Positions 1 through 64,000 of a stretch of 64,000 nt of DNA are shown here, piece after piece (position 1 is the stretch's first letter; every line of letters begins with the position of its first letter). Below the pieces are notes generated by a model. That model did not search any database. It saw only the letters and a list, made by a program, of their open reading frames with translations, and was not told the origin of the DNA. This stretch comes from Marivita lacus. GTDB taxonomy: Bacteria; Pseudomonadota; Alphaproteobacteria; Rhodobacterales; Rhodobacteraceae. A program made the translations under genes and the position numbers. The DNA lies in contig NZ_BMFC01000011.1 in NCBI RefSeq assembly GCF_014637725.1, positions 1 through 64,000 of the forward strand. The letters run 5' to 3'.

Positions 1-62
1 CGCTCGGTCACCAGCTTTACTGCCTCGATCTTGAACTCGCGGCTGAACTTTCGTCTCGTCAT
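1..62 (-). CDS. IS3-family transposase OrfA, N-terminal fragment
   Basis: Only the first 20 codons or so are in the window. They read MTRRKFSREFKIEAVKLVTE, the typical beginning of the small helix-turn-helix OrfA protein of IS3 elements, which binds the terminal repeats and is joined to the DDE transposase OrfB by programmed frameshifting. The start codon at 62-60 lies about 40 bp inside the presumed element end, as expected for this family. The coding sequence continues beyond position 1. Confidence 0.75.
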   Translation of the reverse strand, partial: MTRRKFSREFKIEAVKLVTE

Positions 63-125
63 ATCCAATCTCCAATTCCATGGTCACGATCTTATCTTCG
101 TGTCCACGAAACCGGCAGCAGGCCA
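1..125 (-). mobile_element. End of an IS3-family insertion sequence (cut by window edge)
   Basis: The minus strand holds the start of an OrfA transposase reading frame at 62 down to 1. Upstream of it, at about 101-125, lies a 25-bp end whose reverse complement begins TGGCCTGCTGCCGG and ends in GTTTCGTGGACA, the style of IS3-family terminal inverted repeats that begin with TG. The outer boundary is therefore placed at about 125. The rest of the element, including the second end and any target duplication, lies outside the window, so its intactness cannot be judged. Confidence 0.75.
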
Positions 126-290
126 GTTTGCGACCATTGAGATTTAAACCGCTAAATCAGTCGCTTAATGGCTATTCACCAAATCGGCGTAGTCATCAGG
201 TCCGGAGAATATCGGCCCTGAGAGACCGCTTCCGGGCCTCTTGCCACCAGGGCCAGTGCTCAGCACCTCCCGCATAACCCTCGAAAACAA

Positions 291-315
291 CGGAAAAATC
301 CGGCCTCGGCCGGAT
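291..315 (-). terminator. Rho-independent terminator of tRNA-Ser
   Basis: On the minus strand, 27 nt past the tRNA 3' end, a perfect 8-bp stem (ATCCGGCC/GGCCGGAT, 298-315, two-base loop) runs directly into a T tract. Position and orientation fit termination of the tRNA transcript. The stretch from about 126 to 290, between this site and the IS end, shows nothing else I can support. Confidence 0.75.
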
Positions 316-341
316 CGGGAGAACAGTTTCTCTAGGGCAAG

Positions 342-431
342 TGGCGGAGACGAAGGGATTCGAACCCTCGAGACGGTTTCCCGCCTACTCCCTTAGCAGG
401 GGAGCGCCTTCGACCACTCGGCCACATCTCC
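342..431 (-). tRNA. tRNA-Ser (anticodon GCT)
   Basis: The minus strand folds as a class II tRNA. The 5' acceptor arm GGAGATG (431-425) pairs with CGTCTCC, followed by discriminator G and a genomically encoded CCA at 344-342. The D loop contains the serine-type GCCGAGTGG. The anticodon loop CTGCTAA gives anticodon GCT (serine AGC/AGU codons). A long variable arm and a GGTTCGAATCC T arm are present. The length of 90 nt with CCA is normal for tRNA-Ser. An IS3 end lies about 220 bp away, but the tRNA is intact. Confidence 0.95.
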
Positions 432-617
432 GTTGACCCGTTTAGTGGCCAGTGCAGATGGGGACAAGGCCAAATCATAGGCGAACCGGGAAAAATCGGG
501 TGGTTTTGGGCTTTGCCGGTGTGGCGCGGCGGGCTCGTGTTGATTGGGCCTTTGCATAAACAGCCGTGCGGCTTACGTTCAAGCGAACATACGCTTTGTC
601 TCATGCCGGAGCTCTCC

Positions 618-1100
618 ATGACACCGATCACCCAAGCCGCCGCAATCGCCTGCATCACCTTGGGAACTGGGGCCGCCGCTGTGTCGGTCCTGAACCCGGA
701 CGTGCCTGACTTGACCGTCCCGGAGGCGGATTGGTCGGCGGGGAAGGCGCTTGATGGGAAATCATTCTTCATTCAGGCCGAACTCGACAATGGGGCCGAG
801 GGCGAGACGGACACGCTCGTGTTCGAGGATGGCCGGTTCATGTCGATGGATTGCGAGACATACTGCAATTTCGGCTTTTCGGAGTACCAAACCTGGATGG
901 ACGGCGACGCCGTTCATTTCACGACCGTCGCCAAATGCCCGACTGCTCCGCATACCGTTGTTTGGCACGGTCGGATCGTCGATGACCAGATCACCGTCGA
1001 CATGAGCTGGACCACGCGGCGCTGGTACTGGACGCATCAGATCACGGGCACAGGATCCGGGTCGCTCGTGCCGGGCGGCAAGGATGCCGTGTCGGGGTGA
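618..1100 (+). CDS. Small exported or membrane-anchored protein of unknown function
   Basis: I do not recognise this 160-residue protein. Residues about 5-25 form a hydrophobic, Ala-rich stretch, so it is probably exported or N-terminally anchored. The body is polar, with Cys residues at about 79, 83 and 107 and an aromatic C-terminal segment. A start at 603 adds five residues; I prefer 618 because the hydrophobic stretch then sits at the N terminus. The next gene starts within its stop codon region (4-nt overlap), which suggests translational coupling with the membrane protein downstream. Confidence 0.6.
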   Translation: MTPITQAAAIACITLGTGAAAVSVLNPDVPDLTVPEADWSAGKALDGKSFFIQAELDNGAEGETDTLVFEDGRFMSMDCETYCNFGFSEYQTWMDGDAVHFTTVAKCPTAPHTVVWHGRIVDDQITVDMSWTTRRWYWTHQITGTGSGSLVPGGKDAVSG

Positions 1101-1762
1101 CACCCGAACCGTCCCAATCGAAACGCGTGACACCGGAGGGTATCGCCGTACGGGCAGCGGGCCTGGTGATGATTGTGGTTCTCGCAAGCTGGGCCGCGCA
1201 TCTGCTGAAAGACGCGCTTGACCTGACGATGATGCCGAACAACGAAAAGCAGGTCCACCGCCTGCTGATGATCGGAGCGGTCGCCTATATCGGTCTGCTT
1301 GCCCTGCCCTTTGTGCCCGGTGCCGAGATCGGGATCGCCATGCTGACCGCCTTCGGCGCGGCCATTGCCCCGCTCGTCTATGCCGCCACGGTCGCGGCCA
1401 TGATGTTGGCGTTTCTGCTTGGGCGGCTTTTGCCGGCCACAACGCTCGCTTGGCTGTTGTCTCTGATGCGGTTGCGCAAAGCGTCTGATCTGGTGTCGCG
1501 GGCCGCTCTCTTGCCACCGAAGGATCGGTTGAGCCTGCTGCTCGACAGAGCGCCGCCCCGGACGGTCGGCCTCGCCTTGCGCCATCGCTACGTGGCGCTT
1601 GCAATCCTGGTCAATACACCCGGCAATGCCCTGATCGGCGGGGGTGGTGGCATAATGATGATGGCTGGAATGAGCGGTATTTTCACGCCGATCCAGACGT
1701 TTATCGCGATCGCGGTCGCGGTGTCCCCCGTCCCGATTGCCGTGATGGTGTTCGGGTTCTGA
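1097..1762 (+). CDS. Multi-pass membrane protein, possibly distantly DedA/TVP38-like
   Basis: This 221-residue protein begins with GTG overlapping the previous stop codon. It has several hydrophobic segments (about 20-40, 52-73, 76-112, 160-185 and 195-220) and a conspicuous NTPGN...GGGGGI motif at 173-186. Glycine-rich motifs of this kind near the C-terminal membrane segments resemble the VTT region of DedA/TVP38 proteins, but the match is weak and by eye only. It forms a two-gene unit with the small exported protein upstream. No catalytic residues were identified. Confidence 0.6.
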   Translation: MTPEPSQSKRVTPEGIAVRAAGLVMIVVLASWAAHLLKDALDLTMMPNNEKQVHRLLMIGAVAYIGLLALPFVPGAEIGIAMLTAFGAAIAPLVYAATVAAMMLAFLLGRLLPATTLAWLLSLMRLRKASDLVSRAALLPPKDRLSLLLDRAPPRTVGLALRHRYVALAILVNTPGNALIGGGGGIMMMAGMSGIFTPIQTFIAIAVAVSPVPIAVMVFGF

Positions 1763-1782
1763 TCCAAGGTCGCAAAGCAGCC

Positions 1783-2880
1783 TTACGTGTTGAACAGGAA
1801 GTGCAGCACGTCGCCGTCCTTGACGACATAGCTTTTACCCTCGGCGCGCATCTTGCCGGCCTCCTTGGCCGGGTTCTCCCCGCCAAGTGACACGTAGTCG
1901 TCATAGGCGATGGTTTCGGCGCGGATGAAGCCCTTTTCGAAATCGCCGTGAATCACACCGGCTGCCTGGGGCGCGTGGGTGCCCTTGGCGATGGTCCAGG
2001 CGCGCGCCTCTTTGGGGCCGACGGTGAAATAGGTCTCGAGATGCAAAAGCTGGTAGCCTGCGCGGATCACGCGGTCGAGACCGGGTTCCTCGAGGCCCAT
2101 TTCCGACAGGAATTCCTGCGCCTCCTCTTCGTCCAGCTGGCTGATCTCTTCCTCGATCTGGGCCGAGATGACCACGTGGCTGTTGCCTTGGCTGGCTGCC
2201 ATTTCGCCCACCGCGTTGGACAGCGAGTTGCCGTTCGCGGCATCGGCCTCGGACACGTTGCACACATAGAGCACCGGCTTGGTGGTCAGAAGTTGCAGCA
2301 TGTCCCACGACTTGCGGTCCTCGTCATCAACGGGAACGGTGCGGGCGGGTTTGCCCTCTTCGAGCGCGGCCAAGGCGGCGCGCATCAGGCGTTCCTGCTG
2401 CACCGCGTCCTTGTCGCCGCCGCGCACCTTGCGGACGATGTTCTGCAGGCGCTTTTCGAGGCTTTCGATATCGGCCAGCATCAGCTCGGTCTCGATGGTT
2501 TCGGCATCGGCGACCGGATCGACACGGCCGTCCACATGCACCACATCGCCGTCTTCAAAGCAGCGCAGCACATGGGCGATGGCATCGGTCTCGCGGATGT
2601 TGGCAAGGAACTGGTTGCCCAGCCCTTCGCCCTTGGAGGCCCCTTTGACCAGACCGGCAATATCCACGAAGGTGATGCGCGTCGGGATGATCTGCTTGGA
2701 TTTCGCGATATCGGCCAGCCTGTCCAGCCGCGCATCGGGCACGGCCACGTCACCGACATTGGGCTCGATCGTGCAGAACGGGAAATTCGCCGCCTGCGCC
2801 GCTGCGGTCTTGGTGAGCGCGTTGAAGAGGGTCGATTTGCCCACGTTCGGCAAACCCACGATTCCCACCTTGAAGCCCAT
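1783..2880 (-). CDS. ychF: Redox-regulated ATPase YchF (Obg-related)
   Basis: YchF is a universally conserved ribosome-associated P-loop protein that hydrolyses ATP rather than GTP. The 365-residue length is normal. The G1 loop GLPNVGKS is at 9-16 and the G3 motif DIAGLVKG at 73-80. The position of the G4 specificity motif carries NVSE (208-211) instead of NKxD, the feature that gives YchF its ATP preference. The C-terminal 80 or so residues match the TGS domain. The gene ends 21 bp from the convergent membrane gene. In many alphaproteobacteria ychF lies beside pth and rplY; here those genes are more than 10 kb away. Confidence 0.95.
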
Positions 2881-2916
2881 GTCGATCTCTCCTGATCCTG
2901 CAGATTTGCGCCGCTT

Positions 2917-4284
2917 CTAAGCGTTGCCCGCAGGCGCTGCAAGGCGGCTGAGATCGGGCATCATGCGGAACCAGAAACGGTGGTTCAAAAGCACCGCAGC
3001 CCCTGCGAGGCCAAGGACCAGACCGATCCAGATGCCGGTCGCGCCCCAGTCAAGCACGAAGCCCAGAACATAGGCAGCAGGCAGGCCGATGCCGAAATAG
3101 GACACCGCCGCGTAGACCATCGGCACACGCGCATCCTGCACCCCGCGCAACAGGCCCAGCACCACCACCTGTGCGCCGTCGACCAACTGGAATACGGCGG
3201 CGAGGATCAGCAGGGTGATGCCCATTTCGATGATGTCCGCGCGGGCCGGGTCTTCGGGATCGAGGAAAATCGCGATCAGCGGCTCGGGCAGCGCCACGAA
3301 AAGCACCATCGTGATCGCCGCGACACAGGCCGACAGCGCCAGCGCCACCACCCCGCCCCGCGCCATGTGCGGCCAGTCGCGGCGACCAAACGCGTTGCCC
3401 GCCCGCACCGTGGCGGCGTTGGACAGGCCCAGATGCAGCATGAACAACATCGAGGCCAGTTGCAGCGCGATGCCATGTGCGGCCAGCGGGATTGTGCCCA
3501 GCCATCCCATCATGATGGCCGAGGCCGCGAAAAGCCCGGTTTCCGACAAGGATGTGAGCCCGATGGGAACGCCCAGCCGAAACACCTGCGCGAACATCTC
3601 GTTGTCGGGTTTCCACAGACGCTGGAACAGGCTGTGCGTGCGCACGAAGGCGAGGATATAGGCAACCACCACCAGCATCGAGACCACATGTGTGCTCAGA
3701 GACGCGATGGCCGCCCCTTGCAGGCCCAGTTCGGGAAAACCGAAATTGCCGAAGATCAGCGCGTAATTTGCCAGCGCGTTATAGGGCAGCGCCACAACCG
3801 TGACCCAGAAGACCACCTGTGTCTTTTCGAGCGCGGCAAGGTAGCTCTTGAGCGTCATCGTCACCAGCGCAGGGAGCAGGCCGAAGGCCAGAACCCGCAG
3901 GTAGACCTGTGCCTCAGCCGCGATATCCGGGGTCTGGCCCAAGGCGCGCAGCAAGGCTTCCGACCACCACAAGAGCGGGAACATCACGACACAGAACAGC
4001 GCCGACAGCCACAGCCCCATGCGGGTCGCGCGGCGCACCTGTCGGTTGTCGCCTTCAGCCGCATAAGAGGCCACCATCGGCATCACCGCCCAGGCAAAGC
4101 CGCAGCCGAACAGGAACAGCGTGAAGAACAGCGTGTTGGCCAGCGTCACCGTGGCCAGCGCCTCGGCCCCGTACCAGCCCACCATGATGGTGTCGGTCAG
4201 GCCAATGCCCATCTGCGCCATGTGTCCGCCGACCAGCGGCACGCCCAAGACGAGGATGGCCCTGACATGGGCCGGGTATGACAT
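2917..4284 (-). CDS. MATE-family multidrug/cation antiporter
   Basis: The predicted 455-residue protein has about twelve hydrophobic segments and the start typical of NorM-type MATE exporters ([23 protein letters not shown], residues about 13-35, including the Gly/Asp-rich first helix). Such proteins expel organic cations in exchange for Na+ or H+. I chose the ATG at 4284, which gives the usual cytoplasmic tail of about ten residues; starts at 4299 and 4335 (TTG) are possible but lack a better ribosome-binding site. A second MATE gene lies at 22237-23565 and belongs to a different, DinF-like branch. Substrate unknown. Confidence 0.85.
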
Positions 4285-4348
4285 CTGCGCTGCTTGCATG
4301 GCGCCCGCGATAGACAGTGCCCACAAAATGGGCAAGTGTTTTGTCTGC

Positions 4349-5281
4349 TCAGAGCGCGCGGATCAGGAATTGCGCCGCAAGAATGGCGATGATCAGCCCG
4401 GCGCCGGTTTCGATCACGCCCGCGATGCGCGCGGTGTGCGGCCCACCGGCAAAGCGCGCCAGCGCGCCTTCGCGGAACGTCACCGACCCGACAGCGGCGG
4501 CAAGCGTGACACTCGCGGTGCCCAGCCCCATCGCTAGCGTGCCAAGGATGCCCGCAAGGTCGATCCCCATGCTGACCGCAAGGATCAGCAGGAACAATGC
4601 GCCAGTGCAGGGACGGATCGCGATGGCCCCGATCAGGACCAGAGCATCGCGCAGCGAATGGACGTTCTGCGCCTGTTCGGGCGTCGGCGCATGGGCGTGC
4701 CCGCAGGACTGGCACGTTCCGTCATCGGTATGATCGTGATGGTGGTCATGCTGGTGATCGTGATGGTGGTGCACCTGTGCCACGGCCCAATCCGCCCAGA
4801 GCCGCCGCGCGCCGCGCAGCGCCAGCCACGCCCCGACGGCACAGATCGCGGCATAGCTGAGCGGCGCGAACAAATCCTCGGCCGCGCCCACCATCGCCTC
4901 GCGGCCAAGCCCAAGGACCCAGACGCCGGCATAGACGACGACAATCGCGGCCAGCGCCTGTGCGAGACTCGACAGGACAGCCAGCAGCGACAGGCGGGTC
5001 AGCGCCACGCGCTCGGCCACGCCGTATCCCGCGATCAGGATCTTGCCGTGGCCCGGCCCCACCGCGTGGAAAAACCCGTAGCCGAAACAGACCGTCATCA
5101 GCGTGAGGATCGCGCCCGGCTCGTTTGCCCGCAGCGCCCGCAGACTGCGCGCCATGCCGCTTTGGGCAGCGCGCTGCCCCTCCGCAGCCCAGCGTTCGAG
5201 CATCTGCGCGCCGTCAAAGCCCCAGAGCCAGATCGCAAGGGCGACAACGGCCAGCGCCGCTAGTTGGAGGGCGGTGCGCAT
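4349..5281 (-). CDS. NicO-family divalent metal transporter with His-rich loop (ZevB-like)
   Basis: The 310-residue protein has six or more membrane segments and the NicO signature HAVGPGHGK at 72-80. A cytoplasmic loop at 171-198 contains about 14 His residues plus a CQSC pair, a strong metal-binding region. It is preceded by and overlaps (22 nt) a DUF1007 gene; the DUF1007/NicO pairing matches ZevA/ZevB, reported as a zinc uptake system in Haemophilus influenzae. Related NicO proteins export Ni/Co, so metal and direction are not settled by sequence. No Zur or NikR site was recognised upstream. Confidence 0.85.
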   Translation of the reverse strand: MRTALQLAALAVVALAIWLWGFDGAQMLERWAAEGQRAAQSGMARSLRALRANEPGAILTLMTVCFGYGFFHAVGPGHGKILIAGYGVAERVALTRLSLLAVLSSLAQALAAIVVVYAGVWVLGLGREAMVGAAEDLFAPLSYAAICAVGAWLALRGARRLWADWAVAQVHHHHDHQHDHHHDHTDDGTCQSCGHAHAPTPEQAQNVHSLRDALVLIGAIAIRPCTGALFLLILAVSMGIDLAGILGTLAMGLGTASVTLAAAVGSVTFREGALARFAGGPHTARIAGVIETGAGLIIAILAAQFLIRAL

Positions 5282-5901
5282 GAGATCGTGATCGAGTCGG
5301 AGAAATGGATGCCCACGCGCATCTCGTCGAAGATATCCTCCATCGACCCACCGTTCAGTTCCTGATCCACGGCCTCCTGTGCGGCGGCCTGGTCGGGCTC
5401 GGTTATTTTGGCGGTGCAGTCGGGATCGGTCACGGTGACCCCCTGCGACACGTCATAAGCGACATAATAGGTCGGATCGTATTGCAGGATCTCGACCGCC
5501 TCGACCGGCACCGCGGGGATCTCGCGGTAATGGGTTGCGGTGATCAGCCCGTTCTCGACCGCGATGCCGGTGGGTTTCGGGCGCGGCATCTCGATCTTTT
5601 CGCCGTAGGAATAGACGTAGAGATCGCCTTCAAAGCCCGGCGGCCATTCGATCAGGTCGAACCCGAAAAGCGTGTCCAGTTCGGCTTTGGTCAGCGTGCT
5701 GTCGCCATCGGGATCAAGACCGTAATCCTCGAGGATCAGCAGCGTGAAGAAATCGTCATAGGTCCACGTCACCGTCACGCCCGTGACTTCGCGGGCCGCG
5801 TTGACCTCGAAGCGCAGGGCGGTGTCGACAAAGATGTGCGGATGCGCGCCAAGCGGCGCGGCAACCAGACCAAGAACGAGGGCGCAGAGGGCATGTTTCA
5901 T
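5260..5901 (-). CDS. DUF1007 periplasmic protein with EF-hand-like loop (ZevA-like)
   Basis: The 213-residue protein has a signal peptide (1-19, ending ...APLGA) and begins its mature part with HPHIFVD, the typical DUF1007 start, in which the His residues may bind metal. Residues 63-74 (DPDGDSTLTKAE) fit an EF-hand loop with Asp at 63, 65 and 67 and Glu at 74. It is the upstream partner of the NicO transporter and overlaps it by 22 nt, so the two are almost surely co-translated. Likely role: periplasmic metal-binding subunit of the transporter; this is inferred from the pairing. Confidence 0.85.
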   Translation of the reverse strand: MKHALCALVLGLVAAPLGAHPHIFVDTALRFEVNAAREVTGVTVTWTYDDFFTLLILEDYGLDPDGDSTLTKAELDTLFGFDLIEWPPGFEGDLYVYSYGEKIEMPRPKPTGIAVENGLITATHYREIPAVPVEAVEILQYDPTYYVAYDVSQGVTVTDPDCTAKITEPDQAAAQEAVDQELNGGSMEDIFDEMRVGIHFSDSITISCAPPSN

Positions 5902-5976
5902 AGGTTGCCGAGGTAAGCCCCCCGGACCGCCAAGGCAAGGTCATGCACTGCGCAGCGGCAGAGAATTGCGCACCCC

Positions 5977-6918
5977 TCAGGCACCGGCCTCCCGCATCAC
6001 GGGGCGCGGTGACGGGCCGAGGATGTGATCCAGCCGGTGGATCACATGCCCGGCGCCGCCCACGATCAGCGGATCGGGCGGCGTGACGATGGCGGGATCC
6101 TTGCCGGGATAGTCCAGCGTCGACAGGAAATGCCGCATGCAATTCAGCCGCGCGCGTTTCTTGTCGTTGGATTTCACGATGGTCCAGGGCGCGTCGGCGG
6201 TGTCGGTGTAAAAGAACATCGCCTCTTTGGCCTCGGTATACTCCTCCCATTTATCAAGGCTCGCCTTGTCGATGGGCGACAGCTTCCACTGCTTGAGGGG
6301 ATCGGTCTCGCGGCTGGCAAAGCGTTTCTTCTGTTCGGTCTGCGTGACCGAGAACCAGTACTTGTAAAGCCGGATGCCGGAGCGCGTCAGCATCTGTTCG
6401 AAATCCGGCGTCTGTCGCATGAATTCAAGGTATTCTGCCGGCTCGCAGAAGCCCATCACCCGCTCCACCCCGGCGCGGTTGTACCACGAGCGGTCATAAA
6501 GCACGATCTCGCCCGCTGTCGGCAGGTGCTCGATATAGCGCTGGTAATACCACTGCCCGCGTTCGACATCGGTGGGCTTGTTCAGCGCCACCACCCGCGC
6601 CGTGCGCGGATTGAGGTGTTCGGTGAACCGCTTGATCGTGCCGCCCTTGCCCGCCGCATCGCGCCCCTCGAAGATCATGACGAATTTCTGACCCGTCTCC
6701 TGCGCCCAGAGCTGCACCTTGAGCAGTTCCGCCTGCAGCGCGGCTTTCTCGGCCTCGTAGGTCCGGCGGGACATCCGGTAGCGATAGGGGTAGCGGCCGG
6801 TCTCGAAGGCGCGGCGCACCTGATCGGCGGTCACCGCCTTGGCGGGCACCTTCGACAGGGCGGCTGCCGGTTGCGGGTCGATCTTGGGATCATTGGCACT
6901 CTGGGGGGAGGATGTCAT
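5977..6918 (-). CDS. ppk2: Polyphosphate kinase 2 (PPK2 class I type)
   Basis: PPK2 enzymes transfer phosphate between polyphosphate and nucleoside diphosphates, usually making GTP or ATP from polyphosphate. The 313-residue protein has the Walker A loop EGRDAAGKGG at 84-93 and the DRSWYNRAGVE segment at 142-152 (Walker B/lid region), both diagnostic. Length and single kinase domain match class I PPK2. The ATG at 6918 was chosen because the reading frame further upstream is antisense to trpA. A palindrome resembling an FNR box lies about 70 bp upstream at 6982-6995. Confidence 0.92.
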   Translation of the reverse strand: MTSSPQSANDPKIDPQPAAALSKVPAKAVTADQVRRAFETGRYPYRYRMSRRTYEAEKAALQAELLKVQLWAQETGQKFVMIFEGRDAAGKGGTIKRFTEHLNPRTARVVALNKPTDVERGQWYYQRYIEHLPTAGEIVLYDRSWYNRAGVERVMGFCEPAEYLEFMRQTPDFEQMLTRSGIRLYKYWFSVTQTEQKKRFASRETDPLKQWKLSPIDKASLDKWEEYTEAKEAMFFYTDTADAPWTIVKSNDKKRARLNCMRHFLSTLDYPGKDPAIVTPPDPLIVGGAGHVIHRLDHILGPSPRPVMREAGA

Positions 6919-6981
6919 GCAGGGTTCCGGTCTTCGGGGTGTTGGTTGCCCCAATTGTAACAGCTGCGTGAAAAGGCCTCT

Positions 6982-6995
6982 TTGACACGCATCAA
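6982..6995. promoter_or_regulatory. FNR/CRP-type palindrome between ppk2 and trpA
   Basis: The sequence TTGACACGCATCAA matches the FNR-type consensus TTGAT-N4-ATCAA at nine of ten positions. Its centre lies about 70 bp upstream of the ppk2 ATG and 80 bp upstream of the trpA ATG on the other strand. A second, similar box lies before the universal stress gene (59813-59826). Which promoter it serves, if any, is inferred; ppk2 is the better candidate by spacing and function. Confidence 0.5.
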
Positions 6996-7068
6996 AAACA
7001 CCCACCCCTGCCCCATTGATTTTCCCCGCCAGTTCCGGCAATCGGGTTCGACCAATCAGGAGAGTGCC

Positions 7069-7860
7069 ATGACCCGTATCGACGCCAAATTCGCAGAGCT
7101 GCGCAAAGACGGCAAAAAGGCATTCGTGTCCTATGTCATGGCGGGTGATCCCGACTTCGACACCTCGCTCGAACTGGTCAAGGGCTTGCCGGGTGCAGGC
7201 GTGGACATCATCGAACTGGGCCTGCCCTTCACCGATCCGATGGCCGATGGCAGCACGATTCAGCTGGCCGGTCAGCGCGCGCTCGAAGGGGGCATGACGC
7301 TGGACCGCACGCTTGAGCTGACGCGCCGGTTCCGCGAAGAGGACGACACGACACCGATCGTGATGATGGGCTATTACAACCCGATCTACTCGCGCGGTGT
7401 CGACCTGTTCCTTTCGCAGGCCAAGGAAGCCGGCATCGACGGCCTGATCATCGTCGATCTTCCCCCCGAGGAAGACGACGAGCTGTGCATCCCGGCGCAG
7501 GCGGCGGGTCTGAACTTCATCCGGCTGGCCACACCCACCACCGATGACAAGCGCCTTCCCAAGGTGCTCCAGAACACCTCCGGTTTCGTCTATTACGTGT
7601 CGATCACCGGCATCACGGGTGCTGCCGAAGCGCAGGCCGCCGATGTCGGCCCCGAAGTGGCGCGGATCAAGTCGCAGACCGATCTGCCGGTGATCGTGGG
7701 CTTCGGCATCAGGACGCCCGACGCCTCGCAGGCCATCGCGGGAGTGGCGGATGGCTGTGTCGTCGGTTCGGCCATCGTGTCGGAACTCGCCATGGGCAAA
7801 CCGGTGAGCGACGTGCTGGCCTTCGTCAAGACGCTCGCGGACGGGGCGCACCGTGCGTGA
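7069..7860 (+). CDS. trpA: Tryptophan synthase alpha chain
   Basis: TrpA cleaves indole-3-glycerol phosphate to indole and glyceraldehyde-3-phosphate, and indole is channelled to TrpB. The 263-residue protein has the catalytic Glu49 ([10 protein letters not shown]) and Asp60 (DPMADG) at exactly the classical positions, plus the C-terminal phosphate-binding GFGI and GSAIV segments. The ATG at 7069 follows AGGAGAG and gives the normal length. It is not adjacent to trpB, which lies at 20974-22156 and is broken as sequenced. The following gene overlaps it by 8 nt. Confidence 0.95.
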
Positions 7861-8641
7861 CACCGCGGCCGATGCCCTGCTTGCGGCCTTTGACGGCAAT
7901 TCCCAGATTGGGCCGCTGACGGATGCCTCTCCCGCCCTGACGCTGGACGAGGGCTACGGCATTGCCGCGCAGGTCGGCGAGACACGCCGCGCGCGCGGTG
8001 AACAGATCGCGGGCCGCAAGATCGGCTTTACCAACCGTACGATCTGGCCGATCTACAATGTCGATGCGCCCGTCTGGGGCTGGATGTACGACGGCGGCGT
8101 AAGTGACATTCCGTCCGATGGCGTGATCCCCCTGCCCGCCCTGCCCGAACTGCGGATCGAGCCCGAGATCGTGTTCGGGTTCAAGGCCACCCCCGCGCCC
8201 GACATGGACCTGACGGACCTTGCCGACTGCATCGACTGGGTGGCGCACGGGTTCGAGATCGTCACCTCGCTTTACCCCGGCTGGCGGTTCACCGCGCCGG
8301 ATGCCGTGGCCGCGATGGCGATGCATGGCGCGCTGTGGGTCGGACCGCGAAGCGCGCCGACGCAAGACCGGCTGGAGGCGCTGACCACCTGCGGTGTCAA
8401 ACTCGGCGGGCCGGGTGAAGACCTGATCGGCCACGGCGTCGACGTGCTGGGCGGGCCATTGATGGCGCTGCAGTATCTTGTCAGCCAGATCGGCCGGATG
8501 CCCGGTGCAGACGTGATACAGCCCGGAGAGGTGGTGACCACCGGAACGCTCACCGATGCCCGCCCGATTGCGCCCGGTCAGACGTGGGAAACCACGTTCG
8601 ACACCCCTCTGATCGACGGGCTGCGCGTCACCTTCGCCTGA
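7853..8641 (+). CDS. 2-keto-4-pentenoate hydratase/FAH-fold family protein
   Basis: The 262-residue protein begins with GTG inside the end of trpA and is probably co-translated with it. It has the fold signature of the MhpD/fumarylacetoacetate hydrolase superfamily: a GRKIGFTN segment at about 54-61 and the [10 protein letters not shown] motif at 102-111, whose two Glu residues normally bind Mg2+ or Mn2+. Members hydrate 2-hydroxypent-2,4-dienoates or decarboxylate oxalocrotonate-type compounds in aromatic catabolism. No other aromatic pathway genes are nearby, so the substrate is unknown. Confidence 0.75.
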
Positions 8642-8939
8642 ACCGAACGCCCGAAAACCAGCCCAGAGGTTCGCAGCAGGACAAGAGATACATTTTTTGA
8701 GAATGGCTCGAACAGGGACCTGACGACGCTGAACATAGCTCTCGGATGGCGCTTGAGCGCAATGTCACGATTGCCCGGATTGCCCGTGCAACGCACGGGC
8801 AGCGCCCGAACCGCCCCCACGGGGCGGGCGCGCAACGCTTTCTGGAACCGAAACGACAGTTTCGTCCCGCATACCTGCCCCGCAACACGAAGCGGCCAAA
8901 GCCTTGAGCCCGTGGGGCCCTTTTGTCGGGCGGCAAACC
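8642..8939. other. Convergent intergenic region with hairpins
   Basis: This 298-bp stretch separates two convergent genes. It has a perfect hairpin at 8782-8800 (GCCCGTGC, loop AAC, GCACGGGC) and a weaker one at 8849-8864 (CGAAAC/GTTTCG). Neither is followed by a clear T tract. No open frame here has a convincing start or codon pattern. A small RNA cannot be excluded. Confidence 0.4.
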
Positions 8940-9401
8940 CTAATCCCGCGCGGCGTCCATCCGTTTGCGCAGGGTGGCCAGCTTGTCGATGACAGCGCGC
9001 ACCTCCGCCGGGTCAAGCGTGTCGGCAATCCCGGCAAGGTCAGGCGCGATCCCGGCAATCGCGGTATCGCGAAACCTGCGGCCCGCGTCGGTCAGCCAGA
9101 CCTGCTTGCTGCGGGCATCATCGGGATTGACGCGCATCGTGACAAAGCCGCGTTTCTCCAGCCCCGCCAGTGTGTGGGTCATGCTGGTCTTGGGCACCTG
9201 GAACGCGCGGGCCAACTGCAAGGGCGTGCGCCCATCCTGCACCCGGATCAGGTGGTTGATCACCGTGAAGTGCGGCAGCACCAGACCTTCGGGCAACCGC
9301 GCCTCGAACAGGGCGCGGCTGAGCTGGCCGAGGATGCCGATCTCGTTGAAGAGTTCGAAATAGAGACCCGTCGCTGTGTGTGTGTCTGGTGTGTCAGGCA
9401 T
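8940..9401 (-). CDS. MarR-family transcriptional regulator
   Basis: The 153-residue protein has the MarR winged helix-turn-helix layout: dimerisation helices at the ends and a central DNA-binding region at about 50-110 with the wing motif containing DPDDARSK-like residues (here NPDDARSKQV). It is the second gene of a two-gene unit, overlapping the upstream nitroreductase-like gene by 8 nt. The paired palindromes at 10531-10564, in front of that first gene, are the natural candidate operator, implying autoregulation. Ligand unknown. Confidence 0.88.
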   Translation of the reverse strand: MPDTPDTHTATGLYFELFNEIGILGQLSRALFEARLPEGLVLPHFTVINHLIRVQDGRTPLQLARAFQVPKTSMTHTLAGLEKRGFVTMRVNPDDARSKQVWLTDAGRRFRDTAIAGIAPDLAGIADTLDPAEVRAVIDKLATLRKRMDAARD

Positions 9402-10515
9402 TCCCGGGTTTTGGCCTCATCCGTGCATCAATCGGCCAACGCGGGGTGCGGGCCGTGGGCGCAGCGTAGCCCAGAAGCCCGAGCATTTGAACCGTCCCGC
9501 CGTCGGGTGCGTAGGCGGCATGGATCGCGTCGTAAAGCGCCGTCATCTCGGGATATTCCTGCAACGCCTGGCTGACGGGCCGCACCCCCAGCCCGGCCCC
9601 CGTAGCCGCAAGGTTGAGCCGCAGCCAACGCACCCCTGTGGCGATCTGGTCGGCGCGGGTGTTGGTGGGGCTGGTCTGCACCACAAAGGCCGGAGCCGAG
9701 GCGATGGCCTCCAGAGTGCCGTTGATCGCGCCCTGCGCGGCCATCGTCGTCGGATCAAGCGAGGCCTCCCGCGTCAGAAGCCCGGTCCTGTTCAGCAGTT
9801 CGAACGTCGCACCACCAAGGTCGATGCCATCGGGCTGCGCGTTGATCTCTGCCTTGCCGATCCGCAGAAGATCAATGCTTTCCTTCCACGCATCGGGCGT
9901 TCGCGCTTCGATCAGCCACGCCTCGGTCGCAAGATCGCGCAGCGCGGTGGCATCGCCACCTTGCGCGACCAGATCGACATGCGGCGCGATGCTGTCCAGC
10001 GAGGCGGCATCGAGCGCGCGGTCCTGAAACACCTCCTTGTGCGAGCGCCGTTGCAGCACATGGGCGAACAGCGGATCGGGCTGCGCGCCACCGGCGGTAA
10101 AGCGGCACAGCGCCACCGGCCCCGCCTCTCCCTCGGGGAACAGCGTCTGGTCGATGGCGTAACGTTCCTCGGCGGCGGCCATGCGCATCAGGTCCAGAAA
10201 GCAGCCCATCCCGATGGTCAGTTGGCGCGCATGGGGGTCCGTGACGGGCAGGTCCCGCGCCGGGTCGCGCCAGATCGCAACGGTGTCATCCCCGATCAGT
10301 TCAGCCTCCCAGGGCTGGCGATTGTGCGGGTTGGGTGCCAGCAGCGCATGGGACAGGGCACGCAGGCGCGGGTCGGGATACTGGCCCGCCATGTCCCACG
10401 GGGCAAGCGCGGCATGGGGCGTGCGGCTGGCGGCGAAAAGGCCAAGTCCGGCGGCGGCTGAAACCACCGCGCCGCCCCCGATCAGGCCAAGTGTCTTGCG
10501 GCGGGAAAGTGTCAT
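9394..10515 (-). CDS. Tat-exported nitroreductase-like (Acg-type) flavin oxidoreductase
   Basis: The 373-residue protein starts with MTLSRRKTLG and a hydrophobic Ala/Gly stretch to about 28, a twin-arginine signal, suggesting export of a folded cofactor protein. The body (SHALLAPNPHNRQPWEAEL at about 52-70; later GVRWLRLNLAATGAGLG) resembles the divergent nitroreductase family that includes the mycobacterial Acg protein, which binds FMN. The start at 10515 follows AAGGAGA. It heads a unit with the MarR gene, so it may be induced by an electrophile or nitroaromatic compound; that is inference. Confidence 0.75.
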   Translation of the reverse strand: MTLSRRKTLGLIGGGAVVSAAAGLGLFAASRTPHAALAPWDMAGQYPDPRLRALSHALLAPNPHNRQPWEAELIGDDTVAIWRDPARDLPVTDPHARQLTIGMGCFLDLMRMAAAEERYAIDQTLFPEGEAGPVALCRFTAGGAQPDPLFAHVLQRRSHKEVFQDRALDAASLDSIAPHVDLVAQGGDATALRDLATEAWLIEARTPDAWKESIDLLRIGKAEINAQPDGIDLGGATFELLNRTGLLTREASLDPTTMAAQGAINGTLEAIASAPAFVVQTSPTNTRADQIATGVRWLRLNLAATGAGLGVRPVSQALQEYPEMTALYDAIHAAYAPDGGTVQMLGLLGYAAPTARTPRWPIDARMRPKPGNA

Positions 10516-10530
10516 GAGAATCTCCTTTTT

Positions 10531-10564
10531 GTTCGATATCGAATTACTTAGTCCGATATCGAAC
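10531..10564. promoter_or_regulatory. Double palindromic operator, probably for the adjacent MarR protein
   Basis: Two copies of a GATATC-centred palindrome lie 20 bp apart: TTCGATATCGAA (10532-10543, perfect) and TCCGATATCGAA (10552-10563, one mismatch). Two turns of helix separate their centres. The pair starts 16 bp upstream of the ATG of the nitroreductase-like gene and lies within the 138-bp gap to divergent lldD. Short near-perfect palindromes close to the start codon are typical of MarR operators, and the marR gene is in the same unit. Confidence 0.7.
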
Positions 10565-10653
10565 CATAAATCAATCACAAACAAAAATGCCGCGTTGCGC
10601 GGTATCACCGTCATTGGTAAAGAAATCTAACCAATACTCCGAAAGGCTGTGCC

Positions 10654-11820
10654 ATGCCCGTGATCACCGAAATCGAAGACCTGCGCCGCATCTACAAACG
10701 TCGGGTGCCGAAGATGTTCTTCGACTACACGGAATCAGGCAGTTGGTCGGAACAGACTTTCCGCGAGAACTCGTCGGATTTCGACAAGCTTTACCTGCGC
10801 CAGCGCGTTGCCATCGACATGGAAAACCGCAAGACCGCAACCCGGATGATCGGTCAGGACGTGTCGATGCCGGTGGCACTGGCCCCGGTGGGCCTGACCG
10901 GGATGCAGCATTTCGACGGCGAGATCAAAGCGGCACGGGCAGCGGAGAAATTCGGCGTGCCCTACAGTCTGTCGACCATGTCGATCTGTTCGATCGAGGA
11001 CGTGGCGGCCAACACTTCCAAACCGTTCTGGATGCAGGTCTACACGCTCAAGGACGACGATTTCATGCAACGCCTGTTCGACCGGGCGAAAGACGCCAAA
11101 TGTTCGGCGGCGATCATCACGGTCGACCTGCAACTGTTGGGCCAACGCCACAAGGATTTGAAAAACGGCCTTTCCGCCCCACCCAAGCTGACCCCCGCCT
11201 CGGTCGCCAACATGATGACCAAGGTGCAGTGGGGTCTGGGCATGCTCCAGACCAAGCGGCGGTTCTTCGGCAATATCGTGGGCCATGCGAAGGGCGTCGA
11301 AGACCCGTCCTCGCTGTCGTCATGGACGGCGCAGGCCTTTGACCAGTCGCTCAACTGGGATCGCATCCGGCAGTTCCGCAAGATGTGGGACGGCCCGCTC
11401 ATCATCAAGGGCATCATGGATCCGCGCGATGCGCTGGAGGCGCTGAATGTCGGCGCGGATGCGATCGTCGTGTCGAACCACGGCGGGCGGCAGTTGGACG
11501 GCGCGCTGTCGTCGATCCGGGCGCTGGAGGCAGTTCTGGACGCGGTGGGCGACAAGATCGAGGTGCATCTCGACAGTGGCATCCGGTCCGGTCAGGACGT
11601 GCTCAAGGCGATGGCGATGGGGGCCAAGGGCACCTATATCGGCCGCGCCTATGTCTACGGGCTTGGGGCCAACGGACAGCAGGGCGTCACCGACGCGCTG
11701 AAGGTGATCCACCGGGAGTTGGAAGTGTCGATGGGCCTGTGCGGTCGGAAGGATGTGAACGATCTGGACCGCGACATCCTGATGATCCCCAAGGGATTTT
11801 CCGGCGATTGGGTGGAATAA
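10654..11820 (+). CDS. lldD: FMN-dependent L-lactate (alpha-hydroxy acid) dehydrogenase
   Basis: The 388-residue enzyme belongs to the FMN alpha-hydroxy acid oxidase family, which oxidises L-lactate to pyruvate at the membrane. Visible family features are the FDYTESGSWSEQT N terminus (about 23-35), the PVALAPVGLTG flavin-binding segment (about 73-83), and SNHGGRQLD near 275, which contains the catalytic base His and substrate-binding Arg. The C-terminal half has DSGIRSGQDV and the phosphate-binding GRAYVYGL. It is transcribed away from the marR unit and may share its control region. Glycolate or mandelate specificity cannot be excluded by eye. Confidence 0.85.
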   Translation: MPVITEIEDLRRIYKRRVPKMFFDYTESGSWSEQTFRENSSDFDKLYLRQRVAIDMENRKTATRMIGQDVSMPVALAPVGLTGMQHFDGEIKAARAAEKFGVPYSLSTMSICSIEDVAANTSKPFWMQVYTLKDDDFMQRLFDRAKDAKCSAAIITVDLQLLGQRHKDLKNGLSAPPKLTPASVANMMTKVQWGLGMLQTKRRFFGNIVGHAKGVEDPSSLSSWTAQAFDQSLNWDRIRQFRKMWDGPLIIKGIMDPRDALEALNVGADAIVVSNHGGRQLDGALSSIRALEAVLDAVGDKIEVHLDSGIRSGQDVLKAMAMGAKGTYIGRAYVYGLGANGQQGVTDALKVIHRELEVSMGLCGRKDVNDLDRDILMIPKGFSGDWVE

Positions 11821-12156
11821 GCCACGACAAAAGCCCGGCCAGGCGCAAGGCCTACCGGATCCGTATCCCCTAGGCCGGGCCAAGGCCCGGCACAACGTGT
11901 CTCAGCTTGGAAGAAGCGGCGCCGCCCTTGTGGCCTGACCCGTCTCTCGTACTGCCGGGTTTCCCCGTGACCTGTGCCCGTTGCCGGGCCTTGTGAAACC
12001 GGTTTCTCAGGGTCGGCCCTTGCGGGCTGTCGAGAGAAGGTCAGTTCAAGTATCGCGGCATGGGAGTGACCCTTCCCGCTCGATGCGCATCGTGGACGGG
12101 GGTATGGCGCAGAAGGCGTTAACGATCCGGAAACCGGGCGTGCGGTACAACCCTGC
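11821..12156. other. Convergent intergenic region with a REP-like hairpin
   Basis: This 336-bp gap lies between lldD and the convergent MFS gene. At 11874-11891 it holds a perfect hairpin, GCCGGGCC-AA-GGCCCGGC, of the same build as the inverted pair at 33837-33910. A 12-bp palindrome GAAACCGGTTTC lies at 11995-12006. No convincing gene was found. The hairpin probably serves lldD transcript ends. Confidence 0.45.
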
Positions 12157-13314
12157 TCAGACCCGCAGTTGCGCCACCCGCGTCAGCACCGGCAAAAGCA
12201 CCAGCGTCACGCAGAAGAGCAGCCCGCCGATCACAAGGAAAGACGTGGCCAGCCCGAAGCCTTCGGACAGGAATCCCATCAGCGGCGGGCCGATGAAGAA
12301 CCCGGCATAGCCCACCACCGAGATCCGCGAGATCGCGTGGCTGCGGTAGCGGTTCGGCACCATCCGCCCGATCCACGCATAGGCCATCGGCGCCATCACC
12401 GACACGCCCAGCCCAAGGACCGAGAACCCCAGATAGGCCACGCCCAGCGACGGGGCTGTCGCCGCGATGCACGCGCCGATCCCGGCGATGACCGAGGCCC
12501 AGCGGATCACCATGCGTTCGGACACGCGGTTGGCGACGACCTGACCGGACAGGCGTCCCACCGCCATCGTGATGCCCAGCAGCGCCGGGCCCAGCGCGCC
12601 CTGTGCGGCCCCTGCCCCGAGATTGCGTTCCAGATAGAGCGCCGACCAGCCCTCGGTCGCCTGTTCCGACATGAAGGCGATGAGGATGATCATTCCGCCC
12701 GGCAGCAGCAGCGTCCAGGGCAGCGGGGCCACCTCGATACCGTCGGCCTCGTGTTCGGCATCGGCCACCGGCGCGGCCACGGCCTGCATCACCAGCATTC
12801 CGATCAGCACGGCCGCCCATGTGAGAATCGCCGCCGGACCGGAGCCCGCCTCGCGCATCAGCCCGGTGGCCAGCGCGCAGATGGCATAGGCCACCGAGAA
12901 CACCGCGTGGTTGAGGTTCATCAGGCTGCGCCCGACCTGCGCCTCGAGCGCGCTGACCCGTGCGTTCATCGCCACATCGAGCGTGCCCGAGGTCATCGTC
13001 ACCCCCAGCATCGCCAGCGTGAACAGCACCCCGTTCGTGGTATGCCCCGGCAGGAGGGTCGCGACGGCGAGCAGCGCGATCAGCACACCCACGGCCCGCG
13101 GGCCCAGCGCCCGTTCGGCCAGCGGTGCCAGCCACATCGCCATCACCGCGCCGATGGACGTGATCAGCAGCGCCAGCCCGAACTGACCGTCCGACAGACC
13201 GACCTGCGGCTTGAGCACCGGCACGAGGGCTGCGAAACTGCCCCAGAACACGCCCACGGCGGCAAAACCGGCGGCGGGTCCTCGGCTGATGTAGAGATCA
13301 CGCAAAAGGCTCAT
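12157..13314 (-). CDS. MFS transporter
   Basis: The 385-residue protein has about twelve hydrophobic segments in two halves and a compact loop between helices six and seven (ADAEHEADGIEVAP, about 190-203). It belongs to the FucP/ProP-like or YbjJ-like small MFS group by general appearance. The ATG at 13314 was preferred over 13392 because the extra 26 residues are polar and atypical. It stands alone between two convergent or divergent neighbours. Substrate unknown. Confidence 0.8.
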   Translation of the reverse strand: MSLLRDLYISRGPAAGFAAVGVFWGSFAALVPVLKPQVGLSDGQFGLALLITSIGAVMAMWLAPLAERALGPRAVGVLIALLAVATLLPGHTTNGVLFTLAMLGVTMTSGTLDVAMNARVSALEAQVGRSLMNLNHAVFSVAYAICALATGLMREAGSGPAAILTWAAVLIGMLVMQAVAAPVADAEHEADGIEVAPLPWTLLLPGGMIILIAFMSEQATEGWSALYLERNLGAGAAQGALGPALLGITMAVGRLSGQVVANRVSERMVIRWASVIAGIGACIAATAPSLGVAYLGFSVLGLGVSVMAPMAYAWIGRMVPNRYRSHAISRISVVGYAGFFIGPPLMGFLSEGFGLATSFLVIGGLLFCVTLVLLPVLTRVAQLRV

Positions 13315-13485
13315 GGCGCTGCCAGTGCCACGGCGCGCCGCAACGGTCCAGCCCACAAACGGCACATTCCGGGTGAAATCCGCAACCTTCACTCTTGCCC
13401 TGCACGGGAATCCGGTCTATCGCGCGGTCTTCATGCGGGGTGACAGCCTTGGAGGCACCCTGCCCTTACATATTGGAGATATATC

Positions 13486-14130
13486 ATGGCTGGAGAGATT
13501 CCTGATCTCGAAGCTCTGGAACGGACGGGGACAGGCAAGGGCGCCGCTCGTCAGGCACGCCGCGACGGCATGGTTCCGGGCATTGTTTTTGGTGGCGAGA
13601 AAGACCCGCTTCCGATCAACCTTCCGTTCAACAAGCTGCTGACGCGCCTGCGCAAGGGCCGCTTCAAGTCGACGCTGTTCAACCTCAAGGTTGAAGGCCA
13701 CGAGGATGTGCGCGTGATCTGCCGCGACGTGCAGCGCGATGTCGTCAAGGACCTGCCGACCCATGTCGACCTGATGCGCCTGCGCCGCACCACCAAGATC
13801 AACCTGTTCATCCCGGTCGAGTTCATTAACGAAGGTGCCGCTCCCGGCCTCAAGCGCGGCGGCGTTCTGACCGCTGTGCGTCCCGAGGTGGAACTGGTCG
13901 TGACCGCGGGTGACATCCCCGAAAAGCTGACGGTCGATCTGACCGGCCTGCAGATCGGTGACACCGTGACGATTTCCGACATCACGCTGCCGGAAGGCAC
14001 CAAGGCAACCATCGACCGCGATTTCGTGATCGCGAACATCTCGGCCCCGTCCGGACTGCGCGCCTCGGACGCCGAAGAAGAGGCCGCGGATGCAGACGCG
14101 GTTCCGGCAACCGAGCAGTCCGAGGACTGA
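13486..14130 (+). CDS. rplY: 50S ribosomal protein L25 (Ctc/TL5 type)
   Basis: L25 binds 5S rRNA. At 214 residues it is the long Ctc form, with the N-terminal L25 domain (about 5-95, [23 protein letters not shown] start) and the C-terminal TL5 beta domain (about 100-190), followed by an acidic tail ([18 protein letters not shown]). The ATG at 13486 follows GGAGATAT. A strong terminator begins 24 bp after the stop. In related genomes it is followed directly by pth; here DUF1906 and chrA genes intervene. Confidence 0.95.
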
Positions 14131-14154
14131 TCCTGCCGGACCAAATGGTTCGAA

Positions 14155-14188
14155 CGGCCTCGCCCCACGGGCGGGGCCGTTTTCGTTT
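14155..14188 (+). terminator. Rho-independent terminator after rplY
   Basis: An 11-bp stem (14155-14165 with 14169-14179, one G-T pair) and a three-base loop are followed by TTTTCGTTT. It lies 24 bp after the rplY stop and ends the rplY transcript. Confidence 0.9.
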
Positions 14189-14260
14189 CGACCTTTGACC
14201 TTGGGCAGATTGCACGTAGGATCGCCGCATTGGTCTTGCCGGTTTCGGGGGTTTCCCGTG

Positions 14261-15442
14261 ATGACACCCATTCTGCGTTGCCTGCTCATTGCAGTGATAC
14301 CAGCCGTGCTGGCCAATCCCGCACAGTCCGAAACCCGCGTGGCCATCATCGACACGGCCTTTGACACCCGCCCCTATCTTGACCAGCTGAAGGATCGCGG
14401 CGTGACCGTGATCGGACGCTACTATGCGCGCTGCGATCAGCCGGAATACGGCCTGACCGAAAAGCGCCTGATCAATCAGGGGCGGCCCGGTGATCCCTCA
14501 AGCGAGATTGCGCAGATGGTCGCCAAGGGCTTCGCGGTGCTGTCGATCTACCAGTATTACAGCAACACGCCGAACAAGTTTCGCGGTCAGAACCGCGAGG
14601 GCACGGCCCTGCCGGACGCCAATTGCACCTGGACCGGGGCAAGCCGAACCGTCGAGCAGGAAGCGGGGCTGGATGTGCAGGCGGCGATTGAACAGGCGCA
14701 GGCTTTGGCTCAGCCCAAGGGCAGCGCGATCTATTTCGGCGTGGATTTCAACTTCACCGACAGCGACAGGGACACCATCGACCTCATGATCCGCTATTTC
14801 CGCGTGATCAAGGCGCGGATGGATGCGGCGGGCTACAAGACGGGCGCTTACGGCAGCGGTCATGCACATCAGATCCTGCGCGACCAGGGCCTGATCGATT
14901 ATTCGTGGATTTCCGCCTCGCGCGCCTTTTCCCGAAGCAGCGCCTTTCACCGCTCCGGCGACTGGCACCTGTTTCAGAATCAGGTCGACCGGGAATGGTT
15001 CGGCGAGACCGGATCGGGCTGTCGGCGCGGCCTTCCGATCGACACCAATGTGCAGAACATGTTTCAGGACGCCGATGTCGGCCTGTGGCGCGGAGGTCAC
15101 AGCTATGTCGAGGACGAGGGCCGCATCTTCGACATCTTTGCCACACGGCGGTTTGCCTGCAACGGCGACGCTGTGGTGCGGCGCGAGATCGGGTCACCTG
15201 CCTCGGACGTGGTGCGGATGACCGAATGCAAGGGCGGCAAGGCGGTGCCGGTCGCCCCCCGGATCGACTTTGCCAATGCCGCACGGGTGGGCGAGGCCAC
15301 GGAAAACCTGATCGAGGTGGATGTGGACGATGACGGCACGTTCGACGGCTGGACAGCGCATGGCAACCTGACGGCGCATTTCGGCTACAAGCCCGACTGG
15401 ATTTTCGACACCACCCGGCGCAGCGCGACATCCTGCGAGTGA
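14261..15442 (+). CDS. Secreted DUF1906 (glycoside-hydrolase-like) protein
   Basis: The 393-residue protein has a signal peptide (1-23, ...LANPAQSE). Residues about 25-250 match the DUF1906/Rv2525c-like TIM-barrel fold: FDTRPYLDQLKDRGVTVIGRYYARC near the start, then AIYFGVDFNF, YGSGHAHQ and SWISASRAF strands. Rv2525c-type proteins are Tat-exported cell-wall-associated proteins; a lysozyme-like activity is suspected. Near the C terminus DVDDDGTFDG (about 350-359) looks like a Ca-binding Asp loop. The ATG at 14261 lies past the rplY terminator, so it has its own promoter. Confidence 0.8.
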   Translation: MTPILRCLLIAVIPAVLANPAQSETRVAIIDTAFDTRPYLDQLKDRGVTVIGRYYARCDQPEYGLTEKRLINQGRPGDPSSEIAQMVAKGFAVLSIYQYYSNTPNKFRGQNREGTALPDANCTWTGASRTVEQEAGLDVQAAIEQAQALAQPKGSAIYFGVDFNFTDSDRDTIDLMIRYFRVIKARMDAAGYKTGAYGSGHAHQILRDQGLIDYSWISASRAFSRSSAFHRSGDWHLFQNQVDREWFGETGSGCRRGLPIDTNVQNMFQDADVGLWRGGHSYVEDEGRIFDIFATRRFACNGDAVVRREIGSPASDVVRMTECKGGKAVPVAPRIDFANAARVGEATENLIEVDVDDDGTFDGWTAHGNLTAHFGYKPDWIFDTTRRSATSCE

Positions 15443-15466
15443 TCTGTCATTGAGGGGCAAAGTGTC

Positions 15467-16759
15467 ATGCTCCTGACACGCAGATCAAAGAAACCGCCCC
15501 TCATGTCGCCCACGCTTGCCCAGGTCTTTGCCGTCTTTCTGAAAATCGGCCTGCTGTCCTTTGGGGGACCGGCAGCGCAGATCGCGTTGATGCACCGGAT
15601 GCTGGTGGACGAGCGCGACTGGCTGACCGAAAAGCAGTTCCTCAACGCGCTGAGCTTCTGCATGCTCTTGCCGGGGCCGGAGGCGATGCAGTTGGCGACC
15701 TATGCGGGCTGGCGGTTGCACGGAATCCTTGGCGGGCTGATCGCGGGGCTGCTGTTCGTGCTGCCGGGTGCAATGGTGATCTTTGCGCTGGCGCTGCTCT
15801 ACGTGACCTATGGCGACCTGCCGCTGGTGGATACGCTGTTTCTGGGCGTGCAGGCGGTGGCGGTGGTGATCGTGGTCGAGGCCTTGCTCAAGGTCTCAAG
15901 ACGCGCGCTGCACGGGCGCGCCCATTGGGCGCTGGCGGGGCTGGCCTTTGTCGCGATCTTTTTCTTCGCGGTGCCCTTCCCCGTGATCGTTCTGGCGGCG
16001 GGAATGTACGGCGCGTTGGTGGCCACGGCGTCTGACGCGACCCCTGCCGTGCCGGTTGCGGTCTCGGGCACGCGCAGCCTGACCACCATCGGGATCGGAT
16101 TGGCGATCTGGGGATTGCCGGTGCTGGTGGTGGATCTGCTGGTCGCCGGATCGATCCTGACCGAGATCGCGCTCTTCTTTTCCAAGCTGGCGGTGGTGAC
16201 CTTTGGCGGGGCCTACGCGGTTCTGGCCTACATGGCGCAGGACGTGGTCGTGCAATATGGCTGGCTGACCCCGACCGAGATGATGGACGGGTTGGGACTG
16301 GCCGAGACAACCCCCGGCCCGCTGATCCTTGTGACGCAATTCGTGGGCACCCTGGCCGCGTTCCGCGAAGGCGGCTATGCGCTGGCAATTGCGGGTGGTC
16401 TCATGACCCTCTGGGTGACGTTCGTGCCGTGCTTCCTGTGGATCTTTGTCGGCGCGCCTTACATCGATTGGATCTCTGCTCAGCCGCGCCTGAACGGCGC
16501 TCTTCGCGCAATCACGGCAGCGGTGGTGGGTGTGATCCTGAACCTGTCGCTCTGGTTCGCGCTGCATGTCGTGTTCGGCACCGTGACCAAGACCGAGGCC
16601 GGAATCCTGCGCCTTTGGGTGCCGGACGGGACGACGCTCAACTGGCAGGCGGTGGCGCTCATTGCGCTGTCGGCGGTTCTGCTGTTGCGCGCGCATCTGG
16701 CGATTGGCTGGGCCTTGGGCCTTTCCGCGGCAGCAGCGCTGGTTCTGGCGCAGATCTGA
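15467..16759 (+). CDS. chrA: Chromate transporter ChrA
   Basis: The 430-residue protein is a full-length (two-half) CHR transporter. The first half contains LSFGGPAAQIALMHRM and LPGPEAMQLATYAGW, and the second half the matching VTFGGAYAVLAYMAQ and TTPGPLILVTQFVG, the repeated CHR signature. Such proteins export chromate, although the physiological substrate is often unclear. It has about ten membrane segments. A start at 15503 (MSPTLAQVF) would remove a basic 12-residue leader and is equally plausible. No chrB or other chromate gene is next to it. Confidence 0.88.
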   Translation: MLLTRRSKKPPLMSPTLAQVFAVFLKIGLLSFGGPAAQIALMHRMLVDERDWLTEKQFLNALSFCMLLPGPEAMQLATYAGWRLHGILGGLIAGLLFVLPGAMVIFALALLYVTYGDLPLVDTLFLGVQAVAVVIVVEALLKVSRRALHGRAHWALAGLAFVAIFFFAVPFPVIVLAAGMYGALVATASDATPAVPVAVSGTRSLTTIGIGLAIWGLPVLVVDLLVAGSILTEIALFFSKLAVVTFGGAYAVLAYMAQDVVVQYGWLTPTEMMDGLGLAETTPGPLILVTQFVGTLAAFREGGYALAIAGGLMTLWVTFVPCFLWIFVGAPYIDWISAQPRLNGALRAITAAVVGVILNLSLWFALHVVFGTVTKTEAGILRLWVPDGTTLNWQAVALIALSAVLLLRAHLAIGWALGLSAAAALVLAQI

Positions 16760-16835
16760 TCACGCGGCTTTTGCCCTCGGCCCCGGTTTGGCCTAGAGAG
16801 GGGCAAATGCTTGGCGCATGGAGGCAGGGGCAGCG

Positions 16836-17540
16836 ATGAAACTCTTTGTGGGGCTTGGAAATCCGGGCAGCGGCTATGCCCGCAACCGGCACAATATCGG
16901 CTTCATGGCGATGGACCGGATCGCGTCGGATCATGGCTTTGCCCCGTGGAAGGGCAAGTTTCAGGGTGAGGTGACGGAAGGGCGTTTGGGCTCTGACAAG
17001 GTGCTGCTTCTGAAACCCGGCACCTTCATGAACCGCTCCGGCCAGTCGGTGCAGGCAGCCATGCAGTTCTACAAGCTGGAGCCCTCGAACGTGGTGGTGT
17101 TCCATGACGAACTGGATCTCGCCCCCGGCAAATGCCGCGTCAAGCAGGGTGGCGGGCATGCGGGGCATAACGGCCTGCGGTCGATCCACGGTCATATCGG
17201 CGACGCCTATGGCCGCGTGCGGCTGGGCATCGGCCATCCCGGCCACAAGGACGCGGTAGCGGGCTATGTACTGCACGATTTTCCCAAGGCGGACGAGGCG
17301 TGGCTCGATGACCTGCTGCGCGGGATTTCAGACGGCGCGGCGCAACTGGCGGATGGCGATACCGGCAAGTTCATGAACGCGGTGGCGCTGCGCGTGGCCC
17401 CGCCCCGGTCGTCGAAAACACCGGACAAGTCCGCCAAGGCGGAGAAGGCGGATGTGCCGAAGTCCGACCCGAAACCCGAGGCAAAGCAAGAACCCGAGGC
17501 CCGCAACCCGTTGCAAAGATTGGTGGACCGGTTCCGGTGA
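16836..17540 (+). CDS. pth: Peptidyl-tRNA hydrolase
   Basis: Pth cleaves peptidyl-tRNA released from stalled ribosomes. The catalytic set is visible: Asn9 (GLGNPG), His19 (NRHNIGF) and Asp at about 92 (VVFHDELDL), followed by GGGHAGHNGLRSI. The ATG at 16836 follows GAGGCAGGGG. Residues about 190-234 form a Lys/Glu/Pro-rich tail beyond the usual 190-residue core, common in alphaproteobacterial Pth. The DUF2332 gene starts with GTG overlapping the stop codon. Confidence 0.95.
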   Translation: MKLFVGLGNPGSGYARNRHNIGFMAMDRIASDHGFAPWKGKFQGEVTEGRLGSDKVLLLKPGTFMNRSGQSVQAAMQFYKLEPSNVVVFHDELDLAPGKCRVKQGGGHAGHNGLRSIHGHIGDAYGRVRLGIGHPGHKDAVAGYVLHDFPKADEAWLDDLLRGISDGAAQLADGDTGKFMNAVALRVAPPRSSKTPDKSAKAEKADVPKSDPKPEAKQEPEARNPLQRLVDRFR

Positions 17541-18574
17541 GCCTGTACGTTACGCTGATGCGTCAGGCCCAAAGCTGTGCAGCGCTCGGTTCGCCGTTCA
17601 TGGCGCAGATGCTGCCGATATTGGCCAGGGTCTGGCCCGTGGGGTCGGCGCTGGACAGGGCCGTGGCGGGTTTTGAGGGCGATATCGGTCCCAACGGCCA
17701 CTCGCTCCCCTTGCGACTGGCCTCTGGCCTGCATGCGCTGGTTTTGACTGGGCAGGATGCCGGGCTGGCGGCGGTCTACCCGCCCAACGCGGCGTCTGAT
17801 GACAGGCTTGCGGCGGCGCTGACAGGCGCGCTGGAACGGCACGCAGCGTTCCTGCTGGACTGGATCACCTCTGCGCCGCAGACCAACGAGGTGCGCCGGT
17901 CGGCTGTGCTGATCGCCGGAACACATGCGCTGGTGCATCGCACCGGGGTTGCGCAGGTGCACCTGTCTGAACTGGGGGCGAGTGGCGGGCTGAACCTGAT
18001 GTTCGACCGCTTTGCACTGATGGCGGGCGACACCCGGCTGGGGCCGGAGGATGCGGCGTTGACACTGATGCCCGACTGGACCGGGCCTGCGCCTGTGGCC
18101 GCGCCTTTCGTGGTGACCGACCGGCGCGGTGTCGATCTCAACCCGCTTGATCCGCACAAGCCCGATGAAGCCCTGCGCCTGCGTGCCTACCTCTGGGCGG
18201 ATCAAGCGCACCGTGTTGCGCTGACCGACGCGGCGATCAAGGCAAGTTGCGCCATCGTTGATCGCGGCGATGCCGTGAACTGGCTGGAGCGGCGTCTGGC
18301 CGATGCGCCGAAAGCGCGGATTCACCTGATCTTCCACACGGTTGCATGGCAGTATTTTCCGTCGGATCGGCAAGCACGGGGAACGGCTCTGATCGAGGCG
18401 GCAGGTGCGCGCGCCACGCCGGACACCCCGGTCGCGTGGCTGCGAATGGAGGCCGATGGTGCCGCGCGGGGCGCGTCCGTGACAGCGCGGTTGTGGCCCG
18501 GGAACATACATATCACGCTCGGGCGGGCAGATTTTCATGGCCGCTGGGTGGATTGGTCGGGTGATCCCGACTAG
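17537..18574 (+). CDS. DUF2332 family protein
   Basis: The 345-residue protein matches the DUF2332 family by its overall pattern: N-terminal helical part with LPLRLASGLHALVLTG (about 55-70), NEVRRSAVLI and LSELGASGGLNLMFDR (about 144-160), the latter resembling a cofactor-binding glycine motif of Rossmann-like methyltransferases. Its biochemical role is unknown. It starts with GTG inside the pth stop codon, so translation is probably coupled to pth, as I recall from related genomes. Confidence 0.75.
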   Translation: MSLYVTLMRQAQSCAALGSPFMAQMLPILARVWPVGSALDRAVAGFEGDIGPNGHSLPLRLASGLHALVLTGQDAGLAAVYPPNAASDDRLAAALTGALERHAAFLLDWITSAPQTNEVRRSAVLIAGTHALVHRTGVAQVHLSELGASGGLNLMFDRFALMAGDTRLGPEDAALTLMPDWTGPAPVAAPFVVTDRRGVDLNPLDPHKPDEALRLRAYLWADQAHRVALTDAAIKASCAIVDRGDAVNWLERRLADAPKARIHLIFHTVAWQYFPSDRQARGTALIEAAGARATPDTPVAWLRMEADGAARGASVTARLWPGNIHITLGRADFHGRWVDWSGDPD

Positions 18575-18608
18575 GTGTGTAGCGACATGCACAGCAAGGA
18601 GGCCTGGA

Positions 18609-18992
18609 ATGGAACCGGACGACGCAATCAACGTGCTGGGTGGCCCGCTCGAAGGCTGTTCGACCGACCCGATGACCGGGTTCTTCCGCGACGGGCATTG
18701 CAACACCTGCGCCGCCGATCAGGGCAGTCACACGGTCTGCGCGGTGATGACGGCGGAATTCCTCGCTTATTCCAAATACGTGGGCAACGACCTGAGCACC
18801 CCTGTGCCGCAGTTCCGGTTTCCGGGGCTCAAGCCCGGCGATCACTGGTGCCTGTGCGCCTCGCGCTTTCTGCAGGCGCATGACGAGGGATGCGCGCCAT
18901 TGGTGAACCTTGCCGCGACGCACAAGCGCGCGCTCGATGTCGTGCCGATGCGGGTGCTGGAGCAACACGACATCAACACCTCCGACACCTGA
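18609..18992 (+). CDS. DUF2237 family protein
   Basis: The 127-residue protein matches DUF2237: NVLGGPLEGCSTDPMTGFFRDG at the start, the Cys pair CNTC, HTVCAVMT, and the Trp/Cys-rich GDHWCLCASRF near 80-90. The six or more Cys residues suggest metal binding or disulphides, but the function is unknown; family members often carry GDHWCLC. The ATG at 18609 follows AAGGAGG. It ends 6 bp from the convergent LuxR-type gene. Confidence 0.8.
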   Translation: MEPDDAINVLGGPLEGCSTDPMTGFFRDGHCNTCAADQGSHTVCAVMTAEFLAYSKYVGNDLSTPVPQFRFPGLKPGDHWCLCASRFLQAHDEGCAPLVNLAATHKRALDVVPMRVLEQHDINTSDT

Positions 18993-18998
18993 ACCGGC

Positions 18999-19526
18999 TC
19001 AGGACGCCTTGTCGATCTGCTGCGGCTGTGCGGCGGGCGTGCCGATGGGATCGCCCATCAATTCGTCGATGAACAGGCTCAGAAGCTGCGGGCGACCCGA
19101 AACCCCCGCCTTGCGGTAGATCGCGTTGGTCTGCGCCTTGACCGTGCCCTCGGACGTGTTGCGCAACGCGGCGATGTCGGCGGTGCTCAGCCCCTTGATG
19201 GAAAACAGCGCCACATCCCGTTCCGCCGGGGTCAGTTCCCACTCGGCGAAGCGTTCCTGCAACACGTCCATGAATGCCCCCGAGGCCAGACGCAGGCTTT
19301 GTTCGGCCGCGCGCTGGCGGCGAAGCGACCGGACCATGAGCGTCGCGCTGACAACCATCCCGAGGATGAGGCCGATCACGGCCCCGATCTGCGCCAGTTC
19401 GTAATAGACCCAGGCAATCGGGGATGACTTGATGCCGAACATGCTGCCAAGGATGTCCCACAACAGGAACAGCCCGCTGGCAAGTTGCAGCGCCCCCAGT
19501 GGGATCAGGACGACCCAGACCCTCAC
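18999..19526 (-). CDS. Membrane-anchored LuxR-type regulator
   Basis: The 175-residue protein has two hydrophobic helices (about 4-26 and 43-66), a short linker, and a C-terminal LuxR/GerE helix-turn-helix at about 98-150 (LTPAERDVALFSIKGLSTAD...SEGTVKAQTNAIYRKAGVSG). There is no receiver or autoinducer-binding domain, so the membrane part must sense the signal or a partner protein. It is the last gene of a three-gene minus-strand unit with the two secreted Asp-rich proteins (gap of 30 bp). The start is GTG at 19526. Target promoters are unknown. Confidence 0.8.
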   Translation of the reverse strand: MRVWVVLIPLGALQLASGLFLLWDILGSMFGIKSSPIAWVYYELAQIGAVIGLILGMVVSATLMVRSLRRQRAAEQSLRLASGAFMDVLQERFAEWELTPAERDVALFSIKGLSTADIAALRNTSEGTVKAQTNAIYRKAGVSGRPQLLSLFIDELMGDPIGTPAAQPQQIDKAS

Positions 19527-19556
19527 CGGCCAACCGATGTTCGAGCGGATGCGGGA

Positions 19557-19994
19557 TCAATCGTCATCATCGCCGCCATCGTCGTCGTCGCCACCACCAC
19601 CATCGTCACCATCGTCGCCACCATCGTCGTCGTCGTCGTCATCGTCGTCGTCCCGACCGCCCCTGTCATCATCGCGGTCGTCATCATCGTCATCTTCATC
19701 GGCACGATCCCTGCCGCGGTCGGTCCCGTCGTCGCGGTCGCGGTCGCGGTCGGATCGGTCGATGTAATCCCGCAGGATCGCCCCGGTCGAGGGATTGAGA
19801 ATGATCTCGCGGCGCCCGGCCGACCCGGTGGCGACGATCCGCGTCCGGCCCAGAAGCGTGCGCTGGAGCGTGATCTCGCGGTAGCCTTGCCGGCGCAGCT
19901 GGTTGACCACCTGGTCTTCGGCGGTCTGCGCAAGAACCGACCGTGGCACGAGGATGCCCGCCACCAAGCCTGCCAAGAGCTGTCTTCGTTTCAT
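19557..19994 (-). CDS. Secreted PepSY-like protein with Asp-rich tail (paralogue 1)
   Basis: The 145-residue protein has a signal peptide (1-22, ...PRSVLAQ), a PepSY-like module of about 50 residues (DQVVNQLRRQGYREI... ending NPSTGAILRDYID), and a tail from about 80 to the end made almost only of Asp, Arg and Gly. The tail has runs of up to ten Asp residues. It shares the same plan with the neighbour at 20059-20733. The start has a GGAGATCGGGA ribosome-binding site. A polyanionic secreted tail suggests Ca2+ or metal binding or a surface charge role; this is inference. Confidence 0.75.
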   Translation of the reverse strand: MKRRQLLAGLVAGILVPRSVLAQTAEDQVVNQLRRQGYREITLQRTLLGRTRIVATGSAGRREIILNPSTGAILRDYIDRSDRDRDRDDGTDRGRDRADEDDDDDDRDDDRGGRDDDDDDDDDDGGDDGDDGGGGDDDDGGDDDD

Positions 19995-20058
19995 TCCCGA
20001 TCTCCAAAAGGCTCCCGTCCGGGGGACGGAAGCCTTGGGTGTTCAGCTACCAGATGGT

Positions 20059-20733
20059 TCAATCGTCGTCATCATCATCATCGTCGTCGCTGTCGTCGTC
20101 ATCGCTGTCGTCGTCGCCGTCGCTGTCGTCATCGTCGTTGTCATCATCATCGTCGTCATCGCGGTCAGCATCCCGATCATCATCCCGCCCATCGTCGCGG
20201 TCATCGTCGCGGTCGTCGTCCCGGTCATCATCGCGATCGTCGTCCCGGTCATCATCGCGGTCGTCATCCCGATCATCATTCCGGTCGTCATCCCGGTCAT
20301 CATCGCGATCGTCATCGTCGTCACGATCATCGTCATTATCGCCTCGGCCACGCGCGTCATCATCCCGACCACGATCACCCCGCCCATTGCCACGGACGTC
20401 ATCGTCGTCGTCACGCAGATCATCAGAGCGCGCGATGTCGACGAAGTCACGGGCGCGGTTGCGGATCTCGACACCGGGGCGGGTGTCATCGTCCCCACGG
20501 ACGCGTTCGATCTCCTGCTTGAGAATATCGCCCGTGGCGCGGTCATAGACCACTTCGAGCTTTTGCGTGCCACGGATCGCCTCGACCTTGATCTGGCCAA
20601 GGCCATTGTCGATCTCGATGCGCTGAAACCCCTGGGCGGTCAGATCGCTGACGATCTGGTCGGTGGCTGATTGTGCAAGCGCCATGCTGCCGGTGAGCGT
20701 GGCGAAGAGCGCGGTCATCACTGTCTTTTTCAC
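20059..20733 (-). CDS. Secreted PepSY-like protein with long RDDD-repeat tail (paralogue 2)
   Basis: The 224-residue protein has a signal peptide (1-21, ...SMALAQ), a PepSY-like module (DQIVSDLTAQGFQRIEI... VVYDRATGDILKQEIE, about 25-76), a linker, then a tail from about 108 to 224 composed of Asp and Arg, with roughly 15 tandem RDDD tetrapeptides and a terminal run of Asp and Ser. GTG at 20733 follows AAAGGACGG. It is the first gene of the unit with paralogue 1 (64-bp gap) and the LuxR-type gene. Net charge of the tail is strongly negative. Confidence 0.78.
   Translation of the reverse strand: MKKTVMTALFATLTGSMALAQSATDQIVSDLTAQGFQRIEIDNGLGQIKVEAIRGTQKLEVVYDRATGDILKQEIERVRGDDDTRPGVEIRNRARDFVDIARSDDLRDDDDDVRGNGRGDRGRDDDARGRGDNDDDRDDDDDRDDDRDDDRNDDRDDDRDDDRDDDRDDDRDDDRDDDRDDGRDDDRDADRDDDDDDDNDDDDSDGDDDSDDDDSDDDDDDDDD
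20065..20365. repeat. Low-complexity GTC/ATC tract encoding RDDD repeats
   Basis: On the plus strand this stretch is almost wholly made of tcg, tca, tcc and cgg trinucleotides, with a 12-nt period around 20195-20330 that corresponds to the RDDD tetrapeptide. Both GAC and GAT codons are used, so the DNA repeat is less perfect than the protein repeat. A similar, shorter tract lies at 19560-19720. Copy number could vary by slippage. Confidence 0.85.
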
Positions 20734-20898
20734 TGGTCCGTCCTTTCATGTCCCATATGCCTGCCCTGATGCAGACAGTCGGAACACTGATCGCGGCGGT
20801 GATCGGGGGATATGTGCACAAGGTTTAATCCCCGGTCCATAAACCCCTGCCCTAGCCTCATAAACCCAGGTTTATGCGGACCCTTGGGCGTTCGGGCC

Positions 20899-20933
20899 AA
20901 AAGAAATCCCCCCGTGCCGTGCGGCACGAGGGG
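20899..20933 (-). terminator. Rho-independent terminator after trpB
   Basis: On the minus strand a GC-rich stem (about 20908-20918 paired with 20923-20933, one mismatch) with a four-base loop is followed by ATTTCTTTT. It begins 41 bp past the trpB stop and would end that transcript. Confidence 0.8.
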
Positions 20934-20973
20934 TTCGGTCGTCGGTCTAGATCGCAGGTTTACGCGGCGGGCG

Positions 20974-22156
20974 TCAGCCCATGTCGAATCCCAGGTGCTT
21001 GGCGACGGTAAAGATGTCCTTGTCGCCACGTCCGCACATGTTCATGCAGATGATGTGATCCTTGGGCAGCTCGGGCGCGATCTTCATCACATGGGCCAGC
21101 GCGTGGCTGGGTTCCAGCGCCGGGATGATGCCTTCGAGCGCACAGCTCAGCTGGAACGCCTCGAGCGCTTCCTTGTCGGTGATCGACACGTATTTCGCGC
21201 GACCGATGTCATGCAGCCAGGCGTGTTCCGGCCCGATGCCCGGATAGTCGAGCCCCGCCGAGATGCTGAACCCTTCGAGGATCTGGCCGTCGTCATCCTG
21301 CAACAGATAGGTGCGGTTGCCATGCAGCACGCCGGGCCTGCCGCCGGTGAGCGAGGCGCAATGCTCCATCTTCTCGTTCACACCCTTGCCGCCCGCTTCG
21401 ACGCCAATGATGTTCACCTCCTTGTCGTCGAGGAACGGGTAGAACAGACCCATCGCGTTCGATCCGCCCCCGATGGCCGCGATCAGCGTGTCGGGCAAGC
21501 GGCCCTCGGCCTCGTGCATCTGCTCGCGGACTTCCTTGCCGATGATCGACTGGAAATCGCGGACCATCGCCGGATAGGGGTGCGGACCGGCCACGGTGCC
21601 GATGCAGTAGAACGTGTCGCGCACATTGGTCACCCAGTCGCGCAGCGCGTCGTTCATCGCGTCCTTGAGCGTCCCGCGACCGGATGTGACCGGGATCACC
21701 TCGGCGCCCAGAAGGCGCATGCGGAAGACGTTGGGCTGCTGCCGTTCGACGTCATGCGCGCCCATGTAGACGATGCATTTCAGCCCGAACTTGGCGCAGA
21801 CGGTGGCGGTGGCGGGTCTTGCCCATGCGGCGGGCCAGGATGATCTGGCCCAGCACGTTGTTGATCTTGTGCGCGCCGGTGTGGTTCAGCTCGTCGCGCT
21901 TCATGTAGACCTTGGCACCGCCCAGATGGTCGGTCAGGCGTTCGGCGTGATAGAGCGGCGACGGGCGGCCCACGTAATGCTTCCAGAGGAAGTCCATCTC
22001 GGACCAGAAACTGTCGTCCGTCTTGGCGCGCTCGTACTGCTCTTCAAGTTCGAGAATGAGCGGCATCAGGGTTTCCGAGACGAACCGTCCCCCGAAGATG
22101 CCGAAGCGGCCCTTTTCATCGGGACCGGTCATGAAACTGTTGAATAGATCATTCAT
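20974..22156 (-). pseudogene. trpB: Tryptophan synthase beta chain, broken by an internal deletion
   Basis: Two reading frames together cover TrpB. Codons from ATG 22156 to about 21812 encode the N-terminal part, including the PLP-binding lysine in HTGAHKINN. Codons from about 21811 to 20974 encode the rest, including the phosphate-binding GGGSNAMG. At the 21811/21812 junction the sequence passes from GKTR straight to the ATVCAKFG region in another frame. The family-typical stretch IIAETGAGQHGV is absent, implying loss of about 38 bp (not a multiple of three). That stretch holds the catalytic Glu and the GAGQHG carboxylate-binding loop. As sequenced no active TrpB can be made. A sequencing or assembly error is possible; trpA (7069-7860) is intact. 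Confidence 0.85.
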
Positions 22157-22236
22157 CGCGCGCGCCTCTCTTGCCGAACGGGACACAGGTAGCGGTGTGA
22201 TACGCGATGAGCAAGGGGAAGCGCCGATCAGCGCAG

Positions 22237-23565
22237 TTAATCCGCGACCGACCGTTCGAGCGCCGGATACCGCGCCGCCAGTGTCACACCACGCGCCACG
22301 AAGGAGATCAGCAACGCGGCCCAGAGCCCGTGATTGCCAAAGCTCGGCACCAGCATCAGAGCGGCCCCGGCATAGATCAGCGCCGAGACCAGCATCATGT
22401 TGCGCATGTCCGCTGTCCGCGTCGCGCCGATGAAGATACCGTCGAACATGAACGACGCCAGCGCCAGCACCGGGGCGGCGGCCATCCACGGCAGATAGGC
22501 GCGCGCGGCCTGCTGCACCTCCGCGTTCTTGGCCATGAGATCGACGATCTGCGCGCCAAAACCCCAGAACGCCAACGCCAGCAGCACCGAGGCGGCCAGC
22601 CCCCAGAGGCTTGCCACCACGCTGGCCCGTCGCAGGGTCGCCACAGCCCGCGCGCCGACCGCCTGCCCGACCAGAGCTTCGGCGGAAAAGGCAAAGCCGT
22701 CGAGCGCATAGGCGGTGATGTGCAGGAACTGCAGCAACACCTGGTTGGCGGCGAGCGTCACATCGCCGAAATCCGCACCAATGAACATGAACGACAGGAA
22801 GATGGCCTGCAGCAGCAGCGACCGGATCAGGATGTCCGAGTTGACCTGCGCCATGCGCACCAGCTTGACCCGGTCGAACACCCGCGCCCAGTTGCGCCAG
22901 TCGGGCACGCGAAAGGCCGCGCGGCACAGGTAGAGCCCCATCGCCAGCCCGCTCCATTCAGCGAGGAAGGTGGCGAAGGCCACGCCGTTCACGCCCCAGC
23001 CAAAACTCAGCACGAAGAGCATGCTGAGCACCACGTTCACGCCATTCATCCAGAATTGCAGCACCAGCACGGCGCGGGTGCGTTCCTGCGCGATCAGCCA
23101 GCCGGTGATGCCGAAGACCGCGATTGCGGCAGGGGCCGACCAGATGCGGATCTGCATGTAGCCGCGGGCCAGGCTTTCGACCTCGTCACTGGCGGGGGCG
23201 ATGCGGAAGGACGCCCAGAAGATCGGCAGTTGCAGCAGGATGATCGCGGCTCCACCGGCAAGGCCGATCATCAGAACCCGCGTCAGGATCGCTGCCACCT
23301 CGGCGCGGTTGCCCTGCCCCAGCGCCTGCGCGGCCAGTCCGGTGGTGCCCATGCGCAGGAACCCGAACAGCCAGTAGATCGCCGAGAGGATGATCGCACC
23401 GATCCCCACAGCGCCGATGGGCGCGGCATCGCCCATCTGGCCGACAACGGCAGTGTCGACCGCGCCCAGGATCGGGATGGTGACATTGGACAGCACGATC
23501 GGAAACGCGATCTTGAGAACGCGCCAATGGGTGATCGCGTGCGGCGCGACGACCGTGTCAGTCAC
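22237..23565 (-). CDS. MATE-family exporter, DinF-like branch
   Basis: The 442-residue protein has about twelve hydrophobic segments and the DinF-like MATE start ([35 protein letters not shown], about 11-45; the Asp in VDTAVVG is the conserved cation-coupling region of the first helix). It likely exports organic cations or oxidised compounds by Na+ or H+ antiport. It overlaps the upstream thioesterase gene by 8 nt, so the two are in one unit with the second thioesterase. Substrate unknown. It is only distantly similar to the MATE gene at 2917-4284. Confidence 0.85.
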
Positions 23566-24076
23566 TGGAATGGTCGGGCCGCGGCATCAGGAAATGCGCG
23601 GTGGCCTGCGCAAAGGGACGGTCCTTGTTGTCCTGCCAGGCTGTGGCCTGCACCGAGGCATAGCGCCGCCCGGCGCGCGTGATCGTGGCGCGGGCATAGG
23701 CGTCGCGCGGCAGGCCGGAGCGCAGGTAATCGACTGTGAAGTCGATGGTCTTGGGCAGGCGCGGCAGATTGCCGGCAGCCAGCGCCTCGACATCCAGAGC
23801 GCCGCTTTCGAAATCCTCCCAGATATAGGCCCAGCTGAGCGAGATGACGGCCGTCACCTCGAGAAAGGCCGCCGTCACTCCGCCATGGATCGCGGGCAGG
23901 ATCGGGTTGCCGATCAGCTTGTCATCATAGGACAGCACGCCGGTCAGTTCATCGCCGCGCCGGTCAAAGCCGATGCCCATGAAGCTGATATAGGGCACGC
24001 CCCCCACCAGCGCATTGAGCGCGGCGTCGCGGCGTTGCTTGACGATCTGGACGGGGTCGGGAGCCTTGCGCGCCAT
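23558..24076 (-). CDS. PaaI-type hotdog thioesterase (larger paralogue)
   Basis: The 172-residue protein has the hotdog thioesterase pattern: an acceptor segment NPILPAIHGGVTAAFLEVTAVIS (about 57-79), whose HGG motif is typical of PaaI-like enzymes, and a C-terminal beta sheet. Such enzymes hydrolyse acyl- or aryl-CoA thioesters. An insertion of about 25 residues after the long helix (WAYIWEDFESGALDVEALAAGNLPRLPK) makes it longer than its neighbour. The ATG at 24076 lies 1 bp from the upstream gene's stop codon region. It is co-directional with a MATE gene. Confidence 0.8.
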   Translation of the reverse strand: MARKAPDPVQIVKQRRDAALNALVGGVPYISFMGIGFDRRGDELTGVLSYDDKLIGNPILPAIHGGVTAAFLEVTAVISLSWAYIWEDFESGALDVEALAAGNLPRLPKTIDFTVDYLRSGLPRDAYARATITRAGRRYASVQATAWQDNKDRPFAQATAHFLMPRPDHSSD

Positions 24077-24077
24077 G

Positions 24078-24500
24078 TCAGCGCCCCTCCACGGTGAAGG
24101 CGCCGGTGGCGGTGGCCACGGGGTGGGCGGTGTCGTCGTCGAACGCGGTGGCGCGGACAAAAGCCACCGAGCGCGTGATGTGATAGACCTCGGCCCGCGC
24201 GGTGATCGCCTGACCGGGGGTGGCGGCACGCATGTAGTCGATGCGCAGGTCGATGGTGGCCGTGCCTGCGGGCGCGTCGGGATGGCTCATGACAGCCGCC
24301 CCGCCGCAGGTGTCCATCAGCGCCGACACCGCGCCGCCATGGATCACCCCGGTCTTGGGATCACCGATGAAGCGTTCGTCATAGGGCATGGAGATCTCGG
24401 CCATACCATCGCCCAGCGCGGTGACCTGCATGCCAAGCGCGCTGGAATGGGGAATGGTCTGAATGAATTGCCTTGCGATCTTGGCCTTGTCGAGGGTCAT
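24078..24500 (-). CDS. PaaI-type hotdog thioesterase (smaller paralogue)
   Basis: The 140-residue protein has the canonical PaaI layout: DPKTGVIHGGAVSALMDTCGGAAV (about 46-69), with HGG and the catalytic Asp in the following helix, then TIDLRIDYMRAATPGQ and VATATGAFTVEG. This is the usual length for the family. It is the first gene of a three-gene minus-strand unit with the larger paralogue and the DinF-like MATE gene. It is probably an acyl-CoA thioesterase and could release CoA from beta-oxidation intermediates, given the neighbouring acyl-CoA genes; specificity is unknown. Confidence 0.82.
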   Translation of the reverse strand: MTLDKAKIARQFIQTIPHSSALGMQVTALGDGMAEISMPYDERFIGDPKTGVIHGGAVSALMDTCGGAAVMSHPDAPAGTATIDLRIDYMRAATPGQAITARAEVYHITRSVAFVRATAFDDDTAHPVATATGAFTVEGR

Positions 24501-24621
24501 GGTCCGTCCTTGAATGTTGCGCCCGGTTTACGCCCCTTCGCGCCGGGAAACCAGCCATGTGATGACCCGGTTGCCCTGCAGGCTGTGCGCTTTTATGGTC
24601 GCGCAGCGAGAGGGTGGTGCA

Positions 24622-24993
24622 ATGACCGACCAGCGTCTGAGTTTCAAGGAGATGTGTGCGAAGTTCGATGTGACTCCGCGCACGCTCAGGTATTACGAAT
24701 ACATCGAACTGTTGCAGCCCGAACGCGATGGACGATCGCGTTGGTACCGCCCGAAAGAGGTCGCGCGGATGACCCTGATCCTGCGCGGACGCAAGTTCGG
24801 CTTTCAGCTCGAAGACATCCGACAATGGCTGCTGATCTACGAACAGGACGGCACGGATGCGCAGATGCGGGCCTGGATCGACCTTGCCGACCGCCAGCTG
24901 GCAGAGCTTGACGAACAGCGCAGCCAGCTTGACGAGGCGATCGAGGAATTGCAGAAGCTGCGCGACGACACGGCCACGATCCTGAACGACTGA
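24622..24993 (+). CDS. MerR-family regulator (first of two)
   Basis: The 123-residue protein has an N-terminal MerR helix-turn-helix ([35 protein letters not shown], about 8-43) and a C-terminal coiled coil (about 80-115), with no Cys-rich metal site, unlike metal-sensing MerR members. ATG 24622 follows AGGGTGG. It resembles the second MerR protein at 25285-25689 along its whole length, so the two are tandem paralogues. It could respond to an acyl-CoA like LiuR-type regulators; this is inferred from the acyl-CoA dehydrogenase genes that follow. Confidence 0.85.
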   Translation: MTDQRLSFKEMCAKFDVTPRTLRYYEYIELLQPERDGRSRWYRPKEVARMTLILRGRKFGFQLEDIRQWLLIYEQDGTDAQMRAWIDLADRQLAELDEQRSQLDEAIEELQKLRDDTATILND

Positions 24994-25165
24994 TCACCGG
25001 GTTTTCACGACTCACCAAGCCTGTGCCCCTCGGGTTTTCCTGACCGCGCGCCGTGAGGTCCGTGTGCGGGTGATCCGGGGCACGGCTTCTCGCATCGCCT
25101 GCGCTGGCAACCTCAAAGCGCTTTGAAACAATATTTCCGGTCAACGAGGGTGACGTTGCCTGATC

Positions 25166-25212
25166 TTACGTCAACGTAAAAGTGACGTGGCGTCTGTGTT
25201 ACGTCAACGTAA
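25166..25212. promoter_or_regulatory. Two tandem MerR-type operators TTACGTCAACGTAA
   Basis: Identical 14-bp near-perfect palindromes TTACGT-CA-ACGTAA lie at 25166-25179 and 25199-25212 (33 bp apart, about three helical turns), upstream of the second merR gene. The form is very similar to the motif I recall for LiuR, a MerR regulator of branched-chain amino acid and fatty-acid genes in Proteobacteria. The likely binder is the MerR product of 25285-25689, possibly also its paralogue. No good promoter elements can be assigned with confidence. Confidence 0.72.
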
Positions 25213-25284
25213 ATTCCCATTGTAAGACGGCATCAGCCTTCGCATGTCGATGCCATGACCGGCAGCGAAACAAGGACGACGACA

Positions 25285-25689
25285 ATGACTGACGACCGCA
25301 CCATGACCATCAGGGAGATGTGTGACACCTATGATGTCACACCGCGCACGCTGCGGTTCTATGAAGCCAAGGAACTGCTCTTTCCGATCCGCGAAGGCCA
25401 GAAGCGACTGTTCACGAAGCGCGACCGCGCGCGCCTCAAGCTGATCCTGCGTGGCAAGCGCTTTGGCTTCAGCCTCGAAGAGATTCGGCAGCTTCTGGAC
25501 CTCTATCACATGGGTGACCAGCAGCAGACACAGCTGGCCCGGACCTATGAAATCGCCCAGCAGCGCCTGACTGACATGGAAACGCAACGCGACGAGCTTA
25601 ATCAGGCGATTGATGAACTCAAGGAACAGATGCGTTGGGGCGAGAAGATGCTTGCCTCGATGGATCAAAGCAAACGCGCGGCTGAATAG
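25285..25689 (+). CDS. MerR-family regulator (second of two), probable head of acyl-CoA oxidation operon
   Basis: The 134-residue protein has the MerR DNA-binding domain ([26 protein letters not shown], about 8-33) and a helical dimerisation region (about 75-120) without metal-binding Cys. ATG 25285 follows AAGGA and aligns with the start of the other MerR paralogue; an upstream ATG at 25255 has no clear ribosome-binding site. The acyl-CoA dehydrogenase gene follows after 29 bp, so it heads that operon. The twin palindromes at 25166-25212 suggest autoregulation. Confidence 0.87.
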
Positions 25690-25718
25690 GCCGCAGCACC
25701 GCAGTTAGGGAGACCGCA

Positions 25719-27500
25719 ATGCCAAGCTATACCGCACCTCTGAAAGACATGCAGTTCGTCCTGCACGACGTTCTCAATGCCTCGGAACAGAATATTCCGG
25801 GTTATGACGAGCTGGACCGCGACTTTACGGCCGCGGTGATCGGGGAAGCGGGCAAGCTGGCCTCGGATGTCCTGATGCCGCTGAACGCGGTGGGCGATAC
25901 CGAGGGCTGCACGCTGGAAAACGGCGTGGTGCGCACGCCCACCGGCTTCAGGGCCGCGTTCGACCAGATGCGCGATGGCGGCTGGACGGCACTGGATTGC
26001 GACCCCCAATACGGCGGGCAGGGCCTGCCCTATGTGATGCACACGGCGGCGCAGGAGCCGTTCGTGTCGGCCAACATGGCGTTCAACATGTACCAGGGCC
26101 TGACCCATGGTGCCTATACCGCGATCTACATGCACGGCTCGGTTGCGCAGAAGCAGACCTACCTGCCCAAGATGACCACCTGCGAATGGACCGGCACCAT
26201 GAACCTGACGGAGCCGCATTGCGGCACCGATCTGGGCCTGATGCGCACCAAGGCCGTGCCGCAGGACGATGGCAGCTACAAGGTGACGGGTCAGAAGATC
26301 TTCATCTCGGCCGGTGATCACGACATGGCCGACAACATCATCCACCTTGTTCTGGCGAAAATCCCCGGCGGGCCGGATGGCATCAAAGGCGTGTCCCTCT
26401 TCATCGTGCCGAAATTCATCGTCAACGAAGACGGATCGCTGGGCGACCGCAACGGCGTGTCGGTCGGCAAGATCGAAGAGAAGATGGGCATTCACGGCAA
26501 CGCCACCTGCGTGATGAACTACGACGACGCGACCGGCTATCTTGTCGGCGAGATGCACAAGGGCATGCGCCCGATGTTCACCATGATGAACGAGGCGCGT
26601 CTGGGTGTGGGCCTTCAGGGCTATGCGCAGGCCGAGGTCGCCTATCAGAACGCCGTGGCCTATGCCAATGACCGGCTTCAGGGCCGCGACGTGACCGGGG
26701 CCAAGGCGCCCGAGAAATCGGCAGACCCGATCATCGTACACCCCGACATCCGCCGCAACCTGATGGATCAGAAAAGCTTTGTCGAAGGGGCGCGCGCCTT
26801 TACCTATTGGGGCGCCTACCTGATCGACCGGGCGCACAAGACCTCGGATGCAGACGCCGACGGCCTGATCTCGCTGCTGACCCCGGTCGTCAAGGGGTTC
26901 CTGACCGACAAGGGGTTCGAGATGGCGGTGAACGCCCAGCAGGTCTATGGCGGGCATGGGTATATCGAGGAATGGGGCATGTCGCAATTCGCCCGCGACG
27001 CGCGCATCGCCATGATCTACGAAGGTGCCAACGGCATTCAGGCGCTTGATCTGGTGGGCCGCAAGCTGGCGCAGGATGGCGGCAAGCATGTCATGGCGTT
27101 TTTCGACATGATCAAGACATTTGCATCCGAGACCAAGGGTCAGGACGAAGCTTTCGACCGCGACTTCCTCGAGCCGCTCAAATCGGCCTCGAAGGATCTG
27201 CAGGCGGCGTCGATGTATTTCATGTCCCAGGGCATGAAGAACCCCAACAACGCTTTGGCGGGGTCGTATGACTTCATGCACATGTTCGGCCATGTCTGCC
27301 TTGGCTACATGTGGGCGCGGATGGGGCTTGCGGCGTCGAAAGCCTTGGCCGACGGGGCCTCGGACGTGGCATTCTACGAGACAAAGCTGGCCACCGGGCG
27401 CTATTACATGGCGCGTCAGCTTCCGGCGACCAAGATGCACCTTGCGCGGATCGAAACCGGGGCAGACCCTGTCATGGCGCTGGAGGCGGCGAACTTCTGA
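25719..27500 (+). CDS. Acyl-CoA dehydrogenase, long form with C-terminal extension (FadE/DmdC-like)
   Basis: The 593-residue flavoprotein belongs to the long acyl-CoA dehydrogenase group that carries an additional C-terminal domain and includes the DmdC enzyme of DMSP degradation. Visible motifs are [19 protein letters not shown] (about 162-180, FAD-binding loop), [13 protein letters not shown], the catalytic-base region [22 protein letters not shown] (about 427-448; Glu in YEGANG), and [12 protein letters not shown]. The N-terminal 40 residues match this long group. It would oxidise an acyl-CoA to the 2-enoyl-CoA, passing electrons to ETF. The substrate cannot be told by eye. Confidence 0.85.
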
Positions 27501-27507
27501 AGGGGGC

Positions 27508-27527
27508 GGTGCGTGCAATCACGCACC
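27508..27527. repeat. Dispersed palindrome GGTGCGTG...CACGCACC (copy A)
   Basis: The perfect 8-bp arms GGTGCGTG and CACGCACC flank a CAAT loop, 8 bp after the stop of the long acyl-CoA dehydrogenase, and are followed by CTAC. An outer GGC/GCC pairing can extend the stem. Copies of the same palindrome lie at 53340-53359 and 61965-61984. It could act as an intra-operon attenuator or mRNA end-stabiliser. Confidence 0.8.
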
Positions 27528-27568
27528 CTACCGCCAAGAGACACCATGCGCGCCAAGGGAGGGGAGCC

Positions 27569-28708
27569 ATGCGATCCAACTGGATGACCGACGAGCACGA
27601 GATGCTTGCCGAGATGACCGCGAAGTTCATCGAGACCGAATGGCAGCCGCTCTACAACAAGTGGCGCAAGCAGGGCCAGATGGACCGGGAGACATGGCAG
27701 CAGGCCGGCGAACTGGGCCTGCTCTGCCCTTCGGTGCCAGAAGAGTACGGCGGCGCGGGCGGGGATTTCGGCCACGAGGCGGTGATCCTGATGGAAGCAG
27801 GCCGCGCCAATCTGGCAAGCTGGGGTCACGGCATCCATTCCGGCATCGTCGCGCATTACGTGCTGGCCTATGGCACCGAAGAGCAGAAGAAGCGCTGGCT
27901 GCCCAGGATGGTCACCGGCGAACTGGTCGGCGCTTTGGCGATGACCGAACCGTCGGGCGGGTCGGATGTGCAGGGGATCAAGACGCGTGCGGTGAAAGAC
28001 GGCAACGCCTACCGCCTGTCGGGGCAAAAGACCTTCATCACCAATGGCCAGCACGCGAACCTGATCCTCGTGGCGGCCAAGACCGATCCGTCACTTGGGT
28101 CGAAAGGCACGTCGCTGGTCGTCGTGGAAACCGACGGGGCCGAGGGGTTCCAGCGCGGGCGCAACCTTGAAAAGATCGGCTGCCATGCGGCGGACACGTC
28201 GGAGCTGTTCTTCGACAATGTCGAGATCGCGCCGGAAAACCTGCTGGGCGGCGTGGAAGGTCAGGGCTTCTACCAGATGATGAAGCAGCTGCCGCAGGAA
28301 CGGCTCATCATCGGATGCGGGGCTGTCGGCGCGATGGAGGGGGCGATCGCGCGCACGATCTCTTACTGCAAGGAACGCGAGGCCTTCGGCGGGCCGCTCA
28401 CGCAGTTCCAGAACACCCGCTTCAAACTGGCGGAATGCCTGACCAAGACCACCGTGGCCCGGGCGTTTCTGGACAATTGCATGGAAGAACACCTGCGCGG
28501 AGAGCTGAGTGTCGAGAAAGCCGCGATGGCGAAATACTGGCTCTCGGATACGCAGGGTGAAGTGCTGGACGAATGTGTGCAGCTGCATGGCGGCTATGGC
28601 TACATGCAGGAATACGCCATTGCCGAGATGTGGGCCGATGCCCGCGTGCAGCGGATCTACGGCGGCACCAACGAGATCATGAAAGAGCTGATTGCGAGGG
28701 CGTTGTGA
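27569..28708 (+). CDS. Acyl-CoA dehydrogenase, standard form
   Basis: The 379-residue flavoprotein has the normal length for the short- to long-chain family. The FAD/substrate segment [19 protein letters not shown] (about 125-143), the GQKTFITNG motif, and the C-terminal [13 protein letters not shown]...[16 protein letters not shown] (catalytic Glu in the YGGTNEI region for some subfamilies) are present. ATG 27569 follows AGGGGAG. It is in the same operon as the longer dehydrogenase, separated by the 68-bp gap with repeat copy A. Together they suggest substrates of different type. Confidence 0.87.
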
Positions 28709-29012
28709 TGACCGACCGTCGCGCCTGTGGCAGACCGGGGTCTGGAGTATTTGGAACAAGAAGAAGCAGGGGCAGGTCCACCCTGTCTGACGACACCCTT
28801 TCGGGCGCGGCCCTTGGTCAGTCGCCGACAGGGCTTCTCCTTGTACGGTCATCGGCTCTCCAGCCTGTACCGTGTGAGCAGCATGGGGCGATTAACCTTA
28901 ACGACCGGTTAAAGTCTGATCTTCTTCTTGTTGAAAATACGTCCACGGGGGTGTGGGGGTGTGAAACCCCCACTCCTGTCATCGTCACACATACAGGCGG
29001 AGATCTTTACGC
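28709..29012. other. Intergenic gap within the acyl-CoA operon
   Basis: This 304-bp gap has no convincing gene. An inverted repeat TTAAC-GACCG-GTTAA at 28898-28912 has the shape of a TetR-type operator. A hairpin GTGGGGG...CCCCCAC with loop TGTGAAA lies at 28953-28973, without a T tract. The glutathione transferase start at 29013 follows GGCGGAGAT. A separate promoter for the downstream genes is possible. Confidence 0.4.
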
Positions 29013-29651
29013 ATGACCATCAAACTCTACTGTTTCGGCGAGAGCGGCAACGCCTACAAGGCAGCGCTTGCGCTTGAACTCAGCGGCCTCGACTGGGAGC
29101 CGGTGAAGGTGGATTTCTTCGGCGGCGAGACCCGCAGCGACGACTACCGCACCAACATAAACCCGATGGGCGAAGCGCCGGTTCTCGTGGATGGCGATAT
29201 GAAGGTGACGCAATCGGGCGTGATCCAGATGTACGTGACCGAGCGATCGGGCAAGTTCGGTGGGGCCACCTCGGAAGAGGCGCGCGAGGTGATGCGCTGG
29301 GTGTTCTGGGACAACCACAAGCTCAGCAGCCAGGCCGGGATGACCCGGTTCCTGATGAATTTCCTGCCCGAGGACAAGCGCCCGGCAGAGGTGATCGCCT
29401 TCACGCAAGGTAGGCTCAAGGCGGCTTATGCGGTGCTGGACACCCATCTCGAGGGGCGCGACTGGATCGTCGGCGACGGGATCACCAATGCCGATATCTC
29501 GTGCTGCGGGTATCTTTTCTATCCCGAACCGTTCGGTTTCGACCGGGCGGACTGGCCCAATATCGACCGCTGGCTCGGGGGCATCGCAGCCCTGCCCGGT
29601 TGGAAACACCCTTACGATCTGATGCCCGGCTCCCCTGCGGACCGGGCCTGA
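29013..29651 (+). CDS. Glutathione S-transferase family protein
   Basis: The 212-residue protein has an N-terminal thioredoxin-fold domain (1-80, MTIKLYCFGESGNAYKAALALE, then MGEAPVLVDGDMKVTQSGVIQMY with the cis-Pro and the Gln-Ser pair that contacts glutathione) and a C-terminal helical domain (about 90-200). Catalytic Ser or Cys is likely at residues 8-11 (GESGN). It may detoxify reactive acyl intermediates made by the surrounding beta-oxidation enzymes; this is inferred from gene order only. The thiolase gene begins 14 bp downstream. Confidence 0.85.
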   Translation: MTIKLYCFGESGNAYKAALALELSGLDWEPVKVDFFGGETRSDDYRTNINPMGEAPVLVDGDMKVTQSGVIQMYVTERSGKFGGATSEEAREVMRWVFWDNHKLSSQAGMTRFLMNFLPEDKRPAEVIAFTQGRLKAAYAVLDTHLEGRDWIVGDGITNADISCCGYLFYPEPFGFDRADWPNIDRWLGGIAALPGWKHPYDLMPGSPADRA

Positions 29652-29664
29652 AACGGAGACCAGA

Positions 29665-30876
29665 ATGACGGAAGCCTATATTTTCGACGCCGTGCGCACG
29701 CCGCGGGGCAAGGGCCGTGCAGATGGCAGCCTGCACGAAGTGACCTCGGTGCGCCTGAGCGCGCAGGTTCTGGACGCGGTCAAGGAGCGCAACGGTCTCG
29801 AGGGGCACGCGGTCGAGGACGTGATCTGGGGGAACGTGACGCAGGTGGGCGAACAGGGTGGCTGCCTTGCGCGGACCGCCGTGCTGGCCTCGGGGCTGGA
29901 TCAATCGATCCCGGGACTTGCGATCAACCGGTTCTGTGCAAGCGGCATGGAAGCAGTGAACCTTGCCGCCAACCAGGTGCGGGGCGGTGCGGGCGAGGCC
30001 TATATCGCCGGTGGCGTGGAGATGATGGGCCGGGTCGCCATGGGCAGCGACGGGGCGGCGATTGCCGTTGACCCGTCTGTGGCCATGGAGAGCTATTTCG
30101 TGCCGCAGGGCATTTCGGCCGACATCATCGCCACCCAGTACGGGTTTTCCCGCGACGATGCCGACGGCCTTGCCGTCGAGAGCCAGCGCCGCGCCAAGGC
30201 GGCGTGGGATGACAAGCGGTTCGACCGCTCGATCCTCACCGTGCGCGACCAGAACGGTCTGGCGATCCTCGATCGGGACGAATACATGCGCCCCGGAACC
30301 GACATGCAGAGCCTGGGCGCGCTCAGCCCCGCGTTCCAGCAGATGGGCGAGGTGATGCCGGGCTTCGATGCCATCGCGTTGATGAAATACCCGCATCTGG
30401 AGCGGATCAACCACATCCACCACGCGGGCAACTCCTCGGGTATCGTGGACGGTGCGGCGGGTGTGCTGATCGGCAGCAAGGCATTCGGCGAAAAGTGGGG
30501 CCTGAAGCCCCGCGCCCGCATCCGCGCCACGGCCAAGATCGGGACCGATCCGACCATCATGCTGACGGGGCCGGTGCCGGTGACGGAAAAGATCCTTGCC
30601 GATTCAGGCATGAGCATCGGCGACATCGACCTCTTCGAGGTCAACGAGGCCTTTGCCTCGGTCGTGCTGCGCTTCATGCAGGCCTTCGGTGTCGATGCCG
30701 ACAGGGTCAACGTCAATGGCGGTTCCATCGCGATGGGGCATCCGCTGGGGGCCACCGGGGCCATCATCATCGGCACGCTGCTGGACGAGCTTGAGCGCAG
30801 CGGCAAGGGTACAGGTCTGGCGACGCTCTGCATCGCGTCGGGCATGGGGGCGGCCACGATCATCGAGCGGGTCTGA
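29665..30876 (+). CDS. fadA: Acetyl-CoA C-acyltransferase (thiolase)
   Basis: The 403-residue thiolase cleaves 3-ketoacyl-CoA with CoA. The acylated nucleophile is Cys91 ([11 protein letters not shown]). The C-terminal His is in [15 protein letters not shown] (about 361) and the second Cys in [10 protein letters not shown] (about 390). The NEAF motif is also present (FEVNEAFAS). It lies between GST and a small gene, upstream of the FadB-type enzyme. Together these two enzymes complete a beta-oxidation turn. ATG 29665 follows CGGAGACC. Confidence 0.9.
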
Positions 30877-31124
30877 GCCATGGGTCACACGGGACCGACA
30901 GGTGCGTTCGACAGGGCGCACCTTCGACAGTGCAGGTCCGACCGGACATGAAACACGACACCAACGCAGGTCGACGCATCGAAAGAACATCATGACACAC
31001 GCGGACATGTCCTTGAATTCAGGTTCTCCCCTCGGTGGGCCGTGTATACTCGGGTCCATTCGGATTCGGGTCGCCTCCCTTGCGGCCAGATCAATCTCAA
31101 GTTCTATTTCGCGGAGTGCATTTG

Positions 31125-31604
31125 ATGATCAAAGCCATGGCCTTCCACATTTACCAACAAAACCTCGACGTGGTGTCGCGCGCGTTGATGGCGGGCGATC
31201 TGAGCGAGATGATGCGCCATATCGCGATCCCGAACATGATGTCGACGCATGACACCGAGATCGTCATGTCCTCACCCGAAGAGCTGGATATCGTGATGTC
31301 GGATTTCCGGGCGCAATTGCTGGCACGGGGCGTCGAGACCTATACGCGGACCTGCCTCGAGGCCGATTTCGTCGCCGAGCGCGGCGACATGATCGCGGGC
31401 AGTCACCGGACGGTCATGACGGGCCGCCACGGTGACGCGATCACCCCGTATCTCAACCACAGTGTCCTGATGCAGATCGACGGCCAGTGGAAAGGCATCT
31501 GGCTGCAGGCGATCATGGACAACACGGAGTTGGAGATCCTCAGCCCCGACATCGCCGCGGCACAGGCCGAAGCCCGCCGCGTCCTCGACAGGATACGTCG
31601 CTGA
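31125..31604 (+). CDS. Small protein, possibly NTF2/SnoaL-like
   Basis: The 159-residue protein has no motif I can name with certainty. Its pattern, a helical N terminus followed by beta strands with ETYTRTCLEADFV, GSHRTVMTGRHGD and GQWKGIWLQAIMDNTEL, is of the kind seen in NTF2/SnoaL-like folds. ATG 31125 follows GCGGAG; an in-frame start at 31035 is less likely. It lies between fadA and fadB-type genes, so a role in the same pathway is plausible. The 248-bp gap before it holds nothing I can name. Confidence 0.65.
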   Translation: MIKAMAFHIYQQNLDVVSRALMAGDLSEMMRHIAIPNMMSTHDTEIVMSSPEELDIVMSDFRAQLLARGVETYTRTCLEADFVAERGDMIAGSHRTVMTGRHGDAITPYLNHSVLMQIDGQWKGIWLQAIMDNTELEILSPDIAAAQAEARRVLDRIRR

Positions 31605-31642
31605 GGCGGCGACACGACCACCCACGAAAGGGAAAAGACAGA

Positions 31643-33829
31643 ATGACCGATTTCACGATGACCACCGATGCCGAGGGCATTGCGACGATCACCTGGGACG
31701 TTGCTGGCAAATCCATGAACGTGCTGAGCTTCGAAGGCTTGCAGGTGCTGAATGACCTCGTGGACGACGCCTTGGGAGACGCCGCCGTCAAAGGCATCAT
31801 CGTCACAAGCGCGAAGGCCGATTTCGCCGCCGGGATGGACCTCAACGTGCTGGCGACACTGCGCGACGCCGGGGCCGAGGCGGTGTTCGAGGGCATCATG
31901 AAAATGCACGGCGTGCTGCGCAAGATCGAACGTGCGGGCATGGACCCGAAGACGAACAAGGGCGGCAAGCCGGTGGCGGCGGTGCTGCCGGGCACGGCGC
32001 TGGGCATCGGGCTCGAGATTCCACTCGCCTGCCACCGCGTCTTTGCCGCCGACAATCCCAAGGCCAAGATCGGTCTGCCGGAGATCATCGTCGGCATCTT
32101 CCCCGGTGCCGGCGGCACAACCCGTGTGGCGCGCAAGATGGGCGCGATGGCGGCTTCGCCCTTCCTGCTCGAAGGCAAGCTGTCGGACCCGACAAAAGCC
32201 AAGGCTGCGGGCCTGATCGACGAGGTTTCGGATGACCCGATGGCGGCGGCGCGCGACTGGGTGCTGAACGCCAAGGATGCCGATCTGGTCAAGCCGTGGG
32301 ATGCCAAGGGCTACAAGATGCCCGGTGGCGCGCCCTATCACCCGGCGGGCTTCATGACCTTTGTCGGCGCTTCCGCGATGGTCAACGGCAAGACCAAGGG
32401 CGTCTATCCTGCGGCCAAGGCGCTGCTGTCTGCGGTCTATGAGGGCGCGCTTGTGCCATTCGATACCGCGCTGAAGATCGAGGCGCGGTGGTTCACCAAC
32501 ATCATCATGAACCCGTCTTCCGGCGCGATGATCCGGTCGCTGTTCGTCAACAAGCAGGCACTTGAAAAGGGTGCCGTGCGGCCCGAAGGGATCGACGACC
32601 AGAAAGTCCGAAAAGTCGGTGTTCTGGGCGCGGGCATGATGGGCGCGGGTATTGCGCTGGTGTCGGCACAGGCGGGTATCGAGGTTGTGCTGCTCGACCG
32701 CGATCAGGCGGCGGCGGACAAGGGCAAGGCCTATTCCGCCGACTATGCCGCCAAAGGTGTGTCGCGCAAGAAGATCACGCAGGACAAGGCCGACGCGATG
32801 CTGGCGCGGATCACGGCCACGACCGATTACAGTGATCTGGCGGGGTGTGACCTGATCGTGGAGGCGGTGTTCGAGGATCCCAAGATCAAGGCCGAGGTGA
32901 CCGCCGAAGTGGAAAAGGTGATCGGCGAGGACTGCATCTTTGCCACCAACACCTCGACCCTGCCGATCAGCGATCTGGCCAAGGCCAGCACGCGGCCCGA
33001 GCAGTTCATCGGTATCCACTTCTTCAGCCCGGTGGAGAAGATGATGCTGGTCGAGATCATCAAGGGCAAGCAGACCGGCGACCGTGCCGTGGCCAAGGCG
33101 CTGGATTTCGTGCGGCAGATCCGCAAGACGCCCATCGTGGTCAACGACGCGCGGTTCTTCTACGCCAACCGTTGCATCATTCCCTACATCAACGAGGGCA
33201 TCCGCCTGGTGAAGGAGGGCGTGTCCCCTGCCCTGATCGAAAATGCCGCAAAAATGGTGGGCATGCCGCTGGGCCCGCTGCAGCTTGTCGATGAAACCTC
33301 GATTGATCTGGGGGCCAAGATCGCGCGGGCGACCAAAGCGGCGATGGGCGATGCCTATCCGGATGGTGAAGTGGACGAGGTGATCTTCTGGATGGAAGCG
33401 CAGGGTCGTCTGGGCCGCAAGTCAAAGGCGGGGTTCTACGATTACGACGCGGCGGGCAAGCGGCAGGGCCTGTCGGATGTGGTCAAGGCGCAGTATCCCG
33501 AAGTGGACAACCAGCCCGACCTGATCGACGTGCAGCATCGTCTTCTGTTCGCGCAATCGCTCGAAGCGGTGCGGGCGCTGGAGGACGGTGTTCTGATGGA
33601 CATCCGCGAAGGCGACGTGGGCGCGATCCTGGGTTGGGGCTTTGCACCCTGGTCCGGTGGTCCGCTGTCATGGCTCGACATGCTGGGCGCGGAATATGCG
33701 GCAGAACGCTGTGACCAGTTGGTCGAGGCGTTCGGCGACCGCTTTGCCTGCCCCGACCTGCTGCGCGAGATGGCCGCAAAGGGTCAGAGCTTTTACGGAC
33801 GCTTCGCACCCGAGAAAGCGGCAGCCTGA
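31643..33829 (+). CDS. fadB: Bifunctional enoyl-CoA hydratase/3-hydroxyacyl-CoA dehydrogenase (FadB-type)
   Basis: The 728-residue protein has an N-terminal crotonase domain (about 1-200; GKPVAAVLPGTALGIGLEIPLACH and the FPGAGGTTRVARK oxyanion segment), a linker, an NAD-binding domain (KVGVLGAGMMGAGIALVSAQAG, about 312-333), and the C-terminal hydroxyacyl-CoA dehydrogenase domains (HFFSPVEKMMLVEII, about 454-468, containing the catalytic His). It hydrates 2-enoyl-CoA and oxidises the 3-hydroxyacyl-CoA. ATG 31643 follows AAAGGGAAAAG. It ends the operon, followed by a double hairpin. Confidence 0.93.
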   Translation: MTDFTMTTDAEGIATITWDVAGKSMNVLSFEGLQVLNDLVDDALGDAAVKGIIVTSAKADFAAGMDLNVLATLRDAGAEAVFEGIMKMHGVLRKIERAGMDPKTNKGGKPVAAVLPGTALGIGLEIPLACHRVFAADNPKAKIGLPEIIVGIFPGAGGTTRVARKMGAMAASPFLLEGKLSDPTKAKAAGLIDEVSDDPMAAARDWVLNAKDADLVKPWDAKGYKMPGGAPYHPAGFMTFVGASAMVNGKTKGVYPAAKALLSAVYEGALVPFDTALKIEARWFTNIIMNPSSGAMIRSLFVNKQALEKGAVRPEGIDDQKVRKVGVLGAGMMGAGIALVSAQAGIEVVLLDRDQAAADKGKAYSADYAAKGVSRKKITQDKADAMLARITATTDYSDLAGCDLIVEAVFEDPKIKAEVTAEVEKVIGEDCIFATNTSTLPISDLAKASTRPEQFIGIHFFSPVEKMMLVEIIKGKQTGDRAVAKALDFVRQIRKTPIVVNDARFFYANRCIIPYINEGIRLVKEGVSPALIENAAKMVGMPLGPLQLVDETSIDLGAKIARATKAAMGDAYPDGEVDEVIFWMEAQGRLGRKSKAGFYDYDAAGKRQGLSDVVKAQYPEVDNQPDLIDVQHRLLFAQSLEAVRALEDGVLMDIREGDVGAILGWGFAPWSGGPLSWLDMLGAEYAAERCDQLVEAFGDRFACPDLLREMAAKGQSFYGRFAPEKAAA

Positions 33830-33836
33830 TCGGCAC

Positions 33837-33910
33837 GCCGGGCACATGCCCGGCCCATGACAAAACATCCGGAAATGCGTGGGCCGGGCATGTGCCCGGC
33901 CCACGCATTT
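33837..33910. repeat. Inverted pair of GCCGGGCA hairpins after fadB (BIME-like)
   Basis: Two hairpins lie 20 bp apart. The first is GCCGGGCA-CA-TGCCCGGC (33837-33854). The second, at 33873-33910, has 18-bp perfect arms (AAATGCGTGGGCCGGGCA and its complement) around a TG centre. Read as the reverse complement, the core of the second equals the first, so they form an inverted pair, as in BIME elements. They separate fadB (plus) from a convergent small gene and probably act as a bidirectional transcript end. A related hairpin follows lldD (11874-11891). Confidence 0.8.
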
Positions 33911-34103
33911 ACTCTGTCCTGAGGGTCGCCAACCTGTCCATCCGGTCGATCTGTGGTGCCATGGTGCACCAGTCATCCCCGACCGCGACCCAATGGGCGT
34001 CCCGGATTTCGGCGTGGACCGCGATGCGACCGGGCTCGGATGTGATCTCGGGCACGATGATCATGTTGAGAAACAAGGCGAAGGCTTCGGCAGTCAGACA
34101 CAT
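33909..34103 (-). CDS. Small hypothetical protein (64 residues)
   Basis: Its main support is a near-ideal ribosome-binding site on the minus strand, AAAAAGGAGTTTTCCC, directly before ATG 34103. The product is 64 residues with a hydrophobic N-terminal region (LTAEAFALFLNMIIVPEIT) and a more polar rest with AVHAEIRDAHWVAVGDDW. I do not recognise it. Its stop codon lies in the base of the long inverted repeat at 33873-33910. The 169 bp upstream to the sulfotransferase gene contain only weak hairpins. Confidence 0.55.
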   Translation of the reverse strand: MCLTAEAFALFLNMIIVPEITSEPGRIAVHAEIRDAHWVAVGDDWCTMAPQIDRMDRLATLRTE

Positions 34104-34272
34104 GGGAAAACTCCTTTTTCAAGTGTCCTCCCTTGGCATGATCCACCTCTGACGGGCGGTGATCTCAGGCTAGCGCAAAAAGCTTGAGCCGAGATGATCG
34201 CCGATGCTGCACTGCAGCAAATCCGGATTTTCCGCCCACACATTGGGCAGATGATTGCCATTTGCCGAATAT

Positions 34273-34977
34273 TCAGGCGTCAAACCGATAGCCGAACTGC
34301 GCAATATCTTCGGCGCACATATCGGCCACGGCTGCGGCGGTGCGGTCGTCATAGGCGGCGCGGTACTCCTTTGGACGGTCCGATGCATTGGCGTGCGGGA
34401 TCTCCAGCCGAAAGCCGAGGTGCTGTTCCACCGGGGCCAGATCCTCGGTCAGATGTTCAAGCCGCACAAACGCCGAGGCGCGATTGATCCCCGCCGCGTC
34501 GGTGACATAGCGCGCATAGGGAAAGGCGCGCAGGCTGGCGTTGGTGTCGGGGTGCAACACGAAGCCGTCAAAGGGCTGGGCCTTGGCCAGCGTCACCGCC
34601 GGATGGTCAAAGCCCTGCGCGCGCAGCCAGTGGTAATAGCTGACCATCCGGTCCCAAGGGTTGCGCACCAGCGTGAAGACGAACATCCGCCTCAATTCAT
34701 CGGGTGACAGCGCCCCGTCGAGATCGGCCAGCGTGCTGTGTTTCCAAAGTCGCCCCTTGGCACCCAACGTCTTGACCCGCCCCTTGCGCCGAAGCGCCTT
34801 GGGCGTGTCCCCGATCAGGATGTCGTCCCGATGCGCGCGGTCCTCCAGCGCCAGCGCCAGCGACGTGCCCCCCGTCTTGGGGATGTGCACGAAGATGAAG
34901 TTCCGGGCGCGCGACAGGATCATGTGCCAGAGGTGCCACCGTCCCCGGTCCGAGGCAAGGATTTGCTTTTCCTGCAC
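34273..34977 (-). CDS. Sulfotransferase family 2 protein
   Basis: The 234-residue protein has both PAPS-binding motifs of sulfotransferases: the 5'-phosphosulfate loop HIPKTGGTS (about 31-39) and the 3'-phosphate motif VRNPWDRMVSYYHWLRAQ (about 103-120). It transfers sulfate from PAPS to an unknown acceptor such as a sugar or lipid. GTG 34977 has a GGAGACGTC ribosome-binding site; the start at ATG 34923 (MILSRARNFIFVHIPKTGG) matches the form I recall in relatives and would remove 18 residues. It is divergent from the acyl-CoA ligase gene. Confidence 0.82.
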   Translation of the reverse strand: MQEKQILASDRGRWHLWHMILSRARNFIFVHIPKTGGTSLALALEDRAHRDDILIGDTPKALRRKGRVKTLGAKGRLWKHSTLADLDGALSPDELRRMFVFTLVRNPWDRMVSYYHWLRAQGFDHPAVTLAKAQPFDGFVLHPDTNASLRAFPYARYVTDAAGINRASAFVRLEHLTEDLAPVEQHLGFRLEIPHANASDRPKEYRAAYDDRTAAAVADMCAEDIAQFGYRFDA

Positions 34978-35028
34978 GACGTCTCCGGGCTATGTCATAG
35001 GACGTTTCTGTATCGGGAAGGATGCGCC

Positions 35029-36657
35029 ATGGGCTGGATGCGGGATGAAAGCGGGCTGGACAAGCGCGCGGCGAATTATGTGCCTTTGACGCCACTGTCG
35101 CATCTGCAACGCGCGGCGCAGGTGTTTCCCGACACGCTGGCCGTGGTGCACGGGCAACACCGCAAAACCTATCGCGACTACCACGACCGCGTGACGCGGC
35201 TGGCCTCTGCGCTGGGTTCGATGGGCGTGCAACCCGGCGATGTGGTGGCGACGATCCTGCCCAACATTCCCGCGCAGGCCGAGGCGCATTTTGGCGTGCC
35301 CGCCTGTGGTGCGGTTCTGAACACGATCAACACGCGACTCGATGTGGATACCATCTCCTATATCCTCGATCACGGCGAGGCGAAGGTGGTGCTGTGCGAC
35401 CCGCAATTCCTGCCGGTGCTGGCCGAGGCGATGGAGCAGATGGAGGGGCCAGCCCCGAAGGTGATCGAAGTGGCCGATCCGCAAAGCGGCGTGAACGCGT
35501 CCAGCGATTATCCCGAGTACGAGGATGTTCTTGCCGCCGCCGACCCGGAGTTCGCGTGGATCCTGCCCGAGGATGAGTGGGAGAGCCTCGCGCTCAATTA
35601 CACGTCCGGCACAACCGGGCGGCCCAAGGGGGTCGTCTACCACCATCGCGGAGCGTATCTCATGACGATGGGCACGGCGGTCAGTTGGGAAATGGCGCTG
35701 CGGCCGAAATACCTCACCATCGTGCCGTTGTTCCATTGCAACGGTTGGAACCACACGTGGATGATGCCGCTTCTGGGCGGCACTGTCGTGTGTTGCCGCG
35801 ATATCTCTGCCCGCGCGATCTACAATGCCATTGCCGATGAGGGCGTGACCCATTTCGGCGGGGCGCCCATCGTGCTGAACATGATCGTCAATTCCGATCC
35901 GAGCGAACGGCGCGATTTTGACCATCCGGTCAAGGTCTACACCGCAGGCGCGCCCCCTGCCCCCGCGACGCTGGCCAAGATCGGCGATCTGGGGTTCCAT
36001 GTGATGCAGGTCTACGGGCTGACCGAAACCTATGGCCATGTCACCGAATGTCTCTGGAACGCCGACGCATGGGACGGGCTGGCGCAGGATGCCAAGTCCG
36101 CCATCAAGGCGCGGCAGGGCGTGGCCTTTCCGATGATGGAAAAGATCGACGTGGTGGATGACACGGGCACACCCGTGCCACGCGATGGCACAACGCAGGG
36201 CGAGATCGTCATTCGCGGCAATGCGGTGATGAAGGGCTACCTGAAGAACCCCAAGGCGACCGATGAGGCGTTTGCTGGCGGGCATTTCCATTCCGGCGAC
36301 ATCGCGGTGATGCACCCCGACAATTACTGCCAGATCGCCGACCGCGCCAAGGACATCATCATCTCGGGCGGCGAGAACATTTCCTCGGTCGAGGTCGAAG
36401 GCTGCCTGATGGCGCATGACGCGGTGCTGCTGTGTGCCGTGGTGGCCAAGCCGGACGACACATGGGGCGAAGTGCCCTGCGCCTTTGTCGAGTTGAAGGG
36501 CAATCACAGCGCCACCGAGGAAGAGCTGATCGCCTTCGCCCGGTCGCGGCTGGCCGGGTTCAAGACACCCAAGAAGGTGGTGTTCGAGGAATTGCCCAAG
36601 ACCTCGACCGGGAAGATCCAGAAGTTCCAGCTGCGCGAGAGGGCCAAGGCGCTGTAG
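35029..36657 (+). CDS. Acyl-CoA synthetase/AMP-binding ligase (DmdB/FadD-like)
   Basis: The 542-residue enzyme activates a carboxylic acid with ATP and CoA. The P-loop-like motif YTSGTTGRPKGVVYHHRGAY is at about 188-207, the A5/A8-type motifs MQVYGLTETYGHV (about 326-338) and HSGDIAVMHPD, GRAKDIIISGGENISSVEVE-like (here DRAKDIIISGGENISS, about 440-455), and the C-terminal catalytic lysine in PKTSTGKIQKFQLRE (about 524-538). ATG 35029 follows AAGGA. It resembles the medium/short-chain and methylmercaptopropionate ligase group; it could feed the dehydrogenases nearby, but substrate is open. Confidence 0.87.
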   Translation: MGWMRDESGLDKRAANYVPLTPLSHLQRAAQVFPDTLAVVHGQHRKTYRDYHDRVTRLASALGSMGVQPGDVVATILPNIPAQAEAHFGVPACGAVLNTINTRLDVDTISYILDHGEAKVVLCDPQFLPVLAEAMEQMEGPAPKVIEVADPQSGVNASSDYPEYEDVLAAADPEFAWILPEDEWESLALNYTSGTTGRPKGVVYHHRGAYLMTMGTAVSWEMALRPKYLTIVPLFHCNGWNHTWMMPLLGGTVVCCRDISARAIYNAIADEGVTHFGGAPIVLNMIVNSDPSERRDFDHPVKVYTAGAPPAPATLAKIGDLGFHVMQVYGLTETYGHVTECLWNADAWDGLAQDAKSAIKARQGVAFPMMEKIDVVDDTGTPVPRDGTTQGEIVIRGNAVMKGYLKNPKATDEAFAGGHFHSGDIAVMHPDNYCQIADRAKDIIISGGENISSVEVEGCLMAHDAVLLCAVVAKPDDTWGEVPCAFVELKGNHSATEEELIAFARSRLAGFKTPKKVVFEELPKTSTGKIQKFQLRERAKAL

Positions 36658-36775
36658 GTCGGCTGCAGAGGTGTGGGCGTGCACTTAAGAGTGTACCGCG
36701 TATGCCGCTGCCGCATTGCGCGAAACATCCTACGGGTGTACCCTTCCCTCCAATCAACGAGGCAGAGCAGCCCGC

Positions 36776-37801
36776 ATGACCGCGCTGAAGGAATTTCAAC
36801 GGCTGGAGGCCGAGGGCGTCTGGCGCGCGACGCCCGCGGACCAGCGCAAGGACGTGATCGTGTCCTTGGGCGATGCATCGCTGACGATCCTCGATCTGCG
36901 GGAAAACGTGCTGGCGCATTGGTCGGTGGCCGCCGTGGCCCGCGCGAACAAGGGCCAGTTGCCCGCCATCTACCATCCTGACGGCGATCCGGGCGAAACG
37001 CTTGAATTCGGCGAAGACAGCGCGCAGATGATCGATGCGATAGAGCGCATTCGCTCCGCCATCGACAGGACCCGCCCGAAACCCGGCAAGCTGCGGTTCT
37101 GGATCACCGGGCTGATCGCGGCATCGGTGATCGGCGGCATCCTGTTCTGGCTGCCCGATGCGCTGCTCCGGCACACGGTTCATGTGGTGCCTGCCGTCAA
37201 GCGGGTCGAGATCGGCGATGCTCTTCTGGCGCGGATCACGCGGATCTCCGGGCAGGCCTGCATGACGCGCGATGCCCGTGAACCGCTGCGGCGACTGGCC
37301 TCCCGGGTGCTGGGACCGGCACAGCGCGGCGCGCTGGTGGTGCTGCCGGGCGGCGTGGCCGAGACCGCGCATTTGCCCGGCGGGCGCATCCTGTTGAACC
37401 GGGCGCTGGTCGAAGACCCCGAAGAGCCGGATGTGACGGCGGGATACGTTCTGATCGAACGGCTGCGCGCGCTGACTCAGGACCCGCTTGAGGAAATGCT
37501 GATCCAGACCGGGCTGTGGTCGAGCCTGCGCCTTTTGACCACCGGCGAGATGGCGGACAAGGATCTGGACCGCTACAGCGAATACCTGCTGTCGCGGGAC
37601 CCCGTGGAGTTGTCGAATGACGTGATCATCGCGGGGTTCGAGATGGCGAACCTGCGCACCACGCCCTATGCCTATGCGGTTGATATCACGGGGGAATCTA
37701 CCCTGCCCCTGATCGAGGCCGACCCGATGGCGGGACGTGATCAGCGCCCGGTGCTGAGCGATGCGGACTGGCTGCGCCTGCAGGGCATCTGCGGCGAGTG
37801 A
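36776..37801 (+). CDS. Single-pass membrane protein of unknown function
   Basis: The 341-residue protein has an N-terminal cytoplasmic part (about 1-102, with VSLGDASLTILDLRENVLAHWSV), one membrane helix (about 105-127, FWITGLIAASVIGGILFWL), and a large periplasmic part. The latter contains LARITRISGQACMTRDAREPLRRL and GGVAETAHLPGGRILLNRAL, followed by TAGYVLIERLR. The spacing recalls the beginning of M48-like proteases but I see no HExxH motif, so no enzyme is claimed. Seen in relatives as a conserved hypothetical. ATG 36776 chosen; an upstream start at 36716 lacks support. Confidence 0.7.
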   Translation: MTALKEFQRLEAEGVWRATPADQRKDVIVSLGDASLTILDLRENVLAHWSVAAVARANKGQLPAIYHPDGDPGETLEFGEDSAQMIDAIERIRSAIDRTRPKPGKLRFWITGLIAASVIGGILFWLPDALLRHTVHVVPAVKRVEIGDALLARITRISGQACMTRDAREPLRRLASRVLGPAQRGALVVLPGGVAETAHLPGGRILLNRALVEDPEEPDVTAGYVLIERLRALTQDPLEEMLIQTGLWSSLRLLTTGEMADKDLDRYSEYLLSRDPVELSNDVIIAGFEMANLRTTPYAYAVDITGESTLPLIEADPMAGRDQRPVLSDADWLRLQGICGE

Positions 37802-38455
37802 TCAGTGGCCAAGCCCCTTGCCGCGCCCCACGATGACCGGTTCGATGATCCTCTGATCGCGGGACAGCAGCTTGCGCGGGACCGTGTTGCTCCAGACCTC
37901 TTGCGTGGCGCGGTGACCTTGCCGGGTCATGTGGGCGCGATGCGGGTTGAGGCGGTCATCCTCCCATGCGGGCTGGTAGCCCTTGGGGACGTTCGGCACC
38001 CTTTCGCCCTGCATGTCGTAGACATGTTTGGGAACGATCCGTTCCTCGCGCGGGTGCCGCTGCTGATGGGTGTGTGTCTGCTGGGCACGGATCGTGCGGT
38101 TGGGCACGGACGGGGCCACACGTCGGGGTGCTTCGACCTGTGGCGCGCTGCCTTGCGGCGTGATCACGACCGGGGCGGCCTGGGCCAAGACGACCGGTTC
38201 AGGCCGCGCAAGACTGGGCGTCTGGCCACAGATCGGACTGCGATCCTGCCCCACACGCGGCACCCAGTTCACCGCGCCGTCGACGCCCGCCCGGACATAG
38301 ACGCAGCCCCGGCTGTCGACATATTGCCGGGCATCAAAGCTGGCGGGAGGAAGCTCGGCAGGCGGCGTCACCTGCAACCCCTGCGCCGAGGCTGTGACGG
38401 TTGACGCGAGCAGCGCGACCAACGCGGTCGCGGCCTTGATACGGCAATAAAACAT
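37802..38455 (-). CDS. Exported basic protein of unknown function
   Basis: The 217-residue protein has a signal peptide (1-24, ...LLASTVTASAQ). The mature part has an N-terminal region (ASFDARQYVDSRGCVYVRAGVDGAVNWVPRV, about 38-68) with an unpaired-looking pair of Cys residues (about 51 and 77), then a long Pro/Arg/His/Gln-rich region that appears disordered. I recall similar proteins as conserved in Rhodobacteraceae, without a known function. It is convergent with the single-pass membrane protein, whose stop codon it abuts. Confidence 0.72.
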   Translation of the reverse strand: MFYCRIKAATALVALLASTVTASAQGLQVTPPAELPPASFDARQYVDSRGCVYVRAGVDGAVNWVPRVGQDRSPICGQTPSLARPEPVVLAQAAPVVITPQGSAPQVEAPRRVAPSVPNRTIRAQQTHTHQQRHPREERIVPKHVYDMQGERVPNVPKGYQPAWEDDRLNPHRAHMTRQGHRATQEVWSNTVPRKLLSRDQRIIEPVIVGRGKGLGH

Positions 38456-38609
38456 TATTCTGTCCCCACAGATGTCTGGGAAGACTGCCTGCGAGGTGTT
38501 TGGGTGTAAAGGGCTATTTCGCGGGATTATGTAGCAAACGCACCAAGCTACGGCGGGTGCGTGATGAATAGGACTCCAACCCGAAGCGCCATTCTCGTAG
38601 CGTCTCCAG

Positions 38610-39296
38610 ATGGCGCAGGGAATCAAGGCTGTATTTCAAAGGGCGTGGCGGGACACTCACCAGTTATTGGGTGGGTGGCCAACGTACATTGCAATTATCG
38701 TACTGCCCGCAATCGGTCTCGGTCTACACTTTCTGCTCGATGGGTATGCGCCAATGTCTGACGAGGCGCATATCTGGTTAGTTTACATGCTTGCGCCGCT
38801 TGGGTTAGCGTTCCTTGCCATTTTCGTTTGGAACCTTTGTGCTGCGCCATATCGCATACAGAAAGAACGCGCCGACGCTTTGGAGGCTTCTGGGCCAAAA
38901 CTGCCAGAAATAGTTTACAGCACAGAATGGGCAGACGGCATTGCAATCATGTCTATCCAAGATGCCGCTTGCGCGTTGGCAGGTATAGAGCCAGACGGTT
39001 ACGCAGCGTCCGCAAGGGCTAAGGCTTTAGCCTCTGAACTGATAGAGGCCGTATATGATGGTTGGGTGTGTAGCCAAGAGGCGCATATCCACCTCATCTC
39101 TCGTATTGGGGAGTATGAAGTCAGGAGGGTGGGCAAGCCACAGTTCCCAGGCATTGAAGGTGCAACAATTGAAACACAGATTTACACTCCATCTCTGCGG
39201 GAAGACTACTTGCCAAAAAGACCGAAGCTAATTGCGGACTGGATACCTGAGCAGATCGAAGGAAACCCTATGATCGTCACAATTGAAGCGCACTGA
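38610..39296 (+). CDS. Orphan two-helix membrane protein in an AT-richer patch
   Basis: The 228-residue protein has two hydrophobic helices (about 24-43 and 55-80) followed by a soluble part that ends at residue 228. I do not recognise it. Its codon use (TTA, CTA, ACA, AAA, GCA) and GC content differ from the neighbours, which suggests recent acquisition. The start at 38610 has only a weak ribosome-binding site. The convergent DUF6471 remnant overlaps its 3' end. The soluble domain could act in a membrane-coupled defence or stress function, but there is no direct evidence. Confidence 0.62.
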   Translation: MAQGIKAVFQRAWRDTHQLLGGWPTYIAIIVLPAIGLGLHFLLDGYAPMSDEAHIWLVYMLAPLGLAFLAIFVWNLCAAPYRIQKERADALEASGPKLPEIVYSTEWADGIAIMSIQDAACALAGIEPDGYAASARAKALASELIEAVYDGWVCSQEAHIHLISRIGEYEVRRVGKPQFPGIEGATIETQIYTPSLREDYLPKRPKLIADWIPEQIEGNPMIVTIEAH

Positions 39297-39459
39297 CCCC
39301 TATAGCCTCAAGGCTTTGCAGCATAAATGTAGCACTGAACTTGCCCATTGACGGCTCGTTCCTGACACTCGGCTCTTTGTCTCCTACCATCTCTGCAAGA
39401 TGTACGTAGGTCACCCCGCTACGTTTCAACTCTGCCTTGAGCGGTAAATTTTCAGGGCG
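39277..39459 (-). pseudogene. Remnant of a DUF6471 protein
   Basis: A minus-strand reading frame encodes LKAELKRSGVTYVHLAEMVG followed by a segment SMGKFSATFMLQSLEAIGVS. This matches the DUF6471 pattern (LKAELKRRGVTY...SRGKFSAAFLLQCLEAIG) that I recall. The middle is shortened and the expected SRGKFS is altered, and no start codon with a ribosome-binding site precedes it. Its upstream end runs into the end of upp, so this is the decayed 3' part of a gene. It supports the view that 38.46-39.47 kb is an accessory patch. Confidence 0.55.
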
Positions 39460-39472
39460 CTTCCGATCCCGG

Positions 39473-40105
39473 CTATTTCGTCCCGAACATGCGATCCCCG
39501 GCATCGCCCAGACCGGGTACGATATATCCCAGTTCGTTGAGATGCGAATCCAGCGAGGCTGTGACGATGGGCACGTCGGGATGTGCCTCTTTCATGCGGG
39601 CGACGCCTTCGGGGGCGGCAAGCAGGCACAGGAAGATGATGTTCCTGGCACCCGCATCCTTGAGCAGGTCGATCGCCGCGACGGAGCTGTTGCCGGTGGC
39701 CAGCATCGGATCGACGACAATCGTGATGCGGTCCTGCAGATGGGACGGAACCTTGAAGTAATACTGCACGGGCTTGAGCGTTGCCTCGTCGCGGTAGAGC
39801 CCGACAAAACCGACGCGGGCCGCCGGGATCAGTTCGAGGATGCCGTCGAGCAACCCGTTGCCCGCCCGCAGGATCGAGATCAGGGCAAGCTTCTTGCCGT
39901 CGATCACCGGCGCATCCATCTCGCACAAGGGCGTTTCGATGCGCTTGGTGGTCAGCGGCAGGTTGCGCGTCACCTCGTAGGCGAGCAAGTGGCTGATTTC
40001 GCGCAGCAATTGGCGGAACGACTTGGTCGAGGTGTCTTTCTCGCGCATCAGGCTCAGCTTGTGCTGCACCAGCGGGTGGTCGACGATGGTCAGGTGATCG
40101 GTCAT
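39473..40105 (-). CDS. upp: Uracil phosphoribosyltransferase
   Basis: Upp converts uracil and PRPP to UMP. The 210-residue length is normal. The PRPP-binding motif is [21 protein letters not shown] (about 130-150) and the C-terminal uracil-binding region is [17 protein letters not shown]. It is the last gene of the operon cdd-deoA-deoB-add-upp and its ATG overlaps the add stop codon (ATGA). Its own expression is therefore likely tied to nucleoside breakdown, salvaging the uracil released by the phosphorylase. Confidence 0.96.
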
Positions 40106-41178
40106 GGGCGCTCCAGTCGTTTCAGAACACGGCTGCGCGTGTCCTCGTCGCAGAAGGCCGCGCGGGCGGCATTGTCGTTTATCTCGGCGAAAACAGTCTC
40201 GTCCCAGCCGAAGCTGCGCGCAAGGTTGAGATATTCGTCGCGCATCGTGGTGTGAAAGAACGGCGGATCGTCGGTCGAGACCGTGACCTTCACCCCGCGT
40301 TGGCGCAGCTTTTCAATCGGATGCGCGGCAAGGTTCGGGTAGACGTTCAAGGCCACGTTGGAACCGGGGCAAATCTCGAGGGTAATCTGGTTTTCCACAA
40401 GTCTGTCCACAAGCGCCAGATCGTTGATCGCGTGCACCCCGTGGCCAATGCGTTCGACCTTGAGGTCATCCAGCGCCTCGCGCACCGACCCTGCGCCGCT
40501 CCATTCACCCGCATGGGCGGTCAGGCGCAACCCGGCTTCGCGTGCAAGGTCAAAACTGTAGGCGAAGTCCCTGGGTTTGCCCCTGCTTTCGTCCCCCGCG
40601 ATGCCGAACCCGACGATCCAGTCACCGGCGGTTTCGGCGGCACAGAGCGCGGTCGCCTTGGCCTGATCCGGGCCGAAATGGCGGATGCAGGTGACGATGC
40701 CGCGCAGGATGATGCCGGTGTCGCGTTCGGTCTCAATGGCGGCCTCGCGGATGGCGTGCAGGTATTCGCGCCACGCGCCCACATCGCCGCCGCCGCAAAA
40801 ATCCGGCGACAGGAAGGTTTCGGAATAGATCACGTCATTTGCGGCGCTTTCTTCGAGCACTGCCTTAGTGAGCCGCGCGTAATCCCCGGGTGTCTTGAGC
40901 ACGCTTGTCGCGGCCTCGTAGACGCTCAGGAAATGCACGAAATCTCGGAAGGCATAGCTGCCATCGGCTTTGAACACACCGCTGAGGTTGACCGATTTCT
41001 CCTTGGCCAGCCCCCGGATGAAGCCGGGAGGTGCCGCGCCTTCGTGGTGCAGATGCAGTTCCACCTTGGGCAGACGCATGATGCTGTCGAGTTGCTCTTC
41101 GTCCATGCCGCGGCGCATGCGGTCGAGTTGCTCTTCGTCCATGCCGCGGCGCATGCGATCCAGTTGTTCTTCATCCAT
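40102..41178 (-). CDS. add: Adenosine deaminase, with a triplicated N-terminal segment
   Basis: The enzyme deaminates adenosine to inosine with a bound Zn2+. The 358-residue translation has the metal ligands in VELHLHHEG (about 40-48), the [10 protein letters not shown] motif with catalytic Glu (about 225-234), the LEICPGSN segment, and VSTDDPPFF with the last metal-binding Asp (about 301-309). The first 24 residues are two extra copies of [12 protein letters not shown] in front of the [13 protein letters not shown] start, a 36-bp tandem duplication. The first ATG (41178) overlaps the deoB stop as TGATG. Alternative starts at 41142 and 41106 would remove the extra copies. Confidence 0.92.
41083..41178 (-). 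repeat. 36-bp tandem repeat at the start of add
   Basis: On the minus strand three units begin with ATG at 41178, 41142 and 41106. The first two are complete (36 bp) and encode the same 12 residues; the third is partial and runs into the adenosine deaminase body. Units 1 and 2 differ by several synonymous changes (for example GAAGAA versus GAAGAG, CTG versus CTC), so the duplication is not a very recent or assembly-made identical copy. Confidence 0.9.
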
Positions 41179-42386
41179 CACAGGAAACTCCGCCCCGATC
41201 CTCTTGCCACAACACCCAGATGTTCGGCGATGCTGGCGGCCACGTCCACGAATCCCACATGGCCGATTTCGCCCGTGCCGGCCCCGGCAATCAGCACGGG
41301 CACACGTTCGCGGGTGTGGTCCGTGCCGATCCACGTGGGGTCGTTGCCATGATCCGCGGTGATGAGCAACAGGTCATCGGCTTTGAGCCTTGGAAGCAGA
41401 GTGGCAAGTTCCGCGTCAAACCACTCGAGCGCACGCGCATAGCCCGACACATCGCGGCGGTGGCCGTATTTGCTGTCGAATTCCACGAAATTGGCAAAGA
41501 TCAGCGCCCCTTGCGGCGCGGTGTCGATCTGGTGCGCGAGGTGTTGCATCAGTTCCGCGTCAGAGCCCTTGTGCACCTCGTCGATGCCCGCCATGGACAA
41601 GATATCACCGATCTTGCCAATGCCGATAACGCGCTGCCCGGCGTCCTGCACCCAGTTCGTGAGCACGGGTTCTGGTGGCACGATGGCATAGTCGCGGCGG
41701 TTGGTGGTGCGTTCGAAATCATCCTCCTGCCCAACGAAAGGCCGCGCGATCACGCGGCCGATGCGGCGCTGGTGGCACATCGGCGCAAGGTCTGCGCAGA
41801 GCTTCAGCAGTCGGTCGAGGCCAAACGCCTCTTCATGGGCGGCGATCTGGACGACGCTGTCGGCAGAGGTGTAGCAGATCGGCTTGCCGGTGCGCAGGTG
41901 TTCTGCACCGAAGGTTTCGATCACCTTGATCCCGTTGCTGTGGCAATTGCCCAGGATGCCGTCGGTGTCCGCCAGTTCGCAGATCCGCGCCGTTATGTCG
42001 GGCGGAAAGGACGGCACCGTGTCGGGCAGATAGGTCCAGTCCCACGGCACGGGCAGGCCCGCGAGCTCCCAATGACCCGAGGGCGTGTCCTTGCCCCTGG
42101 AGATCTCGGTCGCGGCACCCCAGCGACCGTTCGGTGTGGCGTCAAACCCCGGTGGCGGCTCTCCGCAAGCCAGTTCGACAGCCCGGCCAAGGCCCAGCGC
42201 ATCGAGCGTCGGCAAGCGCAAGGAGCCGCTGCGCCCGACCTCGGCCTCGCCGTTCGCGCAGGCCTGCGCGATGTGCAGCAGCGTGTTTGCGCCGGTATCG
42301 GGTATGTGGTCGTTGAAGAACTGATCCGCGTCGGGCGCACCGCCGATGCCCACTGAATCCATGACGACAAGGAAGGCGCGGCTCAT
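41178..42386 (-). CDS. deoB: Phosphopentomutase
   Basis: DeoB interconverts (deoxy)ribose-1-phosphate and (deoxy)ribose-5-phosphate. The 402-residue protein belongs to the alkaline phosphatase superfamily: MSRAFLVVMDSVGIGGAPDA (N-terminal metal-binding Asp), KDTPSGHWE with the phosphorylated Thr (about 99-107), and ITADHGNDPTWIGTDHTRERVP (about 343-364) with metal-binding Asp and His. ATG overlaps the deoA stop (ATGA) and its stop overlaps the add ATG. It links the nucleoside phosphorylase step to the pentose phosphate pathway. Confidence 0.96.
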   Translation of the reverse strand: MSRAFLVVMDSVGIGGAPDADQFFNDHIPDTGANTLLHIAQACANGEAEVGRSGSLRLPTLDALGLGRAVELACGEPPPGFDATPNGRWGAATEISRGKDTPSGHWELAGLPVPWDWTYLPDTVPSFPPDITARICELADTDGILGNCHSNGIKVIETFGAEHLRTGKPICYTSADSVVQIAAHEEAFGLDRLLKLCADLAPMCHQRRIGRVIARPFVGQEDDFERTTNRRDYAIVPPEPVLTNWVQDAGQRVIGIGKIGDILSMAGIDEVHKGSDAELMQHLAHQIDTAPQGALIFANFVEFDSKYGHRRDVSGYARALEWFDAELATLLPRLKADDLLLITADHGNDPTWIGTDHTRERVPVLIAGAGTGEIGHVGFVDVAASIAEHLGVVARGSGRSFL

Positions 42387-43675
42387 GTGATTTGCTCCAG
42401 CACAAGGGTTGGTGCCGTGACCGGACCGCCGCCAATGGTGATCGCCGCGCGCACGGCTTTTTCGGCGGCGTCGGCCTGACTTTCGCGGGCGGCGTGGATG
42501 CGCGCCAGCGGTTGGCCCTTTTGCACCGCGTCGCCGATGGAGACCACGTCGCTGAGGCCGACAGCGGGGTCAACGATGTCGGTTTCGACCTGACGACCGC
42601 CCCCCAGCGCCACGACGGTCAGGCCCAGCGCCTCTCCGTCAATCGCTGTCACGGTGCCGGTCTCGGGTACGGTGACTTCGCGGATCACGGGTGCTTCGGG
42701 CAGGAAGCGCGCCCAGTCTTCGACAAACCGGACGGGACCGCCCATCGCGCAGACCATCGCGCCGAATTTTTCGGCTGCGGCCCCGGTGGTGATCGCTTCG
42801 CGGATTTTTGCCTGCCCGTCGGCCATCCCCGCCTGTTCGAGCAGCACACCACCCAAGGCGACCGTCAGGTCCAGCAGCCTGCCGGACGCAGCCCCGGTCA
42901 GGACGCGCATCACGTCGATGACTTCGAGCGCGTTGCCAAGGCTGGGGGCCAGTGGCTGCGACATGTCGGTGATAAGCGCGGATGTGGGACAGCCGGTGGC
43001 ATTGGCGGTATCGACCAGCGCGCGGGCAAGTGATCGCGCATCATCCGCAGTTTTCATGAACGCCCCCGATCCGCATTTCACGTCAAGCACCAGCCCCTGA
43101 AGCCCCGCCGCGAGTTTCTTGGACAGGATCGAGGCGGTTATGAGATCAAGGCTTTCGACTGTCGCGGTCACGTCGCGGATCGCGTAAAGCCGCTTGTCAG
43201 CGGGGGCGATATCGGCGCTGGCGCTGACGATGGCGCAGCCAACCTTGGACACGACCTGGCGAAACTGGTCTTCGGTCAAGGTGGTGCGCAGGCCGGGAAT
43301 GGCATCGAGCTTGTCCAGCGTGCCGCCGGTATGGCCCAGCCCCCGGCCTGAGATCATCGGCACGTAGACCCCGCAGGCCGCCAGCGCAGGCGCAAGGATC
43401 AGGCTGACACAATCGCCAACGCCGCCAGTGGAATGCTTGTCCAGAACCGGCGCATCCAGATCCCAGTGCAGGACCTTGCCGCTGTCGCGCATGGCGGCGG
43501 TCAGGGCGGCGCGGCCCGCACCATCCAGACCGTTCAGGCACACACCCATCGCAAAGGCCCCGGCCTGTGCGTCGGTGACAGACCCGTCGGCCAGCCCTTG
43601 CGCGAACCATGTCAGCGCATCGGCATCGGGCGTGCCGCCCCTGCGCAGGGTTGCGATGATCGCGCGGGCATCCAT
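42383..43675 (-). CDS. deoA: Thymidine phosphorylase
   Basis: DeoA splits thymidine or deoxyuridine with phosphate to the base and deoxyribose-1-phosphate. The 430-residue length is normal. Motifs are DKHSTGGVGDCVSLILAP (about 82-99, phosphate binding), GRGLGHTGGTLDKLDAIPG (about 109-127), and DVKCGSGAFMKT (about 194-205). Both its junctions overlap: TGATG with cdd and ATGA with deoB. It is co-transcribed with deoB, as in most deo operons. Confidence 0.96.
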   Translation of the reverse strand: MDARAIIATLRRGGTPDADALTWFAQGLADGSVTDAQAGAFAMGVCLNGLDGAGRAALTAAMRDSGKVLHWDLDAPVLDKHSTGGVGDCVSLILAPALAACGVYVPMISGRGLGHTGGTLDKLDAIPGLRTTLTEDQFRQVVSKVGCAIVSASADIAPADKRLYAIRDVTATVESLDLITASILSKKLAAGLQGLVLDVKCGSGAFMKTADDARSLARALVDTANATGCPTSALITDMSQPLAPSLGNALEVIDVMRVLTGAASGRLLDLTVALGGVLLEQAGMADGQAKIREAITTGAAAEKFGAMVCAMGGPVRFVEDWARFLPEAPVIREVTVPETGTVTAIDGEALGLTVVALGGGRQVETDIVDPAVGLSDVVSIGDAVQKGQPLARIHAARESQADAAEKAVRAAITIGGGPVTAPTLVLEQIT

Positions 43676-44067
43676 CAGCTGCGGTCCATATGGCCCGCAT
43701 CGAATGCACCGGGCAAGAGGTCGCCCACCGAGGTGCGGAACTCAGCCCCGTCGGTTGTGGCCAGCGTCACCGGCACATCGCGCCCGGCGAATTCCGACAG
43801 TTTCTGACGGCACCCGCCACAGGGCGGCACCGGGTCGGGGCTGTCGGCGATCACGTAGACCTCGGCGATCCGGTGCGCGCCGGAGGCGATCATCGCGGCA
43901 ATCGCTCCGGCTTCGGCACAGGTGCCTTCGGGATAGGCCACGTTTTCGACGTTGCAGCCCACATAAACGCTGCCGTTTTCCGCACGCAGCGCCGCTCCGA
44001 CCTTGAAATTCGAATAAGGCGCGTAGGCGTTTTCGCGCACCTGTCGAGCTGCGGTCTTCAAGTCCAT
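43675..44067 (-). CDS. cdd: Cytidine deaminase
   Basis: Cdd converts (deoxy)cytidine to (deoxy)uridine. The 130-residue homotetrameric type is indicated. The Zn ligand and catalytic Glu lie in TCAEAGAIAAMIAS (C and E at about 48 and 50), and the two further Zn ligands in PVPPCGGCRQKLSEF (about 80-95). ATG 44067 was chosen since the upstream in-frame region is GC-rich noise. It is the first gene of the salvage operon and divergent from DUF3072 (122-bp gap), which should contain the operon promoter. No operator was recognised. Confidence 0.95.
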   Translation of the reverse strand: MDLKTAARQVRENAYAPYSNFKVGAALRAENGSVYVGCNVENVAYPEGTCAEAGAIAAMIASGAHRIAEVYVIADSPDPVPPCGGCRQKLSEFAGRDVPVTLATTDGAEFRTSVGDLLPGAFDAGHMDRS

Positions 44068-44189
44068 ATCGTTTCTGTCCCCATCACATTGGCCCGCATG
44101 ATTGCGAGCCTGCGCGCCCGATTGCAAGGGTTGGCGGGAACCCGCGACCCGACGTCCGCGTTTTTGCAGCAAAACAAAGGAGACCAGAC

Positions 44190-44381
44190 ATGCCACTTTA
44201 CAACAGCATCGCTCTTGATCCCTCGCTTGGATTGGGGCCCGATCCCGAAGAGCGGATGACCGAAAAACAGGCCGTCAAGCTGCGCGAACTGACCAGCAAG
44301 GCGGACGAGCCCTTTGATGGCAGTCTGACCCGCAGACAGGCCGAGCGGCGCATCGCCCATCTTCAGGAATATCTGAACTAA
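44190..44381 (+). CDS. DUF3072 family protein
   Basis: The 63-residue protein matches DUF3072 by the conserved central MTEKQAVKLRELTSKADEPFDGSLTRRQAERRIAHLQEYL (about 23-62), where helix-forming MTEKQA and the TRRQAERRI segment are typical. The function is unknown. It has a ribosome-binding site AAAGGAGACC directly before ATG 44190. It is divergent from cdd and 86 bp upstream of the malic enzyme gene. Confidence 0.8.
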   Translation: MPLYNSIALDPSLGLGPDPEERMTEKQAVKLRELTSKADEPFDGSLTRRQAERRIAHLQEYLN

Positions 44382-44467
44382 GCTTCTTGCACAGGGACAA
44401 CTGAGCGCCCTTTCCCTCCGCTCGCAAAAGGTTTACCCCTAAACCAAATTGAGCGGGGGGCAATTTC

Positions 44468-46747
44468 ATGTCGGACAACACCAACGAAACGCTGCGTCAG
44501 GCGGCACTTTTCTACCACGAGTATCCCAAGCCCGGTAAGCTTGAGATCCGCGCGACAAAGCCGCTTGCGAACGGTCGCGACTTGGCCCGCGCCTATAGTC
44601 CGGGCGTGGCCGAAGCCTGCCTCGAGATCAAGGCCGATCCGACCAATGCGGCGCGCTACACCGCCAAGGGCAATCTGGTTGCGGTTGTGACCAATGGCAC
44701 CGCTGTTCTGGGATTGGGCAATATCGGCGCGTTGGCCTCCAAGCCGGTGATGGAGGGCAAGGCGGTCCTGTTCAAGAAATTCGCTAATATCGACTGTTTC
44801 GACATCGAGGTGAACGAGAGCGATCCCGAAAAGCTGGCCGCTATCGTCTGCGCGCTGGAGCCGACGTTCGGCGCAATCAACCTCGAAGACATCAAGGCGC
44901 CCGACTGTTTCATCGTCGAGAAGCTGTGCCGCGAGCGGATGAACATTCCGGTTTTCCATGACGATCAGCACGGCACCGCCATCGTGGTGGGGGCCGCTGC
45001 GACCAACGCGCTCTACGTGTCGGGCAAGGCGTTCGAGGATATCAAGATCGTGTCCACCGGCGGTGGTGCTGCGGGCATTGCCTGTCTGAACATGCTGGTC
45101 AAGCTGGGTGTGAAGCGCGAGAACATCTGGCTTTGCGACATTCACGGGCTGGTCTACGAGGGCCGTGCCGAGGACATGAACCCGCAGAAGGCGGCCTTTG
45201 CCCAGAAAAGCGATCTGCGCATGCTGGATGATGTCATCGACGGGGCCGATCTGTTCCTGGGACTGAGCGGACCACGGGTGCTGACGCCCGAAATGGTGGC
45301 CAAGATGGCGGATCGCCCGATCATCTTTGCGCTGGCCAACCCGACGCCCGAGATCCTTCCCGACGAGGTGCGCGAGGTTGCACCGGGCGCGATCATGGCG
45401 ACGGGACGCAGCGATTTTCCCAATCAGGTCAATAACGTGCTGTGTTTCCCGTTCATTTTTCGTGGCGCGCTGGATGTGGGTGCGACCGAGATCAACGACG
45501 CCATGCAGATCGCCTGCGTCGAAGGCATCGCCAAGCTGGCTCGCGCGACCACAAGCGCAGAGGCGGCTGCGGCCTATCGCGGTGAACAGCTCACTTTTGG
45601 CCCAGATTACCTGATCCCCAAACCGTTCGATCCGCGCCTGTCGGGTGTGGTGTCGACCGCCGTGGCGCAGGCGGCGATGGAATCGGGCGTGGCGCTGCGG
45701 CCGCTCGACGACCTCAAGGCGTACAAGGCCAAGCTGGACGCGAGCGTCTACAAATCCGCGATGCTCATGCGTCCGGTTTTCGATGCCGCCGCCACCGGTG
45801 CGCGGCGGATCGTCTTTGCCGAGGGTGAGGATGAACGGGTCTTGCGCGCGGCGCAGGCGATCCTTGAAGAAACCACCGAGACCCCGATCCTGATCGGACG
45901 TCCCGACGTGATCGCGAGCCGCTGCGAACGGCTGGGGCTGGAGATTCGCCCGGACCGGGATTTCACGCTGGTGAACCCGGAAAACGACCCGCGCTATCGC
46001 GATTACTGGGAAACCTATCACAAGATCATGGCCCGGCGCGGTGTGACGCCCGATCTGGCCCGCGCGATCATGCGCACCAACACCACCGCCATCGGCGCAG
46101 TCATGGTGCATCGCGACGAGGCCGACAGCCTGATCTGCGGCACGTTCGGGGAATTCCGCTGGCATCTGAACTACGTGACGCAGGTTCTGGGGACCGAACA
46201 GCACTCGCCGCATGGCGCGCTGAGCATGATGATCCTCGAAGACGGGCCGCTCTTCATTGCGGACACCCATGTGCGGTCGCGGCCGACGCCCGAGGAACTT
46301 GCTCAGACCGCCATCGGCGCCGCACGGCATGTGCGCCGCTTTGGCCTGACGCCGAACATCGCCTTTTGTTCGCAATCGCAATTCGGCAACCAGGAAGAAG
46401 GGTCCGGCCAGCGGCTGCGCGAAGCCATTGCCATTCTGGATGCCGAACCGCGTGATTTCTGCTACGAGGGCGAGATGAACGTGGATGCGGCCCTTGATCC
46501 CGAATTGCGGGACCGTCTGCTGCCGGGCAACCGGATGGAGGGCGTCGCCAACGTGCTGATTTTCGGCCATGCCGATGCAGCGTCGGCAGTGCGCAACATC
46601 CTCAAGATGCGCGCAGGTGGGCTTGAAGTGGGGCCGATCCTGATGGGCATGGGCAACCGGGCGCATGTGGTCACGCAGGGCATCACCGCGCGCGGTTTGC
46701 TGAACATGGCAGCGATCGCGGGAACGCCGGTGGCGCGCTACGGCTGA
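44468..46747 (+). CDS. maeB: NADP-dependent malic enzyme with phosphotransacetylase-like C-terminal domain
   Basis: The 759-residue protein is the long MaeB type. The N-terminal malic enzyme part (about 1-430) has [25 protein letters not shown]-like [15 protein letters not shown] (about 163-177), and the NAD(P) fold [16 protein letters not shown] (about 193-208). The C-terminal part (about 430-759) resembles phosphotransacetylase but is regulatory in MaeB enzymes (acetyl-CoA/metabolite control). It makes pyruvate, CO2 and NADPH from malate, supplying pyruvate and NADPH when growing on acetyl-CoA-yielding substrates such as those of the beta-oxidation genes here. Confidence 0.95.
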
Positions 46748-46767
46748 TCGGGGCGTCAACGCCGCGT

Positions 46768-46789
46768 GGTTTCGGTGTGGCCCGAAACC
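46768..46789. terminator. Hairpin between convergent maeB and photolyase genes
   Basis: A perfect 7-bp stem GGTTTCG/CGAAACC with an eight-base loop lies in the 42-bp gap and abuts the photolyase stop codon. No T tract follows, so it is a transcript-end hairpin rather than a typical intrinsic terminator. Confidence 0.45.
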
Positions 46790-48304
46790 CTAGCCCAACC
46801 CGTCGAGAAACGCCTCGGCCTCGGACAGGATCGTATCCTTACGGTCCTGATCCATCCGCTTCCAATTGGCGTATATCTGGGCCATCCGCTGGTTCTTTGC
46901 GAACCTGTCGGCGTGCCGGTCGAGAAAATGCCAATAGAGCGTGTTGAACGGGCAGGCATCCTTGCCGGTCTTGTCCTGCACCTTGTATCGGCAGGGTTTG
47001 CAGTAATCCGACATCCGGTTGATATAGGCGCCCGACGACACATAGGGCTTGGACGCGATGATCCCGCCATCGGCGAACTGGCTCATGCCCACCACGTTGG
47101 GTGCCTCGACCCATTCGAAAGCGTCGATATAGACACGCAAATACCACTCATGCACCTCGTGCGGATCGACCCCCGCCAGAAGCGCGAAATTGCCGGTCAC
47201 CATCAGCCGCTGAATGTGGTGGGCATAGGCCTCTTCCCTGGTCTGGGTGATCGCCTTGGACAGGCAGTTCATGTCGGTGTCGCCGGTCCAGTAGAAATCG
47301 GGCAACTTGCGCTGGTGGTTGAGCGCATTGCGGCGGGTGTAGTCCGGGCCTTCGCGGAAATAGATGCCACGCACATATTCGCGCCAGCCGATGATCTGAC
47401 GGATGAACCCTTCGACCGCGTTGAGCGGCGCATGCCCATCCTTGTACGCCTCTTCGGCCGCCTTGCAGACTTCAAGCGGGTCCAGCAGCCCGACATTCAG
47501 GTAGGGTGAGATCAGCGCGTGATAGAGGAAGCGATTGTCGTTGAGCATCGCGTCCTGGTAGTCGCCGAACCGGGGCAGCGCGTAGGTGATGAAGTGCGTC
47601 AGCGCGCGCCGGGCCTGTTCCTGATCGGTGCCGAAATGGAAGGGGCGCAGCGTTCCGAAGGAATTGCCGAAGCGTGCCTCCACAAGGTCGAGCACCGCGT
47701 TGACGGTATCGTCCGGCGTGAACTGCATCGGGCCCGAAAAGGCGATATCATCGGGCGCGGGCTTGCGGTTCTCGGCATCGTAGTTCCACTTGCCGCCCTC
47801 GGGTTGGTCGCCATCCATCAAAAGGCCGGTCTTGCGACGCATGTCGCGGTAGAAATATTCCATCCGCAGCGCCTTGCGCCCTTCGGCCCAAGTTTCGAAT
47901 TCCTCCTGCGTGCTGACGAAACGGGTGTCGTGTTTCATGCTCAGCTTGAGCGGCATGTCCTCAAGCGCTTCGATCAGGCGCCATTCGCCCGGCTGGGTGG
48001 CGATCACTTCGGTTGCGCCGGTCTCATCGGCCCGGCGCAACAGTTCGCCTGGGATGGAGCCTGCGTTTTCGGGGTCGTCTAGCCGGGTATACCGCACGTC
48101 CCAGCCCTCATCCTTCAAGCTGGCCGCGAATTTGCGCATGGCGGCAAAGATGAACGCGATCTTCTTGGGGTGATGCTGGACATAGGTGGCTTCTTCCGAC
48201 ACCTCGGCCATCACCACCACGTCTGAGGATTTGTCCGCCGCGTCCAGGGCCGAGAGCGTGTCGGTCAGCTGGTCGCCCAGGACCAGGACAAGGCGGGTCA
48301 CCAC
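46790..48304 (-). CDS. FeS-BCP type photolyase/cryptochrome (PhrB-like)
   Basis: The 504-residue protein belongs to the cryptochrome/photolyase-related family that repairs (6-4) photoproducts, such as Agrobacterium PhrB, and carries a [4Fe-4S] cluster besides FAD and a ribolumazine antenna. The expected four Cys ligands are visible: MNCLSKAI (about 345), SDYCKPCRYK (about 433-436) and DACPFN (about 449). The antenna domain is at 1-150 and the FAD-binding helical domain covers the rest. It overlaps the SDR gene by 7 nt, so the two are co-translated. Confidence 0.9.
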   Translation of the reverse strand: MVTRLVLVLGDQLTDTLSALDAADKSSDVVVMAEVSEEATYVQHHPKKIAFIFAAMRKFAASLKDEGWDVRYTRLDDPENAGSIPGELLRRADETGATEVIATQPGEWRLIEALEDMPLKLSMKHDTRFVSTQEEFETWAEGRKALRMEYFYRDMRRKTGLLMDGDQPEGGKWNYDAENRKPAPDDIAFSGPMQFTPDDTVNAVLDLVEARFGNSFGTLRPFHFGTDQEQARRALTHFITYALPRFGDYQDAMLNDNRFLYHALISPYLNVGLLDPLEVCKAAEEAYKDGHAPLNAVEGFIRQIIGWREYVRGIYFREGPDYTRRNALNHQRKLPDFYWTGDTDMNCLSKAITQTREEAYAHHIQRLMVTGNFALLAGVDPHEVHEWYLRVYIDAFEWVEAPNVVGMSQFADGGIIASKPYVSSGAYINRMSDYCKPCRYKVQDKTGKDACPFNTLYWHFLDRHADRFAKNQRMAQIYANWKRMDQDRKDTILSEAEAFLDGLG

Positions 48305-48963
48305 GGCACCTCCTTGCCCTGCCAGTCAAAAAACTTGCCTGTCTGCTCGGGGGTCAGGCCATCCAGCACAGAGAGCAGATTTTGCGCCGCCTCGGGCGCG
48401 GGCACTGTCGGGTGGTTGGCCACGTACTTCTCGGTAAACGACGTCTCGACGGTGCCGGGATGCAGCGCGACGCAGATCAGGTCTTTGTGAGTGCGCCCAA
48501 GTTCGATGGCAGCCCCGTGCAGCATCTGGTTCAGCGCCGCCTTCGAGGTCCGGTAGCTGTACCAGCCGCCCAGATTGTTGTCGCCGATGGAGCCGACGCG
48601 CGCCGACAGGGCGGCAAAAACCGACCGACCCTTGCGCGGCAAGAGCCGCATCGCGTGTTTCAGAACCAGCGAGGGCCCGACCGTGTTCAGCTTGAACTGG
48701 TCGATCATCGCCTCTGCCGTGATGTGGCGCAGGCTCTTTTCCGGCTCCGCCCCGTCGATCTCCAAAGCGCCGGTGGCGACGAAAATCAGGTCGAACGGCC
48801 CTTCAAGCGCGCCCAGCGCCTGTTCCACGCTGGCCTCGTCGGTCACGTCCAGGCCGTCGCGGCTGCGCGACAGGCCTGTGACGGTCACGCCGCGTGTGGT
48901 GAGAGTGTCTGTCAAAGCAGAGCCGATGCCGCCGCTTGACCCGATGATGAGTGCGTTTTCCAT
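48298..48963 (-). CDS. Short-chain dehydrogenase/reductase (CsgA-like), partner of photolyase
   Basis: The 221-residue SDR protein has the nucleotide-binding motif IIGSSGGIGSAL (about 6-17) and an YxxxK-type active site in GGWYSYRTSKAALNQM (about 131-146; Tyr and Lys of SYRTSK), with the Ser in LSARVGSIGD. It is upstream of the photolyase gene with a 7-nt overlap. SDR/photolyase pairs occur in related genomes as I recall; the substrate is unknown, and a link with DNA repair or pigment chemistry is inferred. Confidence 0.82.
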   Translation of the reverse strand: MENALIIGSSGGIGSALTDTLTTRGVTVTGLSRSRDGLDVTDEASVEQALGALEGPFDLIFVATGALEIDGAEPEKSLRHITAEAMIDQFKLNTVGPSLVLKHAMRLLPRKGRSVFAALSARVGSIGDNNLGGWYSYRTSKAALNQMLHGAAIELGRTHKDLICVALHPGTVETSFTEKYVANHPTVPAPEAAQNLLSVLDGLTPEQTGKFFDWQGKEVPW

Positions 48964-49003
48964 GACCCCGCCATCTAGGGTGGCGGATCAACCGGTCAAC
49001 GGG

Positions 49004-49378
49004 TCAGACCAGCCCGCGCCACCGCAGAACAACGATCAGCAGGGTCATCGCCGCAAGCAGGTTGAACGCCATGCTGCCCAGCACCGACAATGCGATGCCC
49101 TTGCGGCGGTCCATCACGTCGATCGCCTTGAGATGGGTGGCCGCGCGGTCATAGGCGCTTTTGGTGGCGTTGGGATCAAGGCGCATCGCCAGCTTGGGAT
49201 TGCGCGACATCTTTTCCGCCTCGGCGACGATGCCGATATCCCGAAGCACACCTGACGGCAAACGACGACCGGCCTTCGCGACGCGGCGCGACAGCGACCC
49301 GCGCTTGAGACCCAGCCGCTTTGCCATCAGGGTCCGCAACGCATCGGCGTTGGACTTGATCATCTTTACATGTTCCAT
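49004..49378 (-). CDS. Small basic protein with C-terminal membrane helix
   Basis: The 124-residue protein is strongly basic in its first 50 residues (KRLGLKRGSLSRRVAKAGRRLP), has a helical middle, and ends with a hydrophobic helix (about 97-119, IALSVLGSMAFNLLAAMTLLIVVL). It could be a tail-anchored protein. I do not recognise the family. It is divergent from the esterase gene (63-bp gap) and downstream of nothing on its strand within 400 bp. Conserved in relatives as far as I recall, so it is probably real. Confidence 0.65.
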   Translation of the reverse strand: MEHVKMIKSNADALRTLMAKRLGLKRGSLSRRVAKAGRRLPSGVLRDIGIVAEAEKMSRNPKLAMRLDPNATKSAYDRAATHLKAIDVMDRRKGIALSVLGSMAFNLLAAMTLLIVVLRWRGLV

Positions 49379-49441
49379 TGCGTCAACTTACGTCCCCTTC
49401 TCCTCTTGCTCAAGACAGTTGTGGCGCAGTATGCAGCGCGA

Positions 49442-50206
49442 ATGCTGAACACAGTGTTTACAGACTCGACCGGTTCCGCCCGCCCGGTCCTTATCGTGCA
49501 CGGGCTTTACGGGTCCGGTCGCAACTGGGGCGTGATCGCCAAACGCCTTTCGGATCGGGGTCCGGTGATCGCCGTGGACCAGCGCAATCACGGCGACAGT
49601 TTCTGGTCCGAAAGCCACAGCTACGAAGATATGGCTGGTGATCTGGCCGAAGTCATCACGGCGCAGGGTGGCCCGGTCGATGTGATCGGCCATTCGATGG
49701 GCGGCAAGGCGGCGATGGTTCTGGCGCTGACGCGACCCGAGCTGGTGGAGCGGCTGATCGTGGCCGATATCGCGCCGGTCACCTACACCCATTCGCAGAT
49801 CCAGTTCATCGAGGCGATGCGCGCGGTCGACCTGTCCAGCGTCGAGAAACGGTCGGACGCATCCGAGCAACTGGCCCGGCTGGTCGATGATCCGACCTTG
49901 CAGGCGTTCTTTACCCAGTCGCTGGACGTGAAGGACAAACGCTGGAAGCTGAACCTCGATACGCTGGCGGCCGAGATGCCGAAGATCCTTGGCTTTCCGC
50001 AGATCGGCGGCAGTTTTGACAAGCCGGTGCTGTTTCTGTCCGGCGCGCAGTCGGACTACGTGACACCCGACGCCCGTCCGACGATCAAAACGCTGTTTCC
50101 CAAAGCGCGGTTCGCAAAGATACCGGGCGCTGGGCACTGGCTGCACGCCGAAAAGCCACGCGAGTTCGAAGCGTCGGTGCGGGCCTTTCTCGACCGGGAT
50201 CAGTAA
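49442..50206 (+). CDS. Alpha/beta hydrolase (YbfF-like esterase)
   Basis: The 254-residue protein has the serine hydrolase fold: oxyanion loop LIVHGLYGSGRNWG (about 16-29), nucleophile in VIGHSMGGKAAM (Ser about 84), an acidic residue near SDYVTPDA (about 200-207), and the His in IPGAGHWLHAEKP (about 232). It resembles YbfF and ABHD11 esterases acting on acyl-CoA or lipoyl-like esters. The ATG at 49442 was chosen. Its 3' end overlaps the convergent lipoprotein gene by 7 bp. Confidence 0.88.
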   Translation: MLNTVFTDSTGSARPVLIVHGLYGSGRNWGVIAKRLSDRGPVIAVDQRNHGDSFWSESHSYEDMAGDLAEVITAQGGPVDVIGHSMGGKAAMVLALTRPELVERLIVADIAPVTYTHSQIQFIEAMRAVDLSSVEKRSDASEQLARLVDDPTLQAFFTQSLDVKDKRWKLNLDTLAAEMPKILGFPQIGGSFDKPVLFLSGAQSDYVTPDARPTIKTLFPKARFAKIPGAGHWLHAEKPREFEASVRAFLDRDQ

Positions 50207-50547
50207 CCGCGACAGGAATTTTCGGAGCGCGCGGCAAAGGCCTTGTAGCGCTCCCAGAAGGCGTCATCCGCCGGCGACTGCGACATCCACGTCTCATGTG
50301 CGCGCTGCGGGTCGGAAAAGAACTGCGACGCCTTGCGCTGGTCCGCGCCCGAGAGGGAACTGTTGGCGACGGTTTGGATGCAGCCACACAAACGGGAATT
50401 GCGCGCCCTGCGATCCGAGGACAGGCAGGCGCGGCTGATCGGGCCGGTCGAGAACCGCGTGACCGCGCCCGTGTCGTCGCGATCGAACCGGTTTCCGCCG
50501 CATCCCGCAACCAATGCCGTTACCAAGAGTGCTGTCCAGAATTTCAT
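50200..50547 (-). CDS. Small lipoprotein of unknown function
   Basis: The 115-residue protein has a lipoprotein signal peptide with the lipobox LVAGC (Cys about 16), followed by a short linker. Four further Cys residues (RACLSS, RLCGCIQ, NSCRGY) could form disulphides. The region SLSGADQRKASQFFSDPQRAHETWMSQS is conserved in alphaproteobacterial relatives as far as I recall. It would be attached to a membrane in the periplasm. Function unknown. Its start is ATG 50547, preceded on this strand by TCAGGCGTC. Confidence 0.7.
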   Translation of the reverse strand: MKFWTALLVTALVAGCGGNRFDRDDTGAVTRFSTGPISRACLSSDRRARNSRLCGCIQTVANSSLSGADQRKASQFFSDPQRAHETWMSQSPADDAFWERYKAFAARSENSCRGY

Positions 50548-50723
50548 GACGCCTGATCTCACCTACTCAAGGCCGCGCCCCGGGTCTTATGCCCGGTGTT
50601 GCAGCCATTTGCCTGGGGGAAATATGCCCGAAAGGCCAGTTGGATTCAAATCACCTTTTGTCAAGCGGGCCCAAGCTGTCACGCCACCTTGACCAGACCC
50701 CGAAACCGCATCATATCCGAGCC

Positions 50724-52526
50724 ATGACAGAGCTTTCGCACATCCGCAATTTCTCCATTGTTGCCCATATCGACCACGGGAAATCCACCCTGGCCGACCG
50801 GCTGATCCAGTCCACGAACACCGTGACGGCACGGGAGATGAAGGAGCAGCTTCTCGACTCGATGGATATCGAGCGCGAGCGCGGCATCACGATCAAGGCC
50901 AACACGGTCCGCATCGAATACAAGGCCGATGATGGTGAGGTGTATATCCTCAACCTGATCGACACGCCCGGACACGTGGACTTCGCCTACGAGGTGTCCC
51001 GGTCGATGCGCGCGGTCGAAGGATCGTTGCTGGTGGTGGATGCAACGCAAGGTGTGGAAGCGCAGACGCTGGCCAATGTCTATACCGCCATCGATGCCGA
51101 CCACGAGATCGTGCCGGTGCTCAACAAGATCGACTTGCCCGCGTCCGAACCTGCGCGCGTCAAGGAACAGATCGAGGATGTGATCGGCATCGACGCCTCC
51201 GAAGCGCTGGAGATTTCGGCCAAGACCGGCGTCGGCATTCCCGCCGTGCTGGAGGCCATCGTCAAGCGCCTGCCGCCGCCGCATGAGGGCGACGCGAACA
51301 AGCCTCTCAGGGCGATGCTGGTGGACAGCAAGTATGATTCCTATCTCGGTGTCGTGGTCATCGTGCGCGTCATCGACGGAGTCCTGCGCAAGGGCCAGCG
51401 CATCAAGATGATGAAGACCGGCGGCACCTATGACATCGACCGGATCGGCGTCTACCGCCCCGCGATGCAGGAGATCAAGGAACTGGGACCGGGCGAGATC
51501 GGCTATATCACCGCGCAGATCAAGCAGGTCAGCGACACCCGCGTGGGTGACACGATCACGACCGAGAAAAAGGGCTGCGAGACCCCCCTGCCCGGCTTCA
51601 AGCCGTCGATTCCCGTAGTGTTCTGCGGGCTGTTCCCGGTGGACGCCAATGATTTCGAGGACATGCGCGACGCGATGGAGAAGCTGGCGCTGAACGATGC
51701 GTCCTTCACCTTCGAGATGGAAACCTCGGCGGCGCTTGGTTTCGGCTTCCGCTGCGGGTTCCTCGGGCTGCTGCACCTCGAAGTGGTGCGCGACCGTCTG
51801 GAGCGCGAGTATGACATCGACCTGATCACCACCGCGCCCTCGGTGATCTATCACGTCCACACCCGCGACGGCGAAATGCTCGAACTGCACAACCCCGCCG
51901 ACATGCCCGATCCGTCGACCATCGACCATATCGAAGAGCCGCGCATCAAGGCGTCGGTCCTCGTTCCGGATGAATATCTGGGCGATGTGCTCAAGCTCTG
52001 CCAGGACCGGCGCGGTCTGCAGCTTGACCTGACCTATGTCGGCAGCCGCGCAATGGTGGTCTATGACCTGCCGCTCAACGAGGTGGTGTTCGATTTCTAC
52101 GACCGCCTGAAATCGGTGACCAAGGGCTACGCCAGCTTTGACTACCAGATGATCGGCTACCGCGAGGACAACCTCGTCAAGATGCAGGTGCTGGTGAACG
52201 ACGAGCCCGTTGATGCGCTGTCGATGATGGTCCACCGCGACCGCGCCGAGACGCGGGGCCGCGCCATGTGCGAAAAGCTCAAGGACCTGATTCCGCGCCA
52301 CATGTTCAAGATCCCGATCCAGGCCGCCATCGGTGGCAAGGTGATCGCCCGCGAAACCCTGTCCGCCCTGCGCAAGGACGTGACCGCCAAATGCTATGGC
52401 GGCGACGCCACCCGGAAGAAGAAGCTTCTGGAAAAGCAGAAGGCGGGCAAGAAGAAGATGCGCCAGTTCGGCAAGGTCGAGATCCCGCAGGAAGCGTTCA
52501 TCTCGGCATTGAAGATGGATAGTTGA
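50724..52526 (+). CDS. lepA: Elongation factor 4 (LepA)
   Basis: LepA is a translational GTPase that acts on stalled or mistranslocated ribosomes. The 600-residue length is normal. G1 is AHIDHGKST (about 13-21), G2 about [10 protein letters not shown] (48-57), G3 DTPGHVDF (about 77-84) and G4 NKID (about 132-135). The C-terminal LepA-specific domain contains [27 protein letters not shown] (about 556-582). ATG 50724 follows TCCGAGCC. It is monocistronic here. The downstream 118 bp lead into an AT-rich orphan gene. Confidence 0.97.
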
Positions 52527-52644
52527 GGGCTTTGTCGAGCAGCGAATGTGATAGACACAATCGATGTTGTTCCCTTGATGTGAAGTCAAGGGCGTTTTGC
52601 AATGGTGCGCTACCAAAGACTTCGCCCAAGAATTGAGGTCAATT

Positions 52645-53307
52645 GTGGCAAACAAATTAATAATTGACACGTTGCGGACAGCGTCGAAGGGAGAAGCTCA
52701 AATAGCGGATTTCTTTGACGAGAGTGTCAGTGGTGGGGCGCTGCGTGACTTAAATACGAGCCTGCGGGCTGCAGCGAATACCACAACAGTCTTTTTAATC
52801 TCTGACGAACTTAATATTAGTCTGTCTTTAAATAGACTAGTTCTGTCAGACAGAATGGAAAGGGAGGCAGGATCCACCTTCCTTAGAGATAACCTCAAGC
52901 TGACGACGAACCACCTTCGACGTATATTCACTTTCTTTGAATACGTTATTTATTTCCTATGTAAGTTTCCAAAGTATCACTTGGATCCCTCCTACGATGA
53001 AAAAACAGAGACTTTCTCCGAAAGACTGAAGATCCTAAAAGAGGGGGGGAAGATCGATAAAGAAACAGAGAAAAAGCTGCGCGCGATCAAGTCTACAAGA
53101 GACCAATTCGCTCATTCCTTTATAGATATCAAAGAACTTTTTTATGAAGGTGAGGCTCTGCAGAGCAAGCAATTAGATTTTTTTAATGATGTTGATGCGA
53201 CAGCGATAATTCTGGAAGACCACTTTCGCGAACATCAGCACCACCAAGTGGACTGGCCAACTTTTAACCTTGTAATGCGCGCATTAAGCGCTGCAAGGAA
53301 ATCCTGA
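52645..53307 (+). CDS. AT-rich orphan with HEPN-like RxxxxH motif
   Basis: The 220-residue all-helical protein has no family I recognise. Residues 152-157 (RDQFAH) fit the RxxxxH motif of HEPN ribonucleases, in a helix of the type KLRAIKSTRDQFAHSF. This is preceded by a long helix (about 68-108) that would pair with it in a HEPN fold. GTG 52645 follows GAGG with good spacing; a TTG at 52597 is an alternative. Low GC and AT-ending codons contrast with lepA on one side, and a palindromic repeat pair follows on the other. No antitoxin partner gene is adjacent, so toxin function is only a hypothesis. Confidence 0.6.
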   Translation: MANKLIIDTLRTASKGEAQIADFFDESVSGGALRDLNTSLRAAANTTTVFLISDELNISLSLNRLVLSDRMEREAGSTFLRDNLKLTTNHLRRIFTFFEYVIYFLCKFPKYHLDPSYDEKTETFSERLKILKEGGKIDKETEKKLRAIKSTRDQFAHSFIDIKELFYEGEALQSKQLDFFNDVDATAIILEDHFREHQHHQVDWPTFNLVMRALSAARKS

Positions 53308-53336
53308 AAAATTGGAATTGCGCACTCTCAGCGGCG

Positions 53337-53403
53337 TAGGGTGCGTGATCTCACGCACCAATTTCGACCCTTCAAAACGTGCGTGTGAACACGCATCCTA
53401 CGA
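53337..53403. repeat. Inverted pair of dispersed GTGCGTG palindromes (copy B)
   Basis: Left unit: TAGGGTGCGTGATCTCACGC plus ACC (53337-53359), whose core GGTGCGTGA/TCACGCACC has 9-bp perfect arms. Right unit (about 53378-53400): GTGCGTGTGAACACGCATCC plus TA, related to the inverse of the left unit. They are separated by about 18 bp and form an inverted pair. The core equals copies A and C elsewhere in the window. The pair starts 30 bp after the HEPN-like gene, and may end its transcript. Confidence 0.75.
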
Positions 53404-53691
53404 CCCCGCCCGAGGAACAGCGCGCAGCGCCCTCGGGCAGCGGATGGCCGCCCCCCGGCCAGCCGCTTTGGTGCCGCAAGCGCGGGGATTGAGGTCGTCC
53501 GGATCTGCCCGGCATAAAGTGGCGACCTCAGGCCGATGCGCGGCAGGCCGCGGCCAGCCGCTGCCCTGCTCCAGACAGTCCCCAGCCTGCGCAACCTTCC
53601 GCCTCTCCCGGTGATGTGACCGAACACCCCCTGCTCTGCTGCGCGACACTCTGCTATTGTGGCAAAAAAACACGAGCAGGACCAATCACCA
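53404..53691. other. GC-rich intergenic region
   Basis: This 288-bp stretch has GC-rich, partly repetitive sequence (GGCCAGCCGC occurs twice, near 53457 and 53557). No open frame with a ribosome-binding site or family resemblance was found. It ends just before the exported protein gene at 53692. Confidence 0.4.
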
Positions 53692-54360
53692 ATGCGCCCG
53701 ATTCTCATCGCCGCCCTTACCCTTGTCGCGCAGGCCGCCACGGCGGATGTGTGCGATTACCGCCCCAGCATCCTTGCCGGAAAGGCCGGGCAAGCCGCCA
53801 AGTCCACTGCCGGAACCGTGGCCTCCGTGACCACCGAAGGCATTCGCGCCGTGGGCACCTATACGCTGGAAAACCCCGTGTCCGGCGTCAGCATGATCAG
53901 CACCGGCCTCAGCAGCGTCACAGCGGCGGGCACCAGCCTTGCCACGGGCGCCGGTGGGGCCGCGACAGCCGCCGGTGCCATCGTCACGGCACCGGTCACA
54001 TTGGCGGTGGCCGGGCTGACCGCCGTGGCGCTGGGGGGCTACGAGGGCGTGTGCCATTTCCAGGTCGAACGGATCACCGACTACGACGAGATCCTCTATA
54101 TCGTCAGCAACCTGTCGGCCAATTCCGACCCGACCATGTTCACCCTGATCCGCGAGGGCAGCCCCTATGTCACGCTGCGCGGGCGCGACGCGATTGCCAC
54201 CGCCAACAAGGTGCGTGTCGCGTCAACCGGGATCGGGCCGTTCATCTTTGACGTGGAAAACCTCTATATCGCTGATGGCACCCTGATGCACCGCGACCGG
54301 GGGCGGAACACGGTCATCGGCGAGGTCGGATTGCAGGTGATCGAGGTCGAAACCCCCTGA
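53692..54360 (+). CDS. Exported Gly/Ala-rich protein of unknown function
   Basis: The 222-residue protein has a signal peptide (1-17, ...LVAQAATA) and a central small-residue region (about 30-120) rich in Ala, Gly and Thr with two or more hydrophobic stretches (SVTAAGTSLATGAGGAATAA and TAPVTLAVAGLTAVALGGYE). The C-terminal 100 residues are predominantly beta (ITDYDEILYIVSNL, FTLIREGSPYVTLRG). It may be a membrane-associated or glycine-zipper-like protein. Not recognised. An upstream GTG at 53659 is possible. Confidence 0.65.
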   Translation: MRPILIAALTLVAQAATADVCDYRPSILAGKAGQAAKSTAGTVASVTTEGIRAVGTYTLENPVSGVSMISTGLSSVTAAGTSLATGAGGAATAAGAIVTAPVTLAVAGLTAVALGGYEGVCHFQVERITDYDEILYIVSNLSANSDPTMFTLIREGSPYVTLRGRDAIATANKVRVASTGIGPFIFDVENLYIADGTLMHRDRGRNTVIGEVGLQVIEVETP

Positions 54361-54442
54361 CGTTTTCAAAGCCTCACTTGCGCGACATCAATGTGCAGGC
54401 CGATCCGGTCGGGCAGGATGACGGGATCAAAGGGAGACCATC

Positions 54443-54754
54443 ATGGACCTGAACCACCAAAAAGACATGCTTGAGAAGCGCCGCGCCGAGATCACCGGAG
54501 AGCTTGGCCGGATCGAGGATTCGCTCGACGATCCGATGCCCCAGGATTGGGAAGACCGCGCCACGGAACGGCAGGGCGACGAGGTGCTCGAAGCGCTTGG
54601 CAAGGCCGATCTTGACGAATTGCACCGCGTCGATGCCGCGTTGGGGCGGATCGAGGCCGGAACATATGGTGTCTGCGTCAAATGCGGTGACCCGATTTCC
54701 GATGAACGGTTGAGCGCGGTTCCCACCGCCGCCCTCTGCCGGGTCTGCGCCTGA
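54443..54754 (+). CDS. DksA/TraR-type zinc finger protein
   Basis: The 103-residue protein has a coiled-coil N terminus (MLEKRRAEITGELGRIEDSL, about 9-28) and a C4 zinc finger (CVKCGDPI...ALCRVC, about 77-103), the DksA/TraR pattern. DksA-like factors bind RNA polymerase through the secondary channel and act with ppGpp. The coiled coil lacks the DxxDxA motif of classical DksA tips (the region reads DDPMPQDWEDRA), so it belongs to the shorter TraR/YbiI-like group. ATG 54443 follows GGGAGACC. Confidence 0.85.
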   Translation: MDLNHQKDMLEKRRAEITGELGRIEDSLDDPMPQDWEDRATERQGDEVLEALGKADLDELHRVDAALGRIEAGTYGVCVKCGDPISDERLSAVPTAALCRVCA

Positions 54755-54845
54755 CGCTTTGCTGTATGCCGATTTGATCCGCATCAAGGCGGACATATCG
54801 GGATCGTGGAATACAGCACACGATCCTGATGACATGGAGGCTCAG

Positions 54846-55028
54846 ATGCTCCGACTCGCCGGCATTCTTTATTCGCTCATTGCAACCACGCTTGCAGGCA
54901 GCGCCGTGATCGCGGTGCTGACCGCAGGCTATGACACGCTTGTGCCCATCCTGATCGCTGCCGTTATAGGTGCCGTCGTGGCGCTGCCGGTCAGCTATTT
55001 CGTGGCGCGCGAAATCACTCAGTCCTGA
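54846..55028 (+). CDS. Small two-helix membrane protein
   Basis: The 60-residue protein has two hydrophobic helices (about 4-26 and 30-53). ATG 54846 follows GGAGG with good spacing, which decides it over the upstream ATGs at 54759 and 54834. I recall similar short proteins in Rhodobacteraceae, sometimes mislabelled as CTP synthetase. Function unknown. It overlaps the end of the convergent phosphatase gene by 10 bp. Confidence 0.7.
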   Translation: MLRLAGILYSLIATTLAGSAVIAVLTAGYDTLVPILIAAVIGAVVALPVSYFVAREITQS

Positions 55029-55480
55029 CGTGCGGGGCGCTCCAGCGCATCGAGCAAGCCATCCGCGCAGTGCTCGATCAGCGCCAGCGCACCGTCGAAA
55101 TCGCGGGTGAAATACGGGTCCGGCACATGGTCAGCGCCGCTGTCCTGCGCGTATTGCGTGAACAGCGCAACCCGGTCCGCCGGGCCGAGCGCAGCCAGAT
55201 TGGCGGCGTTGTCGTCGTCCATCACCACGATCAGGTCATACTCGGTGAAATCAGACCGGCTCACCTGCCGGGCGCGCAGCGAGGACAGGTCATAGCCCTT
55301 GGCGCGGGCGGCCTCCTGCATCGGGCCATAGGGCGGCTTGCCGATGTGCCAATCCCCGGTGCCCGCGCTGTCGAGGATCACGTCCATGCCGCGCGCCGCT
55401 GCCTTGGCGCGGGTGACCGCTTCGGCGGTGGGGGACCGGCAGATGTTGCCCAGACAGACAAAGAGGATACGATGGGTCAT
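55019..55480 (-). CDS. Low-molecular-weight protein-tyrosine phosphatase
   Basis: The 153-residue protein has the P-loop CLGNICRS (CX5R, Cys9 and Arg15) at its start, the catalytic Asp in VPDPYFTRD (about 124-132), and the normal LMW-PTP length. It dephosphorylates tyrosine or small phosphoesters; in bacteria such enzymes often act on BY kinases, but no such kinase is near. It is divergent from the sirtuin gene with 44 bp between the starts. Confidence 0.9.
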   Translation of the reverse strand: MTHRILFVCLGNICRSPTAEAVTRAKAAARGMDVILDSAGTGDWHIGKPPYGPMQEAARAKGYDLSSLRARQVSRSDFTEYDLIVVMDDDNAANLAALGPADRVALFTQYAQDSGADHVPDPYFTRDFDGALALIEHCADGLLDALERPARQD

Positions 55481-55524
55481 GTCCGTGACTTAGCCGGTTG
55501 CGGTCGCTCGGGAAAGGGGACGCG

Positions 55525-56220
55525 ATGCGACGGATCGACAGGATCGTCATTCTGACAGGCGCCGGGATCTCGGCCGAAAGCGGGCTGGGCACATTCCGCG
55601 ATGAAGGCGGGCTCTGGTCCCAGCACCGGATCGAGGACGTGGCCACGCCAGAGGCCTTTGCCCGCAACCCCGACCTTGTGCACCGCTTCTACAACGCGCG
55701 GCGCATCCAGGCAGCAAGCGCCAAGCCGAACGCCGCCCATGACGCGCTGGCGCGGCTGCAATCGGACTTCCCCGGCGAGGTGGTGCTGGTGACGCAGAAT
55801 GTCGACGGTCTTCATGAAAAGGCCGGAGCACAGGCCATCCACATGCATGGCGAATTGTCCCGCGCGCTCTGCGCGTCCTGCGGCCACCGCTGGGATGCCC
55901 CACCCGAGATGGTGGTCGGAGAGCCCTGCACGGCCTGTCGCGCGCCCACGGCACGGCCGGACATCGTGTGGTTTGGTGAAATGCCCTATCACATGGACGA
56001 CATCTTTGACGCGCTGCAAACCTGCGACCTGTTCGCCGCCATCGGCACGTCCGGGCAGGTCTATCCCGCCGCCGGGTTTGTCCAGGAGGCGCGCATGGCC
56101 GGGGCTGCGACGGTGGAGCTGAACCTGCGCGACAGCGACATGTCCCACGCCTTTGACGATCATATTACCGGACTGGCCAGCAAGACGGTCCCCGCATGGG
56201 TGGACCGCCTGCTGGCCTGA
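55525..56220 (+). CDS. cobB: NAD-dependent protein deacylase (sirtuin, CobB-like)
   Basis: The 231-residue sirtuin has the NAD-binding motif LTGAGISAESGLGTFRD (about 10-26), the catalytic TQNVDGLHEKAG and HMHGEL (His about 112), and a four-Cys zinc site (CASC about 119-122 and CTAC about 140-143). The Y/R pair for succinyl or malonyl recognition (YNARR near 66) suggests the CobB/Sirt5 class. It removes acetyl or succinyl groups from proteins such as acyl-CoA synthetases. ATG 55525 follows AAAGGGGA. Confidence 0.92.
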   Translation: MRRIDRIVILTGAGISAESGLGTFRDEGGLWSQHRIEDVATPEAFARNPDLVHRFYNARRIQAASAKPNAAHDALARLQSDFPGEVVLVTQNVDGLHEKAGAQAIHMHGELSRALCASCGHRWDAPPEMVVGEPCTACRAPTARPDIVWFGEMPYHMDDIFDALQTCDLFAAIGTSGQVYPAAGFVQEARMAGAATVELNLRDSDMSHAFDDHITGLASKTVPAWVDRLLA

Positions 56221-56224
56221 ACGG

Positions 56225-56713
56225 TCAGCTTCCCGAGCCCTGGTTCATTTGGCTTTGACCATGATCCATGCCGCCGTGATCTTGCCGGTCCAGATCGACA
56301 GGAACCTCCACCACGACATCACCTGCGGTTTCGAAGGTCAGGGTCACGGTAACAGTGGCGCCCTGCTCCATCGGGGCGGTCAGGCCCATGAGCATGACGT
56401 GCTGGCCGCCACGCTGCATCGCGATCATGCCATTCGCAGGCAGGTCGAATCCCTCCTCGACATGCACCATGCGCATGATTCCGTTTTCCCCTTCGAGATG
56501 GGTGTGCAGTTCGGTACGGGCAGCAGCCTCGCTGCTGACGGCAACCAGACGGTCCGCCGCATCGCCGGAATTGTGGATCACCAGGAACGCCGCGCCGGAC
56601 TTGGCCATCGGCGACGAGGCGCGCGCATAGGCGTCTTGAATCGTGATTTCGGCAAAGGCAGGCAGCGCGCAGAACAGGGCGGTGGCCCCCGCGATCAGGG
56701 TGGTTTTCAACAT
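56225..56713 (-). CDS. PCu(A)C copper chaperone
   Basis: The 162-residue protein has a signal peptide (1-21, ...ALPAFA) and the PCuAC copper site pattern: His in LHTHLEGENGIMRM with Met about ten residues later, and later QHVMLMGL (His and Met), then a His/Met-rich C terminus (DRQDHGGMDHGQSQMNQ) that can bind additional copper. It delivers Cu(I) in the periplasm, for example to cytochrome oxidase. The partner gene upstream also suggests copper handling. It ends 5 bp past the convergent sirtuin gene. Confidence 0.9.
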   Translation of the reverse strand: MLKTTLIAGATALFCALPAFAEITIQDAYARASSPMAKSGAAFLVIHNSGDAADRLVAVSSEAAARTELHTHLEGENGIMRMVHVEEGFDLPANGMIAMQRGGQHVMLMGLTAPMEQGATVTVTLTFETAGDVVVEVPVDLDRQDHGGMDHGQSQMNQGSGS

Positions 56714-56751
56714 GTCGGTGTCTTTCGTTTGATGTCAGGAATGTGTGAATA

Positions 56752-57102
56752 TCAAACGAGTCCCGGCGGCCCCCGTGCCTGCGCCACCCTCGGCGCGGCG
56801 CTGTGCGCCCCAATGGCAAGGCCGGGCAGCCAGATGTCCTGCCACAGCACAGCCTGTTGCAGGTCCGGCACGACACCCAAGTGATCGGCAAAGAACGCCA
56901 TCGCGTAATCGGGGCAGATCATCACCCCGCCGGTCGGTTCTCCGTTTTCGTCCACGAGAATGTGAACCGGGCCGGTGCCGGTGCAGATCTCCATCGTGCC
57001 AACGGCGGGGGACTGCCCGCGCGCCGCAGCGAACTGCACGCTGGTGAATGCGATCAACAGCGCCAGACCAAGGGATGTGATGTGCCGCAGCAGGGATGTC
57101 AT
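56752..57102 (-). CDS. DUF2946-like exported protein
   Basis: The 116-residue protein has an N-terminal hydrophobic signal (about 5-26) and two Cys residues (EICTGTGPVHILVDENGE and VMICPDYAMAFF) in the pattern seen in DUF2946-type proteins next to copper genes. ATG 57102 was chosen; a start at 57144 adds 14 residues. It precedes the PCuAC chaperone by 38 bp on the same strand. Likely role: periplasmic or membrane copper handling, by context. Confidence 0.68.
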   Translation of the reverse strand: MTSLLRHITSLGLALLIAFTSVQFAAARGQSPAVGTMEICTGTGPVHILVDENGEPTGGVMICPDYAMAFFADHLGVVPDLQQAVLWQDIWLPGLAIGAHSAAPRVAQARGPPGLV

Positions 57103-57140
57103 GGAGCCTAGGTACAGACCGCACCGCCGCCAACAAGGCG

Positions 57141-57183
57141 ACAAAAGGAAACAGCCTCGCGCGGAGTCACCGTGCGAGGCTGT
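57141..57183 (-). terminator. Rho-independent terminator after rpmB
   Basis: On the minus strand a 10-bp stem (ACAGCCTCGC with GCGAGGCTGT, 57151-57160 and 57174-57183) is followed by TTCCTTTTGT. It begins 23 bp after the rpmB stop codon. Confidence 0.88.
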
Positions 57184-57205
57184 CCAATTTTCGAAACCGA
57201 AGCAA

Positions 57206-57496
57206 TCAGGCCTGAGCGGCTTGTGCCTTCGTGATTTCCTTTTTCACCTTCAGCGCGTTGGCCGACAGCTCTGTGTCCTTGGCCTTGGCCAGGAACTTGT
57301 CCAGACCACCGCGGTGATCGACGCTGCGCAGTGCGTGGGCGGAAATGCGCATCTTGATGCCACGGCCGAGCGTTTCGGACTGCAGCGTCACGTCGTTCAG
57401 GTTCGGCAGGAAACGCCGACGTGTCTTGTTGTTGGCATGGCTGACATTGTTGCCAGTCATCGGGCCTTTACCGGTCAGTTCGCAAACACGCGACAT
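57206..57496 (-). CDS. rpmB: 50S ribosomal protein L28
   Basis: The 96-residue protein has the L28 start [20 protein letters not shown], the [18 protein letters not shown] segment (about 23-40) and the C-terminal [23 protein letters not shown]. Alphaproteobacterial L28 is of this length, with the extended C terminus. It is monocistronic, with a strong terminator and an upstream gap of 195 bp toward the meaB gene; GAGGATGAACCC precedes the start. Confidence 0.97.
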
Positions 57497-57691
57497 GGGT
57501 TCATCCTCGTTTTATCAGAAGCGGAAGATCAGGCTTCCACCAATATGAAAGGGCGCCAACTGGCAGCGCCCGGAATCTCGTTGGCTGTCCTTAGAGGGAT
57601 GCGGCATAGCCGTCAAGGCCCGCACCCGCAGAAGGCGACATTCGCCACAGGTATTTTCGGTCCGGCATCGCCGGGCCACGTTTCCGGCCGG

Positions 57692-58684
57692 TCACGCGAC
57701 AGTCGGGATACGCCCTTCAAGCTGGGCCAGCACCTCGTCCGCCGCCTGGCTGGGGGTCTTGAGGCCCTCTTCCACCGCGCGGCCCAACGATTGGACCAGG
57801 CCTTTCATCGGCTCCCGCTCCAGCCGCGCCAGAAGCGATTGTTTCAATTCGGCCTCGAACCAGAATCGCGCCTGCCCGGCGCGGCGGGCCGCGAAATGGC
57901 CCTGCTCGCGGCGCCAGTCGGTCAGACTTTGCATTTCCTGCCAGGCAGTTTGCAAACCCGTATCCTCGAGCGCCGAGACCGTCATCGCCTTGGGAAAGCC
58001 CTGCGGATCCTGCGGCCGCTTGCGCAAGAGCCGGAGCGCACCCGCGTAATCGGCACAGGTGCGGGTCGCAGAGGGCTTGAGGTCGCCATCTGCCTTGTTG
58101 ACAAGGATGATGTCGGCCATCTCCATGATGCCGCGCTTGACCCCCTGCAATTCGTCTCCCCCCGCCGGGGCGAGCAGCAGGATGAAGAGGTCCGACATTT
58201 CGGACACAACCGTTTCGGATTGCCCAACCCCCACGGTTTCGATCAGCACCACATCGAACCCGGCGGCTTCACACAGGTTGATCGCCTCGCGGGTGCGGCG
58301 CGCGACGCCACCCAGGTGCGATTGCGAGGGTGAGGGGCGGATGAACGCGTTGGGGTCGCGCGACAGGCGTTCCATCCGGGTCTTGTCACCAAGGATCGAC
58401 CCACCCGACCGCGCGGAACTGGGATCGACGGCAAGCACGCCCACCTTGAGTCCAAGCGCCGTCAGCATCAGGCCAAAGGATTCGATGAAGGTGGATTTGC
58501 CCACACCCGGCGTGCCCGACAGCCCGATGCGCAACGCCTCGCGGTCATGCCCCTTGAGCCGGTCGAACAGCGCAATCGCCTCGGCCCGGTGATCGGCACG
58601 GCCGCTTTCCACCAGCGTGATCGCCCGGGCCAAGGCGCGGCGTTCCCCGGTCAGAATGCGGCGGGCCAGATCGTCGATATCCAT
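57692..58684 (-). CDS. meaB: MeaB-type GTPase (methylmalonyl-CoA mutase chaperone)
   Basis: The 330-residue G3E GTPase guards and reloads methylmalonyl-CoA mutase with adenosylcobalamin. The P-loop is LSGTPGVGKSTFIE (about 55-68), the metal-binding DPSSARSGGSILGDKTRM (about 86-103) and the ETVGVGQSE switch (about 150-158), with NKAD for guanine specificity (about 195-198). It is not beside a mutase gene in this window. ATG 58684 chosen; a start at 58738 lacks a better ribosome-binding site. Confidence 0.93.
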   Translation of the reverse strand: MDIDDLARRILTGERRALARAITLVESGRADHRAEAIALFDRLKGHDREALRIGLSGTPGVGKSTFIESFGLMLTALGLKVGVLAVDPSSARSGGSILGDKTRMERLSRDPNAFIRPSPSQSHLGGVARRTREAINLCEAAGFDVVLIETVGVGQSETVVSEMSDLFILLLAPAGGDELQGVKRGIMEMADIILVNKADGDLKPSATRTCADYAGALRLLRKRPQDPQGFPKAMTVSALEDTGLQTAWQEMQSLTDWRREQGHFAARRAGQARFWFEAELKQSLLARLEREPMKGLVQSLGRAVEEGLKTPSQAADEVLAQLEGRIPTVA

Positions 58685-58747
58685 GGGCGAGGCTCCGTCT
58701 TGATCTCGTGGCACATGTGCCACGGTCGCGCCGGGCAAGTAAAGCCG

Positions 58748-59299
58748 TCAGCCCAGCCCGCCCGGCCCGTGTTTGAGGATCACCGGAACGATCAGCTCTT
58801 CCTCGTCGATCAGATGCCGGTTCAGCATCGCCTGAAAGCCAAGCAGATCCTTGCGGAATGCACCCGGTTCGAGTGTTCGCTGGATCACCCCGTTCGCGCC
58901 ATCGGCAAAGCGGTTCAGCAACCCGTCCATGGCGTGATGGTCACTGTCCAGCAACTCGAACCCGCGGTTGAGGATCGGCTCACGTGTGGCAAGCACCGGG
59001 AAATAATGGTGGTCCTCGATCTGGTGGTGCCCGTGGAGGTTCTGCAGCAACATCGAGCCGTATCGCGAGAGTTTCCCGGCATGGGTCTGCGCGTCGATCT
59101 TGCGGTCCACCGCCTGTTCCGCATCGGTGATGAGGGAGGTCATCAACCGCCGGAACATCAGGTGCCGGTCCAGCCAGAACGCGACCAGCCCGGCGAAATT
59201 GTCATGCTCGGGCCATGTCTCGCGCGGGTAGTCCTGCAACAACACGCGCAGCGCGTCCGGCAGACCGTCGCGGGTCTCAAGTGTCAGCGTGTCGGTCAT
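58748..59299 (-). CDS. Hemerythrin HHE domain protein
   Basis: The 183-residue protein has the HHE cation-binding pattern: HDNF (about 31), HLMFRRLM (about 45), LHGHHQIEDHHYFPVL (about 87-102), DSDHHAMDG and NRHLIDEEELIVP, giving at least five His and two Glu ligands of a diiron site. It probably senses or stores oxygen or NO, or supports repair of Fe-S proteins. ATG 59299 follows an excellent AGGAGG at a five-base distance. The gene is 49 bp downstream of the universal stress gene, on the same strand. Confidence 0.85.
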   Translation of the reverse strand: MTDTLTLETRDGLPDALRVLLQDYPRETWPEHDNFAGLVAFWLDRHLMFRRLMTSLITDAEQAVDRKIDAQTHAGKLSRYGSMLLQNLHGHHQIEDHHYFPVLATREPILNRGFELLDSDHHAMDGLLNRFADGANGVIQRTLEPGAFRKDLLGFQAMLNRHLIDEEELIVPVILKHGPGGLG

Positions 59300-59348
59300 G
59301 GTCACCTCCTGTCGGGCAGGAGGTGCAACCCGAGCGGGGAATTGTCAA

Positions 59349-59756
59349 TCAGCGCAGCACATGCACCGCGCAGTTCGAATGCCGCACCACGTGGGTCGCC
59401 GTGGACCCCAGCAGCAGGGTCTGCATGCCGGGCCGGTGCGAAGCGATCACGATCAGGTCGCAGTCCTGCGCCTCGGCAAAGTCGAGGATGGCCCGCCCGG
59501 TATGGCCTTCGATGACAACGGACTTTGCCCCGGCTTCGGACGCAAGCCGCGCCAGTTCGGTTTCGATGCCCTTGCGCGTGGCGCTCAGGATATCGTCAGA
59601 GATGTAGCTGATGGCATAGCTGGGCACGGCTTCGACCACGTGCAGCAGCGTGACCTCCGCCTCTTGAGATGCCAGCGCCCTGGCGATCGCGAAGGCCTCG
59701 GTGGTGCGGTCGTCTTCGTTGTCGAGCGCGATCGGTATGAGAATTTTGGTATACAT
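59349..59756 (-). CDS. Universal stress protein (UspA family)
   Basis: The 135-residue protein has the UspA fold: MYTKILIPIALDNED at the N terminus and the ATP-binding motif DLIVIASHRPGMQTLLLGSTATHVVRHSNCAVHVLR (about 100-135), a variant of G-2x-G-9x-G(S/T) in which the first Gly is replaced (ASHRPG). It responds to stress or low energy. An FNR-like box TTGATCCGGATCAT lies 57 bp upstream of the ATG. It is probably co-transcribed with the hemerythrin gene. Confidence 0.88.
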   Translation of the reverse strand: MYTKILIPIALDNEDDRTTEAFAIARALASQEAEVTLLHVVEAVPSYAISYISDDILSATRKGIETELARLASEAGAKSVVIEGHTGRAILDFAEAQDCDLIVIASHRPGMQTLLLGSTATHVVRHSNCAVHVLR

Positions 59757-59812
59757 CTGTCCCCTCCCTGTTTCAGGATGGCAGCAGCATAGGCGTTTGC
59801 AGCCCCGGCGCC

Positions 59813-59826
59813 TTGATCCGGATCAT
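59813..59826. promoter_or_regulatory. FNR-like box upstream of the universal stress gene
   Basis: TTGATCCGGATCAT matches the FNR consensus TTGAT-N4-ATCAA at nine of ten positions. Its centre lies 63 bp upstream of the usp ATG, which would place a promoter start at about 20 bp before the ATG if the box is at -41.5. Low-oxygen induction of usp and hemerythrin by FnrL is the likely meaning; this is inferred from the motif alone. Confidence 0.65.
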
Positions 59827-59869
59827 GGTCATCGGGAAGTTTGCAAAGTCCGGGGTCGGGTTTGCAAAC

Positions 59870-60715
59870 TCAGGAGACGTTGGGTTCGCCCTGAAGCCCA
59901 AGCAGCTTGCGGAACCCGGTCCAGTACCCCGGTAGGCGCGGCGGTTCCTGAAGCTGCGGCAGTGCGTCGTCGGCCCAGCGCGGCATGCGGCGGGTGGTGA
60001 AATCGCGGCCCCAGTCCAGATAGGCCTCTGCATCATCGGGGCGCAGGCGGCACGCGGACCCGACCAGACCGACCAGCGTTTCGGGGGCCGAGTACCATTC
60101 GTCCTGAATGCCCGTGACCTTCTTTTGCAACAGCGGCCCGACCCAGCGCATCAGCGCCTTGTCCGAGAACTGGAGCAGCATCCGGCCCATCTCTTCGCGG
60201 CTGTAATGGATCAACGGAGGGAACGTGTCGAAGAACAGCGCGCGACCGTCGAGATAGGCAAAATTGCGGATCGAGGGGTGAAACCCGATCCGGGTGTCGA
60301 ACTGGTCGGCATTGTTCCAGAAGGTGGCGATCACGTCGCCTGCCGCTTCCATCATCCGGAGCGTTTCGTCGGTGCTGGCGCTCTGCATCTGCGGGCGCAT
60401 CATGCTGTCCGAGGGCAGCGCCTCTTGCACGATCACCGGGATACGCGTGCCGTCCATGCCCAGAAGGTGAAATTCGGTCTCCGGCAGGGCAACACCGGCG
60501 GTGTTGAGGGCTGCCACGTAATCGTCATGGCACTGGGCCAGACGGTCGAGTGCCGACGCATCGGGCAGGCTGCGATAGACCTTGATCACCTTGTCCGAGA
60601 ACGGGCCGGAGGCCGGACGGAAGGGCGCACAGAAATACCCGAGCTTTGACACGGTCTGCCCGCGCGCGGCGCTGTCGGCGCGGATCACGGTTTTGAGGGC
60701 GTCGAGGTCGGTCAT
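59870..60715 (-). CDS. Cytoplasmic protein of unknown function, possibly kinase-like
   Basis: The 281-residue protein has no signal peptide and no motif I can name with certainty. Segments such as ETEFHLLGMDGTRIPVIVQEALP (about 78-100) and GFHPSIRNFAYLDGRALFFDTFPPLI (about 144-169) recall the aminoglycoside-phosphotransferase or kinase fold (hinge and a DxxGN-like region), as in DUF6206-type proteins that I recall. It has no clear catalytic loop. It follows the ParA gene on the same strand (30-bp gap), so these two may form a unit. Confidence 0.6.
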   Translation of the reverse strand: MTDLDALKTVIRADSAARGQTVSKLGYFCAPFRPASGPFSDKVIKVYRSLPDASALDRLAQCHDDYVAALNTAGVALPETEFHLLGMDGTRIPVIVQEALPSDSMMRPQMQSASTDETLRMMEAAGDVIATFWNNADQFDTRIGFHPSIRNFAYLDGRALFFDTFPPLIHYSREEMGRMLLQFSDKALMRWVGPLLQKKVTGIQDEWYSAPETLVGLVGSACRLRPDDAEAYLDWGRDFTTRRMPRWADDALPQLQEPPRLPGYWTGFRKLLGLQGEPNVS

Positions 60716-60745
60716 GGTGCAGGCTCCTTGGTCGGGTGCCTTGCC

Positions 60746-61387
60746 TTACCCGTTTGCCAGCGCCCGTGCCACCTCGGAGGTGAGCGCATCTACTTCGGCC
60801 TGTGCGGGTGTCTTGCGCCCCTCGGCGGCACCGCGACCCTGCCCCAGAGCTTCGGCATAAATGACACGGTTTGACAGCGTGGCCTCGGCGATGCGCGCCA
60901 TCAGCTTTTCGGCCGCCAGGGCCACTTCGGCACCAAGACGGGTGTTCTGCCGCGCGCGGTTGAGCACGATCATCGCTTCCTTGTCTTCGCGTCGTGCCAG
61001 ATCAAGCACACCTTCGGTGGCCCACAGATCGACATGGCTGACGCTGACCGGCACGATCACGAGGTCGGCCACGCGCAGCGCCGGGCGCAGGTCGCTGTCG
61101 GCCTTGGGGGGCGTGTCGATGATCACGATGTCATGAGAGTCCGACAGCTTGCGCACCTCGTAGGTGATGCCCCATGCCGAGGACGTCGCGAATTCCAGAC
61201 CATCGACCGGACCCGATTCGGTTTCGACACGGGTCATGAACCAGCGCCCGAGGCTGCCTTGCGGGTCGATGTCGATCAGGGCGACGCTCTTGCCTTGGCG
61301 CAGGAAGCCGATGGCGAGGTTTGCGGACACGGTGGTCTTGCCAGAGCCGCCTTTTTGTTGCGCAACTGTGATGACGTGGCCGGACAT
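60746..61387 (-). CDS. Orphan ParA/MinD-type ATPase
   Basis: The 213-residue protein has a deviant Walker A motif QQKGGSGKTT (about 9-18), the Walker A' IDIDPQGSLGRW (about 39-50) and Walker B VIIDTPPKAD (about 91-100). It is short, lacking the N-terminal HTH of chromosomal ParA, and no parB-like gene is adjacent. Such orphan ParA proteins position cellular cargo such as chemotaxis arrays, pili or storage granules; cargo here is unknown. The ATG at 61387 lies 96 bp from the divergent FMN-barrel gene. Confidence 0.87.
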   Translation of the reverse strand: MSGHVITVAQQKGGSGKTTVSANLAIGFLRQGKSVALIDIDPQGSLGRWFMTRVETESGPVDGLEFATSSAWGITYEVRKLSDSHDIVIIDTPPKADSDLRPALRVADLVIVPVSVSHVDLWATEGVLDLARREDKEAMIVLNRARQNTRLGAEVALAAEKLMARIAEATLSNRVIYAEALGQGRGAAEGRKTPAQAEVDALTSEVARALANG

Positions 61388-61483
61388 GGTCTGTTCCTTC
61401 GATTCGGGACCAACGGTACAGGGTTGCTGTGCAGGTGCAGCATTAAAATTGCCACACCCGGTCCAGATGATAGGCTGAGTTGT

Positions 61484-61963
61484 ATGAAATCCCCGATCCG
61501 CCCCACCGATGACGATGCCCGCGCCTTGGCGCGGGACCTGATCCGAACCGCCCGTTTTGCGGCCTTGTCCTATCTTGATCCTGCGGACGCGACGCCGATG
61601 GTCAGCCGCATAGCGCTGGTTGCGGGGCCGGACGGGTTGCCGCTCAGCCTGATCTCCGACCTCAGCCATCACAGCGCTGCGTTGCAGCATAACCCGCTCT
61701 GCGCGCTGTTGATCGGGGAACCGACGGGCAAGGGCGATCCGTTGACCCATCCGCGCCTGAGCCTACGGGCCACGGCGCGCTTTATCCGGCATGGGGAGGC
61801 TGAGCATGCAGAATTGGCACAGGCATTCCTGTCGAAACAGCCCAAGGCCAAGCTTTATATCGGGTTTGCCGATTTTGCGCTGGTGCGGTTCACCCCGCTG
61901 GGCGCGTTTCTGAATGGCGGGTTCGGGAAGGCTTATACGTTGAACGCGGCCGATTTGTCATGA
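61484..61963 (+). CDS. HugZ/pyridoxamine-oxidase-like FMN-binding protein
   Basis: The 159-residue protein has the FMN split-barrel pattern: LIRTARFAALSYLDPADATPMVSRIAL (about 19-45), LISDLSHHSAALQHNPLCALLIGEP (about 55-79), and RLSLRATARFI, then FADFALVRFTP. This is the core of the HugZ group that degrades haem, and of related pyridoxamine oxidase-like proteins. The C-terminal haem-binding part of full HugZ is missing, as the protein ends at about 159 residues. It is followed after 1 bp by palindrome copy C. Confidence 0.8.
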   Translation: MKSPIRPTDDDARALARDLIRTARFAALSYLDPADATPMVSRIALVAGPDGLPLSLISDLSHHSAALQHNPLCALLIGEPTGKGDPLTHPRLSLRATARFIRHGEAEHAELAQAFLSKQPKAKLYIGFADFALVRFTPLGAFLNGGFGKAYTLNAADLS

Positions 61964-61964
61964 T

Positions 61965-61984
61965 GGTGCGTGAGATCACGCACC
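61965..61984. repeat. Dispersed palindrome GGTGCGTGAGATCACGCACC (copy C)
   Basis: The 20-bp near-perfect palindrome (9-bp arms GGTGCGTGA/TCACGCACC, centre GA) fills the 21-bp gap between two convergent genes and directly abuts the stop codon of the DUF4864 gene. It matches copies A and B and is followed by CTAT. Its position, between two converging stops, fits a bidirectional transcript-end function. Confidence 0.82.
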
Positions 61985-62401
61985 CTATGCCGCCAGTTCC
62001 GGTGCCTGCAAGATCTGCACACCCGCGATGCGCCATTCGCCGTCGATCTGCTGCATCCGGTAATCGAGGTAATGCAGGTTCCCGGCAGCATCGCTGACGA
62101 TCACTGTTTGATACAGCCCGCCCGCAATGGCGCGCAGATCACCGAAAGTCACGCTTTCGGGACGCCAGACCATCGGATAACCCTGCTGCACCATCGCACC
62201 GAAATTTTCCGGCGTGCCGAACATGGTGCGCAGGTTCGGGCTGGCGAAGGTGAAGGCGGTTTCGAAATCATCCTGAAGGAAGGCGTCGATCTGGCTCTGG
62301 ATGGTGTTTTCGATGGCAGGTTCGGGCGCAAGAACCTCTTGCGCCCAGAGCGTTCCGGTCATGGACAGGGCAAGGGTCAGTCCGGCGATGAGTTTGCGCA
62401 T
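61985..62401 (-). CDS. Exported DUF4864 protein
   Basis: The 138-residue protein has a signal peptide (1-20, ...SMTGTLWA) and the DUF4864 pattern (IQSQIDAFLQDDFETAFTFASPNLRTMFGTPENFGAMVQQGYPMVWRP, about 34-81), a NTF2-like fold. The function is unknown. Its stop codon borders palindrome copy C. It is 63 bp downstream of the lysyl-tRNA synthetase gene's stop on the same strand, so read-through is possible. Confidence 0.82.
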   Translation of the reverse strand: MRKLIAGLTLALSMTGTLWAQEVLAPEPAIENTIQSQIDAFLQDDFETAFTFASPNLRTMFGTPENFGAMVQQGYPMVWRPESVTFGDLRAIAGGLYQTVIVSDAAGNLHYLDYRMQQIDGEWRIAGVQILQAPELAA

Positions 62402-62464
62402 GGGGTCACCTCTGGTTGCTGGGCCAGAGGTAGCGCGTTTCATGCGCCGGGCAAAAGACCCGGC

Positions 62465-64000
62465 CTAGGCAAGCTCTCCGGCCAGCCCCTTGCGGATCAG
62501 GGCCACGGTTTCATCAACCCCGTAAAGCGCGATGAAGCCGCCGAAACGCGGGCCCTGGGATTGGCCCAGAAGCACCTCGTACAGTGCCTTGAACCAGTCG
62601 CGCAGCGGGTCGAACCCGTGATCCTTGCCCACCGCGAAAACCAGCGTTTGCAGGGTTTCGTCGTCGATCGGACCGTCATGCGCCTCAAGCCGCGCGGCCA
62701 GGTCTTCCATCGCGGTGCGTTCGGTGTCGTCAGGCGCGCGGAAGGTCTTGGTCGGTTTCACGAAGTCGTTGTAATAGCGCACTGCAAAGCCTGCCGCCTG
62801 ATCCAGATCGGCATGGGTTTCTGGGGTGGCATCGGGCGCGTACCGCTTGATGAAGGCCCACATCGTGTCCGTATCCTCGGCCCCTGCGGCAGAAGCGAGG
62901 TTGAGCAACATCGAGAATGGCACGACCATATGCGATTGAGGCACGTCGCCGGAATGGATGTGCCAGACCGGGTTGTTGGCCTGCTGTGTGACATCCTGCG
63001 TTGAATAGGCACGCAGTTGCTGGTGGTATTCATCGACCGCCTTGGGGATCACGTCGAAATGCATCCGCTTGGCCGTCTTGGGCTTGAGATACATGAAGTA
63101 CGACAGCGATTCCGTGCTGGCATAGGTCAGCCATTCGTCGATGGACACACCATTGCCGGTGGTTTTCGAGATCTTCTGACCGTTGGCATCAAGGAACAGC
63201 TCATAGGTGAAATGCTCGGGCTTGCGGCCGCCGAGGATCTCGCAGATGCCGTCATAGATCGGCGTGTTGGTGCTGTGATCCTTGCCGTACATCTCGAAAT
63301 CAACATCCAGCGCCGCCCAGCGCGCGCCGAAATCGGGCTTCCACTGGAGTTTTACATTGCCGCCGGTGACCGGCAGCGTGATCTCACGCCCGGTTTCGTC
63401 GTCAAAGGTGATCTCGCCACGCACGGCATCCACGTTCTTCATCGGCACGTAAAGCACGCGGCCGGTGTCGGGATGGATCGGCAGGAAGATCGAATAGGTC
63501 TCGCGCCGCTCATCCCGCAGGGACTTGAGCATCATCTCCATCACCGCGTCATAGCGTTCGGCGGCGCGCAGCAGCACCTCGTCGAACTGGCCCGAACGGT
63601 AGAACTCGGTCGAGGAGATGAATTCGTATTCGAACCCGAACGTGTCCAGAAAGCGGTTCAGCATCGCGTTGTTGTGCGCGCCAAAGCTGTCATGGGTGCC
63701 GAACGGGTCGGGCACATCCGTGAGCGGGCGTTGCAGATGTTCGCGCAGCATCTCGGGGTTGGGCACATTGCCCGGCACCTTGCGCATCCCGTCAAGGTCA
63801 TCCGAAAAGCAGATCAGCTTGGTCGGAATATCCGAGATCACCTCGAAGGCGCGGCGGATCATCGTGGTGCGCGCAACCTCTCCGAAAGTGCCGATATGCG
63901 GCAGGCCCGACGGGCCATAGCCGGTCTCGAACAGGACATAGCCTTTCTCGGGCGGCGCCTTTTCGTAGCGTTTGAGCAACCGGCGCGCCTCTTCAAAGGG
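62465..64000 (-). CDS. lysS: Lysyl-tRNA synthetase, class I (N terminus outside window)
   Basis: This is the archaeal-type class I LysRS also found in alphaproteobacteria and spirochaetes. The HIGH-like motif [11 protein letters not shown] and the KMSKS-like KISKTTGNG (in [17 protein letters not shown]) are present, followed by helical anticodon-binding parts. The 511 residues in the window lack only about 15 to 20 N-terminal residues, judging from family length; the frame is open through position 64000 ([20 protein letters not shown]). The gene loads tRNA-Lys. Confidence 0.95.

Follow-up and report, generated by a model that had tools for sequence, protein, structure and literature searches.

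The tryptophan synthase beta subunit gene (trpB) carried by Marivita lacus on contig NZ_BMFC01000011.1 is interrupted at the active site, and the question raised by this locus is whether the interruption is a genuine loss of function, which would leave the strain dependent on external tryptophan, or an error in the assembled sequence. The window denotes here the whole stretch of DNA that was analysed, 64,000 nucleotides from the start of that contig. A preliminary description made from these letters alone had proposed that about 38 bp encoding the catalytic glutamate and the carboxylate-binding loop are missing from trpB and that the gene is frameshifted. Both proposals are borne out. The TIGR00263 profile matches trpB in two frames, one of which holds positions 1-100 of the profile (21812-22111) and the other positions 113-384 (20995-21813); the 12 profile positions between the two matching pieces are absent. 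A DNA match to trpB was obtained in 35 of the 40 relatives searched, the five without a match all lying outside the family, and 29 of the 35, including all 16 other same-genus genomes analysed, were aligned. Relative to these 29 sequences, trpB has sustained a single clean deletion of 38 bp, equivalent to 12 codons plus two bases, which shifts the reading frame; the matching stretch measures 1217-1221 bp in each of the 16 same-genus relatives and 1183 bp in the window. The junction had been placed at 21811/21812, which is right within the ambiguity of bases 21813-21812 (GC), either of whose flanks can claim them. The features discussed below are collected in Table 1.

Table 1. Positions of the trpB lesion, its reading frames and associated features in the window.
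Feature	Position	Strand	Remarks
trpB (tryptophan synthase beta subunit) pseudogene	20974..22156	-	1183 bp
Deletion junction in trpB	21811..21814	-	last base of 'ACCC' is 21814, followed by 21811
Frameshifted 5' ORF of trpB	21752..22156	-	134 aa; ATG at 22156
3' ORF of trpB	20974..21765	-	263 aa; remainder of TrpB in frame
7-bp hairpin in trpB coding sequence	21832..21851	-	arms 21832-21838 and 21845-21851
Terminator-like hairpin just 3' of trpB	20908..20933	-	consensus match only; shuffles yield 0.8 such sites on average
trpA	7069..7860	+	open, 263 aa

The deletion divides trpB into two overlapping open reading frames. After about 115 TrpB residues, the 5' ORF continues out of frame for about 19 residues to a stop codon that ends at 21752, and the ATG of the 3' ORF (21765) lies within its end, giving an overlap of 14 bp. 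Scored against TIGR00263, the 3' part alone reaches 461 bits (cut-off 392) and the 5' part 139 bits, and no single open frame of trpB contains a full-length match above the cut-off. The break corresponds to residues 115-128 of the 406 in a relative's ORF, and amino-acid identity to the closest relative is 96-97% on both sides of it. Elsewhere in the window, two adjacent minus-strand ORFs of 145 and 224 aa (19557-19994 and 20059-20733) possess long Asp/Arg-rich low-complexity C-terminal tails and match nothing in NCBIfam at E-values up to 0.001, and tandem MerR-type regulators (24514-24993 and 25255-25689, both on the plus strand) are located upstream of acyl-CoA dehydrogenase-like and thiolase genes.

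The position of the break within the protein bears directly on function. As in TrpB1 enzymes, the 5' ORF retains the PLP-lysine motif HTGAHK. Alignment with the Salmonella chains, with the offset applied to the customary residue numbering, suggests that this lysine is beta-Lys87 and that the deleted residues are about 106-117. The codons for catalytic Glu109 and for the carboxylate-binding loop 109-114, which a TrpB1 enzyme also possesses, are absent from the gene. According to PMC9512447, beta-Glu109 stabilises the attack of indole and residues 109-114 form the carboxylate-binding loop. A TrpB protein that has lost both this glutamate and the loop should be inactive. Programmed frameshifting at trpB is ruled out, as a change of frame cannot restore absent residues. 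A six-frame translation of the window contains the peptide GAGQHG once, by chance, at 49068-49085 in a frame closely bounded by stops.

The two fragments might nevertheless be supposed to act jointly as a split, loop-less TrpB, or to be retained in a non-catalytic partnership with TrpA. The overlap between the ATG of the 3' ORF and the end of the 5' ORF would permit coupled re-initiation, and both halves are still conserved, but the youth of the lesion explains that conservation equally well. Complementation between the fragments is unlikely because both pieces lack the active-site loop and the catalytic glutamate, which 29 of 29 relatives retain, and we regard this arrangement as scarcely credible.

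Comparison with close relatives establishes how unusual the lesion is. The motif AETGAGQHG is found in all 29 aligned relatives, and a full-length trpB is present in each of the 16 other same-genus genomes, making the broken gene unique within the genus. One of these genomes contains two full-length copies (G002:C64 and G002:C74), the second of which may be foreign because the genome is rated 4% contaminated. A scan of genome_contigs confirmed at least 584 trpB loci, of which 80 were kept, and the loop lies in an open frame in all 80; the exact 31-base junction pattern has no match in genome_contigs, a collection that may omit records of this or near genomes. At the level of the family, trpB was matched in 389 of 394 genomes with an E-value of 1e-25 or lower. 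Twenty-one were rechecked, comprising all 16 others with a best E-value weaker than 1e-189, which were picked by eye, and the five without a match; the full length of the remaining family genes is judged by E-value. In the rechecked set, trpB is full-length but divergent in G051 and G179, and looks split within one contig in G054:C262, G151:C5 and G305:C2, whose genomes are 73-85% complete. The other matches are partial, some of them starting at bases 1-3 of a contig. Among the matches listed, family genomes at least 90% complete hold no other two-frame trpB on one contig. Five family genomes remained without a trpB match when E-values up to 1e-10 were admitted, among them G192 (96% complete) and G109 (100% complete, in about 20 contigs), the latter possibly a natural tryptophan auxotroph or the user of another enzyme.

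It had been suggested at the outset that the strain would be a tryptophan auxotroph unless another trpB exists elsewhere, and this is the natural prediction from the sequence, no other trpB having been found in the assembly (4.77 Mb in 65 contigs). In a search of all 65 contigs, TIGR00263 returned the two pieces of trpB, no second trpB, and four weak matches to paralogues, none scoring more than 25.5 bits. The trpB2 model (TIGR01415) found nothing above its cut-off genome-wide, its best match, at 81 bits against 519, being the broken trpB itself. With up to one mismatch allowed, a degenerate pattern for the loop likewise found no stray copy on any of the 65 contigs. Eight other open genes do exceed the PALP cut-off, and an unrecognised enzyme might in principle substitute for TrpB and keep the strain prototrophic despite the deletion. 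The best matches of these eight genes, however, are to other families: five exceed the cut-off for BhcB, IlvA, CuyA, ThrC or a cysteine synthase A model, a sixth passes a model for a serine/threonine dehydratase subfamily, and the best matches of the last two, to dehydratase or ammonia-lyase models, stay below cut-off. None of the eight passes TIGR00263 or TIGR01415, and a substitution of this kind appears very improbable. Two further weak PALP matches fall below the cut-off.

The remaining alternative is that the break arose as a local artefact of the assembly or of the library, such as a consensus error, a polymerase jump or a chimera, and that trpB is intact in the living strain. The preliminary description had judged this quite possible. 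The undecayed state of the gene still speaks for it, the lesion standing alone amid an otherwise well-kept gene and pathway, as do the uniqueness of the broken trpB in the genus and a hairpin that adjoins the junction. The family's three other one-contig split genes also occur in genomes of a completeness at which assembly error is common. The case is nonetheless weaker than had been stated in regard to structure, to the shortness of the microhomology and to the standing of trpB as the sole break on its contig. Homopolymer errors and k-mer collapse do not usually leave a loss of 38 bp with 2 bp of sequence shared at its ends, the missing piece is absent from every other contig, and the contig contains no other clear interior frame change. 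An artefact is, in our estimation, unlikely, although it carries more than token weight.

The statement about the contig derives from a survey in which conserved frames from relatives were placed on the whole 133-kb contig and filtered by codon position, using 92 frames (81,225 bp) from G014, 99 frames (87,225 bp) from G007 and 47 frames (46,188 bp) from G011. Of the frames surveyed, trpB alone was clearly broken in its interior with conserved sequence to either side. Flags were also raised for eight further frames: two from G014 for stops, one from G007 for stops and for matches in two frames, and five from G011 for stops, one of these also in two frames. In all eight, the stop or frame change comes no later than residue 65 of the relative's ORF, as would fit an ORF called from an over-long upstream start. 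Reverse-direction controls placed 1 of 100 frames (G007) and 2 of 95 (G014) in two frames, with stops in 5 and 3, respectively, and the corresponding figures for four between-relative controls were 1 of 45, 0 of 58, 0 of 45 and 0 of 46, with stops in 2, 1, 1 and 0. Because the controls flag frames at a like rate, single flags are the background of the method, and trpB is distinguished by its pattern and not by a count. The candidates of a first raw survey were mostly shadow frames. An apparent break in a 1018-aa ORF at 35023-37372 was also rejected; this ORF runs antisense to a longer plus-strand ORF (34738-36657) and to the one beside it, and the tested piece had no family hit.

The ends of the deletion offer some indication of how it arose. 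Two CGC triplets flanking the gap had been proposed as the microhomology involved, a proposal that is only partly right. The run shared at the deletion ends is 2 bp in eight of the 16 same-genus relatives, the closest relative included, 3 bp in six (CGC in three of these) and 0 in two. The idea of a structured loop also holds only in part. When 101-nt stretches centred on the loop were folded for four relatives, the z scores against shuffles were -0.13, -0.82, 0.14 and -1.87; the deleted stretch is not reliably structured, and its hairpin-driven loss is unsupported by these folds. What does stand is a hairpin of 7 bp on the 5' side, separated from the junction by about 18 bp. It makes the neighbouring 5'-side stretch of the closest relative fold well (z = -3.11, with 1 of 200 shuffles as good), and an 81-nt stretch of the window spanning both hairpin and junction gave z = -1.34. 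This hairpin could have aided either in vivo slippage or a library error. If the event took place in the cell, it was probably one 38-bp deletion generated by replication slippage or end-joining across the 2-bp (GC) microhomology.

The remainder of the pathway appears undisturbed. The genes trpE, trpG, trpD, trpC, trpF and trpA are all open, in keeping with the earlier view that trpA is intact. trpA and trpB lie on opposite strands some 13 kb apart and do not form one operon; trpF is located further along the same contig, and other contigs carry trpCDG and trpE. What is left of the trpB coding sequence is free of relaxation or decay. It has accumulated private changes at 2 amino acids and 8 silent codons, as compared with 35 and 205 in the other 16 genus loci pooled, figures that are counts of private states and not a formal dN/dS. 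Since the rest of trpB and of the pathway is undecayed, the lesion is either very young or an artefact, and the uniqueness in the genus together with the undecayed sequence fits the two equally.

Taking this evidence together, we consider it likely that the deletion is real and that trpB has lost its function. An intact orthologue in the relatives, a disabling lesion here and a search that found no second copy are what is expected of a pseudogene, and the best reading is that trpB is a recent, strain-specific and ordinary pseudogene of a well-known enzyme, not a new system. On this reading, the only trpB found in the genome would have been destroyed and a functional beta subunit would not be made. 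Re-initiation at the overlapping ATG would yield at most two fragments, both devoid of the catalytic glutamate and the carboxylate-binding loop, and TrpA would at best release indole that is left unconverted. Because the loop is missing, the frame is broken and another trpB was not found, the strain is probably a tryptophan auxotroph, a prediction that holds unless the deletion is an assembly error. The loss would be very recent, and may have been tolerated in rich medium or beside a partner that supplies tryptophan. We find it rather doubtful that the deletion is fixed in nature and that the bacterium has become newly partner-dependent for tryptophan, having taken a first step towards auxotrophy with the rest of its pathway intact and unused indole available for release. 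The genus Marivita is often reported with microalgae, and the abstract openings retrieved in a literature search do not mention a tryptophan auxotroph in this genus.

If the strain does carry the deletion, it provides a clean and very young case of pathway loss through a single lesion. In that event, tryptophan prototrophy would be wrongly called by genome-based models that rely on a trpB hit, because the 3' part alone passes the TIGR00263 cut-off. If the deletion is instead an artefact, the locus is a reminder that a lone active-site deletion should be verified before auxotrophy is called.

With respect to known systems, the gene resembles TrpB1 (TIGR00263) in its descent, its PLP-lysine motif and the sequence flanking the junction, and differs in the absence of 12 residues that include the catalytic glutamate and the loop, and in its broken reading frame. 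Strain-specific biosynthetic pseudogenes are exemplified by the trp genes lost in Chlamydia. As in such cases, one lesion affects one step of an amino-acid pathway, and auxotrophy is predicted. Unlike them, the pseudogene described here resides in a genome that is not reduced (4.77 Mb), in which the remaining pathway is open, and which belongs to a bacterium that, judging from its genus, is presumably free-living and marine.
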